NCBI RefSeq assembly: GCF_020966775.1 | Contig: NZ_JAJKFV010000029.1 | Location: 1,605,001-1,669,000, forward strand | Origin: Rhodopirellula halodulae | GTDB lineage: Bacteria > Planctomycetota > Planctomycetia > Pirellulales > Pirellulaceae | Reading direction: 5' to 3' | DNA length: 64,000 bases | Made by a program: the position numbers and the translations under genes | Notes under the pieces: generated by a model | Told to the model about the DNA's origin: nothing | The model's database searches: none | Seen by the model: only the letters and a program-made list of their open reading frames with translations | Part shown: positions 1-64,000 of the stretch, piece by piece | How the letters are laid out: each line of letters begins with the position of its first letter | Position numbering within the stretch: position 1 is the stretch's first letter

Positions 1-449
1 CCACTCAACAAGTCTGACTCGCTGAAAATCAAACGCTCGCCGCCTTCGGGATTGGCAGTGCCCATCAAACGCCGGCGGGCAACGGCTTGATCGATCCGGC
101 TGGACCAAAGTTGCGAATCAATCGCCAACTCTTTCGCGAAAACGTACAGACGGATCCGCAACCGACTTTCGGGATTGATCAACCCACGCGCGATCCAATT
201 GCCATCGTGATCCAACAGATCGACGACATCACCGCATTTGGGTTGAGGAGCCGTCGGTTGGGCGGAGTCGTTCGCAGAAGCTTGCGGTGCTTGGTCGCTT
301 GCGTCATTTCTGAGAATAGGTCTCAGGGTGTCGTGAGCCAGCGTGCTCGCCAACACCCAAGGATGTCGCGAAAGAAACGGGAAGTGGCGATTGGGACGCG
401 TGCGAATTTGCCAATGGGACGCATCGGTGGAGGCGGAGTTGGGTTGCAT
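1..449 (-). CDS. RlmI/RlmK-like class I SAM-dependent rRNA methyltransferase, N-terminal part
   Basis: Partial gene; its 3' part lies beyond the left edge. The visible ~149 residues match the N-terminal PUA and linker region of the RlmI-type 23S rRNA m5C methyltransferases: a HPWV motif near the start, GDVVDLLD, then WIARGLINPESRLRIRLY, a helical RRRL stretch and RLIFSESDLL at the edge. The PUA domain binds rRNA; the catalytic Rossmann domain would follow outside the window. I chose the ATG at 447-449; in-frame TTG/GTG codons lie about 25-30 bases further upstream. About 25 residues (Asp-Ser-Ala-Pro-Gln rich) are inserted between HPWV and the PUA core. Divergent from the ferredoxin gene. Confidence 0.75.
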   Translation of the reverse strand, partial: MQPNSASTDASHWQIRTRPNRHFPFLSRHPWVLASTLAHDTLRPILRNDASDQAPQASANDSAQPTAPQPKCGDVVDLLDHDGNWIARGLINPESRLRIRLYVFAKELAIDSQLWSSRIDQAVARRRLMGTANPEGGERLIFSESDLLS

Positions 450-648
450 CAGGTTGAAAGTCACCAAATTGTCGATGGAGGTGGGTTTGCCGGGGACGGC
501 GGAAGTGGCAAAATAGGCGAACTGCGAGGATAGTCGCTCAAGACTGCTTTGTTTTGACCGAAGTGAGGGCCTTGCACGAACCGATATAGTGCGAGAGCGG
601 TCTTATCAGGTCGTTCCGAATACTCAAATCAAACTGGAAGGTTAAACC

Positions 649-924
649 ATGCACGTCGTTGCTGAACCCTGCTCCGGATGCAAATACACCGATTGCGTCG
701 TCGTGTGCCCCGTCGAATGTTTCTACGAGGGTGAGCAGATGTTGTATATCCACCCTGAAGAGTGCATCGACTGCGAAGCTTGCGTTCCCGAATGTCCCGT
801 CGAGGCGATCTTTCACGAAGACAACCTGCCCGAAGAATGGCAGAGCTACATCGAGCTGAACGCTGAGAAGGCTGAGGAATGCGAAGTCATTACCGAAAAG
901 AAAGAGCCTCTCGCGGACAACTGA
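649..924 (+). CDS. fdxA: 7Fe ferredoxin ([3Fe-4S]/[4Fe-4S], FdxA type)
   Basis: 91-residue soluble electron carrier. The cysteine pattern superposes on Azotobacter-type ferredoxin I numbering: C8, C16, C20, C24 in the first half (CKYTDC motif) and C39, C42, C45, C49 in [13 protein letters not shown]. In that family C8/C16/C49 ligate the 3Fe cluster and C20/C39/C42/C45 the 4Fe cluster. An extra Cys11 is present, as in the family. The C-terminal tail ([15 protein letters not shown]) is also typical but shorter than the 106-aa Azotobacter form. Stands alone between divergent and co-directional neighbours, so its redox partner is not evident here. Confidence 0.95.
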
Positions 925-1052
925 TTTGACAAGGTCTCGGGCTAGCATCGAAGAGTTGATCTTCCCAACCCGAGTCGACCACGTCCGGGCCATCTCGTTC
1001 ATGAACGGTTTCTCGTTCCGGCCCGTTGAATCAAACGCCGAGTTCATGGTCC

Positions 1053-2303
1053 ATGCCCGATCCAGTCGAGTTTGATCCGCGGGAATCGAAGCCCGCGCGG
1101 TCCAAAGTCGGCTGGGTTCGCTGGGCCAAACGCGTGATCGCGTTGCTGGTGATGGTGGCTTTGGTGCTGGCCGCGAAAGACGCGGTGCAGCGTTGGCAGA
1201 TGGAGGTGGCGGCTGTTCGATCCGAAGTCGATCTTCTGGACCAGCAACTGTCGCCAAAGCACGTCGGTGGCGAGGTCTCGGCAGAATTGCCGGGGCATGA
1301 ACGCACTCAACTGATTGAGCAACGCGAACGTTTGTTGAAATCGCTTCCGACGTGGAGCAACGTATCGGTGGGTGCTCTGTCGCTGGCCGCGGCTTTTTAT
1401 GCGTTGGGATTGCTGCCGCCCGCATTGGTTCTGCATGCGGCACTGCGTGGGTTCGGTGTGCGGTGCTCGTTGCTTCGAACAACGGCGGCACAATTGCTCG
1501 GGCATCTGGGCAAGTATGTTCCCGGCAAAGCGGTCGTGGTGGTGTTGAGGGTTTCAGCCATCGTCGCCGGTGGCGAGCTGATTCCGCGCGGCGAACTCGT
1601 TCCGCGAGAAACACTTGTTTCATCCGAAATGACTTCTGCCTCACCGGAGTCCAAACGAAGCTTGATTGGCAGAGCGACCTCGTGCGTCTTTTTCGAAACC
1701 CTGTTGATGATGTCCGTCGGTGGTGCTTTGGCCGGTGTCCTGATGTGGTCGACGCCGCTTCCCCAGTGGGTGAAATGGGCTGCTTCGTTGATGGCAATTG
1801 CCGCTTCGATTCCAACCTTGCCGCCCGTCATGCGACGGGTGATCGCCATCGTCAGTCGACGCCGGGCCAATGCCAAAAACGCCGGACTCGATTCACCCGA
1901 AACCGCCGCACCGCCCAAAGAGGATCTGTCGACGGCAATCACTTGGCCACGGTTGATGCTCGGATGGTTCTGGTCCCTGTGTTCTTGGTGCTTGATCGGT
2001 TTGTCGTTCGCTTGTGTGATGAAATCGATTCCTGCCTACAACGGTTTGCCAATAGCCGGTCATCTCTTGGTGGTAGCGACCGCCGCAATCAGTCTCGGCA
2101 TGGTCCTTGGGTTCGCGTCGCTGCTTCCCGGGGGCGCGGGAGTGCGTGAGTGGGTGACGTTGATCGTGTTGGGGACGGTGACGGATCCAACCCACGCATT
2201 GCTTTGTGTGATCACCGCACGCATCTTGTTCATCGTGGTCGAAAGCGCGATGGCGTTGGTCAGTCATTTCGCCTTGCGTGCGATGTCGCCGGCGTCGGCA
2301 TGA
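1053..2303 (+). CDS. Flippase-like integral membrane protein (UPF0104 / LPG synthase TM family)
   Basis: About 416 residues, polytopic inner-membrane protein. Family signatures are GHLGKYVPGKAVVVVLR in the first half and LLPGGAGVRE near the C terminus, typical of the lysylphosphatidylglycerol synthase transmembrane / AglD-like family (UPF0104), thought to move lipid-linked substrates. After the first membrane segment an extracytoplasmic coiled region (about residues 50-105) precedes the core. The frame is open to a TTG at 1026; I prefer the ATG at 1053 since neither has a clear ribosome binding site. No catalytic LPG synthase domain follows, so it would be a stand-alone translocase-like domain. 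Substrate unknown. Confidence 0.8.
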   Translation: MPDPVEFDPRESKPARSKVGWVRWAKRVIALLVMVALVLAAKDAVQRWQMEVAAVRSEVDLLDQQLSPKHVGGEVSAELPGHERTQLIEQRERLLKSLPTWSNVSVGALSLAAAFYALGLLPPALVLHAALRGFGVRCSLLRTTAAQLLGHLGKYVPGKAVVVVLRVSAIVAGGELIPRGELVPRETLVSSEMTSASPESKRSLIGRATSCVFFETLLMMSVGGALAGVLMWSTPLPQWVKWAASLMAIAASIPTLPPVMRRVIAIVSRRRANAKNAGLDSPETAAPPKEDLSTAITWPRLMLGWFWSLCSWCLIGLSFACVMKSIPAYNGLPIAGHLLVVATAAISLGMVLGFASLLPGGAGVREWVTLIVLGTVTDPTHALLCVITARILFIVVESAMALVSHFALRAMSPASA

Positions 2304-2441
2304 TCGAATCAAACGTGATGGCTCGTTCTTTCGGCGCGTGAGTGCCATGCTGGTTTCTCTTTCCGTCTTCCGTCCGACGCGTTTTCTGTCGCTGCGGTCT
2401 AATCCTTTTTCATCAATGCCCCTCGTGGATTCGATAGTTGC

Positions 2442-3482
2442 ATGGACCCCAATGGATCTCCCACCTTGCTCGGTTTTTTGCCTTGCTACAAACCACCGGG
2501 GGCGACGTCGCGTGATTTGGTCAATCGTGCACAGCGTCGGCTGCGAGGGGAACTTCGAATTCGGAAACTGAAAGTCGGGCACACCGGGACGCTCGACCCT
2601 TTGGCCGAAGGTCTTGTGCTGCTCGCGATCGGGTCCGCGACGCGACTCACGCCGTGGGTCTTGCAACACGGCAAACGCTACACCGCAGACTTTCGTTTGG
2701 GGGTCAGCAGCGAGTCCGGTGACCTGGAGTCGCCCTTGAAAGAGCAGAAAGATGTGAGCTATCCGGCGGAACAGGAACTCCGCGCTGCACTCGAACCTTT
2801 TCACGGGGTGGTTGAGCAGGTTCCGCCTGCGCACTCGGCCATCAAGGTCGACGGCCAAAGAGCTCACCAAAGAGCACGCCGTGGTGAAAGCGTCGAGATG
2901 CCGACGCGACGGATCCTGATCGATGCGGTGAAACTGCTTTCCTACGAACCGCCGATGATGCGACTGGATGTGCGTTGTGGTTCGGGCACGTATTTGCGGA
3001 CTTTGGGAATGGACATCGCCAAGGCGTGTGGATGCGATGCCGTGATGACAAAGCTGGTGCGAACCGAAGTCGGGCGTTTCACTCTTCAGGACACGCTGGA
3101 TTGCGAGTTCATGTTTGACGAGAACGACCGCGAAAAACCTCCGGCTCGGCCCATGCAAACCTATTTGAGAACGTCGATGGAGGGCCTGACCCATCTGCCG
3201 ATGATGCCATTGAATGCCGACGAGGTCAGACGTGTTCGCGATGGCCTTTTGATCAGTGGGAATCCGGAGTCACCGCCTGAACCGCTTCCAAAGGAATGGC
3301 AGGAAAGCATGGATCTTGTCGACACCTTCGATCGCAACACCGACGGGCGGGATTGCGTCGCGGTGGATCGATCGGTGGGGGCTCCGTTGGGCGAACTGGT
3401 GGCCATTCTTCGACCCCAAGGAAAATTGTGGCACCCGCTACGAGTGTTTCCGAGCGTGGAATCAATTACGCTACGGGGCTGA
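2442..3482 (+). CDS. truB: tRNA pseudouridine-55 synthase TruB
   Basis: Makes pseudouridine at position 55 in the T-loop of tRNAs. The N terminus has the canonical GFLPCYKPPG stretch and the catalytic motif GHTGTLDPLAEGLV with the nucleophilic Asp at residue 52. Further family motifs are PPAHSAIKVDGQRA (about residue 125) and RCGSGTYLRTLGMDIA (about residue 183). At 346 residues it is longer than the E. coli enzyme, owing to a C-terminal tail with a probable PUA-like remnant. It lies alone rather than in the usual rbfA-truB-rpsO cluster. Confidence 0.95.
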   Translation: MDPNGSPTLLGFLPCYKPPGATSRDLVNRAQRRLRGELRIRKLKVGHTGTLDPLAEGLVLLAIGSATRLTPWVLQHGKRYTADFRLGVSSESGDLESPLKEQKDVSYPAEQELRAALEPFHGVVEQVPPAHSAIKVDGQRAHQRARRGESVEMPTRRILIDAVKLLSYEPPMMRLDVRCGSGTYLRTLGMDIAKACGCDAVMTKLVRTEVGRFTLQDTLDCEFMFDENDREKPPARPMQTYLRTSMEGLTHLPMMPLNADEVRRVRDGLLISGNPESPPEPLPKEWQESMDLVDTFDRNTDGRDCVAVDRSVGAPLGELVAILRPQGKLWHPLRVFPSVESITLRG

Positions 3483-3547
3483 GAATTCACGTTTCTGACG
3501 GATTGATGATCGGAAACGTCCCCGCCCTCCCATTGACCCACCTCACT

Positions 3548-4600
3548 ATGAACAAAATGCGTCTTGCCGTGCTGGCTTTTTCGGCCGTTGCCGTTTTCGG
3601 TCTCGCAGGTTGGAAACTCGCCGCGTCACCCGCCGAAGAAATGCAAACCTTCGCCACGGCGTTCTTGGACTCGCTGTCTGACGAGCAAAAAGCGGTTGTC
3701 GTGATGCCCTACGACTCACCCAAACGAGTCGGATGGCACTTCATTCCCAAGAAAGAACGCAAGGGTTTGATGTTGGAACAGATGAGCGATTCACAACGCA
3801 CCGCGGCGTTGCGATTGCTGCGTGCGGCGTTGAGCGAGGCGGGCTACAGCAAAGCCAATCGCATCATGTTGCTCGAAGAAGTTCTCAATGAAATGGAAGC
3901 CGGCAAGGGCACATGGGAACGCAATCCACAGCGTTATTACGTCACCCTGTTTGGCGACGTTGCGAAGGCTCAATCGGACAACGAAACGCCATGGGGTTTG
4001 TCGTTCGAAGGACACCATCTGTCGTTGAATTTCGTATGCCGCGGTGGCAAGTTGGTCGACTCAACGCCCCAATTCATGGCCACCAACCCCGCAATCGTCA
4101 AAAACGAAACCAGCGTGACGTTGGGCAAAGGCACCGCCGTGTTGAACCAAGAGGAACAGCTTGCGTTCAAACTGGTCAACGCTTTGGACGGCAAGCAATT
4201 GAAAGTGGCCCGCATCAGCAAAGAGGCACCCGCTGAAATCCGATTCGCGGGCGAACCGCAGCCGAAGGTTGGTGAGCCAGAGGGCATCGCCTACGCCGGA
4301 CTGAACCCCGATCAACAAGCCCTGCTTCGTGACGTGATTGCCCAGTATGTGAACGTGGCACCAGAGGAAGTCGCCAAAGAACGCACCGAGCAGATTCAAG
4401 CGGATGGCTGGGAAAACGTTCACTTCGCCTGGGCGGGTGCCTTGGAACCCGGCATCGGTCACTACTACCGAATTCGCGGCAAGCGTTTCTTGATTGAATT
4501 CGTCAACACGCAAGCTGACCCAGCAGGAACCCCCGCGAATCACATCCACTGCGTCTACCGCGACCTATCGGGCGACTTCGATTTGCCCGTCGCTCCGTAA
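3548..4600 (+). CDS. Secreted DUF3500 family protein
   Basis: About 350 residues. The N terminus (MNKMRLAVLAFSAVAVFGLAGWKLA) is a signal peptide or anchor. The rest matches the DUF3500 family: a YDSPKRVGWHFIPKKERKG stretch, SDSQRTAALRLLRAAL, WGLSFEGHHLSLNF, then near the C terminus HYYRIRGKRFLIEFVN and NHIHCVYRDLSGDF. The family is common in planctomycetes and has no established biochemical role; the conserved His residues (GHHLSLN, NHIHCVYRD) hint at metal or ligand binding. The frame is open upstream, but the first Met followed by a signal sequence is at 3548. An intrinsic terminator follows 22 bases after the stop. Confidence 0.8.
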   Translation: MNKMRLAVLAFSAVAVFGLAGWKLAASPAEEMQTFATAFLDSLSDEQKAVVVMPYDSPKRVGWHFIPKKERKGLMLEQMSDSQRTAALRLLRAALSEAGYSKANRIMLLEEVLNEMEAGKGTWERNPQRYYVTLFGDVAKAQSDNETPWGLSFEGHHLSLNFVCRGGKLVDSTPQFMATNPAIVKNETSVTLGKGTAVLNQEEQLAFKLVNALDGKQLKVARISKEAPAEIRFAGEPQPKVGEPEGIAYAGLNPDQQALLRDVIAQYVNVAPEEVAKERTEQIQADGWENVHFAWAGALEPGIGHYYRIRGKRFLIEFVNTQADPAGTPANHIHCVYRDLSGDFDLPVAP

Positions 4601-4622
4601 AGCGGGCAATCAGCATTCACTC

Positions 4623-4651
4623 ACGGGCCGACAGTTTCTCGGCCCGTTTTT
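4623..4651 (+). terminator. Intrinsic terminator after the DUF3500 gene
   Basis: Nine-base-pair GC-rich stem (4623-4631 with 4639-4647), 7-base loop, followed directly by a run of T. It ends transcription before the convergent tRNA-Leu. Confidence 0.85.
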
Positions 4652-4689
4652 CATGCGCAAATGACGAACGCAAACCAACGCCAACAAAA

Positions 4690-4774
4690 TGCCCAGGGCG
4701 GGACTCGAACCCGCACAGCCTTAACGGCCGGGGGATTTTAAGTCCCCTGTGTCTGCCAATTCCACCACCTGGGC
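4690..4774 (-). tRNA. tRNA-Leu (anticodon TAA)
   Basis: Reading the minus strand: acceptor stem GCCCAGG pairs with CCTGGGC, the D-arm is TGGAATTGGCAGACA, and the anticodon arm GGGGACTTAAAATCCCC carries anticodon TAA in the loop. A long class II variable arm follows, then the T-arm with GGTTCGAGTCC. The discriminator base is A at 4690. The CCA end is not encoded. The long variable arm plus TAA anticodon identifies Leu (reads TTA/TTG). Confidence 0.96.
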
Positions 4775-4928
4775 TTGGTTGGTGTCTGGGCAGAAGTGTA
4801 TCGCCTGGAAACGCTCTCGGGAACTTGGGGCGGGATGGTTTGTCCCGCATCAAGTTCTCCGCAGATCTTTGGGGACTATCGATGACAGTTTGCTTTGTCG
4901 CTGCCGCCTCCTTGCGTCCACGAGTTGG

Positions 4929-5624
4929 CTAGGCCGGTGATGATGGAGCGTCGGAGTTGACCGGAAGTAAATCCGGAGTGCAGTTGTGGGGTCTGGGGAC
5001 GGCGTTGAAGCGTTGAAGCGGTAGGTGCTCCGGACGCAGGCCGGCTTGCGCAACCAGACGCGTGAGCTGTGCAATCGAAGAGACACCTAATTTGTGACCG
5101 ATCTCGGTCTTGTGCCGCTCGATGGTTCGAGGACTGCGGAACAGCAGACGGGAAACTTCGGGGACGCTATTGCCCTGACCCAACAACACCAGCACCTCGA
5201 GTTCGCGAGGGCTGAGTACCGAAAGCGGACCAAGGTCGATGTACTGGCTCTGGGTGTCTTTAATGTCACCGTCTGGCAGGATGCCATCGAGTCGCGTCAG
5301 CACGATTGCGAAGTTCCGCTGCTCGTGACGGTGCGGATAAAACGAGGACACCAACATTCGGCCACAATAAATATGCGTGGCCCGCAGGGGGCGGTTGTTG
5401 TCCAATACGTCGCGAACCCAGGTCATGCGTTCCTGGACGTATTCTTCGCTGAAGACATCGTTCAGGTTTCGATTCGCAAGCCCGTCGTCCTCCACTCCGA
5501 AGAGTTTCAGGGCGGCTTGGTTGAAATGGATGATTTGGCCGTTGTCTTCGATCACTGTCATCCCAACGTCGGGTTCGAGATCGAAAAGTTTTAGCCAGTC
5601 GATGGATTGCAGCTCTTCGCGCAT
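4929..5624 (-). CDS. PAS domain LuxR-family transcriptional regulator
   Basis: About 231 residues. An N-terminal PAS fold (VIEDNGQIIHFNQAALKLFG, about residues 25-110) precedes a C-terminal LuxR/GerE helix-turn-helix: LSPRELEVLVLLGQGNSVPEVSRLL, then RSPRTIERHKTEIGHKLGVSS. Probably a cytoplasmic sensor-regulator with ligand or redox input through PAS. No phosphorylatable receiver is seen. The ATG at 5622-5624 has AGAGGA 5-6 bases upstream, so I prefer it to the TTG at 5657. A Pro-rich tail ends the protein. Its target genes are not evident. Confidence 0.85.
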   Translation of the reverse strand: MREELQSIDWLKLFDLEPDVGMTVIEDNGQIIHFNQAALKLFGVEDDGLANRNLNDVFSEEYVQERMTWVRDVLDNNRPLRATHIYCGRMLVSSFYPHRHEQRNFAIVLTRLDGILPDGDIKDTQSQYIDLGPLSVLSPRELEVLVLLGQGNSVPEVSRLLFRSPRTIERHKTEIGHKLGVSSIAQLTRLVAQAGLRPEHLPLQRFNAVPRPHNCTPDLLPVNSDAPSSPA

Positions 5625-5821
5625 GACTTCCTCTGCTGATTTTAGATAAGGCGGCAAACGCGGCGGTCGTCTTGTGTCTGCTCGCGGGATTCACTGGAAT
5701 TGCCGGGGCCACTTGGTTCTTTTCGAGGCCACCGGTTTCAACTTGAGCAACTCGTGCGCCAATTGGGGGCATTCGCCCATGAAGTCAAAGCGATGTCGCG
5801 TCGATATCAGTAACGGGGCGA

Positions 5822-5872
5822 GGCCGCTCCGGGCGACCATGAACCGTCAGGCAATTGGTCTCCGGAGCGGCC
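5822..5872. other. Large RNA-type hairpin (11-bp perfect inverted repeat)
   Basis: GGCCGCTCCGG at 5822-5832 is perfectly repeated in inverse at 5862-5872. Nested inside is a second 5-bp stem (GACCA 5835-5839 with TGGTC 5856-5860). No T tract follows on either strand, so it is not a standard terminator. It lies 200 bp upstream of the PAS-LuxR start. Confidence 0.5.
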
Positions 5873-5965
5873 CATGCTATTTGCCCGTGCTATCTGATGG
5901 CCACTGCTGAACTGCCGCTGCATTTGCAAAGATCAAATGCACATCGCGCAGCGGCACCCGTCTCG

Positions 5966-5980
5966 CAAATCGGCGATTTG
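5966..5980. promoter_or_regulatory. Hyphenated palindrome, possible operator
   Basis: CAAATCG, one spacer base, CGATTTG: 7-bp perfect dyad symmetry of the size bound by a dimeric regulator, in the gap upstream of the PAS-LuxR gene. Autoregulation is only an inference. Confidence 0.3.
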
Positions 5981-6127
5981 TGGGACCGAGTGTGGGCCAG
6001 GAAGCGACGCTGCTTTTCGTTAGAGCGCCTGCGCGAGTGAGGTCGAGCGGACGGGCAACGCCGCATCCGCGACTCATTTTGCAAAGCAGTTGAATTGGTC
6101 GAGAATTGACCAAGCTTCGTCGGAGGA

Positions 6128-7957
6128 TCAGGTATCAATCAAGTCGTCTGGTGAGAGCAAAGGAACTTGGTTTTCTTCCGTGTCCTGTTTCTCTCGCCAG
6201 GGTTTTTCCGACTTGTAGGAGTCGAGTTCTTCCTGAAGCTGATTGATTTGGACCGACTCTTCATCGGCACCTTCTTCGATCTCTTTCTTCGCCGCTTCGA
6301 CCGCTTTTTCGCTCCACTTTCTGGCGTTTTCGAAATCACCGGTTTCCGCGTATCCCGCAGCCAAGGTGCTGAGGATGTGAGCCTCTTCTTCTTTCGTCAG
6401 CTCGACGGCTCGCAGTCCCAATTCCAACGAGCGGGCTCCGTTGCGAACGTCGTCTTTGGGGGAAGTTGCCAAGACCCAAGCTAAGTTGTTCAGAACGCTG
6501 GGCAGGATGATCGCGTCGCCCTCATTGTCTTCGTCCAGGTTCGTCAACGCTTTTTCATAGTCGGCGATGGCTTCCGCATGGTCGCCCACCGCGAGGTAAG
6601 CGTCGCCGCGCGAACGCAGGACCGATGCGTTGTTGGGATCACGATCGAGAACGCCACTGAGCATGTCGATGGCTTGGCGAGGGCGATCGTCTTGCAGGTA
6701 CAAGTTGGCCAATTGCAGTTGACGATAAACGTCATCGGGGCTGCGGTCGATCAACAGCTTCATGTCATTGATGGCATCGGCCATGCGTCCTTCTTCGACG
6801 GCGATGAAGCAACGAACGACGATCGCTTGATCCAATTGTTCCACCTGCGGAGCCAAGTCAATCGCAGCGTCCAAATCTCGTTTCGCGTCTTTGACGTCAT
6901 CGCGACGCAGGGCAATTTCGGCACGCTGCAGCAACGCGATTGGATCCTTCGGCTGCATGGCGAGTGCTTTATTCAAATCCGCCAGGGCTTCTTCTTCCCG
7001 GTCCATGTTGGTGAACAACAACGCACGCAAGCGATAAAGACCTTCGCTGGGTTGAGCCTGGATGGTTTTACTGAGCAGTTCGATGGCGTCGTCGGCTCGG
7101 CCCATCTCTACCAGTTGTTGAACCGTCGCGGCGGCGATTTGTTCGTTGGTTGGATCCAGCTCCAAAACCTTTTGCAAGTCTTCGACCGCTTCGTCGAATT
7201 TGCCTTCTTGCAAACGCAAACCGGCACGTTGGCGAACCGCTTCGGCGTTGGTCGGATCCAGCTCGATTGCTTGGGACAAATCCGCCAGTTGGTCTGCAAT
7301 CTTGTCTTGAGTCACCGCTCGCAGCAGATACGCGGTGCTTCGTTCTTTCGGATCGTCTTCCAACAACTCGATTGCGGCCGACGTTGCTTCCGCGATCCGG
7401 TCCTTGTCCCCGTCCGGCAGTAGATTCAGCCGAGCGATCATCATGTGGGCTTCGGCCAGGGCGGGATCATTGATGATCGCTTGTTCCAAAACGCGGATCG
7501 CTTCATCACGCAGTTGCAGCGCGCGGCGACCACGCATGCGAGTCATCGCGGCGGCCAGTCCTTGCCCTCGTTGCAGTTGGATGCTGCCCAGCATCTTCTT
7601 CGCGAACGATTGGTTCTCTTCGTCCAGTCCCTTGGCCAATGCCGATTCGATCAAGGAAGCAACGGCTTCGAGGTCTTCGTTGGATTCCGCGTCGATGCGT
7701 TTGAGAACGGCTTCATCCAGGTCTGCTTGGCCGGGGTTGTTGGTGTCTTTCATCTCCGTCGGTAACAGCGGCGGCGCGCCGGGGGGCAACGGCGTCGTCG
7801 GCGGAGCAGGCGGAGTGGCTTCGGCCGGGGCCGTTTCCGTTCCGGTGTCTTGCCCGTGAACTGAAACGACGGACAACGATGAACAGCACATCAACGTGAC
7901 AGTTGCCAAAACGCGAGGTTGGCCAATCAAGTCGGCGATCAGACGGTTTCTTTTCAT
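6128..7957 (-). CDS. Secreted/periplasmic tetratricopeptide repeat protein
   Basis: About 609 residues. The N-terminal MKRNRLIADL..VLATVTLMCCSSLSVVSVHG is a signal peptide, followed by a Pro/Thr/Ala linker (PAEATPPAPPTTPLPPGAPP). Then come about ten TPR-like units, for example ELDPTNAEAVRQRAGLRLQEGKFDEAVEDLQ, DRDPNNASVLRSRGDAYLAVGDHAEAIADYE, and LNNLAWVLATSP. The C terminus is a charged helix rich in Glu and Lys. TPR arrays mediate protein-protein contacts; the partner is unknown. The frame continues upstream to other Met codons, but 7957 gives the signal peptide at the N terminus (7990 is an alternative). Confidence 0.85.
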   Translation of the reverse strand: MKRNRLIADLIGQPRVLATVTLMCCSSLSVVSVHGQDTGTETAPAEATPPAPPTTPLPPGAPPLLPTEMKDTNNPGQADLDEAVLKRIDAESNEDLEAVASLIESALAKGLDEENQSFAKKMLGSIQLQRGQGLAAAMTRMRGRRALQLRDEAIRVLEQAIINDPALAEAHMMIARLNLLPDGDKDRIAEATSAAIELLEDDPKERSTAYLLRAVTQDKIADQLADLSQAIELDPTNAEAVRQRAGLRLQEGKFDEAVEDLQKVLELDPTNEQIAAATVQQLVEMGRADDAIELLSKTIQAQPSEGLYRLRALLFTNMDREEEALADLNKALAMQPKDPIALLQRAEIALRRDDVKDAKRDLDAAIDLAPQVEQLDQAIVVRCFIAVEEGRMADAINDMKLLIDRSPDDVYRQLQLANLYLQDDRPRQAIDMLSGVLDRDPNNASVLRSRGDAYLAVGDHAEAIADYEKALTNLDEDNEGDAIILPSVLNNLAWVLATSPKDDVRNGARSLELGLRAVELTKEEEAHILSTLAAGYAETGDFENARKWSEKAVEAAKKEIEEGADEESVQINQLQEELDSYKSEKPWREKQDTEENQVPLLSPDDLIDT

Positions 7958-8180
7958 GGGAATATCTTGGCCGCTACGTCGATGATTCATCCTGAAGTCT
8001 CGTCGGAGGGTAGGTTGTTTCGGAATGGAAAGTGATTGCGATGGCTCCGATCCAGTGCTGGAACCCTGTGTTTCGCGAGTGGGCTCCATCGTATCATTTT
8101 TGACAAACGAAAAGCCCTGGAATCGGAGCAGGGATGCATTATGCCGCTTTCGGCGAACGCAGCGAAGGGTAATCGAGCTG

Positions 8181-9146
8181 ATGACGCAACGAGTTTTAGT
8201 AACAAGAGAAATTCCCGGCGAATCGCTGGATCGGCTGAGATCGGCTTGCGAAGTGGACGTTTGGCCGGAAGCAACGCCGCCGAGCGCCGAAACGCTGCGA
8301 GAGAAAGTGGTCGGTTGTGCAGGATTGTTGACCATGCTCAGTGACGCCATCACCGGCGAGCTGATGGACGTCGCGGGCGAGCAATTGAAAGTGGTCAGCA
8401 ACTACGCGGTCGGATTCAACAACATCGATGTGGACGCGGCGAAATCGCGAGGAATCTCAGTCGGCAACACTCCGGATGTGCTGACCGATGCGACCGCGGA
8501 CACGGCCGTCGCACTCCTGTTTGCCGCGTCACGCCATGTGGTACCGGCAGCAAAGCAGGTCCAAGCCGGTGAGTGGAAAACGTGGGAGCCGACTGGATGG
8601 TTGGGCGTCGAACCCGGTGGGAAAACGCTGGGCATCATTGGCATGGGACGGATTGGCAAAGCGACAGCGGAACGTTTGGTTCGCGGTTGGGGGATGAAGT
8701 TGCTTTACACCTCGCGCCGCGATCAAAGCGATGTGGACAATGAACTGGGGGGCCAGCGTGTCGACCTCGACACTTTGTTGTCCCAAAGCGACTTTGTTTC
8801 GGTCCATGTGGCACTGAATGAGCAAACTCGAAATTTATTGGATGCCGAGGCGATCGGTCGGATGCCGTCCCACGCGGTCTTGGTGAACACCGCGCGAGGC
8901 GAAATCATCGACCAAGATGCTCTGGTCGACGCTTTGGAACGGCGAGCCATTTTCGCAGCCGGTTTGGACGTGACGGCTCCGGAGCCGCTGCCGGGAGATC
9001 ATCCGCTGGTCAAGTCGCCTCACTGTGTGATCTTGCCTCACATTGGAAGTGCAACCGATCAATCACGTCACGCGATGGCGGAGATCGCCGTGGACAATGT
9101 GCTGGCCGGACTTTCGGGCAAGCCGCTCCGCTGCAGTGTGACCTAG
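8181..9146 (+). CDS. D-2-hydroxyacid dehydrogenase (glyoxylate/hydroxypyruvate reductase-like)
   Basis: 321 residues. NAD(P)-binding motif GMGRIG at residues 154-159 in the Rossmann domain; catalytic triad Arg239 (NTARG), Glu268 (TAPEP) and His287 (LPHIGS). The order and spacing fit the GRHPR/GyaR branch, which reduces glyoxylate or hydroxypyruvate. The N-terminal catalytic half contains NYAVGFNNIDV as in this branch. I chose the ATG at 8181 because it directly begins the conserved RVLVTREIPG strand; the frame is open further upstream. The last codons and stop lie in the first copy of a 3 x 16 bp tandem repeat. Confidence 0.92.
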   Translation: MTQRVLVTREIPGESLDRLRSACEVDVWPEATPPSAETLREKVVGCAGLLTMLSDAITGELMDVAGEQLKVVSNYAVGFNNIDVDAAKSRGISVGNTPDVLTDATADTAVALLFAASRHVVPAAKQVQAGEWKTWEPTGWLGVEPGGKTLGIIGMGRIGKATAERLVRGWGMKLLYTSRRDQSDVDNELGGQRVDLDTLLSQSDFVSVHVALNEQTRNLLDAEAIGRMPSHAVLVNTARGEIIDQDALVDALERRAIFAAGLDVTAPEPLPGDHPLVKSPHCVILPHIGSATDQSRHAMAEIAVDNVLAGLSGKPLRCSVT

Positions 9147-9178
9147 CTGCAGTGTGACCTAGCTGCAGTGTGACCTAG
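9131..9178. repeat. Three perfect tandem copies of a 16-bp unit spanning a stop codon
   Basis: Unit CTGCAGTGTGACCTAG occurs at 9131-9146, 9147-9162 and 9163-9178 without a mismatch. The first copy contains the last codons and TAG stop of the dehydrogenase gene; since 16 is not a multiple of 3, later copies are out of frame. Confidence 0.97.
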
Positions 9179-9289
9179 CATGGTGTGTTGGAAGCAATGA
9201 CCCGTCGGCTTGTTCGTCTGACGCAATCCCCCGGCACAATTGTTCGACGCCATCGTCCTGACGCATCGCTTTGATTGAGGAACCTGCCC

Positions 9290-11005
9290 GTGAGGCATTG
9301 GTGGAACTACATCGTCGAAACCATTGAAAGTCCGCGAGGCGAATTGTCTCGCCGGCAACATCAATTGCGAACGGCATGGGACTTGGTGATTCATTGCAGC
9401 GAGCAATTGCATCGTCACCGCGCCGAGGGCATGGCGGCGGAGTTGACTTACCGAACGATCTTTTCGCTGATCCCGGTCGTGGTGCTCGGATTGGTGATGT
9501 TTCGTGTCTTTGGCGGTTTGGACGATGTCCAGCTTCGCGTCGAGAATCAGTTGTACTCGTTCTTTGGCGTGCCGGAGATCCCGGCGGAGTACATGCCGGT
9601 CACCGAACCCGATGACGCGGGCGAGGGCTTGAACGATGAAGATCAATCGGTCGTGTTCGTCACACCCGATTCCTCCTCGTCCGACACGACCCGTTCCACG
9701 GCGGGCGGGGATGCTGCTGTCGGTGAGGATCAATCCAACGAAAACAATTCATCGAAGGCCCCGACCAATGAAGGGCTCGGAGGTTTAGCAACTGCGGCGG
9801 CGACGCAAACAGCTTCGGCGAACAACTCTGCCAATGAATCTGCTAACGATGATGAGTCGCTGGTTCCCATCGAAAGCTATCCACCGACCCCGGAGGACGC
9901 AGCGGGCGAAGTCGTGGATGCGGACGAGTTAAAGGGCAAAGTCGACGCAGACGATCAAGCTCGAGAGATCATCCGTAAAACGTTGCATGACGCGACCACC
10001 AAGATCGCTTCGTTGGACTTCGCATCGATCGGCGTGTTTGGATTGCTGCTGTTCATCTATGCCGCGGTGGCATTGGCGGATTCGACGGAGCATTTGTTCA
10101 ACCGGATTTTTGACGCTCCGAGGCAACGGCCGATTCATCTGCGAGTCGCGGTGCATTGGTCAATCATCACTTTGGGGAGCGGTTTGTTGGCGTTGAGCCT
10201 GTACATGTCGTCGCAAGTGATCGATTGGTTCGGCAACATGGGGGCGGGTTCAGGGCCCGTGTGGTTGTTGCAGCACGCGTTGTCGCTGCTGGCGGCGTGG
10301 GTGTTGTTGTTCTTGCTCTATGCGTTGATGCCCAACACGCATGTTTCATTGCGAGCCGCAGTGGTCGGGGCCGCGGTCAGTTCCGTGTTGTGGGAGTTGG
10401 CGAAGTATGGGTTTCAGATCTATGTCACCACCGCCGTTCCGTATTTAGAACTGTATGGTTCGCTGGGTGTCATCCCTTTGTTCCTGCTGTGGATCTATCT
10501 GACTTGGTTGATCGTCTTGTTTGGATTGATTCTGACTTACACCCTGCAAACGGTTCGCGGGAAAGAGTTTCGACGTCGTAGTGAACGGCAGGAAGAGTTG
10601 CCCGCGGGCGATCCGGATTGGATGTTGCCGATCATGACCGAGGTTGCGATGGCGTTTGGATTGGGCGAAGCCGTGGGCCGGCAGGATCTGTCAGATCGGT
10701 TGGGATTGTCCAGTCGCGTGGTTCACGAGATGGAAAACAAGCTGATCGACGCGAATTTGTTGCGGCGTGTGGTGACGGGGGCCGGACAAGAGAACCAACT
10801 GACCTTGGCTCGCCCAGCCGACAAAATATTGGTCGCCGAAATCATGCGTTTGGCCCATCGTTATCGACCGTCGAGTGATCACCCGGCTTGGAAAACGTTG
10901 GCTCAATTGAAAGAGGCGGAATGCGTCGCGGCGGGCGACCGCTCGTTGGCGAAGTGGGTGGAGGATTCACCGAAAACACCCGATCGCGAATCGCAGGATG
11001 ATTGA
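9290..11005 (+). CDS. YihY/BrkB-family membrane protein with acidic insertion and winged-helix tail
   Basis: 571 residues from the GTG at 9290, which has GAGGA 8 bases upstream (a TTG at 9275 lacks one). The YihY core (formerly misnamed RNase BN) appears as LTYRTIFSLIPVVV (residues 52-65), then membrane segments from about 245 to 430 with YLELYGSLGVIPLFLLWIYL. Between the first and second membrane segments a low-complexity Asp/Glu/Ser/Asn/Ala-rich insertion runs from about residue 95 to 225. The C-terminal ~130 residues look like the winged-helix tail found in some YihY proteins (LSDRLGLSSRVVHEMENKLIDANLLRRV). Molecular function of the family is unresolved. Confidence 0.85.
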   Translation: MRHWWNYIVETIESPRGELSRRQHQLRTAWDLVIHCSEQLHRHRAEGMAAELTYRTIFSLIPVVVLGLVMFRVFGGLDDVQLRVENQLYSFFGVPEIPAEYMPVTEPDDAGEGLNDEDQSVVFVTPDSSSSDTTRSTAGGDAAVGEDQSNENNSSKAPTNEGLGGLATAAATQTASANNSANESANDDESLVPIESYPPTPEDAAGEVVDADELKGKVDADDQAREIIRKTLHDATTKIASLDFASIGVFGLLLFIYAAVALADSTEHLFNRIFDAPRQRPIHLRVAVHWSIITLGSGLLALSLYMSSQVIDWFGNMGAGSGPVWLLQHALSLLAAWVLLFLLYALMPNTHVSLRAAVVGAAVSSVLWELAKYGFQIYVTTAVPYLELYGSLGVIPLFLLWIYLTWLIVLFGLILTYTLQTVRGKEFRRRSERQEELPAGDPDWMLPIMTEVAMAFGLGEAVGRQDLSDRLGLSSRVVHEMENKLIDANLLRRVVTGAGQENQLTLARPADKILVAEIMRLAHRYRPSSDHPAWKTLAQLKEAECVAAGDRSLAKWVEDSPKTPDRESQDD

Positions 11006-11396
11006 TGGAGCGTTGATTGGGCCTGAGTTCCATTTGGGGCTGAGTTCCATTTGGGGCTGAGTTCCGTTTTAATCGCTTCGAAACGTGAACTGTCGCCGCT
11101 GATTCGTTCGCCGCCGAACCATTCGTTGTTCATGGCAACCGCGAAGCCTGTGCTTGCTTGACAGTGGAGTTTGGCGGCGGGACGATAAAGGCAGTTCATT
11201 TGCCGCTGGGAAAGACGCTGCGGCGTGTGGTTTCTTTCTCTCGGAAGGAACCTTCTGTTGCGAAGTTAGAAGACGACCGGTTGGCGATTTGCCACTTGGT
11301 ACCATGGAGTGAGCGAACGTTAGCGGCGAAGATGAGTTGTTGCCGTAAGAACGCTTGGACTCCCTTTTCAATCTGTATTCTCCCTCGAGTTGCTCC
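11006..11396. other. 391-bp intergenic region upstream of floA
   Basis: No supportable gene. It contains a 17-bp tandem repeat (11023-11070) close behind the YihY stop; the remaining ~320 bp presumably carry the floA promoter, but I see no clear -35/-10 pair. Confidence 0.5.
11023..11070. repeat. 17-bp tandem repeat, 2.6 copies
   Basis: CTGAGTTCCATTTGGGG at 11023-11039 and 11040-11056, then a decayed third copy to 11070. Starts 17 bp after the YihY stop codon. Confidence 0.9.
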
Positions 11397-12467
11397 ATGA
11401 CCGCATTGTTGTTGGACACACTGCCGGTGGCTGCGTTGCCCAAAGTCACCACCGCTTTGCTGATCGGAGCGTTGGTGATTTTCGCGATCATTGTGGTCGT
11501 GCTTTTTGTCTTCACCAGCTATTTCGGATTGTGGATTCAATCTGTCTTAACGGGATCCAAGGTCACGTTTGGCAACCTGATCGGGATGACGTTCCGAAAG
11601 GTCAACACTCGGGCGATCGTTCGCAGCAAAATCATGGCCACTCAAGCCGGGTTGGATGAGCCCGATTTGACGGTGGAGGCGTTGGAGGCGCACTACTTGG
11701 CGGGAGGCAACGTCCAGCAAGTCATTCGCGCTTTAATCGCGGCAAAGAAAGCCAAGACGATTTCGTTGACCTTTCGAGAAGCGACCGCGATTGACCTGGC
11801 CGGACGGGATGTCTTGGAATCAGTCCAAACGAGCGTCTACCCAAAAGTGATTGATTGCCCGCCTCGCGGTGCCGCCAAACCGTCGTTGGACGCGGTTGCC
11901 AAGGACGGCATTCAATTGAAGGTGAAGGCTCGTGTGACGGTTCGTGCCAACTTGCAACAGTTGATCGGCGGTGCGACCGAAGAAACCATCATCGCTCGGG
12001 TTGGCGAAGGGATCGTCAGTGCGATCGGTTCCGCGGCGGATCACAAGGCGGTGCTGGAAAATCCAGACGTGATCAGCAAAGCGGTGTTGGCGAAAAAATT
12101 GGATTCCCAAACCGCGTTTGAGATTGTTTCCATCGACATCGCAGACATCGATGTTGGAGCCAACGTGGGAGCGAGGCTGCAAGCGGATCAGGCGGAAGCT
12201 GACACGGCCGTGGCTCGTGCGAATGCGGAAGGCAAGCGTGCTGCCGCCGTCGCTGAAGAGCAAGAGATGCAGGCGTTGATCGCCAAGAGCCAAGCGGAGG
12301 TCGTTGAGGCACAAGCCGACGTGCCGCGGGCGATGGCCAGTGCTTTCCGCTCGGGCAAATTGATGGTGATGGACTACTACCGTTTGCAAAACGTCAACGC
12401 GGACACGGAGATGCGTCGGGCGCTAGCAGGCTATTCGCAGGAATCGGATCCGACGGAAGAGAACTGA
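11397..12467 (+). CDS. floA: Flotillin-like SPFH protein FloA (paralogue 1)
   Basis: About 356 residues. One N-terminal membrane segment ([19 protein letters not shown]) is followed by the FloA/YqfA-type SPFH domain: [68 protein letters not shown] and [23 protein letters not shown] coiled-coil of Ala/Glu-rich repeats ends the protein. FloA assembles membrane microdomain scaffolds in other bacteria. The ATG at 11397 is preferred to an upstream Met 14 codons earlier since it precedes the membrane segment as in the family. The stop is one base from the next ATG. A second paralogue lies at 62815. Confidence 0.92.
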
Positions 12468-12468
12468 G

Positions 12469-12942
12469 ATGGCTCGCGACGACGAACCCAATGAGTTGGA
12501 AGCGTTCCTTCGACGCTCCGCCGAAATCCGCCAGCGAAATGCGGTGGAGTTCCAGGCGATGGAAGACGAGCGTCGCCGTCAGCGATCAGGGAGTCGACCT
12601 CGGGCCTATTCCGATCGCCGGCGGGAGCGGATCACGGAACAATTGATCGAGGCCATGGATGTCACCGTGGAGGATGATCACGGCGGTCACGATGTGGTCC
12701 TGGGCGAGGTGATCGAGGAGTCCGATGCCGGTGCGGACTTGCGGGGTGATACGCTTCGCCAACAGGCGGCAATCAAACCACGCTCGAAAAAGGGATCATC
12801 TTCGGCGGGACAAGGCGGTCGGCAAGTTTCTGCTGGCCAGGGGGCGACACCCGTCGAAAATCTGCGACGATTGCTGACCCAACGAGGAGGCGCTCAGCAA
12901 GCATTCTTGATGAGCGAGATTCTGAAACGTCGCCAATTTTAG
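12469..12942 (+). CDS. Hypothetical protein coupled to floA
   Basis: 157 residues, soluble and highly charged. N-terminal half is Arg/Glu rich and probably helical (FLRRSAEIRQRNAVEFQAMEDERRRQR); the middle is acidic, then a Ser/Gly/Gln linker, ending with a conserved-looking helix LRRLLTQRGGAQQAFLMSEILKRR. The start codon overlaps the floA stop context (TGAGATG), so translation is likely coupled. I do not recognise a domain. Position between floA and rhomboid suggests a cytoplasmic partner of one of these membrane proteins; this is inference. Confidence 0.75.
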   Translation: MARDDEPNELEAFLRRSAEIRQRNAVEFQAMEDERRRQRSGSRPRAYSDRRRERITEQLIEAMDVTVEDDHGGHDVVLGEVIEESDAGADLRGDTLRQQAAIKPRSKKGSSSAGQGGRQVSAGQGATPVENLRRLLTQRGGAQQAFLMSEILKRRQF

Positions 12943-12960
12943 TGTGGATTGATTGCCAGC

Positions 12961-13866
12961 ATGGGGCTGAACGAACGCGATTACAGTCGCTCTGAGCGAA
13001 CGCCATGGGATCGAATTGAAAACCCGCTCTCGATGATCAAGGTGCTGATCGGCATCAACGTCGCGGTTTTTCTGGTCGACCTGGTGATGGATGACCAGTT
13101 GAGCACCTGGTTCGCGGTCGGCGGTGATTCGCTGACTCGGCCGTGGATGTGGTTTCGCACCTTGACCTATGGATTTCTGCACAACACCCACGTTGTGCTG
13201 CACATCCTGTTCAACATGTTCTTGTTGTTCATCTTTGGCCGGCCCGTGGAACAGCGACTCGGAGGGCCAGAGTTTCTGCGGTTTTATCTGTTGGCGATCA
13301 TTGCCGGTGGATTCGTCGCCATGATCTATCCTTGGGCGGTTTCATTGCTGACGACCGGCCAGATCGTCCCGGAAATGATCGGCATCCCCACGATAGGGGC
13401 CAGCGGCGCGGTCGTGGCCGTGACCATCTTGTTCGCGTGCTATTTCCCGCAGCAAGAGATCCTGTTCATGTTCGTCTTGCCCATGAAAGCTTGGGTGCTG
13501 GCGGTCCTGTTGGTCGTCGGCGACCTGATGGGGGCCCTGGGATTCTTTGGGGGCAGTGATCCGACCGCCTTCGAAGTCCACCTGGCGGGAGCGGTGTTTG
13601 GGTTCCTGTATGCCCAACTTGGTTGGTCCTTTGGGTGGCTGGATTTCACGCGTTGGGCGGACCTGCCCAGCCGATTGCGTCAAAAATCGCGTCGGGCGAG
13701 GCTGAAATTGCACGATCCGGACAAAAAAATCCGGTCGGAAGCACAGGAAGCGGATCGAATTCTAGCTAAAATCCATGAGTCAGGAGAATCAAGCCTGACC
13801 TCCTCGGAACGGAAAACGCTGGAGAGATACAGCCGCCGCCAGCGTCAAAAACGCGACTGGGATTGA
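12961..13866 (+). CDS. Rhomboid family intramembrane serine protease
   Basis: About 301 residues. Rhomboid landmarks: HVVLHILFNM with the HxxxN pair H81/N85, catalytic Ser148 in GASGA (residues 146-150), and catalytic His207 in VHLAGAVFGF. Six or so membrane segments between residues 25 and 225, then a basic cytoplasmic tail (RRARLKLHDPDKKIRSEAQEADRILAKI..) with an SR-rich end, similar to tails on planctomycete rhomboids. I chose the ATG at 12961; a TTG lies 12 bases upstream. Eighteen bases after the preceding gene's stop, so likely one operon with floA. Confidence 0.9.
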   Translation: MGLNERDYSRSERTPWDRIENPLSMIKVLIGINVAVFLVDLVMDDQLSTWFAVGGDSLTRPWMWFRTLTYGFLHNTHVVLHILFNMFLLFIFGRPVEQRLGGPEFLRFYLLAIIAGGFVAMIYPWAVSLLTTGQIVPEMIGIPTIGASGAVVAVTILFACYFPQQEILFMFVLPMKAWVLAVLLVVGDLMGALGFFGGSDPTAFEVHLAGAVFGFLYAQLGWSFGWLDFTRWADLPSRLRQKSRRARLKLHDPDKKIRSEAQEADRILAKIHESGESSLTSSERKTLERYSRRQRQKRDWD

Positions 13867-13871
13867 TCGCT

Positions 13872-13903
13872 CGATCTCGTCGACATCGGTAGCGACGAGA
13901 TCG
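13872..13903 (+). terminator. Hairpin directly after rhomboid stop
   Basis: Perfect 11-bp stem CGATCTCGTCG / CGACGAGATCG with a 10-base loop, 5 bases after the TGA. No T tract follows, so termination by it alone is uncertain; it may protect the 3' end or act with Rho. Confidence 0.5.
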
Positions 13904-13912
13904 GTAGCGAAT
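13885..13912. repeat. 15-bp direct repeat after rhomboid gene
   Basis: ATCGGTAGCGACGAG at 13885-13899 is followed by ATCGGTAGCGAATTC. The first 11 bases are identical; it overlaps the hairpin above. Confidence 0.7.
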
Positions 13913-14032
13913 TCGTCCAATGGCTTGGCCGCTGAAGCTGCTTGGCAGGTGGAGCCGCTTATCCGCGGGTTCCGCTCGATCATTCCCGTTGTCTCCAATC
14001 CCTAATTTGGCACCTTTTCCTATTCGGTCCCA

Positions 14033-15025
14033 ATGAAGACTCCAAATATCCATCGCCGAACGGCATTGCAACTGACCGCGACATCGGCCATGGCCGCATG
14101 GCTCGCCCGACCCCTGAGCTTGCTGGCGGACGAATCAGAAAAAGCCGCTGAAGCCAGCGGTCAGCCTCTGCCCTACATGGAACGCATCGGCTTGCAGTTG
14201 TACACGTTGCGCGATGCGATGAACGCCGATGCGGAGGGAACCTTGAAAGCGGTGGCGGATGCCGGATATCGCCAAGTCGAGTTGATGAACATCGACGATG
14301 ATGCGGTGCGTTTGGCCGCCATCGCCCGTGACCATGGACTGATCGTGCACAGCGCGTTCATGGACTTCAACGTGATTGCCGAGCCAAATAAAGAGGGTGT
14401 GGCGTCCGTCGAACAAACATTGGAACTCGCAGAGCGCATTGGTTTGAGGCACGTGGTGTTTGGCTACATTGCCAAACATCAACGCGATACCGCGGACAAG
14501 TGCAAAGCCATCGCGGATCGAGCCAACAAAGCCGCCGATCAAACACGCAATGCTGGAATGCGAATGTGCTACCACAACCATTCCTTCGAATTCGGGGCTT
14601 TTCCCGGTGCTGCTCCGGCAACCGCACAGGAAGGTGGCGAAGAGGCGAACGGCGAAGCCAAGCCAACCACGGCCTTTGACATCTTTGTCGAGCGTTTTGA
14701 TCCGCACAAAATGGAATTCGAGCTCGATGTGTTTTGGGCAAAGATCGGCGGTCGAGATCCATTCGAAATGATGCGTCGATTGGCGGGCCGAATTAGCCAA
14801 GTCCATTTGAAGGATCTGAAGAAGGACACGCCGGTCATCACCGATGAAGGCCAGGTGCCACACGAAGCCTTCAAAGAGCTGGGCAACGGAATCATCGACA
14901 TTCCCGCCGTGATGAAATTGGCTCGTGAGATCGGTGTGGATCAGTGCCACGTCGAACAGGATCAGTCGCCAGCGCCGCTGGACAGCGTCCGAGAGAGCAT
15001 TCAGTTTCTGCAAAAACGCGTCTGA
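14033..15025 (+). CDS. Tat-exported sugar phosphate isomerase/epimerase-like TIM-barrel protein
   Basis: 330 residues. N terminus carries a twin-arginine type signal (HRRTALQLTATSAMAAWLARPLSLLA). The rest matches the AP-endonuclease-2 / xylose-isomerase-like TIM barrel: LQLYTLRDAMNADAEGTLKAVADAGYRQVEL, metal-site segments MCYHNHSFEF, FELDVFWAKIGG, VHLKDL and CHVEQDQ. Proteins of this type act on sugars or inositols in the periplasm; the substrate cannot be told. An Ala/Glu-rich insert (about residues 190-215) interrupts the barrel after NHSFEF. Confidence 0.87.
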   Translation: MKTPNIHRRTALQLTATSAMAAWLARPLSLLADESEKAAEASGQPLPYMERIGLQLYTLRDAMNADAEGTLKAVADAGYRQVELMNIDDDAVRLAAIARDHGLIVHSAFMDFNVIAEPNKEGVASVEQTLELAERIGLRHVVFGYIAKHQRDTADKCKAIADRANKAADQTRNAGMRMCYHNHSFEFGAFPGAAPATAQEGGEEANGEAKPTTAFDIFVERFDPHKMEFELDVFWAKIGGRDPFEMMRRLAGRISQVHLKDLKKDTPVITDEGQVPHEAFKELGNGIIDIPAVMKLAREIGVDQCHVEQDQSPAPLDSVRESIQFLQKRV

Positions 15026-15120
15026 TCCCACGACGCCGATTTCGCGTGTTCACCGCCGACCTTTCGGCGGCTGTTGTTGGCCAGCCTTGTCTTTTCTTCT
15101 CTAGTTGAACGGCCTGTTTC

Positions 15121-16452
15121 GTGAAGTGTTCTTTGAGTCTCGCAACGATCGCGAGTGTGTTGTTGCTTGGTTGGTCGGTTGTCACTGGGCCGACAGCCGT
15201 GGCACAGGAGAAACCGAAAGAAACCGAGGCGAAGAAGCCCGCCTATCAGCCCAGCGAAGAGGTGAAGCAGGTACTCACACCGCTCTTTTCGCGAATTTTG
15301 AAAGCGGATGTGTCCAGGGCGACGGTCGCACTGTCCGCCGAAACCGTGATGGGGGGCGAGGTTGTCGAGACCGTCGAATCCACTTACCAAATCGCGTCCA
15401 AGTACCCGGACCGATACACGGTCTATTTCAAATCCGATGAGGATCGAAAACGGCTGTATTCCGACGGGAAAGAAGGCGTCGTCGCGCTAACGCCTGAAGC
15501 GTTTTATCGATTGCCGCGTCTGGTTTCGTGCCAGGAATTGGCGACCCGCCCTGAGATCAACTTGGGGCCTTACCCCGAGGTTGTGTTGGCATTGACGTTG
15601 GCGGGCGTTGATCCAGCGGTGACGTTTTTGGGTGGAATGAAGTCGGTGGAAATCGTCAGTCGTTCCAAGTACCGAGGCAGTATCCAAGCCGTTCAGCTTC
15701 GCGGGCAGCAAAAGGACGGCGTCAGTTGGAATCTTTGGATCACTGACGATGATCGTCCACGGCCGTTGCGATTGCTCGTGGATTTGACACCGATGTTGGT
15801 GGCGACCGGTCAGGTCGCGGTGCCGCAGGGATATGCGTACTCATTGCGATACGATTTCAAATCTTGGCGAGTCAGCGGCGAAGTCGACGACAAACTGTTC
15901 CAATTCGCGGCAAGTGAGAACGCCGTTGAATATGAATCGTTGGAAGACTACCGGCAGAAGAAGGCAGCCCAGTTGGAAGTGCATCCGCTGCTTGGCAAAA
16001 AGATCCCATCCTTCGATCTTCAGTTGCTAGATGGCGATGCGGTTTCGATTGGTTCCGCGACGGACAAAGTGATCGTCCTCGATTTTTGGGCGACCTGGTG
16101 TGGTCCCTGCATGAAAGCCATGCCCGTCATTGAGTCGATGTCCCAGCAGTACGCTGACAAGGGCGTCGAGTTCTACGCGGTGAACGTTGGTGAAAGCTCC
16201 GCGCTCGTCAAAGGGTTTGTGGGCGAACAAGGATGGGATCTTTCAATCGCAACGGATCCCAACGGTGAGACCATCGAAGCGTTCTCTGCGAAATCAATTC
16301 CGTTGACGTTGCTGATTGCACCCACGGGAATTGTGGAAGCTGTGCACCAAGGCTTCCCAGGACCTGACGAGCTGAATAAGCAGTTTCGAGACGAATTGGA
16401 TGTGCTGATCAAAGGCGGCCGCATCGCCTCGTCGGATGCCGCCGACAATTGA
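15121..16452 (+). CDS. Secreted DUF2092-thioredoxin (TlpA-like) fusion
   Basis: 443 residues from a GTG start. Signal peptide at 1-28 (LATIASVLLLGWSVVTGPTAVA). Residues ~45-270 match DUF2092, a LolA-like lipoprotein-carrier fold. Residues ~288-435 form a TlpA/ResA thioredoxin domain with WCGPC at 326-330 and the cis-Pro segment SIPLTLL. Such fusions are frequent in planctomycetes and are predicted to act in extracytoplasmic disulfide reduction. Convergent with opgG (10-bp gap). Confidence 0.87.
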   Translation: MKCSLSLATIASVLLLGWSVVTGPTAVAQEKPKETEAKKPAYQPSEEVKQVLTPLFSRILKADVSRATVALSAETVMGGEVVETVESTYQIASKYPDRYTVYFKSDEDRKRLYSDGKEGVVALTPEAFYRLPRLVSCQELATRPEINLGPYPEVVLALTLAGVDPAVTFLGGMKSVEIVSRSKYRGSIQAVQLRGQQKDGVSWNLWITDDDRPRPLRLLVDLTPMLVATGQVAVPQGYAYSLRYDFKSWRVSGEVDDKLFQFAASENAVEYESLEDYRQKKAAQLEVHPLLGKKIPSFDLQLLDGDAVSIGSATDKVIVLDFWATWCGPCMKAMPVIESMSQQYADKGVEFYAVNVGESSALVKGFVGEQGWDLSIATDPNGETIEAFSAKSIPLTLLIAPTGIVEAVHQGFPGPDELNKQFRDELDVLIKGGRIASSDAADN

Positions 16453-16462
16453 TCCCAAGTGA

Positions 16463-18265
16463 TTATTCCTGGCGGGTGTAGACCGCCGGGTAAACGAACT
16501 CGGGTTCTCGGGGCGGTAGCAAGTAGGCAAAAGTCTCTGTAACCGGTTGGTCTTCGCTGTAGAGTTGAAGCGTCAAGTCGACGGGTTGATTCTCCTCAGC
16601 CTCTGGATCGACTGATACGAGAAATTGCAAAATCCAGTCGCCTTCATCTGTACGCTCCAGCGATTGATCGTGCATCTTCCCCGCCACCGCGTTGCAGCGG
16701 ATCGTGGGGGGATGATCCGCGGGCAAGCCTCGAAGCAGGGGCCCTGCGAATCGGATCTCGAGTTCAATCGGGTCGCTGTCTTTCTCCGGCCGGCGGACGT
16801 CGAGGTTGGTCGCTCGTCCAAGAACGTTGTGTGCAGCCGGATCGCCCGCGAAAAAACTGACGGTGTAAGAGAGATCGAGATCCGGTGATCGACGTGAGGC
16901 CGGATCAATGATGGCTTGTTCAACGCTGGCCTCTTCACCAACGGTTGTTTCCGCGCCAGCTTGCTCGTTCGCTGGTTCGCTCGTCTGCGTTGAAAGCGAG
17001 TCCGACTCGGTTGGCGTATCGGCAGCGGCTGAATCGTCCTCCGATGGAAGCCAGTAGGCGGCAAGGTTGTCCACGCCCTCATGGGCACCCGGTAGCTCCA
17101 GGAGTTCGATGCGTCCATTGGGCCAAGGTTGATCGGGAGTGACCCAGACGCTTGGACGCAAATCGTAGCGAGCGTTGTGGTCGTCGTAGTGATAGAAGGC
17201 TCGGTTGCGTTGGATCAGCCCAAAGCCGTGCAAATGTTCCACTTGTTTGGACGAGACGGATGGGTAGCTTTGACGAGCGAAGGCACGCCATGTCCATTCG
17301 TCCGCGCCCGATTGGATCAGCAGACCGTCACTGTCGTGGACGGCGGGGCGTTTATCTTTGGGAGGTCCCTGCAACCCGTCGCCCCAGATCCACATGCTCG
17401 TCAAAGGTGCCAAGGCAATCTTCTCTGGTTCGTCGCGATAAAATATTTGTGCCTGGACCTTGATGCGTGTGGAGGCCTCGCCAGGTTGCAGTTGAAATCG
17501 ATAGGCTCCGGTCACACTCGGGCTATCAAGAAATGCCAGCACCGAGACTTGCTCGGATTCCTGCGATGGCATTTGGATCCAAAATGCGCGGAAGTCGGGG
17601 AACTCTTCCGGCTCCATCATTGCGATGTTGATCGCCAGTCCGCGAGCGGATGCTCCGTAGACCGTGTCTGCACTTCGTGAACGAAAGTAGCTCGAGCCGA
17701 GAAAGCTCAGAATCTCCTGAGCATCAGATCGGTTTGGGAATCGACCGATGACCCGAAATCCCGCGTGACCCGCCGGTGGGATGTTGCCTGCATCAAGCGA
17801 TTCACCATAAACAAAGTCATTTTGATTAAATGCGATCCGTTGGCAGATCGGTTCTCCATTGGGAGACGGATTCAGCGTGAACAACTCGACCAAGTCGGTT
17901 TGAACAAAACCACGGTGGAATGTCTCCAGCCAAAATGGCAAGCCCTGTTTGTACCAAGTGGCTCGGTCAGGACGATAACGCACTTGGATGTAGTCGTCGT
18001 ATTGCCATGACGCGAGTGGCTCGGGCAAGGGAGGCGAGGGCTTGTATTCGCCTTCCGCTTTGCTGGCTGCAAATTGGCAAAGTGACTCAAAGTCACGAAC
18101 GTCGGTGTAGACGGTTGCCCAGCACTTGATTGGGATCGCAACGACGACTGCGATGATAAAGACAGCGAAGCCGACTAGACGCCGGCATCTCGCAAAACAT
18201 GACGAGGACGGATTGCCTCGTTGCGGATCTCCACCGTTAACAGGCAACTCAATGGACTGACTCAT
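16463..18265 (-). CDS. opgG: Periplasmic glucan biosynthesis protein OpgG
   Basis: 600 residues. N-terminal membrane/signal segment (VGFAVFIIAVVVAIPIKCWA, about residues 31-50), then the MdoG beta-sandwich: LPFWLETFHRGFV, YFRSRSADTVYGASARGLAI, FRAFWIQMP, and a second Ig-like domain from ~455. OpgG works in the periplasm on the beta-1,2-glucan backbone of osmoregulated periplasmic glucans; E. coli OpgG/OpgD belong to GH186. It is about 90 residues longer than E. coli OpgG because of a Glu/Ser/Thr/Ala-rich linker (~408-450) between the two domains. Followed upstream by the GH144-like gene on the same strand and opgH divergently. Confidence 0.9.
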   Translation of the reverse strand: MSQSIELPVNGGDPQRGNPSSSCFARCRRLVGFAVFIIAVVVAIPIKCWATVYTDVRDFESLCQFAASKAEGEYKPSPPLPEPLASWQYDDYIQVRYRPDRATWYKQGLPFWLETFHRGFVQTDLVELFTLNPSPNGEPICQRIAFNQNDFVYGESLDAGNIPPAGHAGFRVIGRFPNRSDAQEILSFLGSSYFRSRSADTVYGASARGLAINIAMMEPEEFPDFRAFWIQMPSQESEQVSVLAFLDSPSVTGAYRFQLQPGEASTRIKVQAQIFYRDEPEKIALAPLTSMWIWGDGLQGPPKDKRPAVHDSDGLLIQSGADEWTWRAFARQSYPSVSSKQVEHLHGFGLIQRNRAFYHYDDHNARYDLRPSVWVTPDQPWPNGRIELLELPGAHEGVDNLAAYWLPSEDDSAAADTPTESDSLSTQTSEPANEQAGAETTVGEEASVEQAIIDPASRRSPDLDLSYTVSFFAGDPAAHNVLGRATNLDVRRPEKDSDPIELEIRFAGPLLRGLPADHPPTIRCNAVAGKMHDQSLERTDEGDWILQFLVSVDPEAEENQPVDLTLQLYSEDQPVTETFAYLLPPREPEFVYPAVYTRQE

Positions 18266-18399
18266 TCGACTTTTCCGCCTCTGGACGCGTGACTGTTCGA
18301 CTGACGGGACGATGTTTTCCCGTGCAGTTTAGCTGCGTCGAAGCAGTCGGCGTGCCGTGACCTACGGTGACGAGTCGAGGAGATTCGTCGAAAGCCGTT

Positions 18400-19752
18400 C
18401 TACGCGGGCAAGGGGCGGAAACCTGCCAATCGCAAGGCTCGCTGAGCGGCTGGGTGCGACATAAACGGCTTCCAAACGCCTTCCTCCAGCAAGTTGGATG
18501 CAGACAGCAATGTGATGCCTGTATCAATGCCGATCACGTCGGTTCCGATCCAACCATTGCGTGGGTTGAAGGCGTTTACAAAGCCGTATCTTCCATAGAC
18601 CGCATCGCCAAAGGTCCGCTTTTGATGCTGCAGCGTCCTCATCGTGGATTCGGGTGCAACGGCCAATCCACCGCCGGCGGCACTGGGGACAACCGTTCCG
18701 TCGATGCCTCGATCCGGTTCCACAACACCGTCCTGGTAAGGGCCACCCCAATCACGATAACCCGTTTCCGAATCGCTGCTGGTTAGTCCCCACAATTGAT
18801 CGCCGTAATGGCCAAAACGTCGAGGGTATTTCTCTGCAAGTTCCGCCTGAAACTGAACCTGAGCAGCGTGTGCCAATTGAGAATTGCGCCAATAGTTCCG
18901 TCCGTCCGATGACACTTGGCCACGGAAGTCAAAGAACGCATGCGGGTATTGGTGAACAAACAAAGGTGGATAACTAACAAACGATTCACCGTTGTGATGC
19001 AGTTCGGTTTCTCGTCGCCATGCATTCCAACAGTCCGCTGGAATCGGATTTTGGGGGGCTCCGATCGCGAGCAGCACCAAGATTGTCAACTCACTGAAAC
19101 GGTCCCATTGGTGTGGGAGTCGTCCGGTTTCCGGTTGCCACCCCATGTGCAGGCAACCGTTTTCACCCAGCATCCAACGCCAATCGACTCGGCCATAAAG
19201 TTCATCCGCCAACTCGACAATCGCGCGGTCGTCATGGAAGGTTTGGCTGGCGTGCATCGCACCCGCGATCAGCAACGCGGTATCGATCGTGGATGCTTCG
19301 CAGTCGAGGGACCGTTCGCCGGTCAATCGATCGACGAAGTGATAGATCAGCCCACGTTCGTGAGCGGCACGGTGAACCAAGAATTCGAGCATGGTTCTTG
19401 CGCGTTCGGCACCTTGCTCGCGAGAGATCCAACCGTTTTCGGCGGCGATGCCATGGGCCGCCAAACCGAAGCCGCACGCAGCCGAGCTGGCGTAGTCGCT
19501 GAACGAAGACCCGTCCGCATGGCCGCGGTCGGCGATCAGGCCGGTTTCGGGGTCCGCTGAATCTTCGAAGTACGTGTAGCACCGCCGACGGAGATCATCC
19601 AAAAACGGATAGGCGGTGTCGTCTTGCATCAATGCGTCCATGTGATCGGGAGTTGCCGAAGTGATCGACGGAAATTCTCCGTCGCCACGTAGACGATGCG
19701 CAGCGAGCAAGGGCGTCGCGGCGATGGCCGATAAGAGAGCACGTCGCTTCAT
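18400..19752 (-). CDS. Predicted exported GH144 endo-beta-1,2-glucanase (PF10091 glycoamylase-like)
   Basis: 450 residues. N-terminal MKRRALLSAIAATPLLAAHRL resembles an export signal of the RR type. The rest matches the PF10091 (alpha/alpha)6 domain: CYTYFEDSADPETGLIADRG, SAACGFGLAAHGIAAENGWI, CLHMGWQP, and the signature DGTVVPSAAGGGLAVAPE followed by TMRTLQ and YGRYGFVNAFNP. PF10091 proteins include GH144 endo-beta-1,2-glucanases and the C-terminal region of cyclic beta-1,2-glucan synthase. Sitting between opgG and opgH it is well placed to trim or recycle beta-1,2-glucan. The specific activity is inferred. Confidence 0.83.
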   Translation of the reverse strand: MKRRALLSAIAATPLLAAHRLRGDGEFPSITSATPDHMDALMQDDTAYPFLDDLRRRCYTYFEDSADPETGLIADRGHADGSSFSDYASSAACGFGLAAHGIAAENGWISREQGAERARTMLEFLVHRAAHERGLIYHFVDRLTGERSLDCEASTIDTALLIAGAMHASQTFHDDRAIVELADELYGRVDWRWMLGENGCLHMGWQPETGRLPHQWDRFSELTILVLLAIGAPQNPIPADCWNAWRRETELHHNGESFVSYPPLFVHQYPHAFFDFRGQVSSDGRNYWRNSQLAHAAQVQFQAELAEKYPRRFGHYGDQLWGLTSSDSETGYRDWGGPYQDGVVEPDRGIDGTVVPSAAGGGLAVAPESTMRTLQHQKRTFGDAVYGRYGFVNAFNPRNGWIGTDVIGIDTGITLLSASNLLEEGVWKPFMSHPAAQRALRLAGFRPLPA

Positions 19753-20351
19753 GCTGACGAATCCAATACGGTGGGGAGGGTGGAGGGCGGCCGATCCGCC
19801 GTTGCCGTACGCTCAAACGCAAACAACGAAGACGGCGATCTGTGGGACGGATGGCATGCATCCGTGAGTGAAGGCGGGACCGTGAATTCATTACGGAAAT
19901 CATCTGTCCGTGGTTCTCGGCCAAGGGAGCTTGAATTTGCCTTGCAGTCACGGCAAGTTCAAGTTTCGTTTTTCAGCCCTGCCCGGCCGCCATGAAATTC
20001 AAATTGGCGGCATGCCGACGGAAGTACGAGCTGCAAATTTTTTTGGCAGATAATCGGCCAGTCCGCGCGAATCTGAGCTACGTGGAGATTTCGCAAAAAC
20101 ACATCACAAATTCCAGGGGACTTCTCGATCCCAGGAGGGTGTCCGATGAATGCTTTGAGCGTTCGGTGAGTGGTTCCAATTTCCCTTACTGGCGGAAGAT
20201 TGCATTTTGACGGGAGCCCACATTTTTCTGGCGCGGGATTTGATCAAACGTTGAGCCGGTGAGCGTCGATGCATTGACCGTTTGGTTGAGCATCTCACGA
20301 AGTTCCAGTTGTCTCTTTTCTGACTGGCACCCTTATCTATTAGGCTTTTCG
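19753..20351. other. 599-bp divergent regulatory region between GH144 and the opgH operon
   Basis: No supportable gene. It contains a 7-bp-arm hairpin at 19847-19865, a terminator-like hairpin on the plus strand (19930-19973) and a GGCGGCATGCCG element at 20006-20017. The length and structure suggest a long 5' leader for the opgH operon or a small RNA. Confidence 0.5.
19930..19973 (+). terminator. Terminator-like hairpin with no upstream gene
   Basis: CTTGAATTTGCC pairs with GGCAAGTTCAAG (12 bp, one G-U wobble in RNA) across a 10-base loop; TTTCGTTTTT follows. It points along the plus strand, ~380 bp before the first plus-strand gene, so it could be an attenuator or the end of a small RNA. 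Confidence 0.55.
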
Positions 20352-20801
20352 ATGAACACTCTCAACGACCAATCCCTGTCTGTCGTGGCTGGGTATCTGC
20401 ACCGATGCGGACACCACCATCCCGACAACGTTCGCGACCGATCGCACCACTTTGTCGGTTTGGCAAAGCAGCGTCTGCAATCTCAAGCCGAGCAGGCGGA
20501 GGCTGCCGAGAACGAGCAAGAGCAATTGCCTCGCGTGACCTTGGAAGTGGCGATGGAAGAGTTGTTCTTTCATCCGGCGGCTGAGTTCCCCCTGCAAGGC
20601 AAGCGTCGTCGCCAAGTCATTCCTCAGTCGGGACTCCGTGTGTTGCGGCCGAACGAGACTCCGGCATTGATCGGACCATTGCGACCACAGTGGTGGGTTC
20701 AGATGGCAGCACGGCATATTCAGCAGCCCATTTGGAACTTGATGGGTTGGGTCGATGCCGGCACCGCTCCGCAACCAGAGGCGATGACCGATGGCCAGTG
20801 A
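20352..20801 (+). CDS. Unknown protein translationally coupled to opgH
   Basis: 149 residues; no domain recognised. Features: His-rich N terminus (YLHRCGHHHPDNVRDRSHHF), a Gln/Glu/Ala-rich predicted helix (LAKQRLQSQAEQAEAAENEQEQL), then MEELFFHPAAEFPLQG and a Trp-containing C-terminal part (PLRPQWWVQMAARHIQQPIWNLMGW). No signal peptide or membrane segment, so probably cytoplasmic. Its last 11 bases overlap the opgH start, the position taken by opgG in the proteobacterial opgGH operon. The tight overlap suggests a stoichiometric partner or regulator of OpgH; this is inference. Confidence 0.75.
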   Translation: MNTLNDQSLSVVAGYLHRCGHHHPDNVRDRSHHFVGLAKQRLQSQAEQAEAAENEQEQLPRVTLEVAMEELFFHPAAEFPLQGKRRRQVIPQSGLRVLRPNETPALIGPLRPQWWVQMAARHIQQPIWNLMGWVDAGTAPQPEAMTDGQ

Positions 20802-22872
20802 TCCATGTCTGCAAGGAAGCGTCGCGGAAGAAACGCGGCGCATCCGTTGGTTCATCGCCGTAGCAGTGCTTTGCGTCGGAATTGTCGGAACCTTTCTCTT
20901 TGCGGTTTCCCTTTCACCGCGAGGGATCAATTGGTTGGAGTGGTTGGCGATTCCACTGTTTTCCATCTTGTTTGGATGGATTGGGTTTTCGTTTGTTGTC
21001 GCGACGATGGGACTGTTTCGTTTGCTTCGTGCGCGAACGCCGAAACCGGATGCCGTTGTAGGCCAGGCGGAAGAAAAGCCCACGGCGGTTTTGGTGCCGG
21101 TCTACAACGAGTCGCCCGCGGATGTGTTTGCTCGCGTGGAAGCGATGGTGGGAGGTCTCGGACGTGATCAGGCCTTCGACTTCTTCGTCTTGAGTGACAC
21201 CAACGACTCCGAAGTTTGGTTGGCAGAAGAGTTGGCTTGGTCGCAGTTGATGGACCGCTTGGAAGAGCTTGGTGATTCCAAATGCAACGTCTATTACCGA
21301 CATCGACGCGAGAATATTTCTCGCAAAGCGGGGAACATTGCTGACTTCTGTCGACGTTGGTCGGACCCCTACGATTTCATGATCGTCTTGGACGCCGACA
21401 GTCTGTTGGAACCGGAAACGATGACTGAAATGGTTCGTCGAATGCGGGATGACGAGCGACTGGGAATTCTGCAAGTTCCGCCAACCCCGATCGGTCGGGA
21501 ATCGTTGTTTGCTCGGCTACAGCAATTCGCCGCGGCGGCTTACGGACCGGTCTTTTGCGAAGGCTTTGACGCTTGGGCGGGCGAGCAAGGCAACTACTGG
21601 GGCCACAACGCCATCATTCGTGTCGAAGCGTTCTGTGATTGCTGTGACTTGCCGGTTTTGCCCGGGCAAGCACCGCTGGGTGGCGAAATTCTGTCGCACG
21701 ATTTTGTGGAAGCTTCGTTGCTGGTTCGTAGCGGTTGGAAAGTCAAATTGGCCAACGACCTCGGTGGCAGCTACGAGGAATGTCCCACCACGCTGACCGA
21801 CTATGCGATGCGAGATCAACGTTGGTGTCAGGGGAACATGCAACACAGTCGGTTGCTTCTCAGTGAAGGGTTTCACCCAACCAGTCGCTTGCACTTTCTC
21901 AGCGGTGTGCTGGCGTACGCGAGTTCGCCACTATGGATCGTTTTCACCTGTTTATGCATCGGTGGCTGGTTCTGGGAGCAGGCGTTCGAAACCGAAGGCG
22001 TGAGCGTGGTCTCACGCCTAGGAGTTTCCGCATCGGCCATTCAGTTGGGGTTGTTCGCAACCGCGATGGCGATGTTGTTGATCCCAAAATTTTATGGCTA
22101 CTTGGCGACCGTGGCTCGCGGTCGAGCATGGCGTTTTGGCGGTGCCTTCTCAATGCTTGGCAGTGTCTTGTTTGAAATCGTTATGTCGGTCCTGTTGTCC
22201 CCCATCATGGCGATCCTGCACACGCGGTTTGTGGTTTCGACACTGCGTGGACGCAAGGTGCGATGGGCGTCACAACAGCGTGGCGAGCATGGTGTGACTC
22301 TGGGCCAAGCGTTTCGTGACTACGGCGTTCTGTCGATGTTGGGAATCGGGATCACCGCCGCCGCATTTGCTTGGGCACCCAGTTGGGCAGTGTGGTTTTT
22401 GCCCGTCACGGTCGGGTTGATACTTGCAGTGCCATTGGCAATGGCACTGGCGAGTCGATCCATTGGCAAAATGCTCGCACGTGTTCACATGCTTGTGATT
22501 CCCCAAGAGGTCGATGTTCCCGACGTCTACCAGATTTACGCTCAGTCGTTGCTGGATCAACAAAAGTATTGGTCGTCGCTCCCGAAGACTTCAATGCTCG
22601 AACAAATGATCGAGGATCCAAACTACTTTCACATTCACCATGGCGTGGTGACGGCAAGCGAGTCGCAATACGCAATGACCGATTCGCAACGGATGCGGAT
22701 TCGTGAGTCCAGCCGGAAGCGGAGCGGTGCAAACCCAATATCGTTCTCATTCGACTTTTCAGAAGTCCCGGATGAGCTCCGTCGATCGTTGCTCAGCGAT
22801 GTGGATTTCCTGCGAGAAATGCATGTTGGCAAACACGCCCAGCCAAAACGTGTTGCCGTTGCCGCAGGGTGA
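20791..22872 (+). CDS. opgH: Glucan glucosyltransferase OpgH (MdoH)
   Basis: 693 residues, polytopic GT2 family enzyme that makes the beta-1,2-linked glucan backbone from UDP-glucose and exports it. Two N-terminal membrane segments (about 20-42 and 50-76), then the cytoplasmic GT2 domain: PVYNES (103-108), VLDADS (199-204), HDFVEASLLVRSGWKV and DQRWCQGN with the QRW motif at 343-345. Several membrane segments follow from ~375 to ~560. The QGNYWGHNAIIR segment is diagnostic of OpgH. The N-terminal cytoplasmic extension of the E. coli enzyme (about 130 residues) is missing. ATG overlaps the preceding stop by 11 bp. Confidence 0.94.
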   Translation: MASDPCLQGSVAEETRRIRWFIAVAVLCVGIVGTFLFAVSLSPRGINWLEWLAIPLFSILFGWIGFSFVVATMGLFRLLRARTPKPDAVVGQAEEKPTAVLVPVYNESPADVFARVEAMVGGLGRDQAFDFFVLSDTNDSEVWLAEELAWSQLMDRLEELGDSKCNVYYRHRRENISRKAGNIADFCRRWSDPYDFMIVLDADSLLEPETMTEMVRRMRDDERLGILQVPPTPIGRESLFARLQQFAAAAYGPVFCEGFDAWAGEQGNYWGHNAIIRVEAFCDCCDLPVLPGQAPLGGEILSHDFVEASLLVRSGWKVKLANDLGGSYEECPTTLTDYAMRDQRWCQGNMQHSRLLLSEGFHPTSRLHFLSGVLAYASSPLWIVFTCLCIGGWFWEQAFETEGVSVVSRLGVSASAIQLGLFATAMAMLLIPKFYGYLATVARGRAWRFGGAFSMLGSVLFEIVMSVLLSPIMAILHTRFVVSTLRGRKVRWASQQRGEHGVTLGQAFRDYGVLSMLGIGITAAAFAWAPSWAVWFLPVTVGLILAVPLAMALASRSIGKMLARVHMLVIPQEVDVPDVYQIYAQSLLDQQKYWSSLPKTSMLEQMIEDPNYFHIHHGVVTASESQYAMTDSQRMRIRESSRKRSGANPISFSFDFSEVPDELRRSLLSDVDFLREMHVGKHAQPKRVAVAAG

Positions 22873-22897
22873 TGCGGTGATCAACGTGTTGTTGCGT

Positions 22898-23725
22898 TTA
22901 ACGTAAAACCACAAACGCAAGCGCACTGACCAGCAGGGCGAGCACCAAACCCAACGTCACGGTTGCCGCGATGCGTTTGCGGGAACGCTTGGACTTGCTG
23001 GAGTCCAACGGTCCACTGCGTGGAAGGATTTCGGCTCCTTCCCGAGCTTGCGGACTGTCGACCAAGCTTGGGTCGACCAGATGAGCGTTGCCTGGCGCGG
23101 TCAGATCAACTTGCTGAGGCCGATGGACACCATCGCCTCCGCCGCGCATCCCAATGGAACGGAGAATTTCGCCCGCAGGTTTCCAGTCCGGCCAGCCGTC
23201 ACGCCACAGCATGGCTGCGTCTGCGATTCGTCCTTCGGTGATCCACTGCTGCATGGTGGGTCCGTCCGCCGGCCCGTACTGTCCTCCACTCGGCGGACGC
23301 ACGTACCAAATCGCAGTCGAGTCACCCAGAACGCTCTCAACGGTCTGTTCTTGGGGAGACTCATGGGCCGTTTCGGCACCGGCGTTCGTCGATGCATTCG
23401 CGGACGCACGACTTGTTTTTACGCGGGGACGTTCGATGGTGGCGGGCCCGCCTGCCGAGGCAACATGCGATTGAGCGCGAACGGTCTGGTCATCGGATTC
23501 GTGATGAGGTTCGTGATTCGCATCTGAAAGTGACGTTTGCCCGAACTCGCTGTTGACCGCGTGAGCGCCGGACGAGTCTTCTTCAATCGGGTTGGAAAAC
23601 TCTTGGTCGACGGTGGGAATGCGAAAACGAACCGAGCATTCCGGGCAAACGCCCCGCCGGCCAGCCAGTTCCGCTTTGATGTTCAATCGCTTCCCACATG
23701 CATGGCAAGCAAAACGAACGCCCAT
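22898..23725 (-). CDS. Zinc-ribbon and GYF_2 domain membrane protein
   Basis: About 275 residues. N-terminal zinc ribbon C7-x2-C10 ... C27-x2-C30, then a Ser/Ala/Thr-rich linker, a GYF_2 (DUF4339) domain at about 130-180 (IWYVRPPSGGQYGPADGPTMQQWITEGRI..W..GWPDWKPA), a second linker and a C-terminal membrane anchor (VTLGLVLALLVSALAFVVL). GYF domains bind Pro-rich peptides. This architecture is common in planctomycetes with no assigned role. The start at 23725 begins the zinc ribbon directly (MGVRFACHACG). Confidence 0.82.
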   Translation of the reverse strand: MGVRFACHACGKRLNIKAELAGRRGVCPECSVRFRIPTVDQEFSNPIEEDSSGAHAVNSEFGQTSLSDANHEPHHESDDQTVRAQSHVASAGGPATIERPRVKTSRASANASTNAGAETAHESPQEQTVESVLGDSTAIWYVRPPSGGQYGPADGPTMQQWITEGRIADAAMLWRDGWPDWKPAGEILRSIGMRGGGDGVHRPQQVDLTAPGNAHLVDPSLVDSPQAREGAEILPRSGPLDSSKSKRSRKRIAATVTLGLVLALLVSALAFVVLR

Positions 23726-23893
23726 ATCACCGAGACCCAGTAAGAAGAGAAGGATAAAGTGCCGCTCGTGTCTGTCCGACAGCAGGCGGATCTGGTTCAA
23801 CACGAATCGGTTCTGGTCCCAATATAATTCAAACCGAATAGCTCGTGCGAATTCCCCCAGGTGGTGGCTCGCGATCCGAAAGCGGACGAGTGA

Positions 23894-25180
23894 TCAATTC
23901 AGCGGAAGATCGGTGATCACTGCGAAAGTTTTCTTGCCGTTTCGACCGATCCACATGGCGACGGGCTCGTCCCCGCACTGACGGAGTTTCTTTTGAAGCT
24001 TCGCCGGGTCCATGTCGACGCCGCGAATTTTGATGATCTCGGGATAGCTGTTTTGTTTTCGGAAGTACCGACGAAGGGCTCGGTCGTCACAAGATATCTG
24101 ATCACGAATTTTCGCGACGACCGCCAGAGTGTTGGATTGCGAAGTCGAGGCATCCACGTCAGACACCGCCGAGAGTGGTGAATCCGAAGTCAGGAAGCCA
24201 GACGGTTTCCCTAGCACGGCGGCCTCGTGAGCTACGGCAAAGGCGTCCGTCAGCCCCGCGGCACGGACGGCTGCGTCGGGATCGATCATCCATTGTTGGG
24301 GTTTCGAAGCAACCTCAGCTCGAACATCCAATTGATCTGCCGAACCGGAAAACACATTCGGCTCGCCGGATTTCAAAACCACCGCGGAACGTCCTCCCAA
24401 CCAATGGTCGGAGCGTACGTCTTCCACGGAAGATTGAAACGAAAGAGGAATGCACGGAAGCTGACCCCAGATCGCCGTTTGTTCGCGAACGCTGCCCGAC
24501 GACGAAATCCACATTCGATGGCACTCGGATGCAACTGCGTCGTCCAAATCCGTTGCGGGGGCCATCTTCACCAACGCGCCTTTGGATTGGTTGAGCAGCG
24601 TGAACGTTTTGTCCCACGTCGGCATCCATTCTTCAGGACGAACGTGACGCTGACTGCCCGATCGTCGGTCGGGATCGATGTGCAGGTAGTCCGCTCCATC
24701 CAACAAGGTATCGGCGGGAGTGTTTTGTGCATCCAACCAACGTAGTTCGGCAGAAACGTTTGCGGTGTGCAGGTTGGCTCGCGTGAACGACAACACGGAA
24801 GTGTCATAGTCGACGCCAATGGTTTTTCCCCGACGTGCGAGTGCGATGAGATCACCACCGATACCACAGCAGATGTCGGCAACCGTTTCCTCACCGAACC
24901 AAGCAGCCTTGAAATTCGCGACATCGTGAGTTGTTGCTTGTTGAATCGCACGGCGAGTGATCCACCACACCTCGTGTTCGACCATAGGTTTGCCGAGCGT
25001 GGCTTCCGCTCTTGCTTGCAACGACGCGATGTCTTTCAAGATCGCTTTGGTACCGGAGGAGAGTTGTTGCATCGCTGGTGAATGCAGTTTGCCCGCCATG
25101 CAATCTTTCATCGCGTCGTTCAACAACGGCGTGACTTCCAACTCCACGGAGGAATCATGATTGACCGAGGACGAACTCAC
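23894..25180 (-). CDS. THUMP-like domain class I SAM-dependent methyltransferase
   Basis: 428 residues. SAM-binding motif I ADICCGIGGDLIAL (about 101-114), followed by acidic residue in IGVDYD, and the family motif LHIDPDRRSG (~166). The C-terminal ~90 residues (FRKQNSYPEIIKIRGVDMDPAKLQKKLR) match the THUMP-like domain (PF18096), suggesting RNA as substrate. The GTG start at 25180 overlaps the upstream GTPase stop as GTGA, so it belongs to the same operon. Substrate unknown; association with an MnmE-like GTPase makes tRNA plausible. Confidence 0.85.
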   Translation of the reverse strand: MSSSSVNHDSSVELEVTPLLNDAMKDCMAGKLHSPAMQQLSSGTKAILKDIASLQARAEATLGKPMVEHEVWWITRRAIQQATTHDVANFKAAWFGEETVADICCGIGGDLIALARRGKTIGVDYDTSVLSFTRANLHTANVSAELRWLDAQNTPADTLLDGADYLHIDPDRRSGSQRHVRPEEWMPTWDKTFTLLNQSKGALVKMAPATDLDDAVASECHRMWISSSGSVREQTAIWGQLPCIPLSFQSSVEDVRSDHWLGGRSAVVLKSGEPNVFSGSADQLDVRAEVASKPQQWMIDPDAAVRAAGLTDAFAVAHEAAVLGKPSGFLTSDSPLSAVSDVDASTSQSNTLAVVAKIRDQISCDDRALRRYFRKQNSYPEIIKIRGVDMDPAKLQKKLRQCGDEPVAMWIGRNGKKTFAVITDLPLN

Positions 25181-26421
25181 GCAGCTTCCTCCATCAACAA
25201 ACCTTGAAGAAGACGTTTCGCAAACGAGATTGACTGCGAAGGTGAATCCAACGGAAGTCGAGTGAGTTGATTGATCCAGTGAAGCTGCCGCTCGGTCATC
25301 GGGACGGGTTGATCGGATGGCGGTAGTGAAGCTTTCAGGATCGTCCCCATTCGGTTCATCAATTCGGTGATGCCCGATCCTTGCTCTTCCGATGTTGCAA
25401 TCGTTCGGACATCAACGTTGGATGTCGTTTCAGCGTTTCCGTCCAAGTCGGCTTTGTTCAACACTCGTAGGACGTTCGTCTGATTGGAAATACTGAGTGA
25501 TTGTTGGAATTCGTCCAGTTGCTGTTGATTGGACGGTTCGCAAACGATCAGCAAGATATCAGCGGATTGGACCGCCAACGCTGCTCGGCGGATTCCTTCC
25601 CGCTCGATGGACGCCGCGGCATCGCTCAGATGATCGGTTTGGCGTATTCCCGCGGTGTCGCTCAAACGTACAGGGACTCCCGCGATGACTGTGTCGCACT
25701 GCAATACATCTCGCGTTGTTCCCGCGGAGTCGTGTGTGATGCTGCGTCGATAGCCGACGATTTGATTCATCAGGCTGCTCTTTCCGACGTTGGGCGGTCC
25801 CGCCAGAACGATTTGACGAGGCTGAGTCAGCAAAATTCCTTGTGCACTACGTTCGAAAATCGCCGCGGCTTCCTGTTTCAGCTCGATAGCAAGCCCCTGC
25901 AGATTCGCGATTGAGTTTGGCTGCGCATCCTCTTGGTTGAGATCCGAGTTCGTGATCTCGTCGATCCATTTCCGACTCCATGACTCCAAACCGCTGCGAC
26001 GTTGTTGCAACACGATGGATGCTTGTTGATTGGTCACGCAGTGCTGAAGGATTGAATCCGCCTCGGTTTGAATGACGGAACGATCGTTGTGCCACTTTGC
26101 GGGAGTGACTTCCTGCACACCTCGATCGGTAAGCGAACGCAAGATCGCATGAACGGCGGCATCACCTCCGTGGCCATGGATTTCAAAGCAATCGTCACTG
26201 ATCGGCGTTAACACAATGGATTCACCCGGTGAGCTTTTGGAGCCACGCCAGACTCCGTAACGCACGTCACCGGGTTGGCTTGTGACGTTGGACCGAAACG
26301 CGGGAATGAAACAATCTTGCACGCATGAGGCCGCGTTTTTGCCTCGCAGTCCGATCACCGCAACCGCTGAGCGACCTGATCCAGTCATCCGAGTGGCGAT
26401 CGTTTGCTGGTCGGTAATCAT
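25177..26421 (-). CDS. MnmE-like GTPase without the C-terminal Cys motif
   Basis: 414 residues. N-terminal TrmE_N-like part (ATRMTGSGRSAVAVIGLRG, EIHGHGGDAAV) and a TrmE-type G domain: P-loop GPPNVGKSS (208-216), AGTTRD (233-238), DTAG (255-258), NKAD (322-325). True MnmE ends in C(I/V/L)GK, needed for U34 cmnm5 modification; this protein ends RLLQGLLMEEAA. The conserved EFT(R/K)RAFLNGKLD stretch of the helical domain is also not visible. It is ~40 residues shorter than E. coli MnmE. Either a highly diverged MnmE or a paralogue with a new role. Overlaps both neighbours by 4 bp. Confidence 0.8.
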   Translation of the reverse strand: MITDQQTIATRMTGSGRSAVAVIGLRGKNAASCVQDCFIPAFRSNVTSQPGDVRYGVWRGSKSSPGESIVLTPISDDCFEIHGHGGDAAVHAILRSLTDRGVQEVTPAKWHNDRSVIQTEADSILQHCVTNQQASIVLQQRRSGLESWSRKWIDEITNSDLNQEDAQPNSIANLQGLAIELKQEAAAIFERSAQGILLTQPRQIVLAGPPNVGKSSLMNQIVGYRRSITHDSAGTTRDVLQCDTVIAGVPVRLSDTAGIRQTDHLSDAAASIEREGIRRAALAVQSADILLIVCEPSNQQQLDEFQQSLSISNQTNVLRVLNKADLDGNAETTSNVDVRTIATSEEQGSGITELMNRMGTILKASLPPSDQPVPMTERQLHWINQLTRLPLDSPSQSISFAKRLLQGLLMEEAA

Positions 26422-26855
26422 GTCGCAAAATTGGTGGTGGTCTCGTGGGAGGAGGATTCGATCGAAACTTGATGCGGCCAAACCAAGAGCGCGCGTTTCA
26501 CCAAATTCAGATCGGTCCAACGACGGACGAACAGGCGAGCACTCAATCGTTGAAGCAGTGCGAGTTCGGCATCGGACCATTCTCCCGCTGCGATGTAAAG
26601 GCGATGGGGCGCGAGGCTGTTTGGTAGAGCGAGCCAATCGATCAATGGTTGCGGCGAGTGATGGTCACCGGCCCAAAGGATCCATTCGGGGACCACCGGG
26701 TTGGCGGTCCGGTTGCGGTAGCTCCGCATCGGAAGGTCCGACCAATCGTCGAACGACTGGCAAACGAACGAATCGGAGAGAAACGTCGCGACCGCGTCGG
26801 ACCATCTGTCTCGCTCGGGACCAGTGATCCAAATCGAAGGAAGCTGCGAACTCAT
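26418..26855 (-). CDS. Hypothetical protein of the MnmE-like operon
   Basis: 145 residues, no signal peptide. Alternating hydrophobic and helical segments (SIWITGPERDRWSDAVATFL, PEWILWAGDHHSPQPLIDWL, HRLYIAAGEWSDAELALLQRLSA) suggest a small alpha/beta fold, perhaps a degenerate receiver-like or Rossmann-like domain; this is only pattern-based. It overlaps the upstream regulator and the downstream GTPase by ATGA, so it is a real, translated gene. Trp-rich. Function unknown. Confidence 0.7.
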   Translation of the reverse strand: MSSQLPSIWITGPERDRWSDAVATFLSDSFVCQSFDDWSDLPMRSYRNRTANPVVPEWILWAGDHHSPQPLIDWLALPNSLAPHRLYIAAGEWSDAELALLQRLSARLFVRRWTDLNLVKRALLVWPHQVSIESSSHETTTNFAT

Positions 26856-28405
26856 GATTCCAACTTCCGCAATAAGCGAGCACGGCTGATCCCCAATCGG
26901 CGAGCCGCTTCGGCTTTGTTGCCTCCCGACGCATTCATGGCCTTCTCGATCAATTCACGTTCGTACTTCTGAACGGCTTCGTCAAGCGAGCTAATGCGAA
27001 ACTGATGGTCGATATTGTCGCCGTCCGTCGTTGGCTTGCTCGCCTTCTCAAGTGAATTGGGAAGCTGGTAAGAACGGATCGCCAGAGGCAGATGTTCCTT
27101 TCCAATGCGGTCACCCACGACGCGCGCTAAAGCCGATTCCATCGCTTCGGCGAGTTCTTCAAAATTGTCGGGCCACGGATACAGAAGCAAAGCATCCGCC
27201 GCGTCACGTCCAATCCGAGGCAAGTCAGCGGTCTCGAACCGTCGTCGTTTCGCCGGGCGGTTCCGGTGTGCTTCGCGGAGCAACGCCAATGCCATCGCGG
27301 GGATATCCTCACGACGTTCCTTCAGTGCCGGCAACAAGATCGGCATGGTCCGCATCGCGTTGAGAACAGGTTTGGCGATGCCGGTGGTTGCTTGCGGCAT
27401 GCGAGTCAATTCGGCGATTTGCGCGTCGAGTGGATCGTGATCGGAGGACGCTGATGACGAATGAATTTTGCTGGCCGGATCTAACAATCCGATCAGTCGC
27501 AAACGATCTCCAAACACTTCCATCCACTGGGTCAGTTTTAGCTGCGCCTCGTCTGGCATTTCATCCAAACGTTCAACGAGCAACGTGGCTCGAGCACGAT
27601 CGGGTTCACCGTGGTTGAGTGCGTGAATGGCCGGAGCCGCGTAGGCCTCCAACAATTCAGCATCCATCAGTGCACCGTCGACAATGGTCAGTGTCTCGTC
27701 AGCGGCGGAGGCGTCGTGCAGGTGCAACGCCAGTTCCCGACTGCTATGAGTCGTCGGTGCGAACAAGCCGAGATGACATCGGACGGAACTGGCGGCTGCG
27801 ATTCGGCGACGAAGCAATTCAGCCGCGGATGATTCTCCGGTCAGCAAAATTTCAACGGTCCGCCCGACTGCCATTCGATGTTTGTGGAGTTGTTCTTCCA
27901 ACAACGATTGCTGACGCAAACCGGAATCGCCGATCCAGTCAGAAAAAGGAACTTCGGCGTCTCGAAGAAATTTGCCCACACAGCCGAGCGTGAATCCAGT
28001 GGTACCAAGTCGCACCCAGTGTGCGATCTCAACTGGGTCGAGATTGGCGACCGAGGGATGCGAATTTGCTGGGCCGCTCGTGGGCTGAATCCTGCGATCC
28101 GATGACTTCGCGGAAGAGGATCGCACCGGAAACCACCGGCGCGTCGCATAGCCGCGGGCGTCAATCATTGGATCGGGAAGCAATGCTTCGATCCAAGTCT
28201 CAGCGATCTGTTCTAAATCAAGGACTTCGTTTTCATCGGAGCCCGTACCGCCGCGGTCGGACGACAACGTTTGCAACCACTCCGCCATCGTAGGCGAAAC
28301 ATGAACCAGCTCACCCTCAGCGTCGATGATCCACACGCGAGCGGTGGATGCATCGAGCTGCTTGATGAGCGATCGGTTGCGGGGTGATCGATTAGAACGT
28401 GTCAA
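26852..28405 (-). CDS. NtrC-like regulator with PAS-like N terminus, degenerate AAA+ and Fis-type HTH
   Basis: About 517 residues. N-terminal PAS-like segment (TARVWIIDAEGELVHVSPTMAEWL), a central region aligned with sigma-54 activators (LPALKERREDIPAMALALLREA; PWPDNFEELAEAMESALARVV) and a Fis HTH at the end (EKAMNASGGNKAEAARRLGISRARLLRKL). Where Walker A should be, the sequence reads LFAPTTHSSRELALH without GxxGxGK; Walker B is changed to TLLVERLDEMPDEAQ; no GAFTGA is seen. It likely binds DNA or protein without ATP-driven sigma-54 remodelling. Start uncertain: TTG at 28405 overlaps the secreted-protein gene by 14 bp. Confidence 0.75.
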   Translation of the reverse strand: MTRSNRSPRNRSLIKQLDASTARVWIIDAEGELVHVSPTMAEWLQTLSSDRGGTGSDENEVLDLEQIAETWIEALLPDPMIDARGYATRRWFPVRSSSAKSSDRRIQPTSGPANSHPSVANLDPVEIAHWVRLGTTGFTLGCVGKFLRDAEVPFSDWIGDSGLRQQSLLEEQLHKHRMAVGRTVEILLTGESSAAELLRRRIAAASSVRCHLGLFAPTTHSSRELALHLHDASAADETLTIVDGALMDAELLEAYAAPAIHALNHGEPDRARATLLVERLDEMPDEAQLKLTQWMEVFGDRLRLIGLLDPASKIHSSSASSDHDPLDAQIAELTRMPQATTGIAKPVLNAMRTMPILLPALKERREDIPAMALALLREAHRNRPAKRRRFETADLPRIGRDAADALLLYPWPDNFEELAEAMESALARVVGDRIGKEHLPLAIRSYQLPNSLEKASKPTTDGDNIDHQFRISSLDEAVQKYERELIEKAMNASGGNKAEAARRLGISRARLLRKLES

Positions 28406-28799
28406 GAATGAAGTGGTGGCCTTTGTGGAAGCGGCGATTGCTTGGGTAGTAGTTGTGCCACTGCTTATTGTAGACAGGAATTCGCATTTCCGTCGGGTAG
28501 CGGTGGTACAGGCTGTCGCTGCTTTTGTAGTAATCCTGGCCCCAGAAGTTTTGGGGGTAGTAAACGTAGGGGTAGTGATACATCCGGTTCCAATCGGTGT
28601 TGGCGGCGGACGAACCCCACGATTGGCCATAGGCACGTGGTTGTTGGTATCCCATTTGCCCTGCTGCGTTGGGAAGCGTGCCGGCTCCCATGGCAACGGG
28701 AGCAGCGTAGCCTTGTGCGGAAGCTTCGGGTGCGTTGCCGGCCAAGCCGACGATGAAGACGCCCGCCATGGCGGCCAAAAGAGTTGCGCGTTGATACAT
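28392..28799 (-). CDS. Small secreted Tyr-rich protein
   Basis: About 135 residues. Signal peptide MYQRATLLAAMAGVFIVGLAGNAPEASA, then a mature part rich in Tyr, Trp, His, Asn and Gly (WNRMYHYPYVYYPQNFWGQDYYKSSDSLYHRYP, QWHNYYPSNRRFHKGHHF). No Cys. Composition suggests an extracellular or envelope structural protein. ATG 28799 fits the signal peptide; the frame continues upstream. It precedes the NtrC-like gene on the same strand with a small overlap. Confidence 0.75.
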   Translation of the reverse strand: MYQRATLLAAMAGVFIVGLAGNAPEASAQGYAAPVAMGAGTLPNAAGQMGYQQPRAYGQSWGSSAANTDWNRMYHYPYVYYPQNFWGQDYYKSSDSLYHRYPTEMRIPVYNKQWHNYYPSNRRFHKGHHFILDTF

Positions 28800-29117
28800 T
28801 CCGACATTCCCCCCCCGGGTATGAATCGCTTTGAGGCGATGTTTTGATCGCTGGTAGTCCAACGTGGTGCTGTCCACGCTGGTTTCATCGGAGTTATCGG
28901 CACAACCCGTTGATTGGGATGAGTTGTTTCGTTTCCGTTTATTGATTCAGGTGATAGAATTCCTGAAAACGATGCCGCAGCGTCGTCGTAGTCGGCCTGA
29001 GCAACTGTCCTGCCACGGGCGACGACGTACATCCCAAATGGCGTTTGAACCGCCAGCATCTGTTTTCGCGTCTTCGAACGCTCCCGCCCCGATCTCACAC
29101 CTCAACGTCGAAAAATC
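28800..29117. other. 318-bp divergent intergenic region
   Basis: Between two divergent secreted-protein genes. It contains a run of eight C (about 28809-28816), a small hairpin ATCGC/GCGAT near 28826 and CGTGG/CCACG at 28863-28878. Promoters for both sides are expected but I cannot assign them. Confidence 0.4.
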
Positions 29118-30275
29118 ATGGTCTCTTTGAAAACGCGTGTTCTCGTCGGCCTGATGTTGCTCGGAACGTTTCTGTCCGGAGCCTGGGCCGTCGCCTGCCC
29201 GTTTTGCAGTGCAATTTCGCAAACGCTCCGGCAGGAAATGGAGGTGATGGACGCCGTCGTGGTCGCCACCGCTTTGCAGAGTGACCAGACCCGCAACGCC
29301 GACACCGGCGAAATCAAAATGCGAATCGAAACTGTCCTCAAAGGCGGCGAGCATGTCGAAGCCGGTCAAACCGTGACCGCGGTCTATTTCGGGGATGTTG
29401 CGAAAGGTCGGCGATTCATGCTCAGTGGCGTCGACCCTCGTGATATGCAGTGGTCGTGCTTGCCGCTGACGCCTCGTAGCGAGAAGTACTTGGAAAACGT
29501 GACCCGTTTGGCGGATGAGGAACCATCCAAGCGTTTGCTCTTCTACTATCAATACCTGCAAGATGAAGACTCGATGTTGTCTCGCGACGCATACGACGAG
29601 TTCGCTGTGGCCCCGTATGACGTCGTCAAAAAGATCGAAGACGCCTTGGAGCACGACACGTTGGTCAGTTGGATCCAAGACCCTGAAATGTCGCCGGATC
29701 GCAAACGTTTGTACCTGACGTTGTTGGGCATCTGCGGTGGCGAGGACGACCTGCCGATGCTGGAGTCCAAACTGCGGAGCACCAAAAAGAGTGATCGTTC
29801 CGGATTGGACGCTTTGATCGCGTGCTATCTGACGCTGGCGGGCGAGGAAGGTTTGCCGCTGATCGATGAGTTGTTCTTGGAAAACAAACAAGCCTCCTAC
29901 GCGGACACCTACGCCGCGATCATGGCGATTCGGTTTCACGGAAGCGAAGGTGGTGTGGTCGCACGAAGTGCTCTGGTCCAGTCGCTGCATCACATCCTGG
30001 AACGACCTGATTTGGCTGATTTGGTGATTCCCGATTTGGCTCGCTGGCAAGATTGGAGCCAAGTCGATCGGATCAAACAACTGTTCTTGAACGCGGATGC
30101 GGACAACAACTGGGTACGTGTTCCAGCGGTCAACTACTTGCGAGCCTGTCCGAAACCGGAAGCCGCGGAAGCGATCAAGGAACTCGAAAAAGTTGACCCG
30201 GACAGCGTTCGTCGAGCCAACACCTTTTTCGCCGTTCCGAAACCCTCGGTGGACGTTCAGCCCGTCAAACAGTGA
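29118..30275 (+). CDS. Secreted protein with CPFC motif and HEAT-like repeats, unknown function
   Basis: 385 residues. Signal peptide MVSLKTRVLVGLMLLGTFLSGAWA, mature start VACPFCSAISQTLRQEM. The CPFC pair could be redox-active or metal-binding. Residues ~35-110 look like a beta-rich domain (VVVATALQSDQT..MRIETVLKGG..VEAGQTV), then helical repeat segments (SPDRKRLYLTLLGICGGEDDLPMLESKL, DALIACYLTLAGEEGLPLIDELFL). The family recurs in planctomycetes. The stop codon lies in a 17-bp tandem duplication. Confidence 0.75.
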   Translation: MVSLKTRVLVGLMLLGTFLSGAWAVACPFCSAISQTLRQEMEVMDAVVVATALQSDQTRNADTGEIKMRIETVLKGGEHVEAGQTVTAVYFGDVAKGRRFMLSGVDPRDMQWSCLPLTPRSEKYLENVTRLADEEPSKRLLFYYQYLQDEDSMLSRDAYDEFAVAPYDVVKKIEDALEHDTLVSWIQDPEMSPDRKRLYLTLLGICGGEDDLPMLESKLRSTKKSDRSGLDALIACYLTLAGEEGLPLIDELFLENKQASYADTYAAIMAIRFHGSEGGVVARSALVQSLHHILERPDLADLVIPDLARWQDWSQVDRIKQLFLNADADNNWVRVPAVNYLRACPKPEAAEAIKELEKVDPDSVRRANTFFAVPKPSVDVQPVKQ

Positions 30276-30294
30276 AACCCGTCAAACAGTGAAG
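30261..30294. repeat. 17-bp tandem duplication spanning a stop codon
   Basis: CCCGTCAAACAGTGAAA at 30261-30277 and CCCGTCAAACAGTGAAG at 30278-30294, one mismatch. The first copy contains the TGA (30273-30275) of the CPFC protein gene. Weaker echoes (GGACTGTGAAAC, AGCTGTGAAGC) follow to about 30328. Confidence 0.92.
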
Positions 30295-30354
30295 CCCAAC
30301 GGACTGTGAAACAGCCAAGCTGTGAAGCGGTGCGGCAAGGCCGTCGTCGTCGGG

Positions 30355-31137
30355 TCATGCCGCCCGGCGTTTGGTTTCCCGACGTGGGACTTCTTGGTGC
30401 CCGGGTTGGGTGAGGTGGCGAGCGGGTTCGGTCACGCTTGATTCTGCATCGAAGTGGCCTTCGGCGAGGAATCGTAACGTCAACTCGATAGCCGTTGGAT
30501 GCTGCACCAAACGCTGGTGAGACGTCGCCAAGGTCGTGTGTGCCGATTGACCGTCGAGATGCGTGGCCGGTTCCGAGACGATCCAGTCTTGAGCAGCGGC
30601 TAAAACACCAACCTCGTAGACATGGGGGCGAGGGAGTTGGTTGACGAAGCTTCGTTCGTGCTCACCCATTTCCGCCAGTTGCGGGAACCAGCCGCGGAAA
30701 GGTCCAAGCGGCATCCGTGTGAGCCAAGACCCTTTATTGGGTGGCGCCATCATCAGCAAACGTCCGCAGCGTTCCGCCGCGAATGTCTCAATGTGTGAGG
30801 TTGAAATCGCAGCCCGCGCGATGATGCCGCCCATGCTGTGAGCGACAAAGTGAATTTGGCGAATTTCTGGCCGAACCATCGATTCACGGATGACACGCAC
30901 CAATCGGCTGGCATGCGACAGCACCGAACCCCGCAGGCTGGGATATTCCCACACCAAAGTCTCGTATCCGGCATCGCTAAGTTGATCCGCAATTGGATCC
31001 ATGCTGCGACCGTTCGACAAAAAACCATGCGTCACGATCACAAGATCATGGGCATCTTGTTCAGGCGGCGGAACGAGTTTGAGTTGGTGTCCAGTCATAC
31101 CGGTCTTATCGACCAATCTGGCGTTTGGCTCGCTCAA
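30355..31137 (-). CDS. Alpha/beta hydrolase, lipase-like
   Basis: Up to 260 residues. Nucleophile elbow AHSMGG, oxyanion segment VTHGFLSNGRSMD, and an expected catalytic His in the SHQRLVQHP region near the C terminus. Resembles PGAP1/lipase-type serine hydrolases; substrate unknown, no signal peptide. The TTG at 31137 starts 1-3 bases after the ccoS stop and would be translationally coupled; an internal ATG at 31098 is the alternative. It is thus the last gene of the cco operon by position, though a link to oxidase biogenesis is not established. Confidence 0.8.
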   Translation of the reverse strand: MSEPNARLVDKTGMTGHQLKLVPPPEQDAHDLVIVTHGFLSNGRSMDPIADQLSDAGYETLVWEYPSLRGSVLSHASRLVRVIRESMVRPEIRQIHFVAHSMGGIIARAAISTSHIETFAAERCGRLLMMAPPNKGSWLTRMPLGPFRGWFPQLAEMGEHERSFVNQLPRPHVYEVGVLAAAQDWIVSEPATHLDGQSAHTTLATSHQRLVQHPTAIELTLRFLAEGHFDAESSVTEPARHLTQPGHQEVPRRETKRRAA

Positions 31138-31140
31138 ATT

Positions 31141-31353
31141 TCAGTCGTTGCGAGACTGGGAAGCTTGGGTGTTTTCGGTAGTTGTGCGGTCGTCTGTCGT
31201 TGACGGCGGACGCGGATCGTCATCAATCAACATTCGAACCGCGGGCGTTTCCAAGTCTTCGTATTGACCCCCGCGAATGCACATCACGCATGCGATCAGT
31301 CCGCCAGCACCAAGCAACAACGCCAACGGCAATGCGATGAATAGAACGCTCAT
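31141..31353 (-). CDS. ccoS: cbb3 oxidase maturation protein CcoS
   Basis: 70 residues: one membrane helix (VLFIALPLALLLGAGGLIACVMCI) followed by RGGQYEDLETPAVRMLIDD, the CcoS hallmark (QFDDLExPA-type). Needed for heme/copper insertion into CcoN in other bacteria. Overlaps ccoI by ATGA. Its Asp/Thr/Ser tail is longer than in most homologues. Confidence 0.9.
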   Translation of the reverse strand: MSVLFIALPLALLLGAGGLIACVMCIRGGQYEDLETPAVRMLIDDDPRPPSTTDDRTTTENTQASQSRND

Positions 31354-33872
31354 GGTTTAATCTTCGGAAAGACGGGCCAAGCCAATGTCAGTGCCAGCAC
31401 CGTGACGGAACTGATGGGCATCAAAATGGCCGCCGTCAGAGGGCTGATGTGTCCCGTCATGGCCAGAATGACCGCGATCACATTGTAGCTCAGCGAGGCA
31501 GCGAACGTCGTGTGAATCAACCGTTGAGTGCGGCCGGACGCGTGCATCAGGTTTTCGATGGCATTCATTTCATCCGTGGCGACATAGATGGGCGCGGCTT
31601 GCAAACTCACTTCTGCACCTCCGCGCACGGCAATTCCAACATCGGCTGCCGCCAGTGCCGCGGCATCGTTCGCCCCATCACCCACCATCACGACGCTTGG
31701 GGACGAACGCCCGTCCGCGACGCTTTGGTCCGCTTGGATCTGTCGCAGTTTGTCCTCCGGAGTCAGTCCTCCTAGTGCCGACGTCTTGGCGATCCCGAGT
31801 TGCGAAGCCACGCCTTCCACGATCTTGACGTGATCACCCGATAAAATTCCGACGTCCCAACCTTGCTGGCGAAGCGAGTCGATAAAACGAGCAACCTTGG
31901 GCTTCAAAGGATCGCGAACCGCCAATACGCAAGTAGCGATGCCGTCGACTGCGATGATGTTTGGGCTGGCGCCTTGCTCAGTACAGCGATCACAAGCGTC
32001 GATGATCGCTGTCGGTAGATGCACTCCCTCCATTTTCATGAACGAAATGTTGCCGACGAGGACCGTCGAGCCTTCGCACCTGCCGGAAACACCGCCCGCG
32101 TGCACCTGTTGCAACGAAGCCTCGGTGGGTTGCGAGACGCCCAATCGTTCCGCCTCCTTCGCGATGGCTTTCGCAATGGGATGCTGGCATTCTCGCTCAA
32201 TAGCTGCGGCAAAGCCAATGGCCTGTTGATTGCCATGGACGTGTTCCGCCCGGGGCCGTCCTTCGGTCAGGGTCCCGGTTTTGTCGAACCAGATCTTTCC
32301 GGTGGTGGCCAGGGACTGCAAAGAAGAGCCATCACGAATCAGAATCTTTCGCTTCGCGGCTCTTCCGAGTGCGACAGCAATGGCGAGTGGCGTTGCCAAA
32401 GCGAGCGCACAGGGGCAGGCGACGATCAGCAAAGAAGTCGCCCGGGATGCCGCGGTACCCAGGCCTTCGGAAAACCAGCTTGCAAACGTCAAGCAAGCAA
32501 GAAGCGTGACAATCACGACGAAGTAGCCACCGATTCGATCCGCAAGCTGAACGATTGGAATCTTCTTCGAAGTGGCGTCTTCGACGGTCTGCATCACCTG
32601 CCCAATGCGACTGTCTCGTCCGATTGACTCAACGCGGATGTCCAGTGGACTTTGCAGGTTCACCGTTCCCGCCGAGACTGGACTGTCGGTCTTCACCGGC
32701 ACCGGGAGGCTCTCACCCGTGAGCAACGATTGGTCAACTGATGAGGCACCGGATAGAACGACGCCATCAACTGGGACGCTTTGACCGGCCATCACTCGAA
32801 CGTGGTCGCCGACTCGTAGATTGTCGACCAGCACGAGTTCGGTTTGACCATCGATTTGAATGCGATTCGCGTGACGAGGCGTGATGCGGAGCAGCAAATC
32901 AACCGCCTTCGCCGCGCGATGTTGTTGGCGAAACTGAATCCACCGTCCGATCAACAGCAGGAATACCAGCACCGCCAAGGAATCAAAATAGGATTCGCCT
33001 CGCCCACTGATCGCTGCCACCACTCCCGCGATTGTCCCGACCGCCAAACCCAGAGCCACGGGCAGGTCCATGTGCGGTGTGCGGGTTTTGATGGACGCTA
33101 AAGCTCCCTGAAAAAAGGTTCGGCCCGGGAACGCGATGGCCGCAAGTCCCAGCCCCGTGCCGACCCAACGCAAAAACGACCAATGTGATTCTTCGACGTC
33201 GGAAGCTTCGCCCGCGTACAACGCAATCGCAATCCACATCGCGTTGGCGGCACAGAAACCGGCAAAAGCGATTTGAATCAGCAGACGCTGATTCTCCTGC
33301 CGAAAGTGATCTTCGCGGTGTTCGGGCAGCGGAGATAGTTCGTAACCAAGGCGATCCAGCGGCTGAGCAATGCGGCTGAGCGAGATGGTTTTGGGATCGA
33401 AAACCACACGCATGGTGTGTTCACTCATTTTCACGCGAGCGTCCAGCCAACCCGGCGTTCGCGTGGCCACGTTTTCAATCAACCAGGCACATGCTGCGCA
33501 GTGCAGTCCGTGAACCGCCAATTCGCAAACCATTGTTCCGTCGGATTGTTCTTTGGGATCGGAACGCCCCAAGTATTCCGCTCGGTCAAAGACGGCATAA
33601 CGCTCGGCGAGAGAAGCCTCGGAAACGGGTTGGCCATGCCGATCCACCGGCTGCGAGGCTCCTGATAATTGGTCTCGCAACCCGTAGTAGTTTTCGAGTC
33701 CCCAGCCATGGATCAACTCATACGCACCGCGACATCCGTTGCAGCAGAAGACCACCTGCGGATCCGTGTCCATTGCGACTTCGGTTGGTTCACCGCAGTG
33801 GATGCAGGGAAGCGTTTGAATGTCGTTGTCGGCTGAGCTATTTGGATTGATCGACCCGAGTGGTGAACTCAT
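31350..33872 (-). CDS. ccoI: Copper P1B-type ATPase CcoI/FixI
   Basis: 840 residues. N-terminal Cys-rich element (CIHCGEPTEV, FCCNGCRGAYELI), an HMA metal-binding domain (GLHCAACAWLIENV), eight membrane segments, the CPC metal site in VACPCALALATP, phosphorylation motif DKTGTLTEG, and hinge GDGANDAAALAAADVGIA. The FCCNGC element and cluster position identify CcoI, which delivers Cu for the CcoN heme-copper centre. The putative Shine-Dalgarno GAGGAG overlaps the end of the preceding gene, 9 bp away. Confidence 0.95.
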   Translation of the reverse strand: MSSPLGSINPNSSADNDIQTLPCIHCGEPTEVAMDTDPQVVFCCNGCRGAYELIHGWGLENYYGLRDQLSGASQPVDRHGQPVSEASLAERYAVFDRAEYLGRSDPKEQSDGTMVCELAVHGLHCAACAWLIENVATRTPGWLDARVKMSEHTMRVVFDPKTISLSRIAQPLDRLGYELSPLPEHREDHFRQENQRLLIQIAFAGFCAANAMWIAIALYAGEASDVEESHWSFLRWVGTGLGLAAIAFPGRTFFQGALASIKTRTPHMDLPVALGLAVGTIAGVVAAISGRGESYFDSLAVLVFLLLIGRWIQFRQQHRAAKAVDLLLRITPRHANRIQIDGQTELVLVDNLRVGDHVRVMAGQSVPVDGVVLSGASSVDQSLLTGESLPVPVKTDSPVSAGTVNLQSPLDIRVESIGRDSRIGQVMQTVEDATSKKIPIVQLADRIGGYFVVIVTLLACLTFASWFSEGLGTAASRATSLLIVACPCALALATPLAIAVALGRAAKRKILIRDGSSLQSLATTGKIWFDKTGTLTEGRPRAEHVHGNQQAIGFAAAIERECQHPIAKAIAKEAERLGVSQPTEASLQQVHAGGVSGRCEGSTVLVGNISFMKMEGVHLPTAIIDACDRCTEQGASPNIIAVDGIATCVLAVRDPLKPKVARFIDSLRQQGWDVGILSGDHVKIVEGVASQLGIAKTSALGGLTPEDKLRQIQADQSVADGRSSPSVVMVGDGANDAAALAAADVGIAVRGGAEVSLQAAPIYVATDEMNAIENLMHASGRTQRLIHTTFAASLSYNVIAVILAMTGHISPLTAAILMPISSVTVLALTLAWPVFPKIKP

Positions 33873-33881
33873 CAGGTGCCA

Positions 33882-34703
33882 TCACTCCTCAGCCGTTTCG
33901 CAAGGAATTCCCTCGGCACAGCAACATGGTAACGGTGTGCTGGTGAGGTCCTGCATCGTCTCAGCCGGGTTGTTCGAATTGCCTGTGATGTCAACGCTCG
34001 CTTTGATATCGCTCAGCGAACTCAGGTCGGCGAAGCCACGTCCCGATGCTGTGTAACCGCCGGTAAGGATCAAAGTCGCAGCCGTTGCAGCAGGAATCAA
34101 ACGGGTGAATCTTTTCGACAAGGATTGAGTCCCGGCGATCAACGCGGTCAACGCAGGAACCGTACCCAACCAAAACGCGGCCATCACCACGCCACCGTGA
34201 AGGGTTTGACCCGTCCCGGCCGCCACCAATGCGAAAAGGTACAACCAACCGCAAGGCAGCAATGTCGTGAGCATTCCCACCGCCAGGGCTCGTCCAGAGG
34301 CGGGAAGACGAAAGATCGCTGGTCGTAAGCGAACCAACAAACCGCCCATCCGCGATGGAGTCACCCCGATTATCTGGCGACGGTGAGCCGTCATGATTTG
34401 ATAGAGCTTCCACAGCCCCAGCCCCATCATGATCGTGCCGACCAATCGAGCCGCGGCCAGTTGAACGCCAAGTGTTTGACCGCCAATTTCAACGAGGCTG
34501 CCGATGGTACCCGCGATCAAACCGGCCATCACATAGGTCGTCAAACGACCCAGATGATAGAGCGAAGTGGACATCGCGACGCGAGATTTGGAATGCTTCT
34601 CTCCTGCTCCGCTGGCCCAAATCGCCAATGGCCCACACATGCCAACGCAGTGCATGCTGCCGAGCAAACTTGCCGTCAAAACGGCTCCGGCCAACATCCA
34701 CAT
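33882..34703 (-). CDS. DsbD_2 / SafE-type membrane protein of the cco operon
   Basis: 273 residues, six or so membrane segments. LLGSMHCVGMCGPLA near the N terminus and LLPCGWLYLFALVAAGTG in the second half are characteristic of the UreH/DsbD_2 family often found next to ccoI-ccoS. Conserved Cys pairs (HCVGMC, LPC) suggest copper or thiol handling. A unique C-terminal tail has a Cys cluster (PLPCCCAEGIPC), compatible with metal binding. One base separates it from ccoH. Exact role unproven; likely copper transfer for oxidase assembly. Confidence 0.82.
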   Translation of the reverse strand: MWMLAGAVLTASLLGSMHCVGMCGPLAIWASGAGEKHSKSRVAMSTSLYHLGRLTTYVMAGLIAGTIGSLVEIGGQTLGVQLAAARLVGTIMMGLGLWKLYQIMTAHRRQIIGVTPSRMGGLLVRLRPAIFRLPASGRALAVGMLTTLLPCGWLYLFALVAAGTGQTLHGGVVMAAFWLGTVPALTALIAGTQSLSKRFTRLIPAATAATLILTGGYTASGRGFADLSSLSDIKASVDITGNSNNPAETMQDLTSTPLPCCCAEGIPCETAEE

Positions 34704-34704
34704 G

Positions 34705-35208
34705 TCAGTGCTCCAGGTCCAAAGTTCGCGAAAGGGTCATTGGTTCGCCGGCACCTTCGATGGAAAATTCGATCTGCCAAACGCCCGATTGAGGCATTTC
34801 GGCCATCGTCAGGTAGCGACCGCCTTCGGTGTGCGGCAATTCAATCGATTCGTGACTGCCCGCGTCCGCATGACGATAAACCGTCGCGGCAATTGATAGC
34901 CTTTCCAAGGCTATGTTTTTTTCGTCCTTTGCTTCAACCGAGATGGCGCGTCGGCCGGTCGCATCGGGATATTCCGAAACAGCAACTTGCACTTGCCAGC
35001 CAAGACGCTCAGGGGCCTTGGACGCCCGCTGAGTTTCGTCCCAATTCAAGGCGGCTTGGTGATAGTCGGGAACAACTGCCAAGGCGGGATCACCGATTGC
35101 CAACTTCAAAGCAATTCCGCCGATCGTGAACTGAATGGCGAAGAGCAACAAAACGAGTGAGATGTAGAATCGCTTGGCTTTGCGTTCGGCGCGTTGTTGA
35201 TCATTCAT
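34705..35208 (-). CDS. ccoH: CcoH/FixH-like oxidase assembly protein
   Basis: About 167 residues: one N-terminal membrane helix (FYISLVLLLFAIQFTIGGIALKLA), then an extracytoplasmic beta-sandwich ending in EGGRYLTMAEMPQSGVWQIEFSIEG, as in FixH. The position between ccoG and the DsbD_2-like gene supports the call. The start ATG at 35208 gives a short basic cytoplasmic leader. Confidence 0.82.
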   Translation of the reverse strand: MNDQQRAERKAKRFYISLVLLLFAIQFTIGGIALKLAIGDPALAVVPDYHQAALNWDETQRASKAPERLGWQVQVAVSEYPDATGRRAISVEAKDEKNIALERLSIAATVYRHADAGSHESIELPHTEGGRYLTMAEMPQSGVWQIEFSIEGAGEPMTLSRTLDLEH

Positions 35209-35233
35209 GAGTGACTTTGTTTTCGTGGAGGGA

Positions 35234-36751
35234 TCAGCGACGCGGACCCAAAACTTTGATGGAAAGGGTGCGTTCGTTATCACTTTGGTCGCTGACCTGA
35301 AGTTCAATCGACTCGTTGCCGTCGTTGAGTGTCAGATACGATGGGAAATTCAGACGAATCGGAAGCAGCGTCGATTCCCCGGGGGGAAGTGTTAGCTTGT
35401 CTTCATCGATGATCTCCACTTCGACTTCGTCGTGGAGTGAAGCGAGGTGGTAGGTCTGTTCTTCGCCGGTTCGATTGACCAAACGCACGTTGAACGCATT
35501 GGATACTTCTTTGGCTCCCATCAACGTGAAGGGAGCTCCACGGCCGCGAAGAATGCGTGCGTCGAATCCGCTCTTGCTCGAGATGGCCATTGCCAAACCG
35601 GAAAAGACGCCGACCAAGATGATCGGGTAGATGATGGTTCGCGCCCTTAGCAATTTCTTCGGTTTGCGTGCGATGGCATCCTGCGAACTGTATCGAATCA
35701 GTCCTAGTGGCTTGCCGACTTTTTTCATCACATCATCGCAGGCATCGATGCACTGGGTGCAGTTGATGCATTCCATCTGCAATCCATCACGAATGTCGAT
35801 GCCGGTTGGGCAAACCACCACGCACTGATGGCAATCCACACAGTCACCGGCAGGTTTGCCGCGAACGGTGTCTTGCCCGGATTGATCGTCGCGCGTTCGC
35901 TTGCCCTTGATGCGAGGCTCACCTCGCACAGGATCGTACGCCACGATTTTGGATTGCTCGTCCAGCATCACCGATTGGAACCGGCCATAAGGGCACGCAA
36001 TCAAGCAAAGTTGTTCGCGGAAGAACAGAAAATCAAACAGCATCAAACCGGTCGTGCCGGCCATGACCAGGAACGCGGATGGATGCTCGATGGGTGACGT
36101 GCGAACCCATTGCGCGAGACGCTCGGTTCCGACGAAGTAAGCCAAAAACGTGTGCGCCAGGAACATGCATAACAGCAAATAAACGCCAAACCGGGCAATT
36201 TGCCAAAGCGGGCTGACTCCTTGAGCGGGTTTGCCGCCTTTGCCCTTGGTGCCCTCAAAGAAACGGTCGATGGGCCGGAACAGGAATTCCATGTAAACCG
36301 TTTGAGGGCAAGCCCATCCGCACCACGCCCGTCCCGTGATCGCGGTGATGAGGACGATTGAAACAAAGACGCTGAGCATGAACAAAGCCAGCACCAACGT
36401 GTCGGTCGGATAGAAGGTCTTGCCCAAGATAGTGAATTCGCGGGCCGCGATATCCAGCAGGATCAGCGGCTTGCCATTCACCCGCAAATGAGGAATGGCA
36501 ACGAAAACCACCATCAAGACATAGGCGACAACACGCCGGCGTTTCCACCATTCGCCCATCGACAACTTGGGGTGGAGCCAACGGCGACTGCCATCGGCTT
36601 CCAGTGTGCTGAGCACGTGTTCCTCTGGTTCAAGCAGTGCTTCGCTGGCACCACTGGACGCGGATTCGCCCGCGTTCCCGTCACGATCCGCTGCGTAGCA
36701 CACCTTGCAATGAGTCGGTGAGACTTGTGGCAACGAAATTCGCCTGGACAT
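35234..36751 (-). CDS. ccoG: cbb3 oxidase accessory protein CcoG (FixG/RdxA)
   Basis: About 505 residues, multi-pass membrane iron-sulfur protein. Motifs: RAWCGWACPQTVYMEF, CLIACPYGRFQSVM, two 4Fe-4S sets CVDCHQCVVVCPTGID and CINCTQCIDACDDVM, then GLIRYSS and a C-terminal Ig-like domain (FNVRLVNRTGEEQTYHL). CcoG is a cupric reductase acting in Cu supply to cbb3 oxidase. The start at 36751 is the first Met of the frame that keeps the Cys-containing N terminus without an implausible extension. Confidence 0.94.
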   Translation of the reverse strand: MSRRISLPQVSPTHCKVCYAADRDGNAGESASSGASEALLEPEEHVLSTLEADGSRRWLHPKLSMGEWWKRRRVVAYVLMVVFVAIPHLRVNGKPLILLDIAAREFTILGKTFYPTDTLVLALFMLSVFVSIVLITAITGRAWCGWACPQTVYMEFLFRPIDRFFEGTKGKGGKPAQGVSPLWQIARFGVYLLLCMFLAHTFLAYFVGTERLAQWVRTSPIEHPSAFLVMAGTTGLMLFDFLFFREQLCLIACPYGRFQSVMLDEQSKIVAYDPVRGEPRIKGKRTRDDQSGQDTVRGKPAGDCVDCHQCVVVCPTGIDIRDGLQMECINCTQCIDACDDVMKKVGKPLGLIRYSSQDAIARKPKKLLRARTIIYPIILVGVFSGLAMAISSKSGFDARILRGRGAPFTLMGAKEVSNAFNVRLVNRTGEEQTYHLASLHDEVEVEIIDEDKLTLPPGESTLLPIRLNFPSYLTLNDGNESIELQVSDQSDNERTLSIKVLGPRR

Positions 36752-36761
36752 TGTGTTGGCT

Positions 36762-37379
36762 TTATTCTTCGGGGGTTTCTTCGTCTTCTTCAATGGGTTC
36801 GGGCCACGGAGGGATTTTGCCTCCCTCTGGACCGCGGCTGCTCTCGATGTTTTGGCCACGCAGGCTTGCCACGTATGCCGAAACCAAGACCACTTCGTTG
36901 GGGTGCAATCGATCCGACCATTTGGGCATCGCTCCACCACCGGCACCGTTGTTGACCACTTTCGCGATGTCTTCGATCGACTTCACGTTCTTGAAGTACT
37001 CATCGGTCAGGTTCGGGCCGACTTGGCCCTCGCCTTCACGACCGTGGCACGAGATGCAATTGGCTTTGAAGACAGATTGTCCAACGCGAACCCAGTTGGG
37101 TTTGTGCATGTAAGCGACCAGCGTTGGCTCAGTCGGTTTCAAGTCGCCAATCTCGGCGAATTGAAGTCGGGTATTCTCAGCCAAGGCGATGCCATAGGTA
37201 TCCTCCACTGAACGGCCGGATGCACCGCTGTGGTAGTAAAGGTAATAAAACGGGCTGAAGAAGATGGTTGCAATGAACAGCCATTTCCACCAACCCGGCA
37301 GTGGATTGTCGAATTCTTCAATCCCGTCGTAGGCGTGGTCGGTCTTCGGTGCGTTGTCGTAGTCGGTCAGTTGACTCAT
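36762..37379 (-). CDS. ccoP: cbb3 oxidase cytochrome c subunit CcoP (single heme)
   Basis: 205 residues. N-terminal CcoP signature YDGIEEFDNPLPGWWKWLFIATIFFSPFYYLYYH with one membrane helix, then one cytochrome c domain with CISCHG and axial Met in GGAMPKW. Classical CcoP has two heme c domains; here only one. The tail is Pro/Glu rich. Overlaps ccoQ by ATGA. Confidence 0.93.
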   Translation of the reverse strand: MSQLTDYDNAPKTDHAYDGIEEFDNPLPGWWKWLFIATIFFSPFYYLYYHSGASGRSVEDTYGIALAENTRLQFAEIGDLKPTEPTLVAYMHKPNWVRVGQSVFKANCISCHGREGEGQVGPNLTDEYFKNVKSIEDIAKVVNNGAGGGAMPKWSDRLHPNEVVLVSAYVASLRGQNIESSRGPEGGKIPPWPEPIEEDEETPEE

Positions 37380-37552
37380 TTTCGTGGGTCCTCCACTTCG
37401 TCGCTCAGTGGAATCGAAGCGAACCGATCGGATGCGTTTTTGGATAATCGAAGCGTGCCGTAAACCATCGCGCCGAATGCGGCGACGAAGAAGGCGAGTG
37501 CCAATTCAGCGAACGACGAATAGTCGAGTGCACTGACAAGATCTCGAATCAT
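37376..37552 (-). CDS. ccoQ: CcoQ-like small membrane subunit
   Basis: 58 residues, below most gene-finder cut-offs. One hydrophobic helix (FAELALAFFVAAFGAMVYGTL) followed by a charged tail (RLSKNASDRFASIPLSDEVEDPRK). Position between ccoNO and ccoP and the ATGA overlap with ccoP make CcoQ the obvious call, since CcoQ has little sequence conservation. Confidence 0.8.
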   Translation of the reverse strand: MIRDLVSALDYSSFAELALAFFVAAFGAMVYGTLRLSKNASDRFASIPLSDEVEDPRK

Positions 37553-37604
37553 GGTTTTCTGCGTTGGTAAGGTGACCGAGGAATCTACTCAAACTTAACG
37601 AGCA

Positions 37605-39995
37605 TCACGGGTGCGATGTCTCGTTCATTGCCAAGGCGTCCGACTGAGGCACGTCAGAATCCGTCGCGACCTCTTCATCTGATTCCGTCGCTTCCGCTTC
37701 GCCTTCGGTGGCTTCTGCAGAGTCTTCGGCGGGTTCCTCCGTGGCAAACAAGTCGACGCCCACCCGTTGCAAGTAAGCAATCAATGCGATGGCTTGCTTC
37801 TCGTAGGCTTTGGCGGGACCACCCTGAGCGACGATGTCAGCAGCGAGGTACTCGGCTTGTTTGTAGGCCACTTCGGCAGTGTTGTTCAATTCTTCGTCGG
37901 TGTACTCGGCACCAAGGAACGCGGCGGCCTTCACATGAGGTGCAATCGCGTCGTAGTTCATGTCCTCGGTCAGCAAGTGGCCGTAGGCGGGCATCACGCT
38001 TCCGGGCGAAACGTTTTCTGGATTCTCAAAGTGGGTCCAGTGCCAGAAACTGCTTTGCTTGCCACCTTCGCGAGCCAAGTCAGGCCCGATACGACGGCTG
38101 CCCCATTGGAAAGGCCGGTCGTAAACAAACTCGCCCGGTTTGCTGTATTCGCCATAGCGTTTGGTTTCGGAAACGATGGGGCGAATCATCTGCGAGTGGC
38201 AGTTGTAACAGCCTTCCGACACGAAAATGTGTCGCCCGGCAAGTTCCAGCGGAGTGTACGGTTTGACCGTGGCAATCGTTGGAACGTTGGAGCGGATCAA
38301 GAAGGTTGGAATCACCTCAAACAGGGTCGCAACGACCACGGCAATGGTGGTGAACACGGTGAAGCGAACGGGCAATCGTTCCCATCGCCGGTGCCAACCC
38401 ATTTGACTCCAAATGCTGACCTTTTTGCCTAGCTCGAGGACGGGTGCCTCTTCGATGGGGCTGGTGGCGGCTGGTGTGTGATCGGTGTACTGCTTGGTCA
38501 ATCGCGGAGCGGTGTGCACCGGATTTTCATACTCGGCAGGACGTGTCATCCAGGTTTGCAACGCATTCCAGCCCAGCATCAGCATGCCGCTGACATAAAG
38601 CAGGCCGCCGACAACTCGCAACCACCATAGTGGAACGATGTTCTGGGTGGTCTCGATGAAATCGGGATACATCAGGTGTCCCGTGTCATCCATGGCTCGC
38701 CACATCCAACCTTGCATCAGACCGGCGGCATAGATCGGAATGATGTACAGCAAAATGCCGATCGTTCCGGTCCAAAAGTGCAGACTGACCAATTTGTCGC
38801 TCCACATTTTGGTTTGGAACAAACGTGGCAGCAGCCAGTAAAGCATCCCAAACGTCATGAAGCCGTTCCAGCCCAACGCTCCGGAGTGCACGTGAGCGAT
38901 GGTCCAGTCCGTGTAGTGCGTGAAAGCATTGATCGATTTGATCGACAGCATCGGTCCTTCGAAGGTGCTCATCCCGTAGAAGGTCACACCCACGACAAAG
39001 AACTTCAAAACCGGGTCGGCCGCGACTTTGTGCCAGGCACCACGCAGGGTCAAAAGACCATTGATCATTCCGCCCCAACTGGGCATCCATAGCATCAGGC
39101 TGAAGAGCATCCCCAGCGTGCTGGCCCATTCAGGCAGAGCGGTGTAGTGAAGGTGGTGAGGACCGGCCCAGATGTAAATGAACACCAAGGACCAAAAGTG
39201 AATGATGCTGAGCTTGTAGCTGAAAACGGGACGCTCGGCTGCTTTGGGAAGGAAGTAATACATCAGTCCCAGGAACGGCGTGGTCAAGAAAAACGCCACC
39301 GCGTTGTGGCCGTACCACCACTGCATGAACGCGTCCTGCACGCCAGCGTAAACGCTGTATCCCTTGAACCATCCGGCAGGAATCACCAGGTTGTTGAACA
39401 CGTGTAGCAAAGCCACCGTGACGATCGTTGCGATGTAAAACCACAGCGCGACATACATGTGTCGTTCACGACGCTTGATCAGCGTCATCAGGAAGTTGCC
39501 GCCGAAGATGAACAACCAAACCACGGCGATCAGAATGTCGATTGGCCATTCCAATTCGGCGTATTCGCGGCTTTGCGTGATGCCCAAAGGCAACGTGACC
39601 GCCGCGAGCACGATGACGAGTTGCCATCCCCAAAAGTGGAGGCGACTCAGGACGTCGCTCCACATGCGAGCTTTGCAAAGACGTTGGGTGCTGTAGTACA
39701 CCGCCGCGAAAATGCCGTTGCCGGCGAAGGCAAAGATGGCGGCATTGGTGTGCAACGGACGCAGTCGAGCGAAGGAAAACCAAGGCAGTCCGCCGGTGAC
39801 CCATGGGATGACCAAAATCACCGCGACGATCAGTCCGACGAGCGTTGCCACAATGCCCCAAAAGATGGTGGCTGTGGCGAACAGACGCACGATTCCGTCG
39901 TCATATTGAAACTGTTCCAGACGGACTTCTTCTGTGCCGGAGTCCGATGACATGGCCGAGTCGCCATGACTGTTGGTCGACGTCGCAGTCGCCAT
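37605..39995 (-). CDS. ccoNO: Fused cbb3 oxidase subunits CcoN-CcoO
   Basis: About 796 residues. N-terminal ~480 residues are CcoN with heme/CuB ligand segments RPLHTNAAIFAF, WWYGHNAVAFF, GPHHLHYT and HVHSGALGWNG. After a linker (HTPAATSPIEEAPVLEL) a CcoO-like part follows: one membrane helix and a heme c site CYNCHSQMIRP, with WGSRRIGPDL and GSVMPAY (axial Met). The C-terminal tail is very Glu/Ala/Thr-rich. Fusion joins catalytic and electron-entry subunits. The ATG at 39995 has GAGGA 6-7 bases upstream, favouring it over the upstream Met. Confidence 0.95.
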   Translation of the reverse strand: MATATSTNSHGDSAMSSDSGTEEVRLEQFQYDDGIVRLFATATIFWGIVATLVGLIVAVILVIPWVTGGLPWFSFARLRPLHTNAAIFAFAGNGIFAAVYYSTQRLCKARMWSDVLSRLHFWGWQLVIVLAAVTLPLGITQSREYAELEWPIDILIAVVWLFIFGGNFLMTLIKRRERHMYVALWFYIATIVTVALLHVFNNLVIPAGWFKGYSVYAGVQDAFMQWWYGHNAVAFFLTTPFLGLMYYFLPKAAERPVFSYKLSIIHFWSLVFIYIWAGPHHLHYTALPEWASTLGMLFSLMLWMPSWGGMINGLLTLRGAWHKVAADPVLKFFVVGVTFYGMSTFEGPMLSIKSINAFTHYTDWTIAHVHSGALGWNGFMTFGMLYWLLPRLFQTKMWSDKLVSLHFWTGTIGILLYIIPIYAAGLMQGWMWRAMDDTGHLMYPDFIETTQNIVPLWWLRVVGGLLYVSGMLMLGWNALQTWMTRPAEYENPVHTAPRLTKQYTDHTPAATSPIEEAPVLELGKKVSIWSQMGWHRRWERLPVRFTVFTTIAVVVATLFEVIPTFLIRSNVPTIATVKPYTPLELAGRHIFVSEGCYNCHSQMIRPIVSETKRYGEYSKPGEFVYDRPFQWGSRRIGPDLAREGGKQSSFWHWTHFENPENVSPGSVMPAYGHLLTEDMNYDAIAPHVKAAAFLGAEYTDEELNNTAEVAYKQAEYLAADIVAQGGPAKAYEKQAIALIAYLQRVGVDLFATEEPAEDSAEATEGEAEATESDEEVATDSDVPQSDALAMNETSHP

Positions 39996-40330
39996 TTTTT
40001 TCCTCAAATTTCCGTAGTTGAACAGCATTCAAACACGAACGCGACGATCCAGTAAACGAACAGATCGCTGCAGGTTCAGGTGATCTTCGAAGGCCACAGT
40101 GAATAGGGCATCTCACCTGCCTTCATTAAAAACTCACTCGTCTCAAAAACCCATACCAGCACCTGTAGAATTCGTTCAAAGCGACATTACGCCACGGATT
40201 CTGACTTCGCAGTGGTGTCGATGGAATGACTGGATGAGATGAGTGAACGGCGGCATGCCGCCGCGGGTTTTGTAACACAAATTGTTTGTCCAAACTTGAG
40301 CGGAAGCCCATGTTCAGATTTGAATCAAAC
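39996..40330. other. Promoter region of the cco operon
   Basis: 335 bp between ccoNO and the rpoD terminator, no supportable gene. It contains a 16-bp perfect palindrome at 40248-40263. I searched for an FNR/Anr box (TTGAT-N4-ATCAA) and saw none. Confidence 0.5.
40248..40263. promoter_or_regulatory. 16-bp perfect palindrome upstream of the cco operon
   Basis: CGGCGGCATGCCGCCG. Its core GGCGGCATGCCG recurs at 20006-20017 upstream of the opgH operon. May be an operator, or a chance GC-rich palindrome. Confidence 0.35.
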
Positions 40331-40379
40331 AAAAAAGCCTTCGGCAAATCTGTCGACTGATCGACGATTCGCCAAAGGC
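40331..40379 (-). terminator. Strong intrinsic terminator after rpoD
   Basis: On the minus strand a 14-bp stem (40366-40379 with 40337-40350, two G-U wobbles) encloses a second 5-bp stem GTCGA/TCGAC; six T residues follow. It ends rpoD transcription 47 bp past the stop. Confidence 0.92.
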
Positions 40380-40425
40380 CGTTGAAATTTCACCGCGCCT
40401 GCTTTTCGCGAGCGAGGTCGGCTTG

Positions 40426-42141
40426 TTAAGCGGCGGGTTTCAGGTAAGACGAAAGGCGTTCCGCGCGAGAAGGGCTTTGCATTTTCGCAACCGCCTTGGC
40501 CTCGATCTGACGAACGCGTTCCCGAGTCACTTTGAAGATGCGGCCGCACTCCTCCAACGTGTAGCTGTAGCCATCAACCAGACCGTATCGCAAACGAATG
40601 ATTTCACGTTCGCGGAAGGTCAGCGTTTTCAGCAGTTCGTCAATCTTGTTGCGAAGCATTCCGCTGGCAGCGATCCGCACGGGGTTGTCGGTTTCGCTGT
40701 CCTGCACGAATTCACCAAAGCTGCTGTCTTCTCCTTCGCCGACCGGACGGTCCAAGCTGACAGGGTGACGACCAATGTCCATCACGCGACGGACTTCTTC
40801 CAACGGCACGCCCGTCGCTTCTGAGATGTCTTCGTAGGTGGGTTCTCGGCGAAGCGTTTGCGTCAAACGTTTTTGTGCTTGGCGAAGTTTGCTGAGCACA
40901 TCGATCATGTGAACGGGGATGCGGATCGTGCGAGCTTGGTCCGCGATGGCTCGCGTGATCGCTTGACGAATCCACCAGGTTGCGTAGGTGCTGAATTTAA
41001 AACCGCGGCGATATTCGTACTTGTCGACGGCTCGCATCAAGCCTGTGTTGCCTTCTTGGATCAGATCCAAGAACGACAAGCCACGGTTGCGATACTTTTT
41101 CGCGATCGAAACGACCAAACGCAGGTTGCCCGCACTGAGTTCTCGCTTGGTGGCTTCGTACTGATCGAAGTGACGGCGAACCTTGGTCATGCGGTTTCGC
41201 AAACTGGTTGGGCTTTCCTGAGTGACCAACATCAACTCGCGAAGTTCTTGGCGAAGGTCGGCTGCTTCGTCGCGGCTCATCGCGTCATTGCCCAGTTCGG
41301 CCAATCGTTCGCGGATGAAGGTCATGCGGCCGGAGATCTTTTCCAGTTGATGCAGCAACGGCGTCACGCGGCGGCTTCGCAATGACAATTCTTCGACCAA
41401 TTCCAAGCACTTGCGACGGCGACGCAGGAACTGCTTGCGGACTTCGGCTTTCAAGCGAGGCGAAGCACTGCGACGAACCAGGATGTCGAAGTCCGCTTTG
41501 TTTTTCGCGATCAGGTCATTCAGCGTTCGCAAGTTGTGCGGCATGCGCTGCGAGATTTGTTCCTTGGTCAATTGTTCGGTCAAGGAGACTTTGATCGTGC
41601 GGTCAAATGGCAGCTCGCCGGAGTGCACGCGGTGCAGTGTGTCGACCGTGGCTCGCAGGGCGTAGTCGGTTTCTAACAACGCGCGACGATATTGCTTGCG
41701 GGTGATTTCGATTTTCTTCGCCAGGGCGATCTCTTCCTCGCGTGACAGCAAAGGAATCTCGGCCATTTGGCTGAGGTACATGCGAATGGGGTCTTCGCTG
41801 GCTTTGGGAAGATCGGCCGACAGGCTTTGCGAAGCGGCTTCGTTCGCCAAGGCTTGTTCAGGAGTTTCTTCGTCGACGCCGATGGTGTCGGCTGCCATCT
41901 CGAGAGAACGCAATCCGCGAACGTTGGGTGATGGGCGGCGGGCGGCTGCATCGCGGGCCTTCTTTTCAGAGGCTTCGATCAGCTGGATGCCGCGGTTCTC
42001 AAGAGCCAAGAGAAGGGAGTTGAGCTTCTCTGGGTTGACGTCTTCGTCGGGCAGGTATGCGTTGACTTCATCGTAAGTGAGGAAACCGTCCTTGGTTCCG
42101 CGGGCGATGAGTTGCGAAAGATCTTGGTCCATCAATTGCAT
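40426..42141 (-). CDS. rpoD: RNA polymerase primary sigma factor RpoD (sigma-70)
   Basis: 571 residues. Region 1.1-like start ([22 protein letters not shown]), region 1.2 ([29 protein letters not shown]), region 2 ([61 protein letters not shown]), regions 3 and 4 ([38 protein letters not shown]). A perfect AGGAGG lies 9 bases before the ATG. The usual C-terminal LRHPSRSRKL is replaced by [16 protein letters not shown]. Followed by a strong terminator; dnaG upstream on the same strand recalls the dnaG-rpoD macromolecular synthesis pair. Confidence 0.96.
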
Positions 42142-42348
42142 CGGAAAAACCTCCTGTTATGGGTCGCGTTCCTTCATGGAACGGTCAGCCAAACTGATGT
42201 TTGCGGGAACCTGAATCACGTGATTCAGTTCAGCTTGGCTGTGGGTGTTGTGTTTGAACTCGTTTCAAATGCGATCCGTCCTGGATCGCGTCACATCGGG
42301 TTGCTCGGTGGCAAAATGCTCGGCAGCAATGGCTCCTATGTCGATTCC

Positions 42349-44445
42349 CTAACGGGGCGTTTGACGAATGCGTTCGGCGGCAAAAAGTTGTTCCAGCATC
42401 GCGAGCTCTTCGTCTTCGGGCAAGGATGCGGATTGAAGTTTTTGGATTTGACGTGACTTCTCGGCGTCAAATTCTCGTTCACGAAATCGTGTCAGGATCG
42501 CGGTGTATCGTACGTGTGGCGGTTCCAAAACGTGGCCAGCGCGGCGCTCGATGCGTTCCTGCAGATTGATGATTTGATTTTTCAAAAAATCGTTTTCGAG
42601 CAGGACAAGCACGGAAGCGGCATCCAGGTCGCGTCCGTCGAGATCCAGATCTTGGTAGGCGGACAACAACATCTTGGCAGTGTTGGATTGCAGCCACGAC
42701 GCGTCGATGGACTCAACCGCCATCGCGGCCACTTCGGGTGATTCGATCAGGATCTCGAACAGCTCGCGTTCCACACCGCTCAGCCCGTTGCCTTGAGGTT
42801 GTTCGTCGCGTGCGTTGCCGCCTGCTCCCTGCCGCCCTGGGCTGGCAACGTGCGGAGCCGGGCTATCAAATCCAGACACATCCGGTGCGAAGCCATCGTC
42901 GATGCCGAACATGGATGCGTCTTCCATCGCGGCCTGGCTGAACGGATCGAAGTCATCCGATGGTGCGAGTGCCTGCGGTGAGGAGGGTGCAGCGGGGCGG
43001 CCGGAAGGTGATGCTGGCGAGGCGGGTTTGGATTGACGATAGCGAGCCTGTTTGCGTTCGCGTTCGGCCTGTTCCTGACGCAGTGTTTCGAGGTGACGTT
43101 GCAAACGCTCGGTGGGAAGTTCGAACGTGTGGCTCATGCGAACCAGCAACTGGTCGATCTTCAGGCTCGCCTTGTCGCTTTTGGGTGGGGTCTTGGCCAA
43201 TACGCCAAGCATGGAATTGATCGCGGTTGTGACGCGGTGCGTGTCGCGGGTGACGTCGACGCCCTCGGTCAAGCGATTGAGTTTGTGGTCCATCGCGTCG
43301 GGAGCCTGCCTTGCCATGTCCAACAGCTCGCCAGCGGAGTGGGCCGACAGGAAGTCCGCCGGGTCCAGCCCATCCGGGAGCGTCAGAATCCGCAAGTCGG
43401 CGTCCGCCGTGACGAACAGTTCCAGGACTTCTTCGGCTCGACGTTTTCCAGCTTCATCGCCGTCCAGCACCAACACGACGCGGTTCACGAATCGTTTGAG
43501 GACTCGGACGTGCGAGGCGGTCAGGGCGGTGCCCAGGACAGCGACGCTGTTTTCGATTCCGGCCATCCGGGTTGCAACAACGTCGGTGTAGCCTTCCATC
43601 ACCAACGCTTCGTCGGCGTGGCGCATGGCATCGCGTGCCAGGTGCAATCCGTACAGCTCGTTGGATTTGCGAAACAGAAGGGTCTCTGGACCATTGATGT
43701 ATTTGGCACCGCCTTTGGATCCGTCACCTTTGGCGGCGGCGATGCGATCCGCGATGGCGGGAATGATTCGTCCGCCCAACGAGATCGGTTGGCCTTGAGC
43801 GTTGTCGATGGGGAACATTAGCCGGCCACGGTAGCGGTCATAGCAACCCGATTTGCCTTCACGGCCGATCGCGACTCCCGCGGCTTGTGCGACTGCTTCG
43901 GAAAAGTGGTTGCGGCGAAGCAAGTTGACCGCGAAGTCCCACGAGTCGGGGGCAAATCCAATGCGGAATCGTTCTCGGTTGGCGTCGTCCACGCCACGGC
44001 TGGCCAAATAGTCGCGAGCCAATTTCGCGTCGTCGGATTTGCCTTCCGCCAACTCGTCAAAGTACGCCTTGGCGACCAGTTCGATCGCCTTCATCAGCGT
44101 GGTTTTGTCGTCGGGGCTGCCCGGTTGTGTTTTTGGGCCGCGGTTGAATTCAGGAATCTCGATGCCAGCGCGTTCGGCCAAGCTTCTGAGGGCGGTCGGG
44201 AAATCAACGCCTTCTCGCTGCATCACAAAGCTGAAGATGTCTCCCCCGATGTCGCAAACCCAGCATTTCCAAGATTGGCGTTCTTGGTTGACCGTCATCG
44301 ACGGACGCGTATCGTTGTGGAATGGGCAGCGGGCAACGAAGTGACGGCCCTGCGGACGCAATTCCAGATCGTGCCCGATGACATCCACGATGTCGGTCGC
44401 AGCTCGAACTCGCTCTTTGACGTCGAAGTCCGTCGAAGGGGACAA
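42349..44445 (-). CDS. dnaG: DNA primase DnaG
   Basis: About 698 residues. CHC2 zinc finger C40-x2-H43 ... C61-x2-C64, then the TOPRIM core (ALVMEGYTDVVATRMAGIENSVAVLG, VVLVLDGDEAGKRRAEE) and a C-terminal helicase-interacting part after a Pro/Ala/Ser-rich linker. I chose a TTG at 44445 because AGGAG lies 7 bases upstream and it places DFDVKERVRAATDIVDVIG at the N terminus as in other primases; an ATG at 44619 would add 58 residues. Makes RNA primers at the fork. Confidence 0.93.
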   Translation of the reverse strand: MSPSTDFDVKERVRAATDIVDVIGHDLELRPQGRHFVARCPFHNDTRPSMTVNQERQSWKCWVCDIGGDIFSFVMQREGVDFPTALRSLAERAGIEIPEFNRGPKTQPGSPDDKTTLMKAIELVAKAYFDELAEGKSDDAKLARDYLASRGVDDANRERFRIGFAPDSWDFAVNLLRRNHFSEAVAQAAGVAIGREGKSGCYDRYRGRLMFPIDNAQGQPISLGGRIIPAIADRIAAAKGDGSKGGAKYINGPETLLFRKSNELYGLHLARDAMRHADEALVMEGYTDVVATRMAGIENSVAVLGTALTASHVRVLKRFVNRVVLVLDGDEAGKRRAEEVLELFVTADADLRILTLPDGLDPADFLSAHSAGELLDMARQAPDAMDHKLNRLTEGVDVTRDTHRVTTAINSMLGVLAKTPPKSDKASLKIDQLLVRMSHTFELPTERLQRHLETLRQEQAERERKQARYRQSKPASPASPSGRPAAPSSPQALAPSDDFDPFSQAAMEDASMFGIDDGFAPDVSGFDSPAPHVASPGRQGAGGNARDEQPQGNGLSGVERELFEILIESPEVAAMAVESIDASWLQSNTAKMLLSAYQDLDLDGRDLDAASVLVLLENDFLKNQIINLQERIERRAGHVLEPPHVRYTAILTRFREREFDAEKSRQIQKLQSASLPEDEELAMLEQLFAAERIRQTPR

Positions 44446-45185
44446 ACGAACGCTCCTGTCAAAAACGCTGTATGGACGGTCTTGCAACCATTCACCAGCA
44501 CGAACGCGGGGGACATCCTTTTCAGAAACGACATGCGGCGGGCAAGTCGAGCAAGATTTTCCTTGCTGGCTTGTCAACGGCTGCCGATCCAAATCGGATG
44601 CGGTCAGTGGATCGGTCAACCCGGCTCCGCGACTGCGAAGTGATCGTCACTCTTCCTGAGCGACCGGTCGGCTCATCGATTTGCCTGGGTGCATGGCGAG
44701 AAGTCGCACTGAACTCGAGCAAAGCGGAGCAAACCGAGGCAAATTTCGATCCGGTTTACATCCCTGTAGCGTAGTGTGTCAGCCGCGTTGGGTGGATTTC
44801 CCGAGTGGCAGGCTGCCCGCTCCGTTACAAGCATGTGAGAAGTTTGCTGCGGTTTCACGGTCACGTCAATAGCAATCCTGTTTGAAAATGGATGGCCGGA
44901 AAAAGTGCGGAAAGCCTCTGAATGTTGGGGATTTGATTGCCGCAAAAAGGGGCATCGGAAGATGGGAGGCTCTCCGCTACCTTGGCCCGGTATTCAAAAT
45001 TGGCCCAGTATTCAATCTTGGCACCATGTTGAATTCGCTTCAGCACCAAACGATCTTGATGCACGCGCGGCGGAGCAATCCGATGACACCGCATTGGTTT
45101 GTTGTTGATCGTTTTCAGTCGCTCGCTGAGTTCGTTCCTCTTCGCTAGACACCTCTTTCGACCGGAGCATTTCGGTTCATCTTTC
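44446..45185. other. 740-bp divergent intergenic region
   Basis: No supportable gene. It holds an 18-bp imperfect tandem repeat (44982-45017) and, near 44790-44835, a stretch resembling half of a class II tRNA D-arm that does not fold into a complete tRNA. It must contain promoters for dnaG and the ABC permeases. Confidence 0.45.
44982..45017. repeat. 18-bp imperfect tandem duplication
   Basis: TTGGCCCGGTATTCAAAA and TTGGCCCAGTATTCAATC, with the start of a third copy (TTGGCACC). Upstream of the ABC permease genes. Confidence 0.85.
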
Positions 45186-46148
45186 ATGGCCACCGCAACA
45201 CCTTCCGTCGACCCCTCCGACATGCATCACGCGGTCGAGCAAACCTGGGGCGGTCGTGTCCGTGTCTGGCGAAAGATCTTCAGCACGGCTCTTTCAGAGC
45301 GACTGGTCTACCGCGGCGATTTCGCTCTGGGGACCCTGATGAGGTTCCTGCCGATCGTGACCCAGATTTTCCTGTGGTGGGCGATCTACGATTCTATCGC
45401 CGCCAGCGAAGCGGCCGAGTCCACCGGGAGTTTGACTGCGGATTCGTCAGCATTGCCACAAGCGGCAAACGAAAACCGAGCGGACGCGGTACAGATTGGT
45501 GGCTTTGGTTTTCGTGACATGGTCGCGTACTACTTGTTAACCATGTTGGCTCGAGCGTTTTCGAGTATGCCAGGTTTGGCGTCCGGAATCGCTCAGCAAA
45601 TTCGCGAAGGCGAGATCAAGCGTTACCTCATTCAACCCATCGACTTGATCAGTTTCTTGCTGATCAATCGTGTCGCTCATAAAGTCGCCTACTATGCGAT
45701 CGCGATCGCGCCCTTCGGGTTGGTGTTCTTTCTGTGTCGAGATTACTTTGTCGCCGGATTTCCCCCGCCCCATCTTTTCATCGCATTCCTTGGATCCCTG
45801 GTGATGGGATTCCTGATTGGTTTTTTCTTGGAAGCCGCCATCGGGATGATTGGGTTCTGGTTCTTGGAAGTGTCTTCGCTGTTGTTCCTTTACATGCTGT
45901 TCAGCTTCTTCTTGTCGGGGCACATGTTTCCGATTTCGTTGCTGCCTGACGGAATCGAATGGGTGGTGAATTTGCTGCCGCTGAAGTACCTCGCCTATTT
46001 CCCGGCGGCAGTCTTTCTGGGCAAGATTCCTGACGAGGACCTGCCGATGGAAATGGCGATTGAGGCGGCTTGGTTGGTGTTCTTCATCGTGATTTGTCGC
46101 TGGTCATATTCTCGCGGGGTGGCTCGCTACAGTGGCTACGGAGGCTGA
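45186..46148 (+). CDS. ABC-2 family transporter permease (subunit 1)
   Basis: 320 residues, about six membrane segments ([49 protein letters not shown]). Matches the ABC2_membrane_6 group: [29 protein letters not shown] and [18 protein letters not shown]. An Ala/Ser-rich extracytoplasmic loop is inserted after the first helix (~65-100). Works with a homologous permease and an ATPase of the DrrA type; no ATPase is encoded here. Start at 45186 after no clear SD. Confidence 0.85.
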
Positions 46149-46167
46149 ACCAGTGGAGGTGAAACCA

Positions 46168-47097
46168 ATGGAACCAGGTCGTACGGCAAGTTCACCGTGT
46201 GATGGCGGCGACGGGGCGACGATGCAGGGTGCTGAGTACCAGGGTGCCGAATGGATGCGATACGTTCGCGTCTTCGGCACGTTTGCACGAAACAGTTTGG
46301 TCCGAGACATGACGTTCCGTGCGAACTTCGTGATCGAATGCTTGAGCAGCTTGGGATGGACGCTGATGAATGTCGGGTTTTACCTGATCATTTTTCAGTT
46401 CACGGGGTCGATCGGTGAGGACACGGGTTGGGACCGCGAACGTTTTTTTCTTTTTCTGGCGACGACTTGGTTCATCAATTCAATCGTCCAGGCTTTCTTC
46501 ATGCCCAATGCGGAAGAGTTCAGCGAGTTGATTCGAACCGGCGGTTTGGACTTTGCCTTGCTGAAGCCGATCGATACGCAGTTCTTGATCTCATTTCGGC
46601 GTGTGAGCTGGTCTTCGCTGGCGAACTTCTTGGCGGGAATGGTGATCGCCGGCGTGGCCCTGACTCGTTTGGCAACTCGCGAGGTGGACCCTCACATTCC
46701 AACACTGGCATCGTCCATTCTTTACGTGCTGTTTTGCATGTGCGGAATCGCGATCATGTACAGCTTGATGATTTGTCTGTCGGCCACCAGCATTTGGTTG
46801 GGACGCAACCAAACGCTCTACAATTTTTGGTTTTACATCACCAACTTCAGCCGTTACCCGATGGAGATCTACAACCGAGGCTGGGGGACACCACTGTACG
46901 GCTTCTTCACGTTCATCGTGCCTGTGTTGGTGGTCGTGAACGTGCCCGCTCGTTTGCTTGCTAAACCGATTGATCCGCGAACCAGCGAGGAATGGATGTT
47001 GGTCGGATGGGCATTGGTCGCAACCCTGATGAGCGTTCTCTTCAGCCGCTGGGTCTTCCGCCGAGCTCTCGGCAGCTACCGTAGTGCCAGTTCTTAG
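46168..47097 (+). CDS. ABC-2 family transporter permease (subunit 2)
   Basis: 309 residues, about six membrane segments, related to subunit 1: FSELIRTGGLDFALLKPIDTQFLIS parallels the [14 protein letters not shown] motif there, and FSRYPMEIYNRGWGTPLYGFFTFIVPV is the family C-terminal signature. The ATG at 46168 has GGAGGTG 8 bases upstream, so I prefer it to a GTG at 46132 that would overlap the first gene by 17 bp. Forms a heterodimer with subunit 1; the substrate is unknown. Confidence 0.87.
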   Translation: MEPGRTASSPCDGGDGATMQGAEYQGAEWMRYVRVFGTFARNSLVRDMTFRANFVIECLSSLGWTLMNVGFYLIIFQFTGSIGEDTGWDRERFFLFLATTWFINSIVQAFFMPNAEEFSELIRTGGLDFALLKPIDTQFLISFRRVSWSSLANFLAGMVIAGVALTRLATREVDPHIPTLASSILYVLFCMCGIAIMYSLMICLSATSIWLGRNQTLYNFWFYITNFSRYPMEIYNRGWGTPLYGFFTFIVPVLVVVNVPARLLAKPIDPRTSEEWMLVGWALVATLMSVLFSRWVFRRALGSYRSASS

Positions 47098-47160
47098 CGG
47101 CTCGCCAGATTGCTAGCCGCTTGCCCGACCTCGGCTGATCTCAGTCAGCGTCGCAGCTCA

Positions 47161-47910
47161 TTACCGAAGTGCTTGAGTCACAACTGCCGCAACGTGTTCG
47201 CCGAGGAGTTTGGAGCCTTCTGCGGTGTAGTGCACGTTAGCTTTACGTTGCGTCTTGGCGTGCTGAAGGGCAAAGTCGTAGAACGGGTCGGTTTGGATGT
47301 CGCCGAGTGATGCCATGACCTCTGCCGCTGCTTGGTTATAGCGTGGGCCATCTTCGGGGAGTCGACCTTTGGCGCCTTCGGGGACTGGCGTTGTTTCTCT
47401 CCAGATGAGCGTCGCACCGGTTTCTTTCAGCCGGGACGCGATTTTGCGAAGGTTCTCTTTGTATTCGGGCAAAGGGACTTGGCGTTTGCTGGTTGGCGAT
47501 TCAGGGTCGGCCAAATTCTGGCCGTTGGGGCCCATGAACTTCAAATCATGCAGGCCAAAGTTGAAGTGGATGACGTCCCATTGGCGGTCTCCCAACCACG
47601 AATCCAGTTGTTCCAATCCGCGAGTGGTGGGGCCGCAGTTGGTTGCCGGGCGAAACACGTTGGCTTTTCCTTCCATCGCCTTGCGGGCGTCTAGCATGTA
47701 GCCAATGGAGATCGAGTCACCAATCAACAAGACGTTGGGCAGGTTTGGATCGACCTTGGGGGCCGCGAATGGATCGTTCTTGCGTGGTTGACGTTGGGCG
47801 GACTTTCCGGTCGGTTGATCTGTCATTCCCAATGTTGGCAGCGACGCGAAAATGATGGAAAGCGAAGCGGCGAAGAAAGCGATGATGCTGGGGTGCCGGC
47901 GAAATGGCAT
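47161..47910 (-). CDS. Secreted SGNH/GDSL hydrolase
   Basis: 249 residues. Signal peptide PSIIAFFAASLSIIFASLPTLG; block I NVLLIGDSISIGY with catalytic Ser, block III-like NFGLHDLK, and a C-terminal block V region ANVHYTAEGSKLLG where the catalytic His is the one in VHYT. Acts on ester bonds of polysaccharides or lipids in related proteins. The catalytic Asp normally two residues before that His is replaced by Asn (NVH), which is a variation. Alone on the minus strand. Confidence 0.83.
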   Translation of the reverse strand: MPFRRHPSIIAFFAASLSIIFASLPTLGMTDQPTGKSAQRQPRKNDPFAAPKVDPNLPNVLLIGDSISIGYMLDARKAMEGKANVFRPATNCGPTTRGLEQLDSWLGDRQWDVIHFNFGLHDLKFMGPNGQNLADPESPTSKRQVPLPEYKENLRKIASRLKETGATLIWRETTPVPEGAKGRLPEDGPRYNQAAAEVMASLGDIQTDPFYDFALQHAKTQRKANVHYTAEGSKLLGEHVAAVVTQALR

Positions 47911-47979
47911 GGTGGGGCTCGATCAGATTGGGAGGGAATTTGGTGGGAAGGATGCCGACGACTTTGGAATCAGTGAAAC

Positions 47980-49098
47980 ATGACGAACAATGAGTCTCGC
48001 ACCGTCCTGCGAATCTTAGACGCGAATTTCAATCGCGCGGGTGAAGGGCTGAGGACATTGGAGGAATCGGCGCGGTTCATCTTAGACGATCCATCGCTCT
48101 CGGATGCACTGAAAACACACCGCCATGACCTGTCCGAGGCGATGAAATGCTGGGACCGGTTGCAGTTGATCTCGGCACGCGACACGCCGGGTGACGTGGG
48201 AACGGAATTGCAAACGGCCAGCGAACAGACTCGAGTCAATCTACATTCGGTGGTTTCCGCGGCAGCCGTGCGCACTCAGCAGGCTCTGCGATGTTTGGAA
48301 GAATATGGCAAGACCATCGATGCGGCATTCGCAAACAAGATAGAAACGCTTCGCTACCGGTGTTACGCGACGTTTCAAAGTCTCGAATTGCGGATTGCGA
48401 ATCAGAGACACCGTGCGATCCGAATTCGGGCCTCGCGTTTGTACGCGTTGATCGATTGCGAGCAGAGTGTTGAACGATTCGAAAGTCGAATTCGCGAATT
48501 GGCGAGCGTCGGAGTGGATGTGCTGCAGCTTCGCGATCGCAGCGTCGACGACCGGACACTCTTCGAACGTGCCGAAGTGGGGACAAAGCTTACCGAAGAG
48601 CTGGGGCTGCTTTGGATCATCAACGACCGTGCTGACATTGCAATGGCCGCTCGCGCCGATGGGGTTCATGTTGGACAGGAGGAGTTACCAGTCGATGCTG
48701 CTCGGCAAGTAGTTGGGCCGGACCGCTTGATCGGATTGTCGACCCATGACATGGAACAGGTGCGTGAAGCGTCGCAAACGACGGCGGACTACATCGGGTG
48801 CGGACCGACCTTTCCCGGGCGAACAAAAAACTTCGACCATTTCCCCGGATGCGAGTTTCTGAGTCAGGTTCATCAGGCAACACGGTCAGGCGAGATCAAT
48901 CTGCCCGCGTTCGCGATCGGCGGGATCTCCGCGTCGAACATTCGCGAGGTGGCAGCCACCGGAATCGCGCGAGTTGCCGTCACGGGAGCATTGGCATCAG
49001 GAGAGCAACTGCCCGACGCGGCATCGAAAATGCGAGCGGCATTGGAAGCCAATCCGTTGACAATCGATGTCGGTGAGAAGGGTGTGCGCGAGCCATGA
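47980..49098 (+). CDS. thiE: ThiD2-ThiE fusion, thiamine phosphate synthase
   Basis: 372 residues. N-terminal ~155 residues match the ThiD2-type domain (RILDANFNRAGEGLRTLEESARFILDD, QALRCLEEYGKT), linked in other bacteria to HMP-P phosphorylation. The C-terminal ~205 residues are ThiE: ASRLYALIDCEQ, VLQLRDRS, IINDRADIAMAARADGVHVGQEELP, IGCGPTFPGRTKNF and FAIGGISASNI. Couples the pyrimidine and thiazole moieties to thiamine phosphate. No other thi gene is nearby. Stop overlaps the next ATG (ATGA). Confidence 0.9.
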   Translation: MTNNESRTVLRILDANFNRAGEGLRTLEESARFILDDPSLSDALKTHRHDLSEAMKCWDRLQLISARDTPGDVGTELQTASEQTRVNLHSVVSAAAVRTQQALRCLEEYGKTIDAAFANKIETLRYRCYATFQSLELRIANQRHRAIRIRASRLYALIDCEQSVERFESRIRELASVGVDVLQLRDRSVDDRTLFERAEVGTKLTEELGLLWIINDRADIAMAARADGVHVGQEELPVDAARQVVGPDRLIGLSTHDMEQVREASQTTADYIGCGPTFPGRTKNFDHFPGCEFLSQVHQATRSGEINLPAFAIGGISASNIREVAATGIARVAVTGALASGEQLPDAASKMRAALEANPLTIDVGEKGVREP

Positions 49099-49994
49099 AA
49101 CAGATTGCTCCAGTTAAACGATTGATACGCCCCGTCGTGATCTTTCTTTGCTTGTGGGTGACTTGGTCTCTACTTTCAAAGGCCGAGGAAGACACTGCTG
49201 TCGTGGTGCATCTGCAAGATTCCGAATTGACGGAAAGCAGTGGGCTCGTGTTCTCAAAGAAGGACCCAAGTTGTGTTTGGTCGCACAATGATTCCGGAGA
49301 CAGAGCGAGGCTATTCGCTTTTGACCATAGGACCGGGCAGCGTACCGGTGTCTGGGAGCTAGAGGGTGTGGATGCCATCGATTGGGAAGACTTGGCGATC
49401 GTGCACCAGGATACGGACGACGATACTGTCCCATCGAAGTTGGTGGTGGCAGATTGTGGTGACAATTTGGGGCGACGCGACGATGTCCAGCTTTGGTGGA
49501 TGGATGAGATGGACCCTCGCAACTCGGGGACCGTGTCGAGGCAGCAATTGCATTCGATCCGAGTGACTTATCCGGATGGGGCTCACGATTGCGAAGCAAT
49601 TTGGTATGACCCGTCTTCTCGCAGCCTGATGTTGCTCTGCAAGCGGTCGATCCCTTGGGTTGGTCTTTACCGAGTGCCGATTGATTTGGATGCTGGGCCG
49701 CCGAGCAGCAAAGTAGAAGCTGAGTTGTTGGCGCGCGTGCCGATCGCCATGGCGACCGCAGCGGACCGTGATTCAAGTACGGGTGACGTTTGGGTCTGCA
49801 CCTATTGGCAAGCGTTCCGCTTCCCCAGCAAAGACGGGATGGACTTGGTCGGTCAAATGTCACAAATGCCATCCGCGATTGAGCTTCGTTCCTTGCGGCA
49901 AGTGGAGGCTCTCGCGGTGTGCTCGGATTCGAGTGTTTGGGTGAGCAGCGAAGGTGAGCCGGCTCCGCTGGTGAAGATCACGTCGGCAAAATGA
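49095..49994 (+). CDS. Secreted beta-propeller-like protein (esterase-like/phytase-like)
   Basis: 299 residues. N-terminal membrane/signal segment (PVVIFLCLWVTWSLLS), then LTESSGLVFSKKDPSCVWSHNDSGDRARLFAFD, DAIDWEDLAI, VVADCGDNLGRRD and EAIWYDPSSRSLMLLCKR, the pattern of a family of predicted six-bladed propellers seen in planctomycetes and other bacteria. Function unknown; metal-dependent hydrolysis is possible. Overlaps thiE by 4 bp, possibly only from gene packing. Confidence 0.75.
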   Translation: MKQIAPVKRLIRPVVIFLCLWVTWSLLSKAEEDTAVVVHLQDSELTESSGLVFSKKDPSCVWSHNDSGDRARLFAFDHRTGQRTGVWELEGVDAIDWEDLAIVHQDTDDDTVPSKLVVADCGDNLGRRDDVQLWWMDEMDPRNSGTVSRQQLHSIRVTYPDGAHDCEAIWYDPSSRSLMLLCKRSIPWVGLYRVPIDLDAGPPSSKVEAELLARVPIAMATAADRDSSTGDVWVCTYWQAFRFPSKDGMDLVGQMSQMPSAIELRSLRQVEALAVCSDSSVWVSSEGEPAPLVKITSAK

Positions 49995-50056
49995 AAGGGC
50001 TTGCCGAATGAAAGTCGTGATGCAAGGCAACTGCTCGATCCGTCGTTCGGTACGGT

Positions 50057-50084
50057 CCAGGAACAATCACCCAGGAACAATGAA
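50057..50084. repeat. 14-bp tandem duplication upstream of the CYTH gene
   Basis: CCAGGAACAATCAC at 50057-50070 then CCAGGAACAATGAA at 50071-50084. It ends 16 bp before the ATG of the next gene, in the leader. Confidence 0.85.
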
Positions 50085-50100
50085 GTCAGGAGAGCAGTGA

Positions 50101-50679
50101 ATGTTTGAAGTGGAATTGAAGTTTCGTGTGGATGACGAAGCCGTCTTGCGAGCCCGTTTGGACGTCGAAGACGCTAAGAGTGTTTCTGAGAATGAAAACA
50201 AGGACACCTATTTCAATCACCCCTGCCGCGACTTCGCCGCATCGGGAGAGGCTCTGCGGATTCGGCGAATCGATGGCGAGCCGTTGATCACCTACAAGGG
50301 GCCCAAGCTACCGGGCGTAGTGAAGGCTCGCGAAGAACTGGAGTGGGCTCTGAATCCAGGCGACGCCAAAGGTGAATTGACCGAAACCCTGTTGTTGCGG
50401 TTGGGCTTCCGTGAAGTCGCGACGGTGACGAAGCGACGTGAGACATTTTCCATCGGCAGCACGCGGCCGATGACGGTCACGATTGACCGCGTTGAAGGCT
50501 TAGGCGTTTACGCTGAGATTGAGCGAGTGTTGGCGGAAACCAAGCCGGACGACAACGCCATTCAAAACGCCCGTGCTGAAGTTGAAGCATTGGCGACGAA
50601 GCTTGGCCTGAGCAACCCTGAGCCGCGGAGTTATTTGCGGATGCAATTGGAGCGGGCTGACGCCTCAGCGGGTGGCTGA
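50101..50679 (+). CDS. CYTH domain protein (class IV adenylate cyclase-like, CyaB)
   Basis: 192 residues. N-terminal ExExK signature EVELKF (E3, E5, K7), then TYFNHPCRDFAASGEALRIRRIDGE, LITYKGPKLPGVVKAREELEW, and VTIDRVEGLGVYAEIE. This matches the CyaB-type branch of CYTH, which includes class IV adenylate cyclases and triphosphatases. The reaction cannot be told from sequence alone. SD AGGAG is present upstream. Its 3' end overlaps the convergent SDR gene by 15 bp. Confidence 0.88.
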   Translation: MFEVELKFRVDDEAVLRARLDVEDAKSVSENENKDTYFNHPCRDFAASGEALRIRRIDGEPLITYKGPKLPGVVKAREELEWALNPGDAKGELTETLLLRLGFREVATVTKRRETFSIGSTRPMTVTIDRVEGLGVYAEIERVLAETKPDDNAIQNARAEVEALATKLGLSNPEPRSYLRMQLERADASAGG

Positions 50680-51408
50680 TTTGATGGAACTGAGTCCGCC
50701 ATCCACCGCGATGTCTTGTCCCGTGATCCAAGCGTTTTCAGGTTGGAGCAACCATGCGATCAGCGAGGCGATGTCATCGGGCTGACCGAGTCGGCCCATT
50801 GGATGCATCGCTCGACTAGCGTCGGCTGAACGCTCGTTCTGCCAGACACGCGAGGTCAATTCGGTCTGGACCAAACCCGGAGCCACCGTGTTGATGCGAA
50901 CGTTGCCGGCGGCATAGGTAGCGGCCGCGGCACGTGCCATGGCGGCGACACCGGCTTTGGCTGCGGCAATTGCTTCATGGCTGGTCAATCCAATCGCCGC
51001 GCCACCACTGGACATCAGCACGATCGATCCCCCACCCAGCTTTTTAAGTTTGGGGGCAACGGCCCGCACCAAACCGAACGCTGTGATGAGGTTGGCGTTC
51101 AGGACAGCTTGCAAGTCATCCTTGCTGGTCAGGTGGGCAGGTTTAAGAAGGATGGAACCCGCTAGGTTTACCGCGCCAGCGAAGTTCTCGAATTGGTCCG
51201 CCGTGGAGTCGACCACGCTGGAAAGTTGGTCCCAATCGGTGGCGTCGCATGCGAGGTACGGTTGTCCGAGTTCTTGCGACAGCGTTTGCAGACGTGATTC
51301 GTCCCGTCCCGACAGCATGACCTGATGACCCGCCGCGACTAAATGACGACAAAGCGCAGTGCCGATGCCACCACCGGCACCGACGACGAGATAGGAAGAT
51401 GAACTCAT
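50665..51408 (-). CDS. Short-chain dehydrogenase/reductase family protein lacking the catalytic Tyr
   Basis: 247 residues. Classical SDR nucleotide motif GAGGGIG near the N terminus, NLAGS at the NNAG position, catalytic-Ser strand IVLMSSGG, then the motif that should be YxxxK reads IAAAK (K kept, Tyr replaced by Ile). C-terminal IAVDGGLS is typical. Hence the fold is kept but ordinary proton transfer would be altered; it may bind a substrate or cofactor without turnover. ATG at 51408. Confidence 0.85.
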   Translation of the reverse strand: MSSSSYLVVGAGGGIGTALCRHLVAAGHQVMLSGRDESRLQTLSQELGQPYLACDATDWDQLSSVVDSTADQFENFAGAVNLAGSILLKPAHLTSKDDLQAVLNANLITAFGLVRAVAPKLKKLGGGSIVLMSSGGAAIGLTSHEAIAAAKAGVAAMARAAAATYAAGNVRINTVAPGLVQTELTSRVWQNERSADASRAMHPMGRLGQPDDIASLIAWLLQPENAWITGQDIAVDGGLSSIKSATR

Positions 51409-51723
51409 GGTGACATTGCATGGGATTGGTTGAGAATCGTTTGCTGAATCGTAGGGTGCAGGCAAATCCAGTTCAGGCAAATCCAAAGGCGGAATCTTGT
51501 GCGAGCAAGATTGTTTGTTTGGAAGATGCCGGTCGCGAGGGTCGCGGGTCTTTCAACACCGATATCGAGTGCGCGTGCGGTTGCGATGGTTTTGCTGTGC
51601 AAGGGCGTGGTTGCCGATGAATGGTTCATGGCACCGATGAGTTCATCACTGCGGCGGTATCCTCCCGATCCACTGCTGCCATCGGATTGATTTGCACTCA
51701 CCTCTCCAAGGGAAGATTCCGCC
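51409..51723. other. 315-bp divergent intergenic region
   Basis: No supportable gene. It contains a 15-bp direct repeat, CAGGCAAATCCAGTT at 51459-51473 then CAGGCAAATCCAAAG, about 50 bp upstream of the SDR start. Confidence 0.5.
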
Positions 51724-52059
51724 ATGTCGAAGAAAGACACTTATCGCGTTGTTGCTCGTGGCAGTGATGGTTCTCTGCAAATTCGCGACTACACAACGTT
51801 GGATCCGCTGACGGAGCACTACGAGCAAGTTGGAATCGACGACTGCAGCACGGATTTGGCGCTTCGAGGAATGCCCGTCTTTCGAGGCTTGATCGGTCCG
51901 ATGCCAGAAGGCAAAAACATCGTGCGTTACGAAACCCCGGAGGTCTTCGAGATGCTGACCAAAGAATGGGGAATCACGAAGCCGAAAAAACGTCGTCGTC
52001 GCGCTGCGGAGAAGAAGGCGACCGAAACGACATCGGATTCGGCCGAACTGGTTTCGTAA
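51724..52059 (+). CDS. Small conserved hypothetical protein
   Basis: 111 residues, no signal. Beta-rich start (TYRVVARGSDGSLQIRDYTTLDPLTEHYEQVGIDD), then GLIGPMPEGKNIVRYETPEVFEML and a strongly basic tail (TKPKKRRRRAAEKKATET) that suggests nucleic-acid or acidic partner binding. I do not recognise the family. A weak AAGGGAA lies 9 bp upstream of the ATG. Confidence 0.65.
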   Translation: MSKKDTYRVVARGSDGSLQIRDYTTLDPLTEHYEQVGIDDCSTDLALRGMPVFRGLIGPMPEGKNIVRYETPEVFEMLTKEWGITKPKKRRRRAAEKKATETTSDSAELVS

Positions 52060-52154
52060 TTTCGCGATGCGGTCTCTCCCCCCAGTCATTCGAATGCGGC
52101 TCGGGGGAGTGCGAATATGCGCAGTGCATTGCGAAATTAACATCCGTTACCGTT

Positions 52155-52173
52155 GGCTAGCGTTCTGCTAGCC
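52155..52173. promoter_or_regulatory. Perfect dyad GGCTAGC-N5-GCTAGCC
   Basis: 7-bp arms with 5-base spacer, about 100 bp upstream of the receiver-LuxR start and ~95 bp past the preceding stop. Either a hairpin at the end of the upstream transcript or an operator; no T tract. Confidence 0.4.
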
Positions 52174-52271
52174 TTCTCTCTGAAGACATCCGTCGCCACC
52201 GAAGCGCGTTGGCGAGTCATGTGATAGCGGCGTCCTTGGATCGACGCCGTCTGTTCAGAGAGGTTCCGAAG

Positions 52272-53045
52272 ATGATTGATGCCGCCGTTGAAACCACGCA
52301 CGTTTATGTGTTGGGACGTGAGGGACGGTTGGACGATCGACCCGGCGGTGACCAAGATTGGTTGGAGTCGATCGCCGGCCGGGATGTGGTCGCGGTTGCG
52401 AGCTGCGATCAGATGCTGGAATTAGTCGCAAAAGGCCAGGTGCGCCGGCCAGGATGCTTGCTCGTCGACTACGAATTGGTCGGTGATGGGTTTCAGCGTA
52501 TTCAAGCGGCATTGCTCCAGGCCAAATGCAGCTTGCCAATGATCTTGGTCGCAAAACAGATCGGCATTGAGGCGGTCGTTCACGCTTTCGAACATGGCGC
52601 ATGGACAGTCATGGTTCAGCCGCAACGCCCCGGTGCGGAAAGCAAGGATTCGCTAGGCGATCATGTTCAGCAAGCCATCGAGTGGGATCGTTTTCAAGTC
52701 GAGGTGGAGTCGGAGCACACCAGACGGAGTGCAATCCTGAAGGGGCTGACGGAACGCCAGCGAAAGGTGTTGGATTGCGTGATGGACGGGATGCCGACCA
52801 AAGCCATCGCCGCTTCGCACAAGGTCTCAAAACGTTTGATTGAGTTTGAACGCAGTCACCTGCTGTCTGCCTTTGGCGTGGCTGGCACGGCCGAGTTGAC
52901 CGCCGTGGTGGGTGAGCATCGAACGGTCGAGCGATTCTTAGACAGCCAATCGCGGGCCGAAATGCCCGTGGAAGGGCGTGCTTTTCGACGTCCATCCTTG
53001 TTGCGCGGGCACGTATCAAGCGCCGCGGCATGCTTGGACGATTAG
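52272..53045 (+). CDS. Receiver-like LuxR-family response regulator
   Basis: About 257 residues. N-terminal receiver-like domain (VYVLGREGRL, CLLVDYELVGDGFQ with the candidate phospho-Asp, LPMILVAKQIG, AFEHGAWTVMVQPQRPG) and C-terminal LuxR HTH (LTERQRKVLDCVMDGMPTKAIAASHKVSKRLIEFERSHLLSAFGVAGTAELTAVV), the FixJ/NarL layout. The first acidic pair normally after the first strand is not obvious and the Thr/Ser position reads Ala, so phosphorylation is uncertain. I chose the ATG at 52272; a TTG at 52209 is an alternative. No sensor kinase is adjacent. Confidence 0.82.
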   Translation: MIDAAVETTHVYVLGREGRLDDRPGGDQDWLESIAGRDVVAVASCDQMLELVAKGQVRRPGCLLVDYELVGDGFQRIQAALLQAKCSLPMILVAKQIGIEAVVHAFEHGAWTVMVQPQRPGAESKDSLGDHVQQAIEWDRFQVEVESEHTRRSAILKGLTERQRKVLDCVMDGMPTKAIAASHKVSKRLIEFERSHLLSAFGVAGTAELTAVVGEHRTVERFLDSQSRAEMPVEGRAFRRPSLLRGHVSSAAACLDD

Positions 53046-53288
53046 CAAACTAACCAACCAATACTCGCCCAATGAACTCCGGGGCAGACTCATTCATCAC
53101 GGCTTTGACGTGACAGATGGGTCGGGGGAACATTGGGCGAGTCATTGTTTGGTCTTTCGCGAACGTGCAATCCTCATCAGCCGAACGATGCTTTTAAGGT
53201 CGCACGAAGTTCTTTTGGTCAGCGACGGTCTGGAAGCTTCGCACTTTTTTTGCAACCGTCGATGGCGGCAACCGGCCGTCTGCGTGAA

Positions 53289-56200
53289 TCAACGATTGAC
53301 GTTGGTTCCGTCCGCTGTTGTCGCACGCACCATTCCGGGGAACCAGTCTTCCATGGTTTGCGTGATGCCACTCAATGATCGTCGGCGGATCGTCGGGGCC
53401 TCGATCGGACCATCGACTTCGATGGTCCACAGCGTGTAGCGGTTGTCGCGCAGAGGACTGATGACTTTGCTGAAAAGGTTCTGTGGGCTCACGCGTGTGT
53501 TGAACGACAGGTCCAAATGCTCACGACGGCTAAGCGTGCCTCCGCCTTCCAGTGCCACCAAGTCACCCCAAAGAACCAAGCGATTGAAGTTCAGGTCTTC
53601 GCCGAAGATTGAGAACTCTGTCTCGCCATTGGTGAAAGCCACGTCTTCGGTCGCTTTGATTCGCAGCAAATTGAGAACCTGAACCAGATACGGAAGCTGA
53701 TACAGATTGGCGCCGCTGATGCTGCCGCGTCCACTGCCTTTCAGCAAATCGAGATCGCCAAGGCGACCTTCCAGATGGGAGTCGCCGTCAAAACGTCCTG
53801 TGATACCGGTGCGGCTTTGTCCCACCTCCGCCAAGCAGGTTGCGATTTGGGCGTTGCCCAGTGCCGTGTCAATTTCGAAGTCACCCGTCGACAACAAAAC
53901 TCCTCCACTGAGGCTGAGTTTGCCACCGAACAGAGCTCCGACAATTGGGACGCCGCTGCCGTCGGCGTCTTGGATGTAGCTGTCTGGCGAGTTGGATGGC
54001 GGTAGCTTCGCGTTTTCTCCAAGTAGTAACTGTTCGTTGGTGATTGAAAACGGGCCTCGTACAGAGGTGATTTGCAAACCGTAGGCATGCATGGAATCGA
54101 GGGCCATGTTGCCGTATGCCTGAAGCACTTCCGCGTCCCGCACACCTTGGACCTGAATTTCTCCACGCAATGAATGAACGGGACCGACATCCGCGATTCG
54201 GTTGCCTTCCAATTGCAAAAGAACGTCCCAGTCCATGATGGGTGTGGTCGAATCGTCGTCGGCCAACAGCAGATTGGTTTTGCCGCGAAGGCTGATTGGG
54301 CCGCGAAGGTCCAGGGCTCTGAGAGCTCGTCCAACTTGCTCGGGTAACGATGCGACAAACTCTTCATCCGGTACCAAGCGACATCCACTATGCAGATCCA
54401 TCGACAACAGCCAACGACCCGATGGATGCTGGACGCACTTTCCATCGGCAACAAGCCGAGACGCATCGTGACGTCCGATGAGATTGCTAATCAAGACTTG
54501 ATGGTCTCGGTATTCGACATGACCGCCGATGATATCCATGCGGTAAGGAACAGCCGTTGGACGCAAACTCAGTGAGTCGGGCGTGACCTGCTCTGTTTCG
54601 TTTTGGTCCGCCACCAACGTCAGATCCAAGGGCTGTGTTCCGGATTGATGAATGTGGACGTCCAGGCGGTCCAATGTGCCACCCGGTGCCAGTGAATCCC
54701 AAATGTGCCGAGTCGATTCCGGCAGGGAGCCTCGCAGCGATTGGTCCATCGCCAGATCAACGAGCTGAAACCGTAGATGAAGATCAGATTCCTGAGGTGA
54801 AGCAGTGGTCGGTTTGTCGGGATCTGGTGTGACAGGAATCTGGTAGAGCCCGTTACAATCCACCTTGGCCGAACCCGCATTGTTCGCCGTGAAGCCGATG
54901 AGTCGGACCAAGTTGTCTTTGATTTGGACGCGGCCTTCGACGTTGTAGAGTGGGTAAGGGAACTTGTCGTAGCGAAGCGTGCCACCGGACACCCGGAAAT
55001 CAAACTGACGAGTTGACTTTCCACTCGCGTCCGTTTGCAGGGTTGCGGTTGCCCACTCGACGGCACCTCTCGGGCGAAGTGAACGAACGAACCGCTCGAC
55101 TTTCGAAACGGATCGTGTGCTGGTTTCGGCAAATGACGAGGGTTCGCTTTCTTCTCTTGGTGTCAACGCGGTGATCAACGCGTCATCAATGAGCACCGCA
55201 CCCTCGGTTTGAACGGTGATTTGTTTCGTGTGGACCTTGGGGGCGTCAGGGTTGAGATGCACCGGCACTCGGAACGCGCAGTTCAAACGCTGACCTCCGG
55301 CGCGTCCCGTCAACCGTTCGGTCGTTGCAAATCCGTCTGCGATGTGAATGGTGCCCACCAGTTGCTGAACTGGATATGGAAACCTGTCGAATTGAACATC
55401 GACACCACGGATATCGACTTCTGATTCGAGGGCCCATGCTTTGGAGGTTAGGGGCGCGGGGTTGGTGGCGTGCGCCCGAAGGTTGAGTCGACCGCGGGCT
55501 TGATAGCGTTGCCAAAGACGGTGGACCTTTTCGGGCATCGCTTCTGCAAATGCTCGGTCAAGTGTCAGCCCTTCGCCCGTGAGCTGCAGATCGGTCAATC
55601 CAAGATCGAATTTCGTCGCTGCAAGCCGGCGAAGCTGCGTGGTTCCTCTGATGGTGCAATGGGCATCGCCGAAGAGAGCTTGGGTGGGATAAAGTTTGAT
55701 CTGCTGAGGTGAAATGAGAAGTCGACCTCGAGCGTTGCTGATACTCGCGGGCAGGCGTTTATCAGCGAGGTTGCCCTGGTGAACCACGAGGTCGATCTCG
55801 AAGTCATCGGTTTCGCCAACGCGGTTGTACTCTGCCGACAGGTCACCCCGCAGGCTCACCCGAGAATCGTCGGGGAACCACTGGGAGATTCGAGGGCGAA
55901 TCTTTGAAACCACCGTTTCGTCGAGTTGAAAAGCTTGAATGGTCGTTTTGATTCGCAGCGGATCTTCGGCACCGCTAGCCTGATGTTCCAGCGCGAATTC
56001 GATGGGGCCGCTGAAGCTACTCTCGCCTTTCGCGAACAGTAGCTTGTGCACGGGGGCAGGTTGTTCGCGATTGGCCGCGACGCCGGTTTCGGTCGAGATG
56101 GCAATACTCGACCACCTCAGTTGCAGCGGTTGACCTGAGGGTGAAGTACTGCCGGGGCCGTTCGTTGGAACGACATGTCTCGCGGCGTTTGGTCTAGCAC

Positions 56201-56741
56201 GTGCTGTTTCGAAGTTGACGTTGGTGATGACGTTGTGCAAATCGATCCGCGGGCAAGCGGGGCCCATTTGCGGCAACGGCAGAAGCGAAGCCAACGAAAG
56301 CGAGTTGTCGAGCCCAACATCAAGGTTGGCCACCACGCCTTCGACCGCCATCCGCCGGGTGTTCAGCGGGCTTTCGCCATTCATCCATTTCTGAGGATCC
56401 AAGTCCGCGAAAACGGTGAGTCGGTCGATGGAGACAGCCGGGTGTTCCGCCCACCAGCCGTTCATCAGTCGAGGCGAATTTGATTTGGGGCGAATTTCGA
56501 TCTGTTCGAATACCAAGCCGGTACCCGCCAAGAACGTCCCGCGATGGACGGAGACATCCCAGTCCGCGTAGTGCTCGTCGAGCTTTTTCTCGAGAAAGCG
56601 ACGGGCTTGTTCGCCGACGGTTTGTGGAAGCAGAGACTTCAGCAAAAGGCCTGTCGTCAGGCATACCACCAGCAGCACCAGCGCCGTCTTGAAACGGCTG
56701 GTTCGACGCGGCGGCGGCAATTCCTGACCCGAAGCGGCCAA
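53289..56741 (-). CDS. AsmA-like inner-membrane-anchored giant protein
   Basis: 1150 residues. One N-terminal membrane helix (FKTALVLLVVCLTTGLLLKSL), then a long beta-rich extracytoplasmic domain; the C-terminal ~140 residues are AsmA-like (LEGRLGDLDLLKGSGRGSISGANLYQLPYLVQVLNLLRIK, LVALEGGGTLSRREHLDLSFNTRV). AsmA/TamB-type proteins form hydrophobic grooves for lipid movement between membranes. Start is TTG at 56741 with AAGGAGGAG about 9 bases upstream. Directly behind a polytopic protein and a GT2 gene on the same strand, hinting at envelope glycan or lipid transport. Confidence 0.85.
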   Translation of the reverse strand: MAASGQELPPPRRTSRFKTALVLLVVCLTTGLLLKSLLPQTVGEQARRFLEKKLDEHYADWDVSVHRGTFLAGTGLVFEQIEIRPKSNSPRLMNGWWAEHPAVSIDRLTVFADLDPQKWMNGESPLNTRRMAVEGVVANLDVGLDNSLSLASLLPLPQMGPACPRIDLHNVITNVNFETARARPNAARHVVPTNGPGSTSPSGQPLQLRWSSIAISTETGVAANREQPAPVHKLLFAKGESSFSGPIEFALEHQASGAEDPLRIKTTIQAFQLDETVVSKIRPRISQWFPDDSRVSLRGDLSAEYNRVGETDDFEIDLVVHQGNLADKRLPASISNARGRLLISPQQIKLYPTQALFGDAHCTIRGTTQLRRLAATKFDLGLTDLQLTGEGLTLDRAFAEAMPEKVHRLWQRYQARGRLNLRAHATNPAPLTSKAWALESEVDIRGVDVQFDRFPYPVQQLVGTIHIADGFATTERLTGRAGGQRLNCAFRVPVHLNPDAPKVHTKQITVQTEGAVLIDDALITALTPREESEPSSFAETSTRSVSKVERFVRSLRPRGAVEWATATLQTDASGKSTRQFDFRVSGGTLRYDKFPYPLYNVEGRVQIKDNLVRLIGFTANNAGSAKVDCNGLYQIPVTPDPDKPTTASPQESDLHLRFQLVDLAMDQSLRGSLPESTRHIWDSLAPGGTLDRLDVHIHQSGTQPLDLTLVADQNETEQVTPDSLSLRPTAVPYRMDIIGGHVEYRDHQVLISNLIGRHDASRLVADGKCVQHPSGRWLLSMDLHSGCRLVPDEEFVASLPEQVGRALRALDLRGPISLRGKTNLLLADDDSTTPIMDWDVLLQLEGNRIADVGPVHSLRGEIQVQGVRDAEVLQAYGNMALDSMHAYGLQITSVRGPFSITNEQLLLGENAKLPPSNSPDSYIQDADGSGVPIVGALFGGKLSLSGGVLLSTGDFEIDTALGNAQIATCLAEVGQSRTGITGRFDGDSHLEGRLGDLDLLKGSGRGSISGANLYQLPYLVQVLNLLRIKATEDVAFTNGETEFSIFGEDLNFNRLVLWGDLVALEGGGTLSRREHLDLSFNTRVSPQNLFSKVISPLRDNRYTLWTIEVDGPIEAPTIRRRSLSGITQTMEDWFPGMVRATTADGTNVNR

Positions 56742-56785
56742 AGCTTGTCTCCTCCTTGAGACAACGTTGTGCTAGCCGGTCGATC

Positions 56786-58417
56786 CTACCGCGTCATTTC
56801 GTTGCCCAACCACCCCAAAAAGCTCGCAAAACGGTAGATCCATGGGCTCTGCCAGGGGGATGACAGGCTGGTTGCAACCGAGAAGGCACTGGCCCCGAGC
56901 AAGACGAGCGTGAAACATCGTCCGTGAAACTTCTCGCTCAAGGAGCTGACTTCGGGGACCAAGCAATACAGCCAAAGCGGGGCGAACCAAAGCATCCAGC
57001 GAAAACAGACGCTGACGCCGCCGTAGTTGCGATCGATCTCCGGACGAGCAATGTAGAAAACCAGACAGACCACACTGGCCAGAGCGATCGCCGCGGTCAG
57101 CCGCCGCATGTAACCCGGGCCGTGGCGTAGGCCCGCGATCATTCCCACGGGAACCAAGATCCAAATGGGAGTCAGCGAAAAGATTCCGTAGTAACCCAAG
57201 GTTGCGTGAAAGAGGTAAGCAACACGGCTGGGTTCACCAAGGTCGACCCCTCGTCGTTTGCCCGAACGCCAGTAGCTTCCAGGATAATCGTACCAGTCGT
57301 CCCAAACGCTCAGTGTCCATGCGGCACCGCTCGGACGCAGCTCGTACAGTGTTTGAACCACTTCGTTTGCTGGGCTAAATCGTTCCGCCAAAACTTCGTA
57401 GCCGCCATCATGAAGCTCGCGTAGTGTGACCTTTTCCGCGGCCATGAGCGTTTGCGAATGTTCCAAAGCCGTTTGAATTTGAACTTTCGATGGATCCGAC
57501 GGCATGGGGATGGATTCCAAGTCCTCGCCTACGCCGCGATGTGCGTATGGTGTGCGGAGACTGCCATGGGCCCATTGGTTGGTTCCCACGATCCCGACCA
57601 AGACCAAGATGGCACCGGTCAAAAAACCCGGCATCGACTTGGGATTCAACCAAGCGAACAAGACGGTCCAGAGTGCCAACATCGAAAGGGCCGGCAGTTC
57701 ACAAGCAACGGCGAACGCGGCGGAGGCTCCCGCCACAAACCAGGGCGCAAACTTGGGGTGGTAAGTCATGCCGGAGAACGAATCCGTCATCTTGTCCGCG
57801 GCTCGAAGGTAGAGCCACAGAGTCAAGGACGTGGCGGCAGCGGCGAAAAGGTGATTGTTCAACGAGATCGTAAACGGCAGCATCATCGTGCCGAAACAAG
57901 CAGCGGCGACACCCATTCTGCGCGCATAGTCCGACGCGCCGATCACCTCAACAATCAATGCAATCGTGACCAGGAACAACGCCAGTACTGGCAAGTTGAT
58001 TAACAGCAATAGCAGTCGTGGGACGTAAATCGGGTTCTCTGTGAGAGTCAAACCCGTTGTGTGGTGAACGACTCCGTAAACCCCCGCGACCATCGTCACC
58101 AGCAACGTGGGTTTGCTGCTGTAGTGGTGCAGTTGTCCATCCACGCCGACGTGACGAACTTTATCGATCGTGTCCCAAGGACGTCGCTTGCCGTCGTCCG
58201 ATCGGATGGAGATGGGGCGATCGATCGCGAAGGTCCCGTCTTCGACGAGTGCTGCCACCGTGCACCACCGACTGCGATCGTTGGCGCTTAGGAAAGCCGT
58301 GTCGCCTTCGCGGCTGGTGACAACCGAGATTCGCCCGGCGGCAAGAGCCAACGCTGCGACAATCATGATCGCGTAGGTGTTGCGACGATGTTGTCGCGGG
58401 ATTTCATGTTTACGCAT
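56786..58417 (-). CDS. Polytopic membrane protein, GT-C-like
   Basis: 543 residues with about ten membrane segments. The first extracytoplasmic loop contains DRSRWCTVAALVEDGTFAID and a conserved-looking WDTIDKVRHVGVDGQLHHYSSKP. Layout with large soluble loops resembles GT-C glycosyltransferases, but no firm family motif is visible. Overlaps the GT2 gene by 8 bp, and is common in planctomycete GT2 neighbourhoods. Possibly transfers lipid-linked sugars; low certainty. Confidence 0.7.
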   Translation of the reverse strand: MRKHEIPRQHRRNTYAIMIVAALALAAGRISVVTSREGDTAFLSANDRSRWCTVAALVEDGTFAIDRPISIRSDDGKRRPWDTIDKVRHVGVDGQLHHYSSKPTLLVTMVAGVYGVVHHTTGLTLTENPIYVPRLLLLLINLPVLALFLVTIALIVEVIGASDYARRMGVAAACFGTMMLPFTISLNNHLFAAAATSLTLWLYLRAADKMTDSFSGMTYHPKFAPWFVAGASAAFAVACELPALSMLALWTVLFAWLNPKSMPGFLTGAILVLVGIVGTNQWAHGSLRTPYAHRGVGEDLESIPMPSDPSKVQIQTALEHSQTLMAAEKVTLRELHDGGYEVLAERFSPANEVVQTLYELRPSGAAWTLSVWDDWYDYPGSYWRSGKRRGVDLGEPSRVAYLFHATLGYYGIFSLTPIWILVPVGMIAGLRHGPGYMRRLTAAIALASVVCLVFYIARPEIDRNYGGVSVCFRWMLWFAPLWLYCLVPEVSSLSEKFHGRCFTLVLLGASAFSVATSLSSPWQSPWIYRFASFLGWLGNEMTR

Positions 58418-59630
58418 CGAGTGGCTGCTCCGGCGACTCGAAACCCGCCCACTCCGAAATGCTATAACCCGATGCGTTGGCGATCGGTCGACTGCAGCTT
58501 AATTGACTGCCGCTTTGTTGAGCTTCGACGCCGTGTGACCCTTCATTTCGCATCAACGTTTCGCGATGGTCTCTGGCCGCGGCAACGGAGACAATCAGCT
58601 CCGCCAGTAATCCCGCGAGGACGCACTGAGCACCCAGCAAGACGGCCAAGATGCAGTAGTAAAAGATCGCGGTGGAGTGCAGGTGCAGTGGTTCGCCCTC
58701 ACCCATCCGGGACCATACCCAACGGAAGCTGAGGTAAGTCATTCCTAGCGAACCGATGGCAAAACAAAGCAAGCCTGCTGAACCAATTAGGTGCAGCGGG
58801 CGGCGGCCGTAACCAGTCACCAGATGGATGCTGAGCAGGTCGAGGAAACCTTTGATCAGACGCGAGACGCCGTACTTTGAGACTCCGTGCTGGCGTGCAT
58901 GATGTTGGACGGTGATCTCGCCGACCTTGTAGCCACGTGCGGACGCAAGAACCGGAATGAAACGATGGCGTTCGCCGTACAGATCCACTTCGGCGAGCAC
59001 TTCTTGCCGATAGGCTTTGAAACCACAGTTGTGATCGTGCAGCTTGACTCCGGTCAGTGAACTTACCAGGGCGTTGAAGACTCGACTCGGCAGAACTTTG
59101 TGCCAGGGATCGTGACGTGTTTGCTTCCAACCGCTGACGACATCCAATCCGCCGCGAATCTTTTCCATGAAGCGTGGGATCTCGATGGGATCGTCTTGGA
59201 GATCGGCATCCATCGTGAAAACAATGGAACCGCGTGCGGCAGCGAATCCGGCACTCAGGGCAGCGGCTTTTCCGAAATTACGCCGCAGACGAATCGCGAA
59301 TGTCGATCGCATCGCGTCGTCTGATGTCCCACAAAGTTCCACCATCTTGGACCAGGTTTCGTCCGTGGATCCGTCATCCACGAAGATAATTTGCACACGC
59401 AGGTCATGCTCTCGGCAAACGTCACCGATGCGTTGTTGCAATTCGCCCAAGGTGACTTCTTCGTTCATCGCCGGGATGACCACCGAAATCTCGTCGATGT
59501 GGTCACCCGGGGATGCGGCCGGTTGCAATTCCGGTTGGGTTCCGGACAGCTCGGAGGGACGTGCTGACACAATCGGCGTTGAAACGCTGGTGTGTGAAGA
59601 TGTCATGGGCGGAGGGGCTTCGGTGTTCAT
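58410..59630 (-). CDS. GT2 family glycosyltransferase, DPMS-like with membrane anchor
   Basis: 406 residues. Pro/Ser-rich lead, then ISVVIPAMNEEVTLGEL, IIFVDDGSTDETW, RRNFGKAAALSAGF, and the DxD motif MDADLQDDP, NCGFKAYRQEVL, ending with two membrane helices (GSAGLLCFAIGSLGMTYLSF, IFYYCILAVLLGAQCVLAGLLAEL). This is the ArnC/GtrB/DPMS-like group that makes polyprenyl-phosphate sugars. Pairs with the GT-C-like protein downstream, which may use its product. Confidence 0.9.
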   Translation of the reverse strand: MNTEAPPPMTSSHTSVSTPIVSARPSELSGTQPELQPAASPGDHIDEISVVIPAMNEEVTLGELQQRIGDVCREHDLRVQIIFVDDGSTDETWSKMVELCGTSDDAMRSTFAIRLRRNFGKAAALSAGFAAARGSIVFTMDADLQDDPIEIPRFMEKIRGGLDVVSGWKQTRHDPWHKVLPSRVFNALVSSLTGVKLHDHNCGFKAYRQEVLAEVDLYGERHRFIPVLASARGYKVGEITVQHHARQHGVSKYGVSRLIKGFLDLLSIHLVTGYGRRPLHLIGSAGLLCFAIGSLGMTYLSFRWVWSRMGEGEPLHLHSTAIFYYCILAVLLGAQCVLAGLLAELIVSVAAARDHRETLMRNEGSHGVEAQQSGSQLSCSRPIANASGYSISEWAGFESPEQPLDA

Positions 59631-59858
59631 GCGGACATATTACTCAAGTTGAGCGGCGTTTCTACCTTGTGGGGGGATGGCTTTCCGTTTTTATGGGGAG
59701 CCACCCGCCAAGGACACCGCCTTCCCTCACAAGTCCGAATTTGCTTCAACACAATGTTTCATTGCTGGCATTCATTGCTCGTTCAATGAAAACCGCATCG
59801 GTAGTGCGATGGGGGATTCATGATCCAGTATTTCCAAACACCGATGGTAAGGAATCTG

Positions 59859-60374
59859 ATGTCCAATCACGAAGTTTTGCTGCGTGGTAGTCGTTTTGAC
59901 GTCGTTGCGATCGACTTGCCCGGACGAGATGGGAAGTCGCATCGCCGCGAATTCATCCAGCATCCGGGAGCTGTGGTGTTGCTGCCGCTCATTGATCAAG
60001 ACACGGTGGTGATGATCGAAAACGAGCGGCCGGCTGTGGGAGAAACGTTGCTCGAGTTGCCTGCAGGGACTCGCGATCCCGGTGAGGAGGTCTTGGAAAC
60101 CGCGGCGCGGGAGCTGACCGAGGAAACGGGCTATCGATCAGCCAGTCTTTCCATCGCGTGCGAGTTCTACTCCGCGCCGGGGCTCGGCAACGAATTGATG
60201 CATCTCGTGGTCGCTCGTGATTTGACCGAAGGAGAGCAGCAGCTTGAAACAACCGAACGCATTGAAGTCAAACGCATGCACCGTCGCGAAGTGACGGAAT
60301 TGGTCCAAACCGGGAAAATCCGCGACGCAAAAACGTTGATTGGGCTACAAGCGTTCTTGTTCCAGGACGTTTGA
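59859..60374 (+). CDS. NUDIX hydrolase, ADP-ribose pyrophosphatase-like
   Basis: 171 residues. Nudix box G70-x5-E76-x7-R84-E85-x2-E88-E89-x-G91, preceded by LLELPAGT, typical of the NudF/ADPRase branch. The SAPGLGNELMHLV segment is also typical. ATG at 59859 has TAAGGA 5 bases upstream, favouring it over upstream Met codons at 59820 and 59844. Convergent with trpG/pabA. Confidence 0.9.
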   Translation: MSNHEVLLRGSRFDVVAIDLPGRDGKSHRREFIQHPGAVVLLPLIDQDTVVMIENERPAVGETLLELPAGTRDPGEEVLETAARELTEETGYRSASLSIACEFYSAPGLGNELMHLVVARDLTEGEQQLETTERIEVKRMHRREVTELVQTGKIRDAKTLIGLQAFLFQDV

Positions 60375-60386
60375 GCAGCCGATCGC

Positions 60387-60422
60387 TTTGTCACCAAGCG
60401 AGAGTTTGTCACCAAGCGAGAA
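60387..60422. repeat. 18-bp tandem duplication spanning the trpG stop
   Basis: TTTGTCACCAAGCGAGAG at 60387-60404 and TTTGTCACCAAGCGAGAA at 60405-60422. The second copy carries the TGA (minus, 60409-60411) and last codons of the glutamine amidotransferase gene. Confidence 0.95.
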
Positions 60423-60987
60423 AACGTTTGATCAATTCGATCCCGGGTTCCGTCAGAAAACTCTCGGGGTGGAACTGCCAACCTTCAAGACGATGTTGTT
60501 GGTGGCGAACTCCCATGATCTGTCGGTTTCCGCCGGTGTCCGTCCACGCCCCGACAATCAATTCGTCTGGGACCGTGTTCGGGTCAATGACCAACGAGTG
60601 ATATCGAGTTGCGGTGAAGGGATTCTGGAGTCCCGCAAACAGACCCCCGTCGTCGTGATGGATGCCGTCCGTCTTCCCGTGCATCAATTCGGGAGCACGA
60701 ATGATCGTTGCACCGAACGCTTCTCCGATCGATTGGTGTCCCAAGCAAACGCCCAGGATTGGAAACTTTCCCGCGAAACGCCGCACGCAATCCACGCTGA
60801 CACCCGCCTCGGTTGGCGTGCACGGGCCGGGGGAAATGAGCAGGCGTTCCGGTTTCAGGTCTTCGATTTCTTCCAGTGAGAGGTCATCGTTGCGATGCAC
60901 CTGGATGTCAGCCGACGAATCAATCTCGCCCATCCGCTGAACCAGGTTGTAGGTAAACGAATCGTAGTTATCGATGACCAAAATCAT
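60409..60987 (-). CDS. Glutamine amidotransferase, anthranilate/aminodeoxychorismate synthase component II
   Basis: 192 residues, class I GATase of the TrpG/PabA type: IDNYDSFTYNLVQ at the start, SPGPCTP (~52-58), nucleophile Cys81 in GVCLGHQ, and His173/Glu175 in QFHPES. Supplies ammonia for anthranilate or p-aminobenzoate synthesis. TrpG and PabA cannot be told apart by sequence, and trpE/pabB is not adjacent. Short stop overlap with an 18-bp duplication. Confidence 0.93.
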   Translation of the reverse strand: MILVIDNYDSFTYNLVQRMGEIDSSADIQVHRNDDLSLEEIEDLKPERLLISPGPCTPTEAGVSVDCVRRFAGKFPILGVCLGHQSIGEAFGATIIRAPELMHGKTDGIHHDDGGLFAGLQNPFTATRYHSLVIDPNTVPDELIVGAWTDTGGNRQIMGVRHQQHRLEGWQFHPESFLTEPGIELIKRFLAW

Positions 60988-61259
60988 GTGAGCGAATTCC
61001 AGGCGGGCTGCTTCCGGAGGGCGATGATGTCCAAACGCGGCGCGAATTGAGAGGTGGAGCGAGACTCGGGAGAGCAGACGCTGTCAAGATGAATTCGCGA
61101 CAATCAAACGGAAAGGATATTCTTGGCGAGTCAAGACGTAAACGCTCTTTAGAAGGTTCATCGGGACAGCGTATAATGGGGGACTGACCGCGACGCGAGA
61201 CGTGAAGGATGCGTTTCGTAGCGAGATCGAATACGAACCTCTTCTTTGGACTCATCATC

Positions 61260-61835
61260 GTGCTTTCGGTTCGCCCCAAAGTTGCTGAATTGGCGTTTCA
61301 TCTGTTCAGCCGATCGCTGCACCCTGAATTGCTGGTGGTGCATCAATCGCGAAAAATTGAACGCGACGGATACGACGCTAAGATCGAAGTCACCAATTGT
61401 GGGCACGTGGTCACCTTCAACTCGTCGCCCACCTGCGGATCGCCAGCGACGACTCTTTGCGAAGTTGCCACCAGCGCCCACCAACCGCTCCCTTCGCGAC
61501 GGTGCTTGATTCGGCAATCGTTGAAGGGCAGTCGAACCGAAGAGGCGACTTGCCGATCCGGGCTTTCGTACCGCTCGCATTTTCAGCTTGAAACGGTTGA
61601 CCCCAAAATGTTTTGGATGGTTGGTCAACAACTGGGCAATGGTCCAACAGAAGGCTTGCTGCACCGATTTGACTCCAGCGGACGAATGGCATTTGGTGCC
61701 ATTAGCTACGTCAATATTGAGACTCGACGACGGTCGATGTTGATCCAAGCCATTCACACCTTCCCAGACGACTACGCGATTGTGAAAGTCGAGTCGTTGT
61801 TCACATTACCGGAAACCGATTCGGCTACTGCGTGA
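61260..61835 (+). CDS. DUF2617 family protein
   Basis: About 191 residues from a GTG at 61260 (starting LSVRPKVAELAFHLFSRSLHPEL), which is the family's usual N terminus; an ATG 17 codons upstream would add a hydrophobic stretch with no clear RBS. Other motifs: GHVVTF, CEVATS, YRSHFQLETVDPKMFW and DDYAIVKVESLF. Cytoplasmic, no known function; restricted mostly to planctomycetes. Followed by the HisA-like gene 34 bp away. Confidence 0.78.
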   Translation: MLSVRPKVAELAFHLFSRSLHPELLVVHQSRKIERDGYDAKIEVTNCGHVVTFNSSPTCGSPATTLCEVATSAHQPLPSRRCLIRQSLKGSRTEEATCRSGLSYRSHFQLETVDPKMFWMVGQQLGNGPTEGLLHRFDSSGRMAFGAISYVNIETRRRSMLIQAIHTFPDDYAIVKVESLFTLPETDSATA

Positions 61836-61869
61836 GACACGCGTCGTGCAACGCACTCGGTGAACAACG

Positions 61870-62691
61870 ATGAGTTCGTTTGCCGGTTTGGACTCAACGC
61901 GTGATCGATGGCGGGGCGTCTCGAGCCATTTGATCGGTGTGTTGGATCTGATGGACGGAAAAGCCGTCCGCGGAATCGCCGGGCAACGCCATCGGTATCA
62001 ACCACATGCCGGTTCTCTATGCGATCCCTGTGAGCTAATTCGTTGGTACCGGACGATTGGGCTGTGTCAATTCTATGTTGCCGATTTGGATTCGCTGACC
62101 GGCGCAGGGCAGCAGCGAGCGTCATTGCGGTCGATCATTGACAGCCTGCGTCCTGGTGAGACGCTTTGGATTGATGCTGGTTGGACGAACTGTCCTACGC
62201 GTGAAGAAAGCAAGTGGCTGCAGCAAGTGAATCGGGCCGGTGCAGTTGATTCCATGACTCGGTGGATCATTGCCACGGAGTCTGCCCAAGGGCTGCACGT
62301 CATTGACGAGTTGTCGAGCGTGGTCGATCCAGCGGATCTGTGTTTGAGCCTAGATTTCCGCGAAGGAGAGTTTGTTCAGGGCACTCAACGTACGCGAGAA
62401 ATTCAATTTCAACGGGAGCAGGCGGGCGGACCCGACGGTTGGATCGACCGAGCTTGGGAGCGAGGCATTCGGGAAGTCATTGTCTTAGACGTGGCGCAGG
62501 TCGGCTCCTCGGCCGGCGTGGCTTCCTGTTTACCGCTTCGAAAATACCATGCATCACACCCAGGGGGGCGATGGATCACGGGCGGAGGCATCCGAGAGCC
62601 AGTGGATGTTCAGCAGTGTCTTGACGAAGGCTACAGCCGTTTGCTCGTCGCGTCGGCGTTGTTGCCGAAGTTGAACGACGTCTCCTACTGA
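61870..62691 (+). CDS. HisA/HisF-like TIM-barrel protein
   Basis: 273 residues. N-terminal LIGVLDLMDGKAVRGIAGQRHRYQP replaces the HisA PAIDLxxGxxVRLxxG motif; FYVADLDSLTG, WIDAGW, CLSLDFREG and ITGGGIREPVDV continue the (beta/alpha)8 pattern. It resembles the HisA/HisF-related proteins of methanogens and planctomycetes rather than HisA of histidine synthesis; no other his gene is here. Related proteins occur in gene sets for tetrahydromethanopterin-linked C1 metabolism, so a cofactor-related role is possible. Confidence 0.8.
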   Translation: MSSFAGLDSTRDRWRGVSSHLIGVLDLMDGKAVRGIAGQRHRYQPHAGSLCDPCELIRWYRTIGLCQFYVADLDSLTGAGQQRASLRSIIDSLRPGETLWIDAGWTNCPTREESKWLQQVNRAGAVDSMTRWIIATESAQGLHVIDELSSVVDPADLCLSLDFREGEFVQGTQRTREIQFQREQAGGPDGWIDRAWERGIREVIVLDVAQVGSSAGVASCLPLRKYHASHPGGRWITGGGIREPVDVQQCLDEGYSRLLVASALLPKLNDVSY

Positions 62692-62814
62692 GCGGTATCG
62701 TCGTCTTGGACTCTCGTCGCTGACGGTCTCTTCGCCCGTCGGTTCACAAACTGCTATCATGCAACGACACACGCTTTTCGAATCGGCATCGAACTTTGAC
62801 TGGCAAAAAACCAC

Positions 62815-63861
62815 ATGTCACCGCATCACTACACTGATATCTCATCCATGCTCGCGTTGATTCCGCAAGAACCCGGTGCAGGAATGAACTCCAGTTCGCT
62901 GCTGTTGCTGGTCGGCGTTTTTTTGGCATTATTCTTTGCTGCAGTGCTCGGGTTCTTTTTCCTGCGGTACGGGAAGCTTTGGTTCCAAGCATTCATGTCG
63001 GATGCGGATGTGCAGTTGCTGAACTTGATTCGCATGCACTTCACCAAGGTCAATCCAAACGTCATCGTTCAAGCCAAGGTGATGGCCGCCCAAGCGGGAT
63101 TGAACATCAGTCGCCGTGACGGAATCAGCACGCATCGATTGGAAGCTCACTACTTGGCCGGCGGAAACGTCATGAATGTGATTCATGCGATCATCGCGGC
63201 ACATCGAGCCCAGATTCCTTTGGAGTTTGACCAAGCGGCCGCGATTGATTTGGCGGGACGCGACGTTTTGGATGCTGTGCAAACCAGCGTGTATCCGAAG
63301 GTCATTGATTGCCCCGACCCGAAACGAAGCGGCAAGACGACTTTGAGTGCAATCACCAAGAATGGGGTGGAATTGCGAGTTCGAACGCGGGTCACGGTGC
63401 GAACCAATTTGGAACAACTGATTGGTGGTGCGACGGAAGACACCGTGATCGCTCGCGTCGGCGAAGCCATCATCAGTTCGATTGGTTCAGCGGACACTCA
63501 TTTCAAAGTGCTCGAAAACCCAGACATGATCACTCGTGTGGTGTTGTCGCGAGGATTGGATGCGCAAACCGCATTTGAAATCGTGTCGATTGATATCGCG
63601 GACATCGATGTCGGGGAAAACATTGGAGCTCGATTGCAGAGCGATCAAGCCGAGGCCGACACGCGAGTGGCTCGTGCACAGGCCGAACGTCGTCGCGCCG
63701 AAGCCATCGCGGCGGAGCAGCAAATGAAGGCTCGCGTGTCCGAAAACCGATCGCGATTGGTCTTGGCGGAAGCCGAAGTGCCACGTGCGATGGCGGAGGC
63801 TTTCCAAGCCGGCCGAATCGGTGAGGTGGCCAATGGAGTAGCAACGGAAGGCTCGGCGTGA
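62815..63861 (+). CDS. Flotillin-like SPFH protein FloA (paralogue 2)
   Basis: 348 residues, closely related to the protein at 11397: LLLLVGVFLALFFAAVLGFFFL anchor, [69 protein letters not shown] and [22 protein letters not shown]. Start could also be Met12. It has lost paralogue 1's tail after the coiled coil. The stop overlaps the next gene (GTGA). Both genes sit in this window, about 50 kb apart, with different neighbours. Confidence 0.92.
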   Translation: MSPHHYTDISSMLALIPQEPGAGMNSSSLLLLVGVFLALFFAAVLGFFFLRYGKLWFQAFMSDADVQLLNLIRMHFTKVNPNVIVQAKVMAAQAGLNISRRDGISTHRLEAHYLAGGNVMNVIHAIIAAHRAQIPLEFDQAAAIDLAGRDVLDAVQTSVYPKVIDCPDPKRSGKTTLSAITKNGVELRVRTRVTVRTNLEQLIGGATEDTVIARVGEAIISSIGSADTHFKVLENPDMITRVVLSRGLDAQTAFEIVSIDIADIDVGENIGARLQSDQAEADTRVARAQAERRRAEAIAAEQQMKARVSENRSRLVLAEAEVPRAMAEAFQAGRIGEVANGVATEGSA

Positions 63862-64000
63862 GTGTCGGATCACCCGGTTCCTCGGAAGAACCTGTCTTGG
63901 GCTCTTACGAGCGACACTCGTATCGCGTGCGGTTTGCAGGCGGCAATGGTTTTGAACTAGCAGGAATCGTCGATCGTCCACGAGATTTGGAAACAGGTGA
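63858..64000 (+). CDS. Alpha/beta hydrolase N terminus (partial)
   Basis: 47 codons visible, cut by the right edge. GTG start overlaps the FloA stop as GTGA. RVRFAGGNGFELAGIVDRPRD is typical of the first strands of alpha/beta hydrolases, including bifunctional hydrolase-OsmC proteins. The nucleophile lies outside the window, so the class is tentative. Confidence 0.55.
   Translation, partial: MSVGSPGSSEEPVLGSYERHSYRVRFAGGNGFELAGIVDRPRDLETG

Follow-up and report, generated by a model that had tools for sequence, protein, structure and literature searches.

The window, a stretch of 64,000 nucleotides from the planctomycete Rhodopirellula halodulae (contig NZ_JAJKFV010000029.1), carries on its minus strand, between positions 23894 and 28405, four open reading frames in the order P0001-P0002-P0003-P0004. 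Their overlapping arrangement raises the question of whether they encode one pathway, and the third gene raises another: what can an MnmE-like GTPase do if it has no C-terminal end of the MnmE type? The papers cited here by PMC number were available as excerpts, and statements drawn from them hold for those excerpts. The features discussed below are the following.

26852..28405, minus strand: P0001, NtrC-like protein that has a Fis HTH and an AAA lid and has lost Walker A and GAFTGA; position of the start codon tentative
26418..26855, minus strand: P0002, 145 aa, tentatively a partner of P0001 resembling a degenerate receiver
25177..26421, minus strand: mnmE2 (P0003), MnmE paralogue of 414 aa with an N-domain and a complete G domain and no C-terminal swivel helix or FCxGK (alignment, profiles, AlphaFold2 model)
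26170..26172, minus strand: His84 codon of P0003, at the place of E. coli H84 in the alignment; in solved MnmE this residue extends to the folate/K454 site of the adjacent subunit (structural role from PMC12397908)
25777..25800, minus strand: P-loop GPPNVGKS, residues 208-215 of P0003, with the K+-site Asn (sequence, alignment)
25603..25605, minus strand: Glu273 codon of P0003, aligned with the catalytic E282 of E. coli (alignment; function from PMC3695501)
23894..25180, minus strand: P0004, class I methyltransferase with a Thump_like C-terminus, a neighbour of mnmE2 in the genus only

The original prediction described four genes joined by short overlaps, and both the frames and the junctions are confirmed by direct reading of the sequence: ATGA at 26852-26855 between P0001 and P0002, ATGA at 26418-26421 between P0002 and P0003, and GTGA at 25177-25180 between P0003 and P0004. 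The assigned P0001 start, a TTG at 28405, is uncertain: it falls within the last part of a short ORF upstream, and the reading frame stays open beyond it in the upstream direction. Beyond R. halodulae two overlaps are conserved, namely the 4-nt P0001-P0002 overlap (6/6 loci) and the P0003-P0004 overlap of 4 or 1 nt (12 of 13 genus members), but not the one between them: a 4-nt P0002-P0003 overlap occurs in the window alone (1/6), and in the other five loci the nearest ATG lies 22 nt past the stop. Here and below, "order", "family" and "genus" are the kinship labels given by the search for relatives.

The four genes had also been taken for one translationally coupled unit, and a single dedicated RNA-modification pathway had been proposed, a view that its author would have given up if the gene order were not conserved beyond the genus. 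Among 59 loci compared around orthologues of P0003, the full order is found in only 6 of the 13 genus members, the window counted; the other seven have genes for a 4Fe-4S protein and a HAD hydrolase upstream of mnmE2. P0003 and P0004 are adjacent in all 13. In the stretch fetched around each of the 47 order-level loci from outside the genus, P0004 was not seen beside mnmE2, although a homologue exists somewhere in the genome in 53 of 60 genomes. In 28 of these 47 loci (28 of all 59 at order level), mnmE2 is directly preceded by coaX, encoding type III pantothenate kinase, with obg (22 of 47) and rpmA (21 of 47) beyond it. Since coaX also precedes mnmE2 in 11 of the 20 loci taken from other parts of the phylum, the coaX-mnmE2 arrangement, together with rpmA-obg, looks ancestral and the four-gene operon looks like a local rearrangement. 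On this comparison, the operon is a recent, lineage-specific patchwork, in which the methyltransferase gene would have joined mnmE2 in the genus and the P0001-P0002 pair would have joined in one sub-clade. A conserved four-gene pathway was rejected in view of these neighbourhoods. The 4-nt overlaps and the P0003-P0004 coupling in 12 of 13 genus members do speak for a dedicated pathway, but the limited occurrence of the order, the restriction of convincing P0002-type proteins to the same six loci and the presence of P0001-P0002-like pairs elsewhere without mnmE2 largely refute that idea, which we regard as highly improbable.

P0003 shares with the E. coli-type homodimeric MnmE/TrmE (TIGR00450, NF003661) the N-domain, a G domain with the K+-site Asn, GTTRD, DTAG, an E282 equivalent, and H84, but it differs in the absence of FCxGK and the swivel helix and in the loss of the cis folate residues and the MnmG-contact loop. 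At the cis folate positions R23, F73, I129 and I133 it has G, P, D and Q. Its scores against the curated MnmE models are far below cut-off (107.2 bits against 252.6 for TIGR00450 and 158.6 against 380 for NF003661). The alignment predicts a retained K+-dependent G domain, with equivalents of N226, GKS, GTTRD, DTAG and E282. An AlphaFold2 model built from 34 sequences (pLDDT 82.8) has MnmE chains as its ten best PDB matches and is nearer to chain A of 9hip (TM 0.57) than to chain B (0.37), a conformation that is no independent evidence because the underlying alignment consisted mostly of ordinary MnmE. Alone, P0003 fails the defining features of MnmE, and MnmE2 most likely works as part of MnmE; standard activity would not be expected of it, in keeping with the original prediction.

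Each of the 60 genomes in the relatives set, which includes that of R. halodulae, has an MnmE2 orthologue, and profile scores separate it from MnmE1 (354-499 against 107-167 bits). The C-terminal CxGK is absent from all 60, as is FC(V/I/L)GK from all 47 MnmE2 proteins from the wider phylum. The candidate explanation that P0003 is a degraded MnmE pseudogene was rejected, as the gene is intact in 60/60 genomes with the G-domain residues and H84 conserved; in 45 diverse MnmE2 proteins (set A2), no residue outside the G domain other than H84 is invariant. Outside Pirellulales, matches to profile A1 were not accepted as MnmE2 by score alone, generic MnmE reaching 270 bits, and assignment was made by the C-terminus and the position of the match. 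So assigned, mnmE2 is widespread in the phylum. Among 80 named loci from a scan with a P-loop pattern, whose matches were mostly ordinary MnmE, Mariniblastus (Pirellulales, Planctomycetota) is the sole planctomycete with MnmE2. A plasmid search gave no match.

P0003 is not the only MnmE of its genome, a possibility excluded by a second gene, mnmE1, at C11:244801-246138, whose product ends in FCIGK and scores 243.7 bits against the 252.6 required for TIGR00450. The two genes are not neighbours. The original prediction overlooked this second gene, the losses of which complement those of P0003. The two proteins share common ancestry and a G domain with an intact P-loop; unlike P0003, MnmE1 keeps FCIGK and the cis residues and is without H84, R275, E282 and G285.

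The meaning of these residues is known from E. coli. In the 2025 cryo-EM paper on E. coli MnmE-MnmG, the surroundings of K454 in MnmE are made up of F73, R23, I129 and I133 from the same subunit together with G18 and H84 from the adjacent one (PMC12397908). The homodimer becomes asymmetric on MnmG, where only one subunit uses its swivel helix, and deletion of residues 436-454 causes a more than tenfold loss of affinity (PMC12397908). An asymmetric complex had been proposed earlier from SAXS (PMC4027165), and two folate sites were located in the N-domain dimer interface (PMC2749940). In the G domain, the E282A variant has a kcat of 0.30 against 11.39 and 0% tRNA modification (PMC3695501, Table 4), G285A likewise gives 0% and R275A 51%, and E282D is fully active (PMC3695501).

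The distribution of these residues was read, in E. coli numbering transferred through a Proteus sequence (offset 5), from an alignment of 77 ordinary bacterial MnmE, 29 order-level MnmE1 and 60 order-level MnmE2 proteins, extended to 90 MnmE1 and 47 MnmE2 from the phylum and 21 more distant ("wide") MnmE2. One order-level locus (L110) was dropped from MnmE1, no ORF having passed the filter, which left 29 of 30. The phylum MnmE1 set (90 of 199 genomes) was chosen mostly for matches reaching the C-terminus, and its residue counts are over 88, two complete genes (G085 and G110) being set aside. The wide set excludes G087, G132, G207, L475 and two control ORFs and includes G133, although its profile match begins at position 82. 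The C-terminal CxGK is present in 29/29 MnmE1 of the relatives set; FCxGK was itself a selection criterion for the 77 generic proteins and for 30 of the 90 phylum MnmE1, and FC(V/I/L)GK is found in all 60 phylum MnmE1 picked by other criteria.

MnmE1 keeps R23, F73, I129, I133, F450, C451, K454 and D175, nearly all of which MnmE2 has lost. R23 is found in 76/77 generic MnmE, in 29/29 order and 85/88 phylum MnmE1, and in 5/60 order and 11/47 phylum MnmE2; the corresponding counts are 77/77, 29/29, 75/88, 1/60 and 12/47 for F73 (F or Y), 77/77, 29/29, 86/88, 2/60 and 2/47 for K454, and 76/77, 29/29, 87/88, 1/60 and 1/47 for the MnmG-contact residue D175. The residues contributed by the adjacent subunit are distributed in the opposite way. 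H84, present in 77/77 generic proteins, occurs in 0/29 order and 1/88 phylum MnmE1 and in 60/60 order, 46/47 phylum and 20/21 wide MnmE2, and G18 (G or A) in 74/77, 6/29, 21/88, 60/60, 46/47 and 20/21, respectively. In the window's order the GTPase residues follow H84: E282 is found in 2/29 MnmE1 and 60/60 MnmE2 (generic 77/77), G285 in 0/29 and 59/60 (generic 76/77), R275 in 0/29 and 55/60 (generic 73/77), and N335 in 0/29 and 49/60. Outside this order the GTPase loss is partial, as the E282 position of the 90 phylum MnmE1 holds E in 32 and D in 16; among MnmE2 outside the order, E282 is present in 42/47 phylum and 9/21 wide proteins and G285 is missing in 17/47. A His at position 82, two residues upstream of the lost H84, occurs in 29/29 order and 68/88 phylum MnmE1, against 12/77 generic MnmE, 51/60 order MnmE2 and 13/47 phylum MnmE2, and might stand in for H84 in MnmE1.

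Since MnmE1 retains the residues that the K454 site draws from its own subunit and MnmE2 those drawn from the adjacent subunit, only a mixed dimer would rebuild the site. P0003 is therefore read as probably the GTPase subunit of a split, heterodimeric MnmE, which it would form with MnmE1 in most sampled Planctomycetota and which would make the wobble-uridine modification together with MnmG. MnmE1 would supply the cis folate-site residues and the C-terminal swivel helix with FCxGK and would contact MnmG; MnmE2, devoid of both, would give H84 across the dimer interface to complete one folate/K454 site, and GTP hydrolysis would proceed through E282 from MnmE2, almost alone in the window's order. 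The E1:E2 dimer and MnmG would then produce cmnm5U-type wobble uridines. In this way, the asymmetry seen by cryo-EM in the E. coli homodimer would have become fixed in the genes. We infer heterodimer formation, the composite active site and the tRNA product from these residue patterns. What is normally a dimer of two identical proteins would probably consist here of two different proteins, each with its own gene. On balance we favor the broader view that most of the phylum has split the homodimer into an obligate heterodimer, in which one subunit is catalytic and binds MnmG and the other is the GTPase and gives one residue in trans. The transient asymmetry of E. coli would then be permanent: each dimer would have a single folate site and, in the window's order, practically a single functional GTPase site.

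What the sampled genomes themselves show is a pair of paralogues whose losses complement each other, their occurrence together and a normal MnmG. In a sample of 199 genomes, 132 match the MnmE family at 1e-40, and MnmE1 was read from 90. In 87 of the 90, including genomes that keep E282, MnmE1 has no H84, and 83 of these 87 have an MnmE2 candidate, of which 56 were read (no CxGK) and 27 assigned by a separate profile match or position only. In the remaining four, G165 (99% complete), G087 and G207 (90%) and G132 (79%), MnmE2 was not found. Three genomes have H84 in MnmE. One of them (G075) also has MnmE2, and in G085 (85% complete) and G110 (84%) MnmE possesses every checked residue, falls among the generic bacterial MnmE in the tree and comes with no MnmE2 that was found, as if a complete MnmE had replaced the pair, with contamination or incomplete assembly possible. 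Co-occurrence gives a Fisher p of 0.011 (0.022 on the read genomes), phylogeny ignored, and because the two paralogues go back to old events, what the counts reflect is long conservation and not independent origins. For twelve genomes in which MnmE2 was read, the set of 90 contains no MnmE1. MnmG exceeded the cut-off in 19 of 20 genomes, with one full match in 18 and two partial ones in G012, and was not found in G040. MnmE2 is monophyletic (88/88) in the full tree and in a tree without the diagnostic columns, and 80/88 group together in an N-domain-only tree; a G-domain-only tree mixes MnmE1 and MnmE2. The MnmE1 proteins form a single group in the full tree and in the N-domain tree, and do not in the tree without diagnostic columns. 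Against the heterodimer count the His at position 82, the partial GTPase loss outside the order, the four genomes in which MnmE2 was not found, G075, the twelve genomes with no MnmE1 in the set, the mixing in the G-domain tree and the separate locations of mnmE1 and mnmE2.

It could also be proposed that MnmE2 has been neofunctionalised into a homodimeric GTPase of different function, for example in ribosome assembly or linked to CoA metabolism, with H84 serving its own fold or dimer. The complete G domain would suit this, as would coaX directly upstream in 28/59 order-level and 11/20 other phylum loci with obg and rpmA beyond in about 20. This account, which we consider unlikely, leaves unexplained why the losses of MnmE1 fall precisely on the trans residues and, for the window's order, on the GTPase residues needed in E. 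coli, and why genomes with a complete MnmE have no MnmE2. Alternatively, MnmE2 may be an accessory regulator or GTPase activator that tunes modification by MnmE1/MnmG without being an obligate subunit. With E282 or D in 48 of 90 MnmE1, those from other classes may hydrolyse GTP themselves, and in a few genomes no MnmE2 was found, but the loss of H84 from MnmE1 in 87/90 genomes, E282-keeping ones among them, argues against a merely accessory part, and we give this reading only a small chance.

The split heterodimeric MnmE would bear on two matters left open in the excerpted cryo-EM and kinetic papers, how GTP hydrolysis by MnmE drives distant chemistry and why only one subunit of a symmetric dimer engages MnmG. 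In a natural heterodimer each subunit could be mutated separately, which is impossible in a homodimer. MnmE is conserved as far as human mitochondria (GTPBP3), and the pair would be an example of complementary loss in such an enzyme; a plain "MnmE" annotation of either planctomycete gene would be half right. No proposal of a heterodimeric MnmE was found in the open-licence part of the literature searched. Another planctomycete with two mnmE genes, like R. halodulae, is Tuwongella immobilis, where both products were detected in the S3 fraction in which MnmG was also found; the excerpted passage has no residue analysis, missing C-terminus or heterodimer proposal (PMC8567305).

The remaining products bear out how the original prediction had characterised the genes: two resembling RNA-modification proteins, MnmE-like P0003 and the methyltransferase P0004 with its Thump_like end; one DNA-binding-type protein without an ATPase site; and one unrecognised protein. 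In P0004 a methyltransferase domain is recognised (PF13649, 27.5 bits against a cut-off of 27), and Thump_like PF18096 reaches 24.5 bits, just below the gathering score of 26. P0004 shares Thump_like and a weak full-domain similarity (E 0.0017) with the PG_1098-type putative methyltransferase (PDB 3ll7), differing in that its Thump_like match falls below the domain's own cut-off. A search for literature on THUMP-like found none.

P0001 shares the AAA lid (PF25601, 2e-9) and Fis-type HTH (PF02954, 1e-11, 44.8 bits against a cut-off of 22) with NtrC-type activators, but differs from them in lacking Walker A and GAFTGA, which are absent in all 14 readable homologues (L207 and L210, read on the wrong strand, were dropped from the motif count). 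For P0002 no family match is good enough to use (best Pfam E 0.31; no NCBIfam match), and no Pfam receiver match was obtained for it or for nine homologues and candidates. Its single-sequence model has a (beta-alpha)5 topology (pLDDT 62), and Foldseek places several receivers among the top matches, none at E <= 0.001; P0002 is at most a possible degenerate receiver partner of P0001. In other genus members the homologues of P0001 sit at other loci. The ORF following a P0001 homologue resembles P0002 in 5 of 8 readable loci (E 2.6e-8 to 6.2e-4, 308 ORFs searched); in the other three (L212-L214) the ORF in that place gives no score against P0002 and kinship is only positional. The L212 locus continues with an Mrp-type ATPase.

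MnmE1, the second MnmE of the genome, which retains FCxGK and lacks H84, carries a histidine at position 82 (E. coli numbering) in 29/29 cases within the order and 68/88 in the phylum set, compared with 12/77 among ordinary bacterial MnmE proteins. This residue may partially compensate for the lost H84. The pair formed by MnmE1 and MnmE2, the paralogue that keeps H84 without FCxGK, has an ordinary-type MnmE in its place in two sampled genomes of one family, G085 and G110 (loci L315 and L316), for which horizontal replacement of the pair is possible. The MnmE of GB_MAG SS3 scores as ordinary MnmE and is without the final CxGK.

G085, contig C100, 62528-63844: ordinary-type MnmE
G110, contig C31, 3269-4585: ordinary-type MnmE
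L241, 3536-4921: MnmE of GB_MAG SS3

Loci from the order and from elsewhere in the phylum, L055, L058, L215, and L220 among them, have coaX, encoding pantothenate kinase, as the gene directly 5′ of mnmE2. The coaX/mnmE2 junction is often a 4-nt overlap, with a start in a 4- or 1-nt overlap in 18/39 loci. Ahead of rpmA-obg-coaX-mnmE2 at 17 loci lies a protein of ~357 aa, for which a Pfam search returned no matches.

L055, 9468-10580 (and 16 other loci): ~357-aa protein

Elsewhere, a pseudo-activator of the type of P0001, the NtrC-like member of the four-gene cluster, is followed by a small ORF, P0002-like or similarly placed (L205, L206, L208, L209, L211, and L212). An Mrp-type Fe-S ATPase comes after these two genes in L212. 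Lipoyl synthase is encoded further along in L206.

The window contains three further minus-strand features.

4690-4774, minus strand: tRNA-Leu(UAA)
22898-23803, minus strand: GYF_2-domain protein whose N-terminus resembles a zinc ribbon, encoded immediately 3′ of the four-gene cluster
28392-28877, minus strand: 161-aa ORF, its 3′ end overlapping the tentative TTG start of P0001

A family search with the 161-aa ORF gave no matches. MnmE/GidA substrates named in one study include the tRNA-Leu(UAA) isoacceptor (PMC2749940); the presence of this tRNA in the same window as mnmE2 is probably a coincidence.
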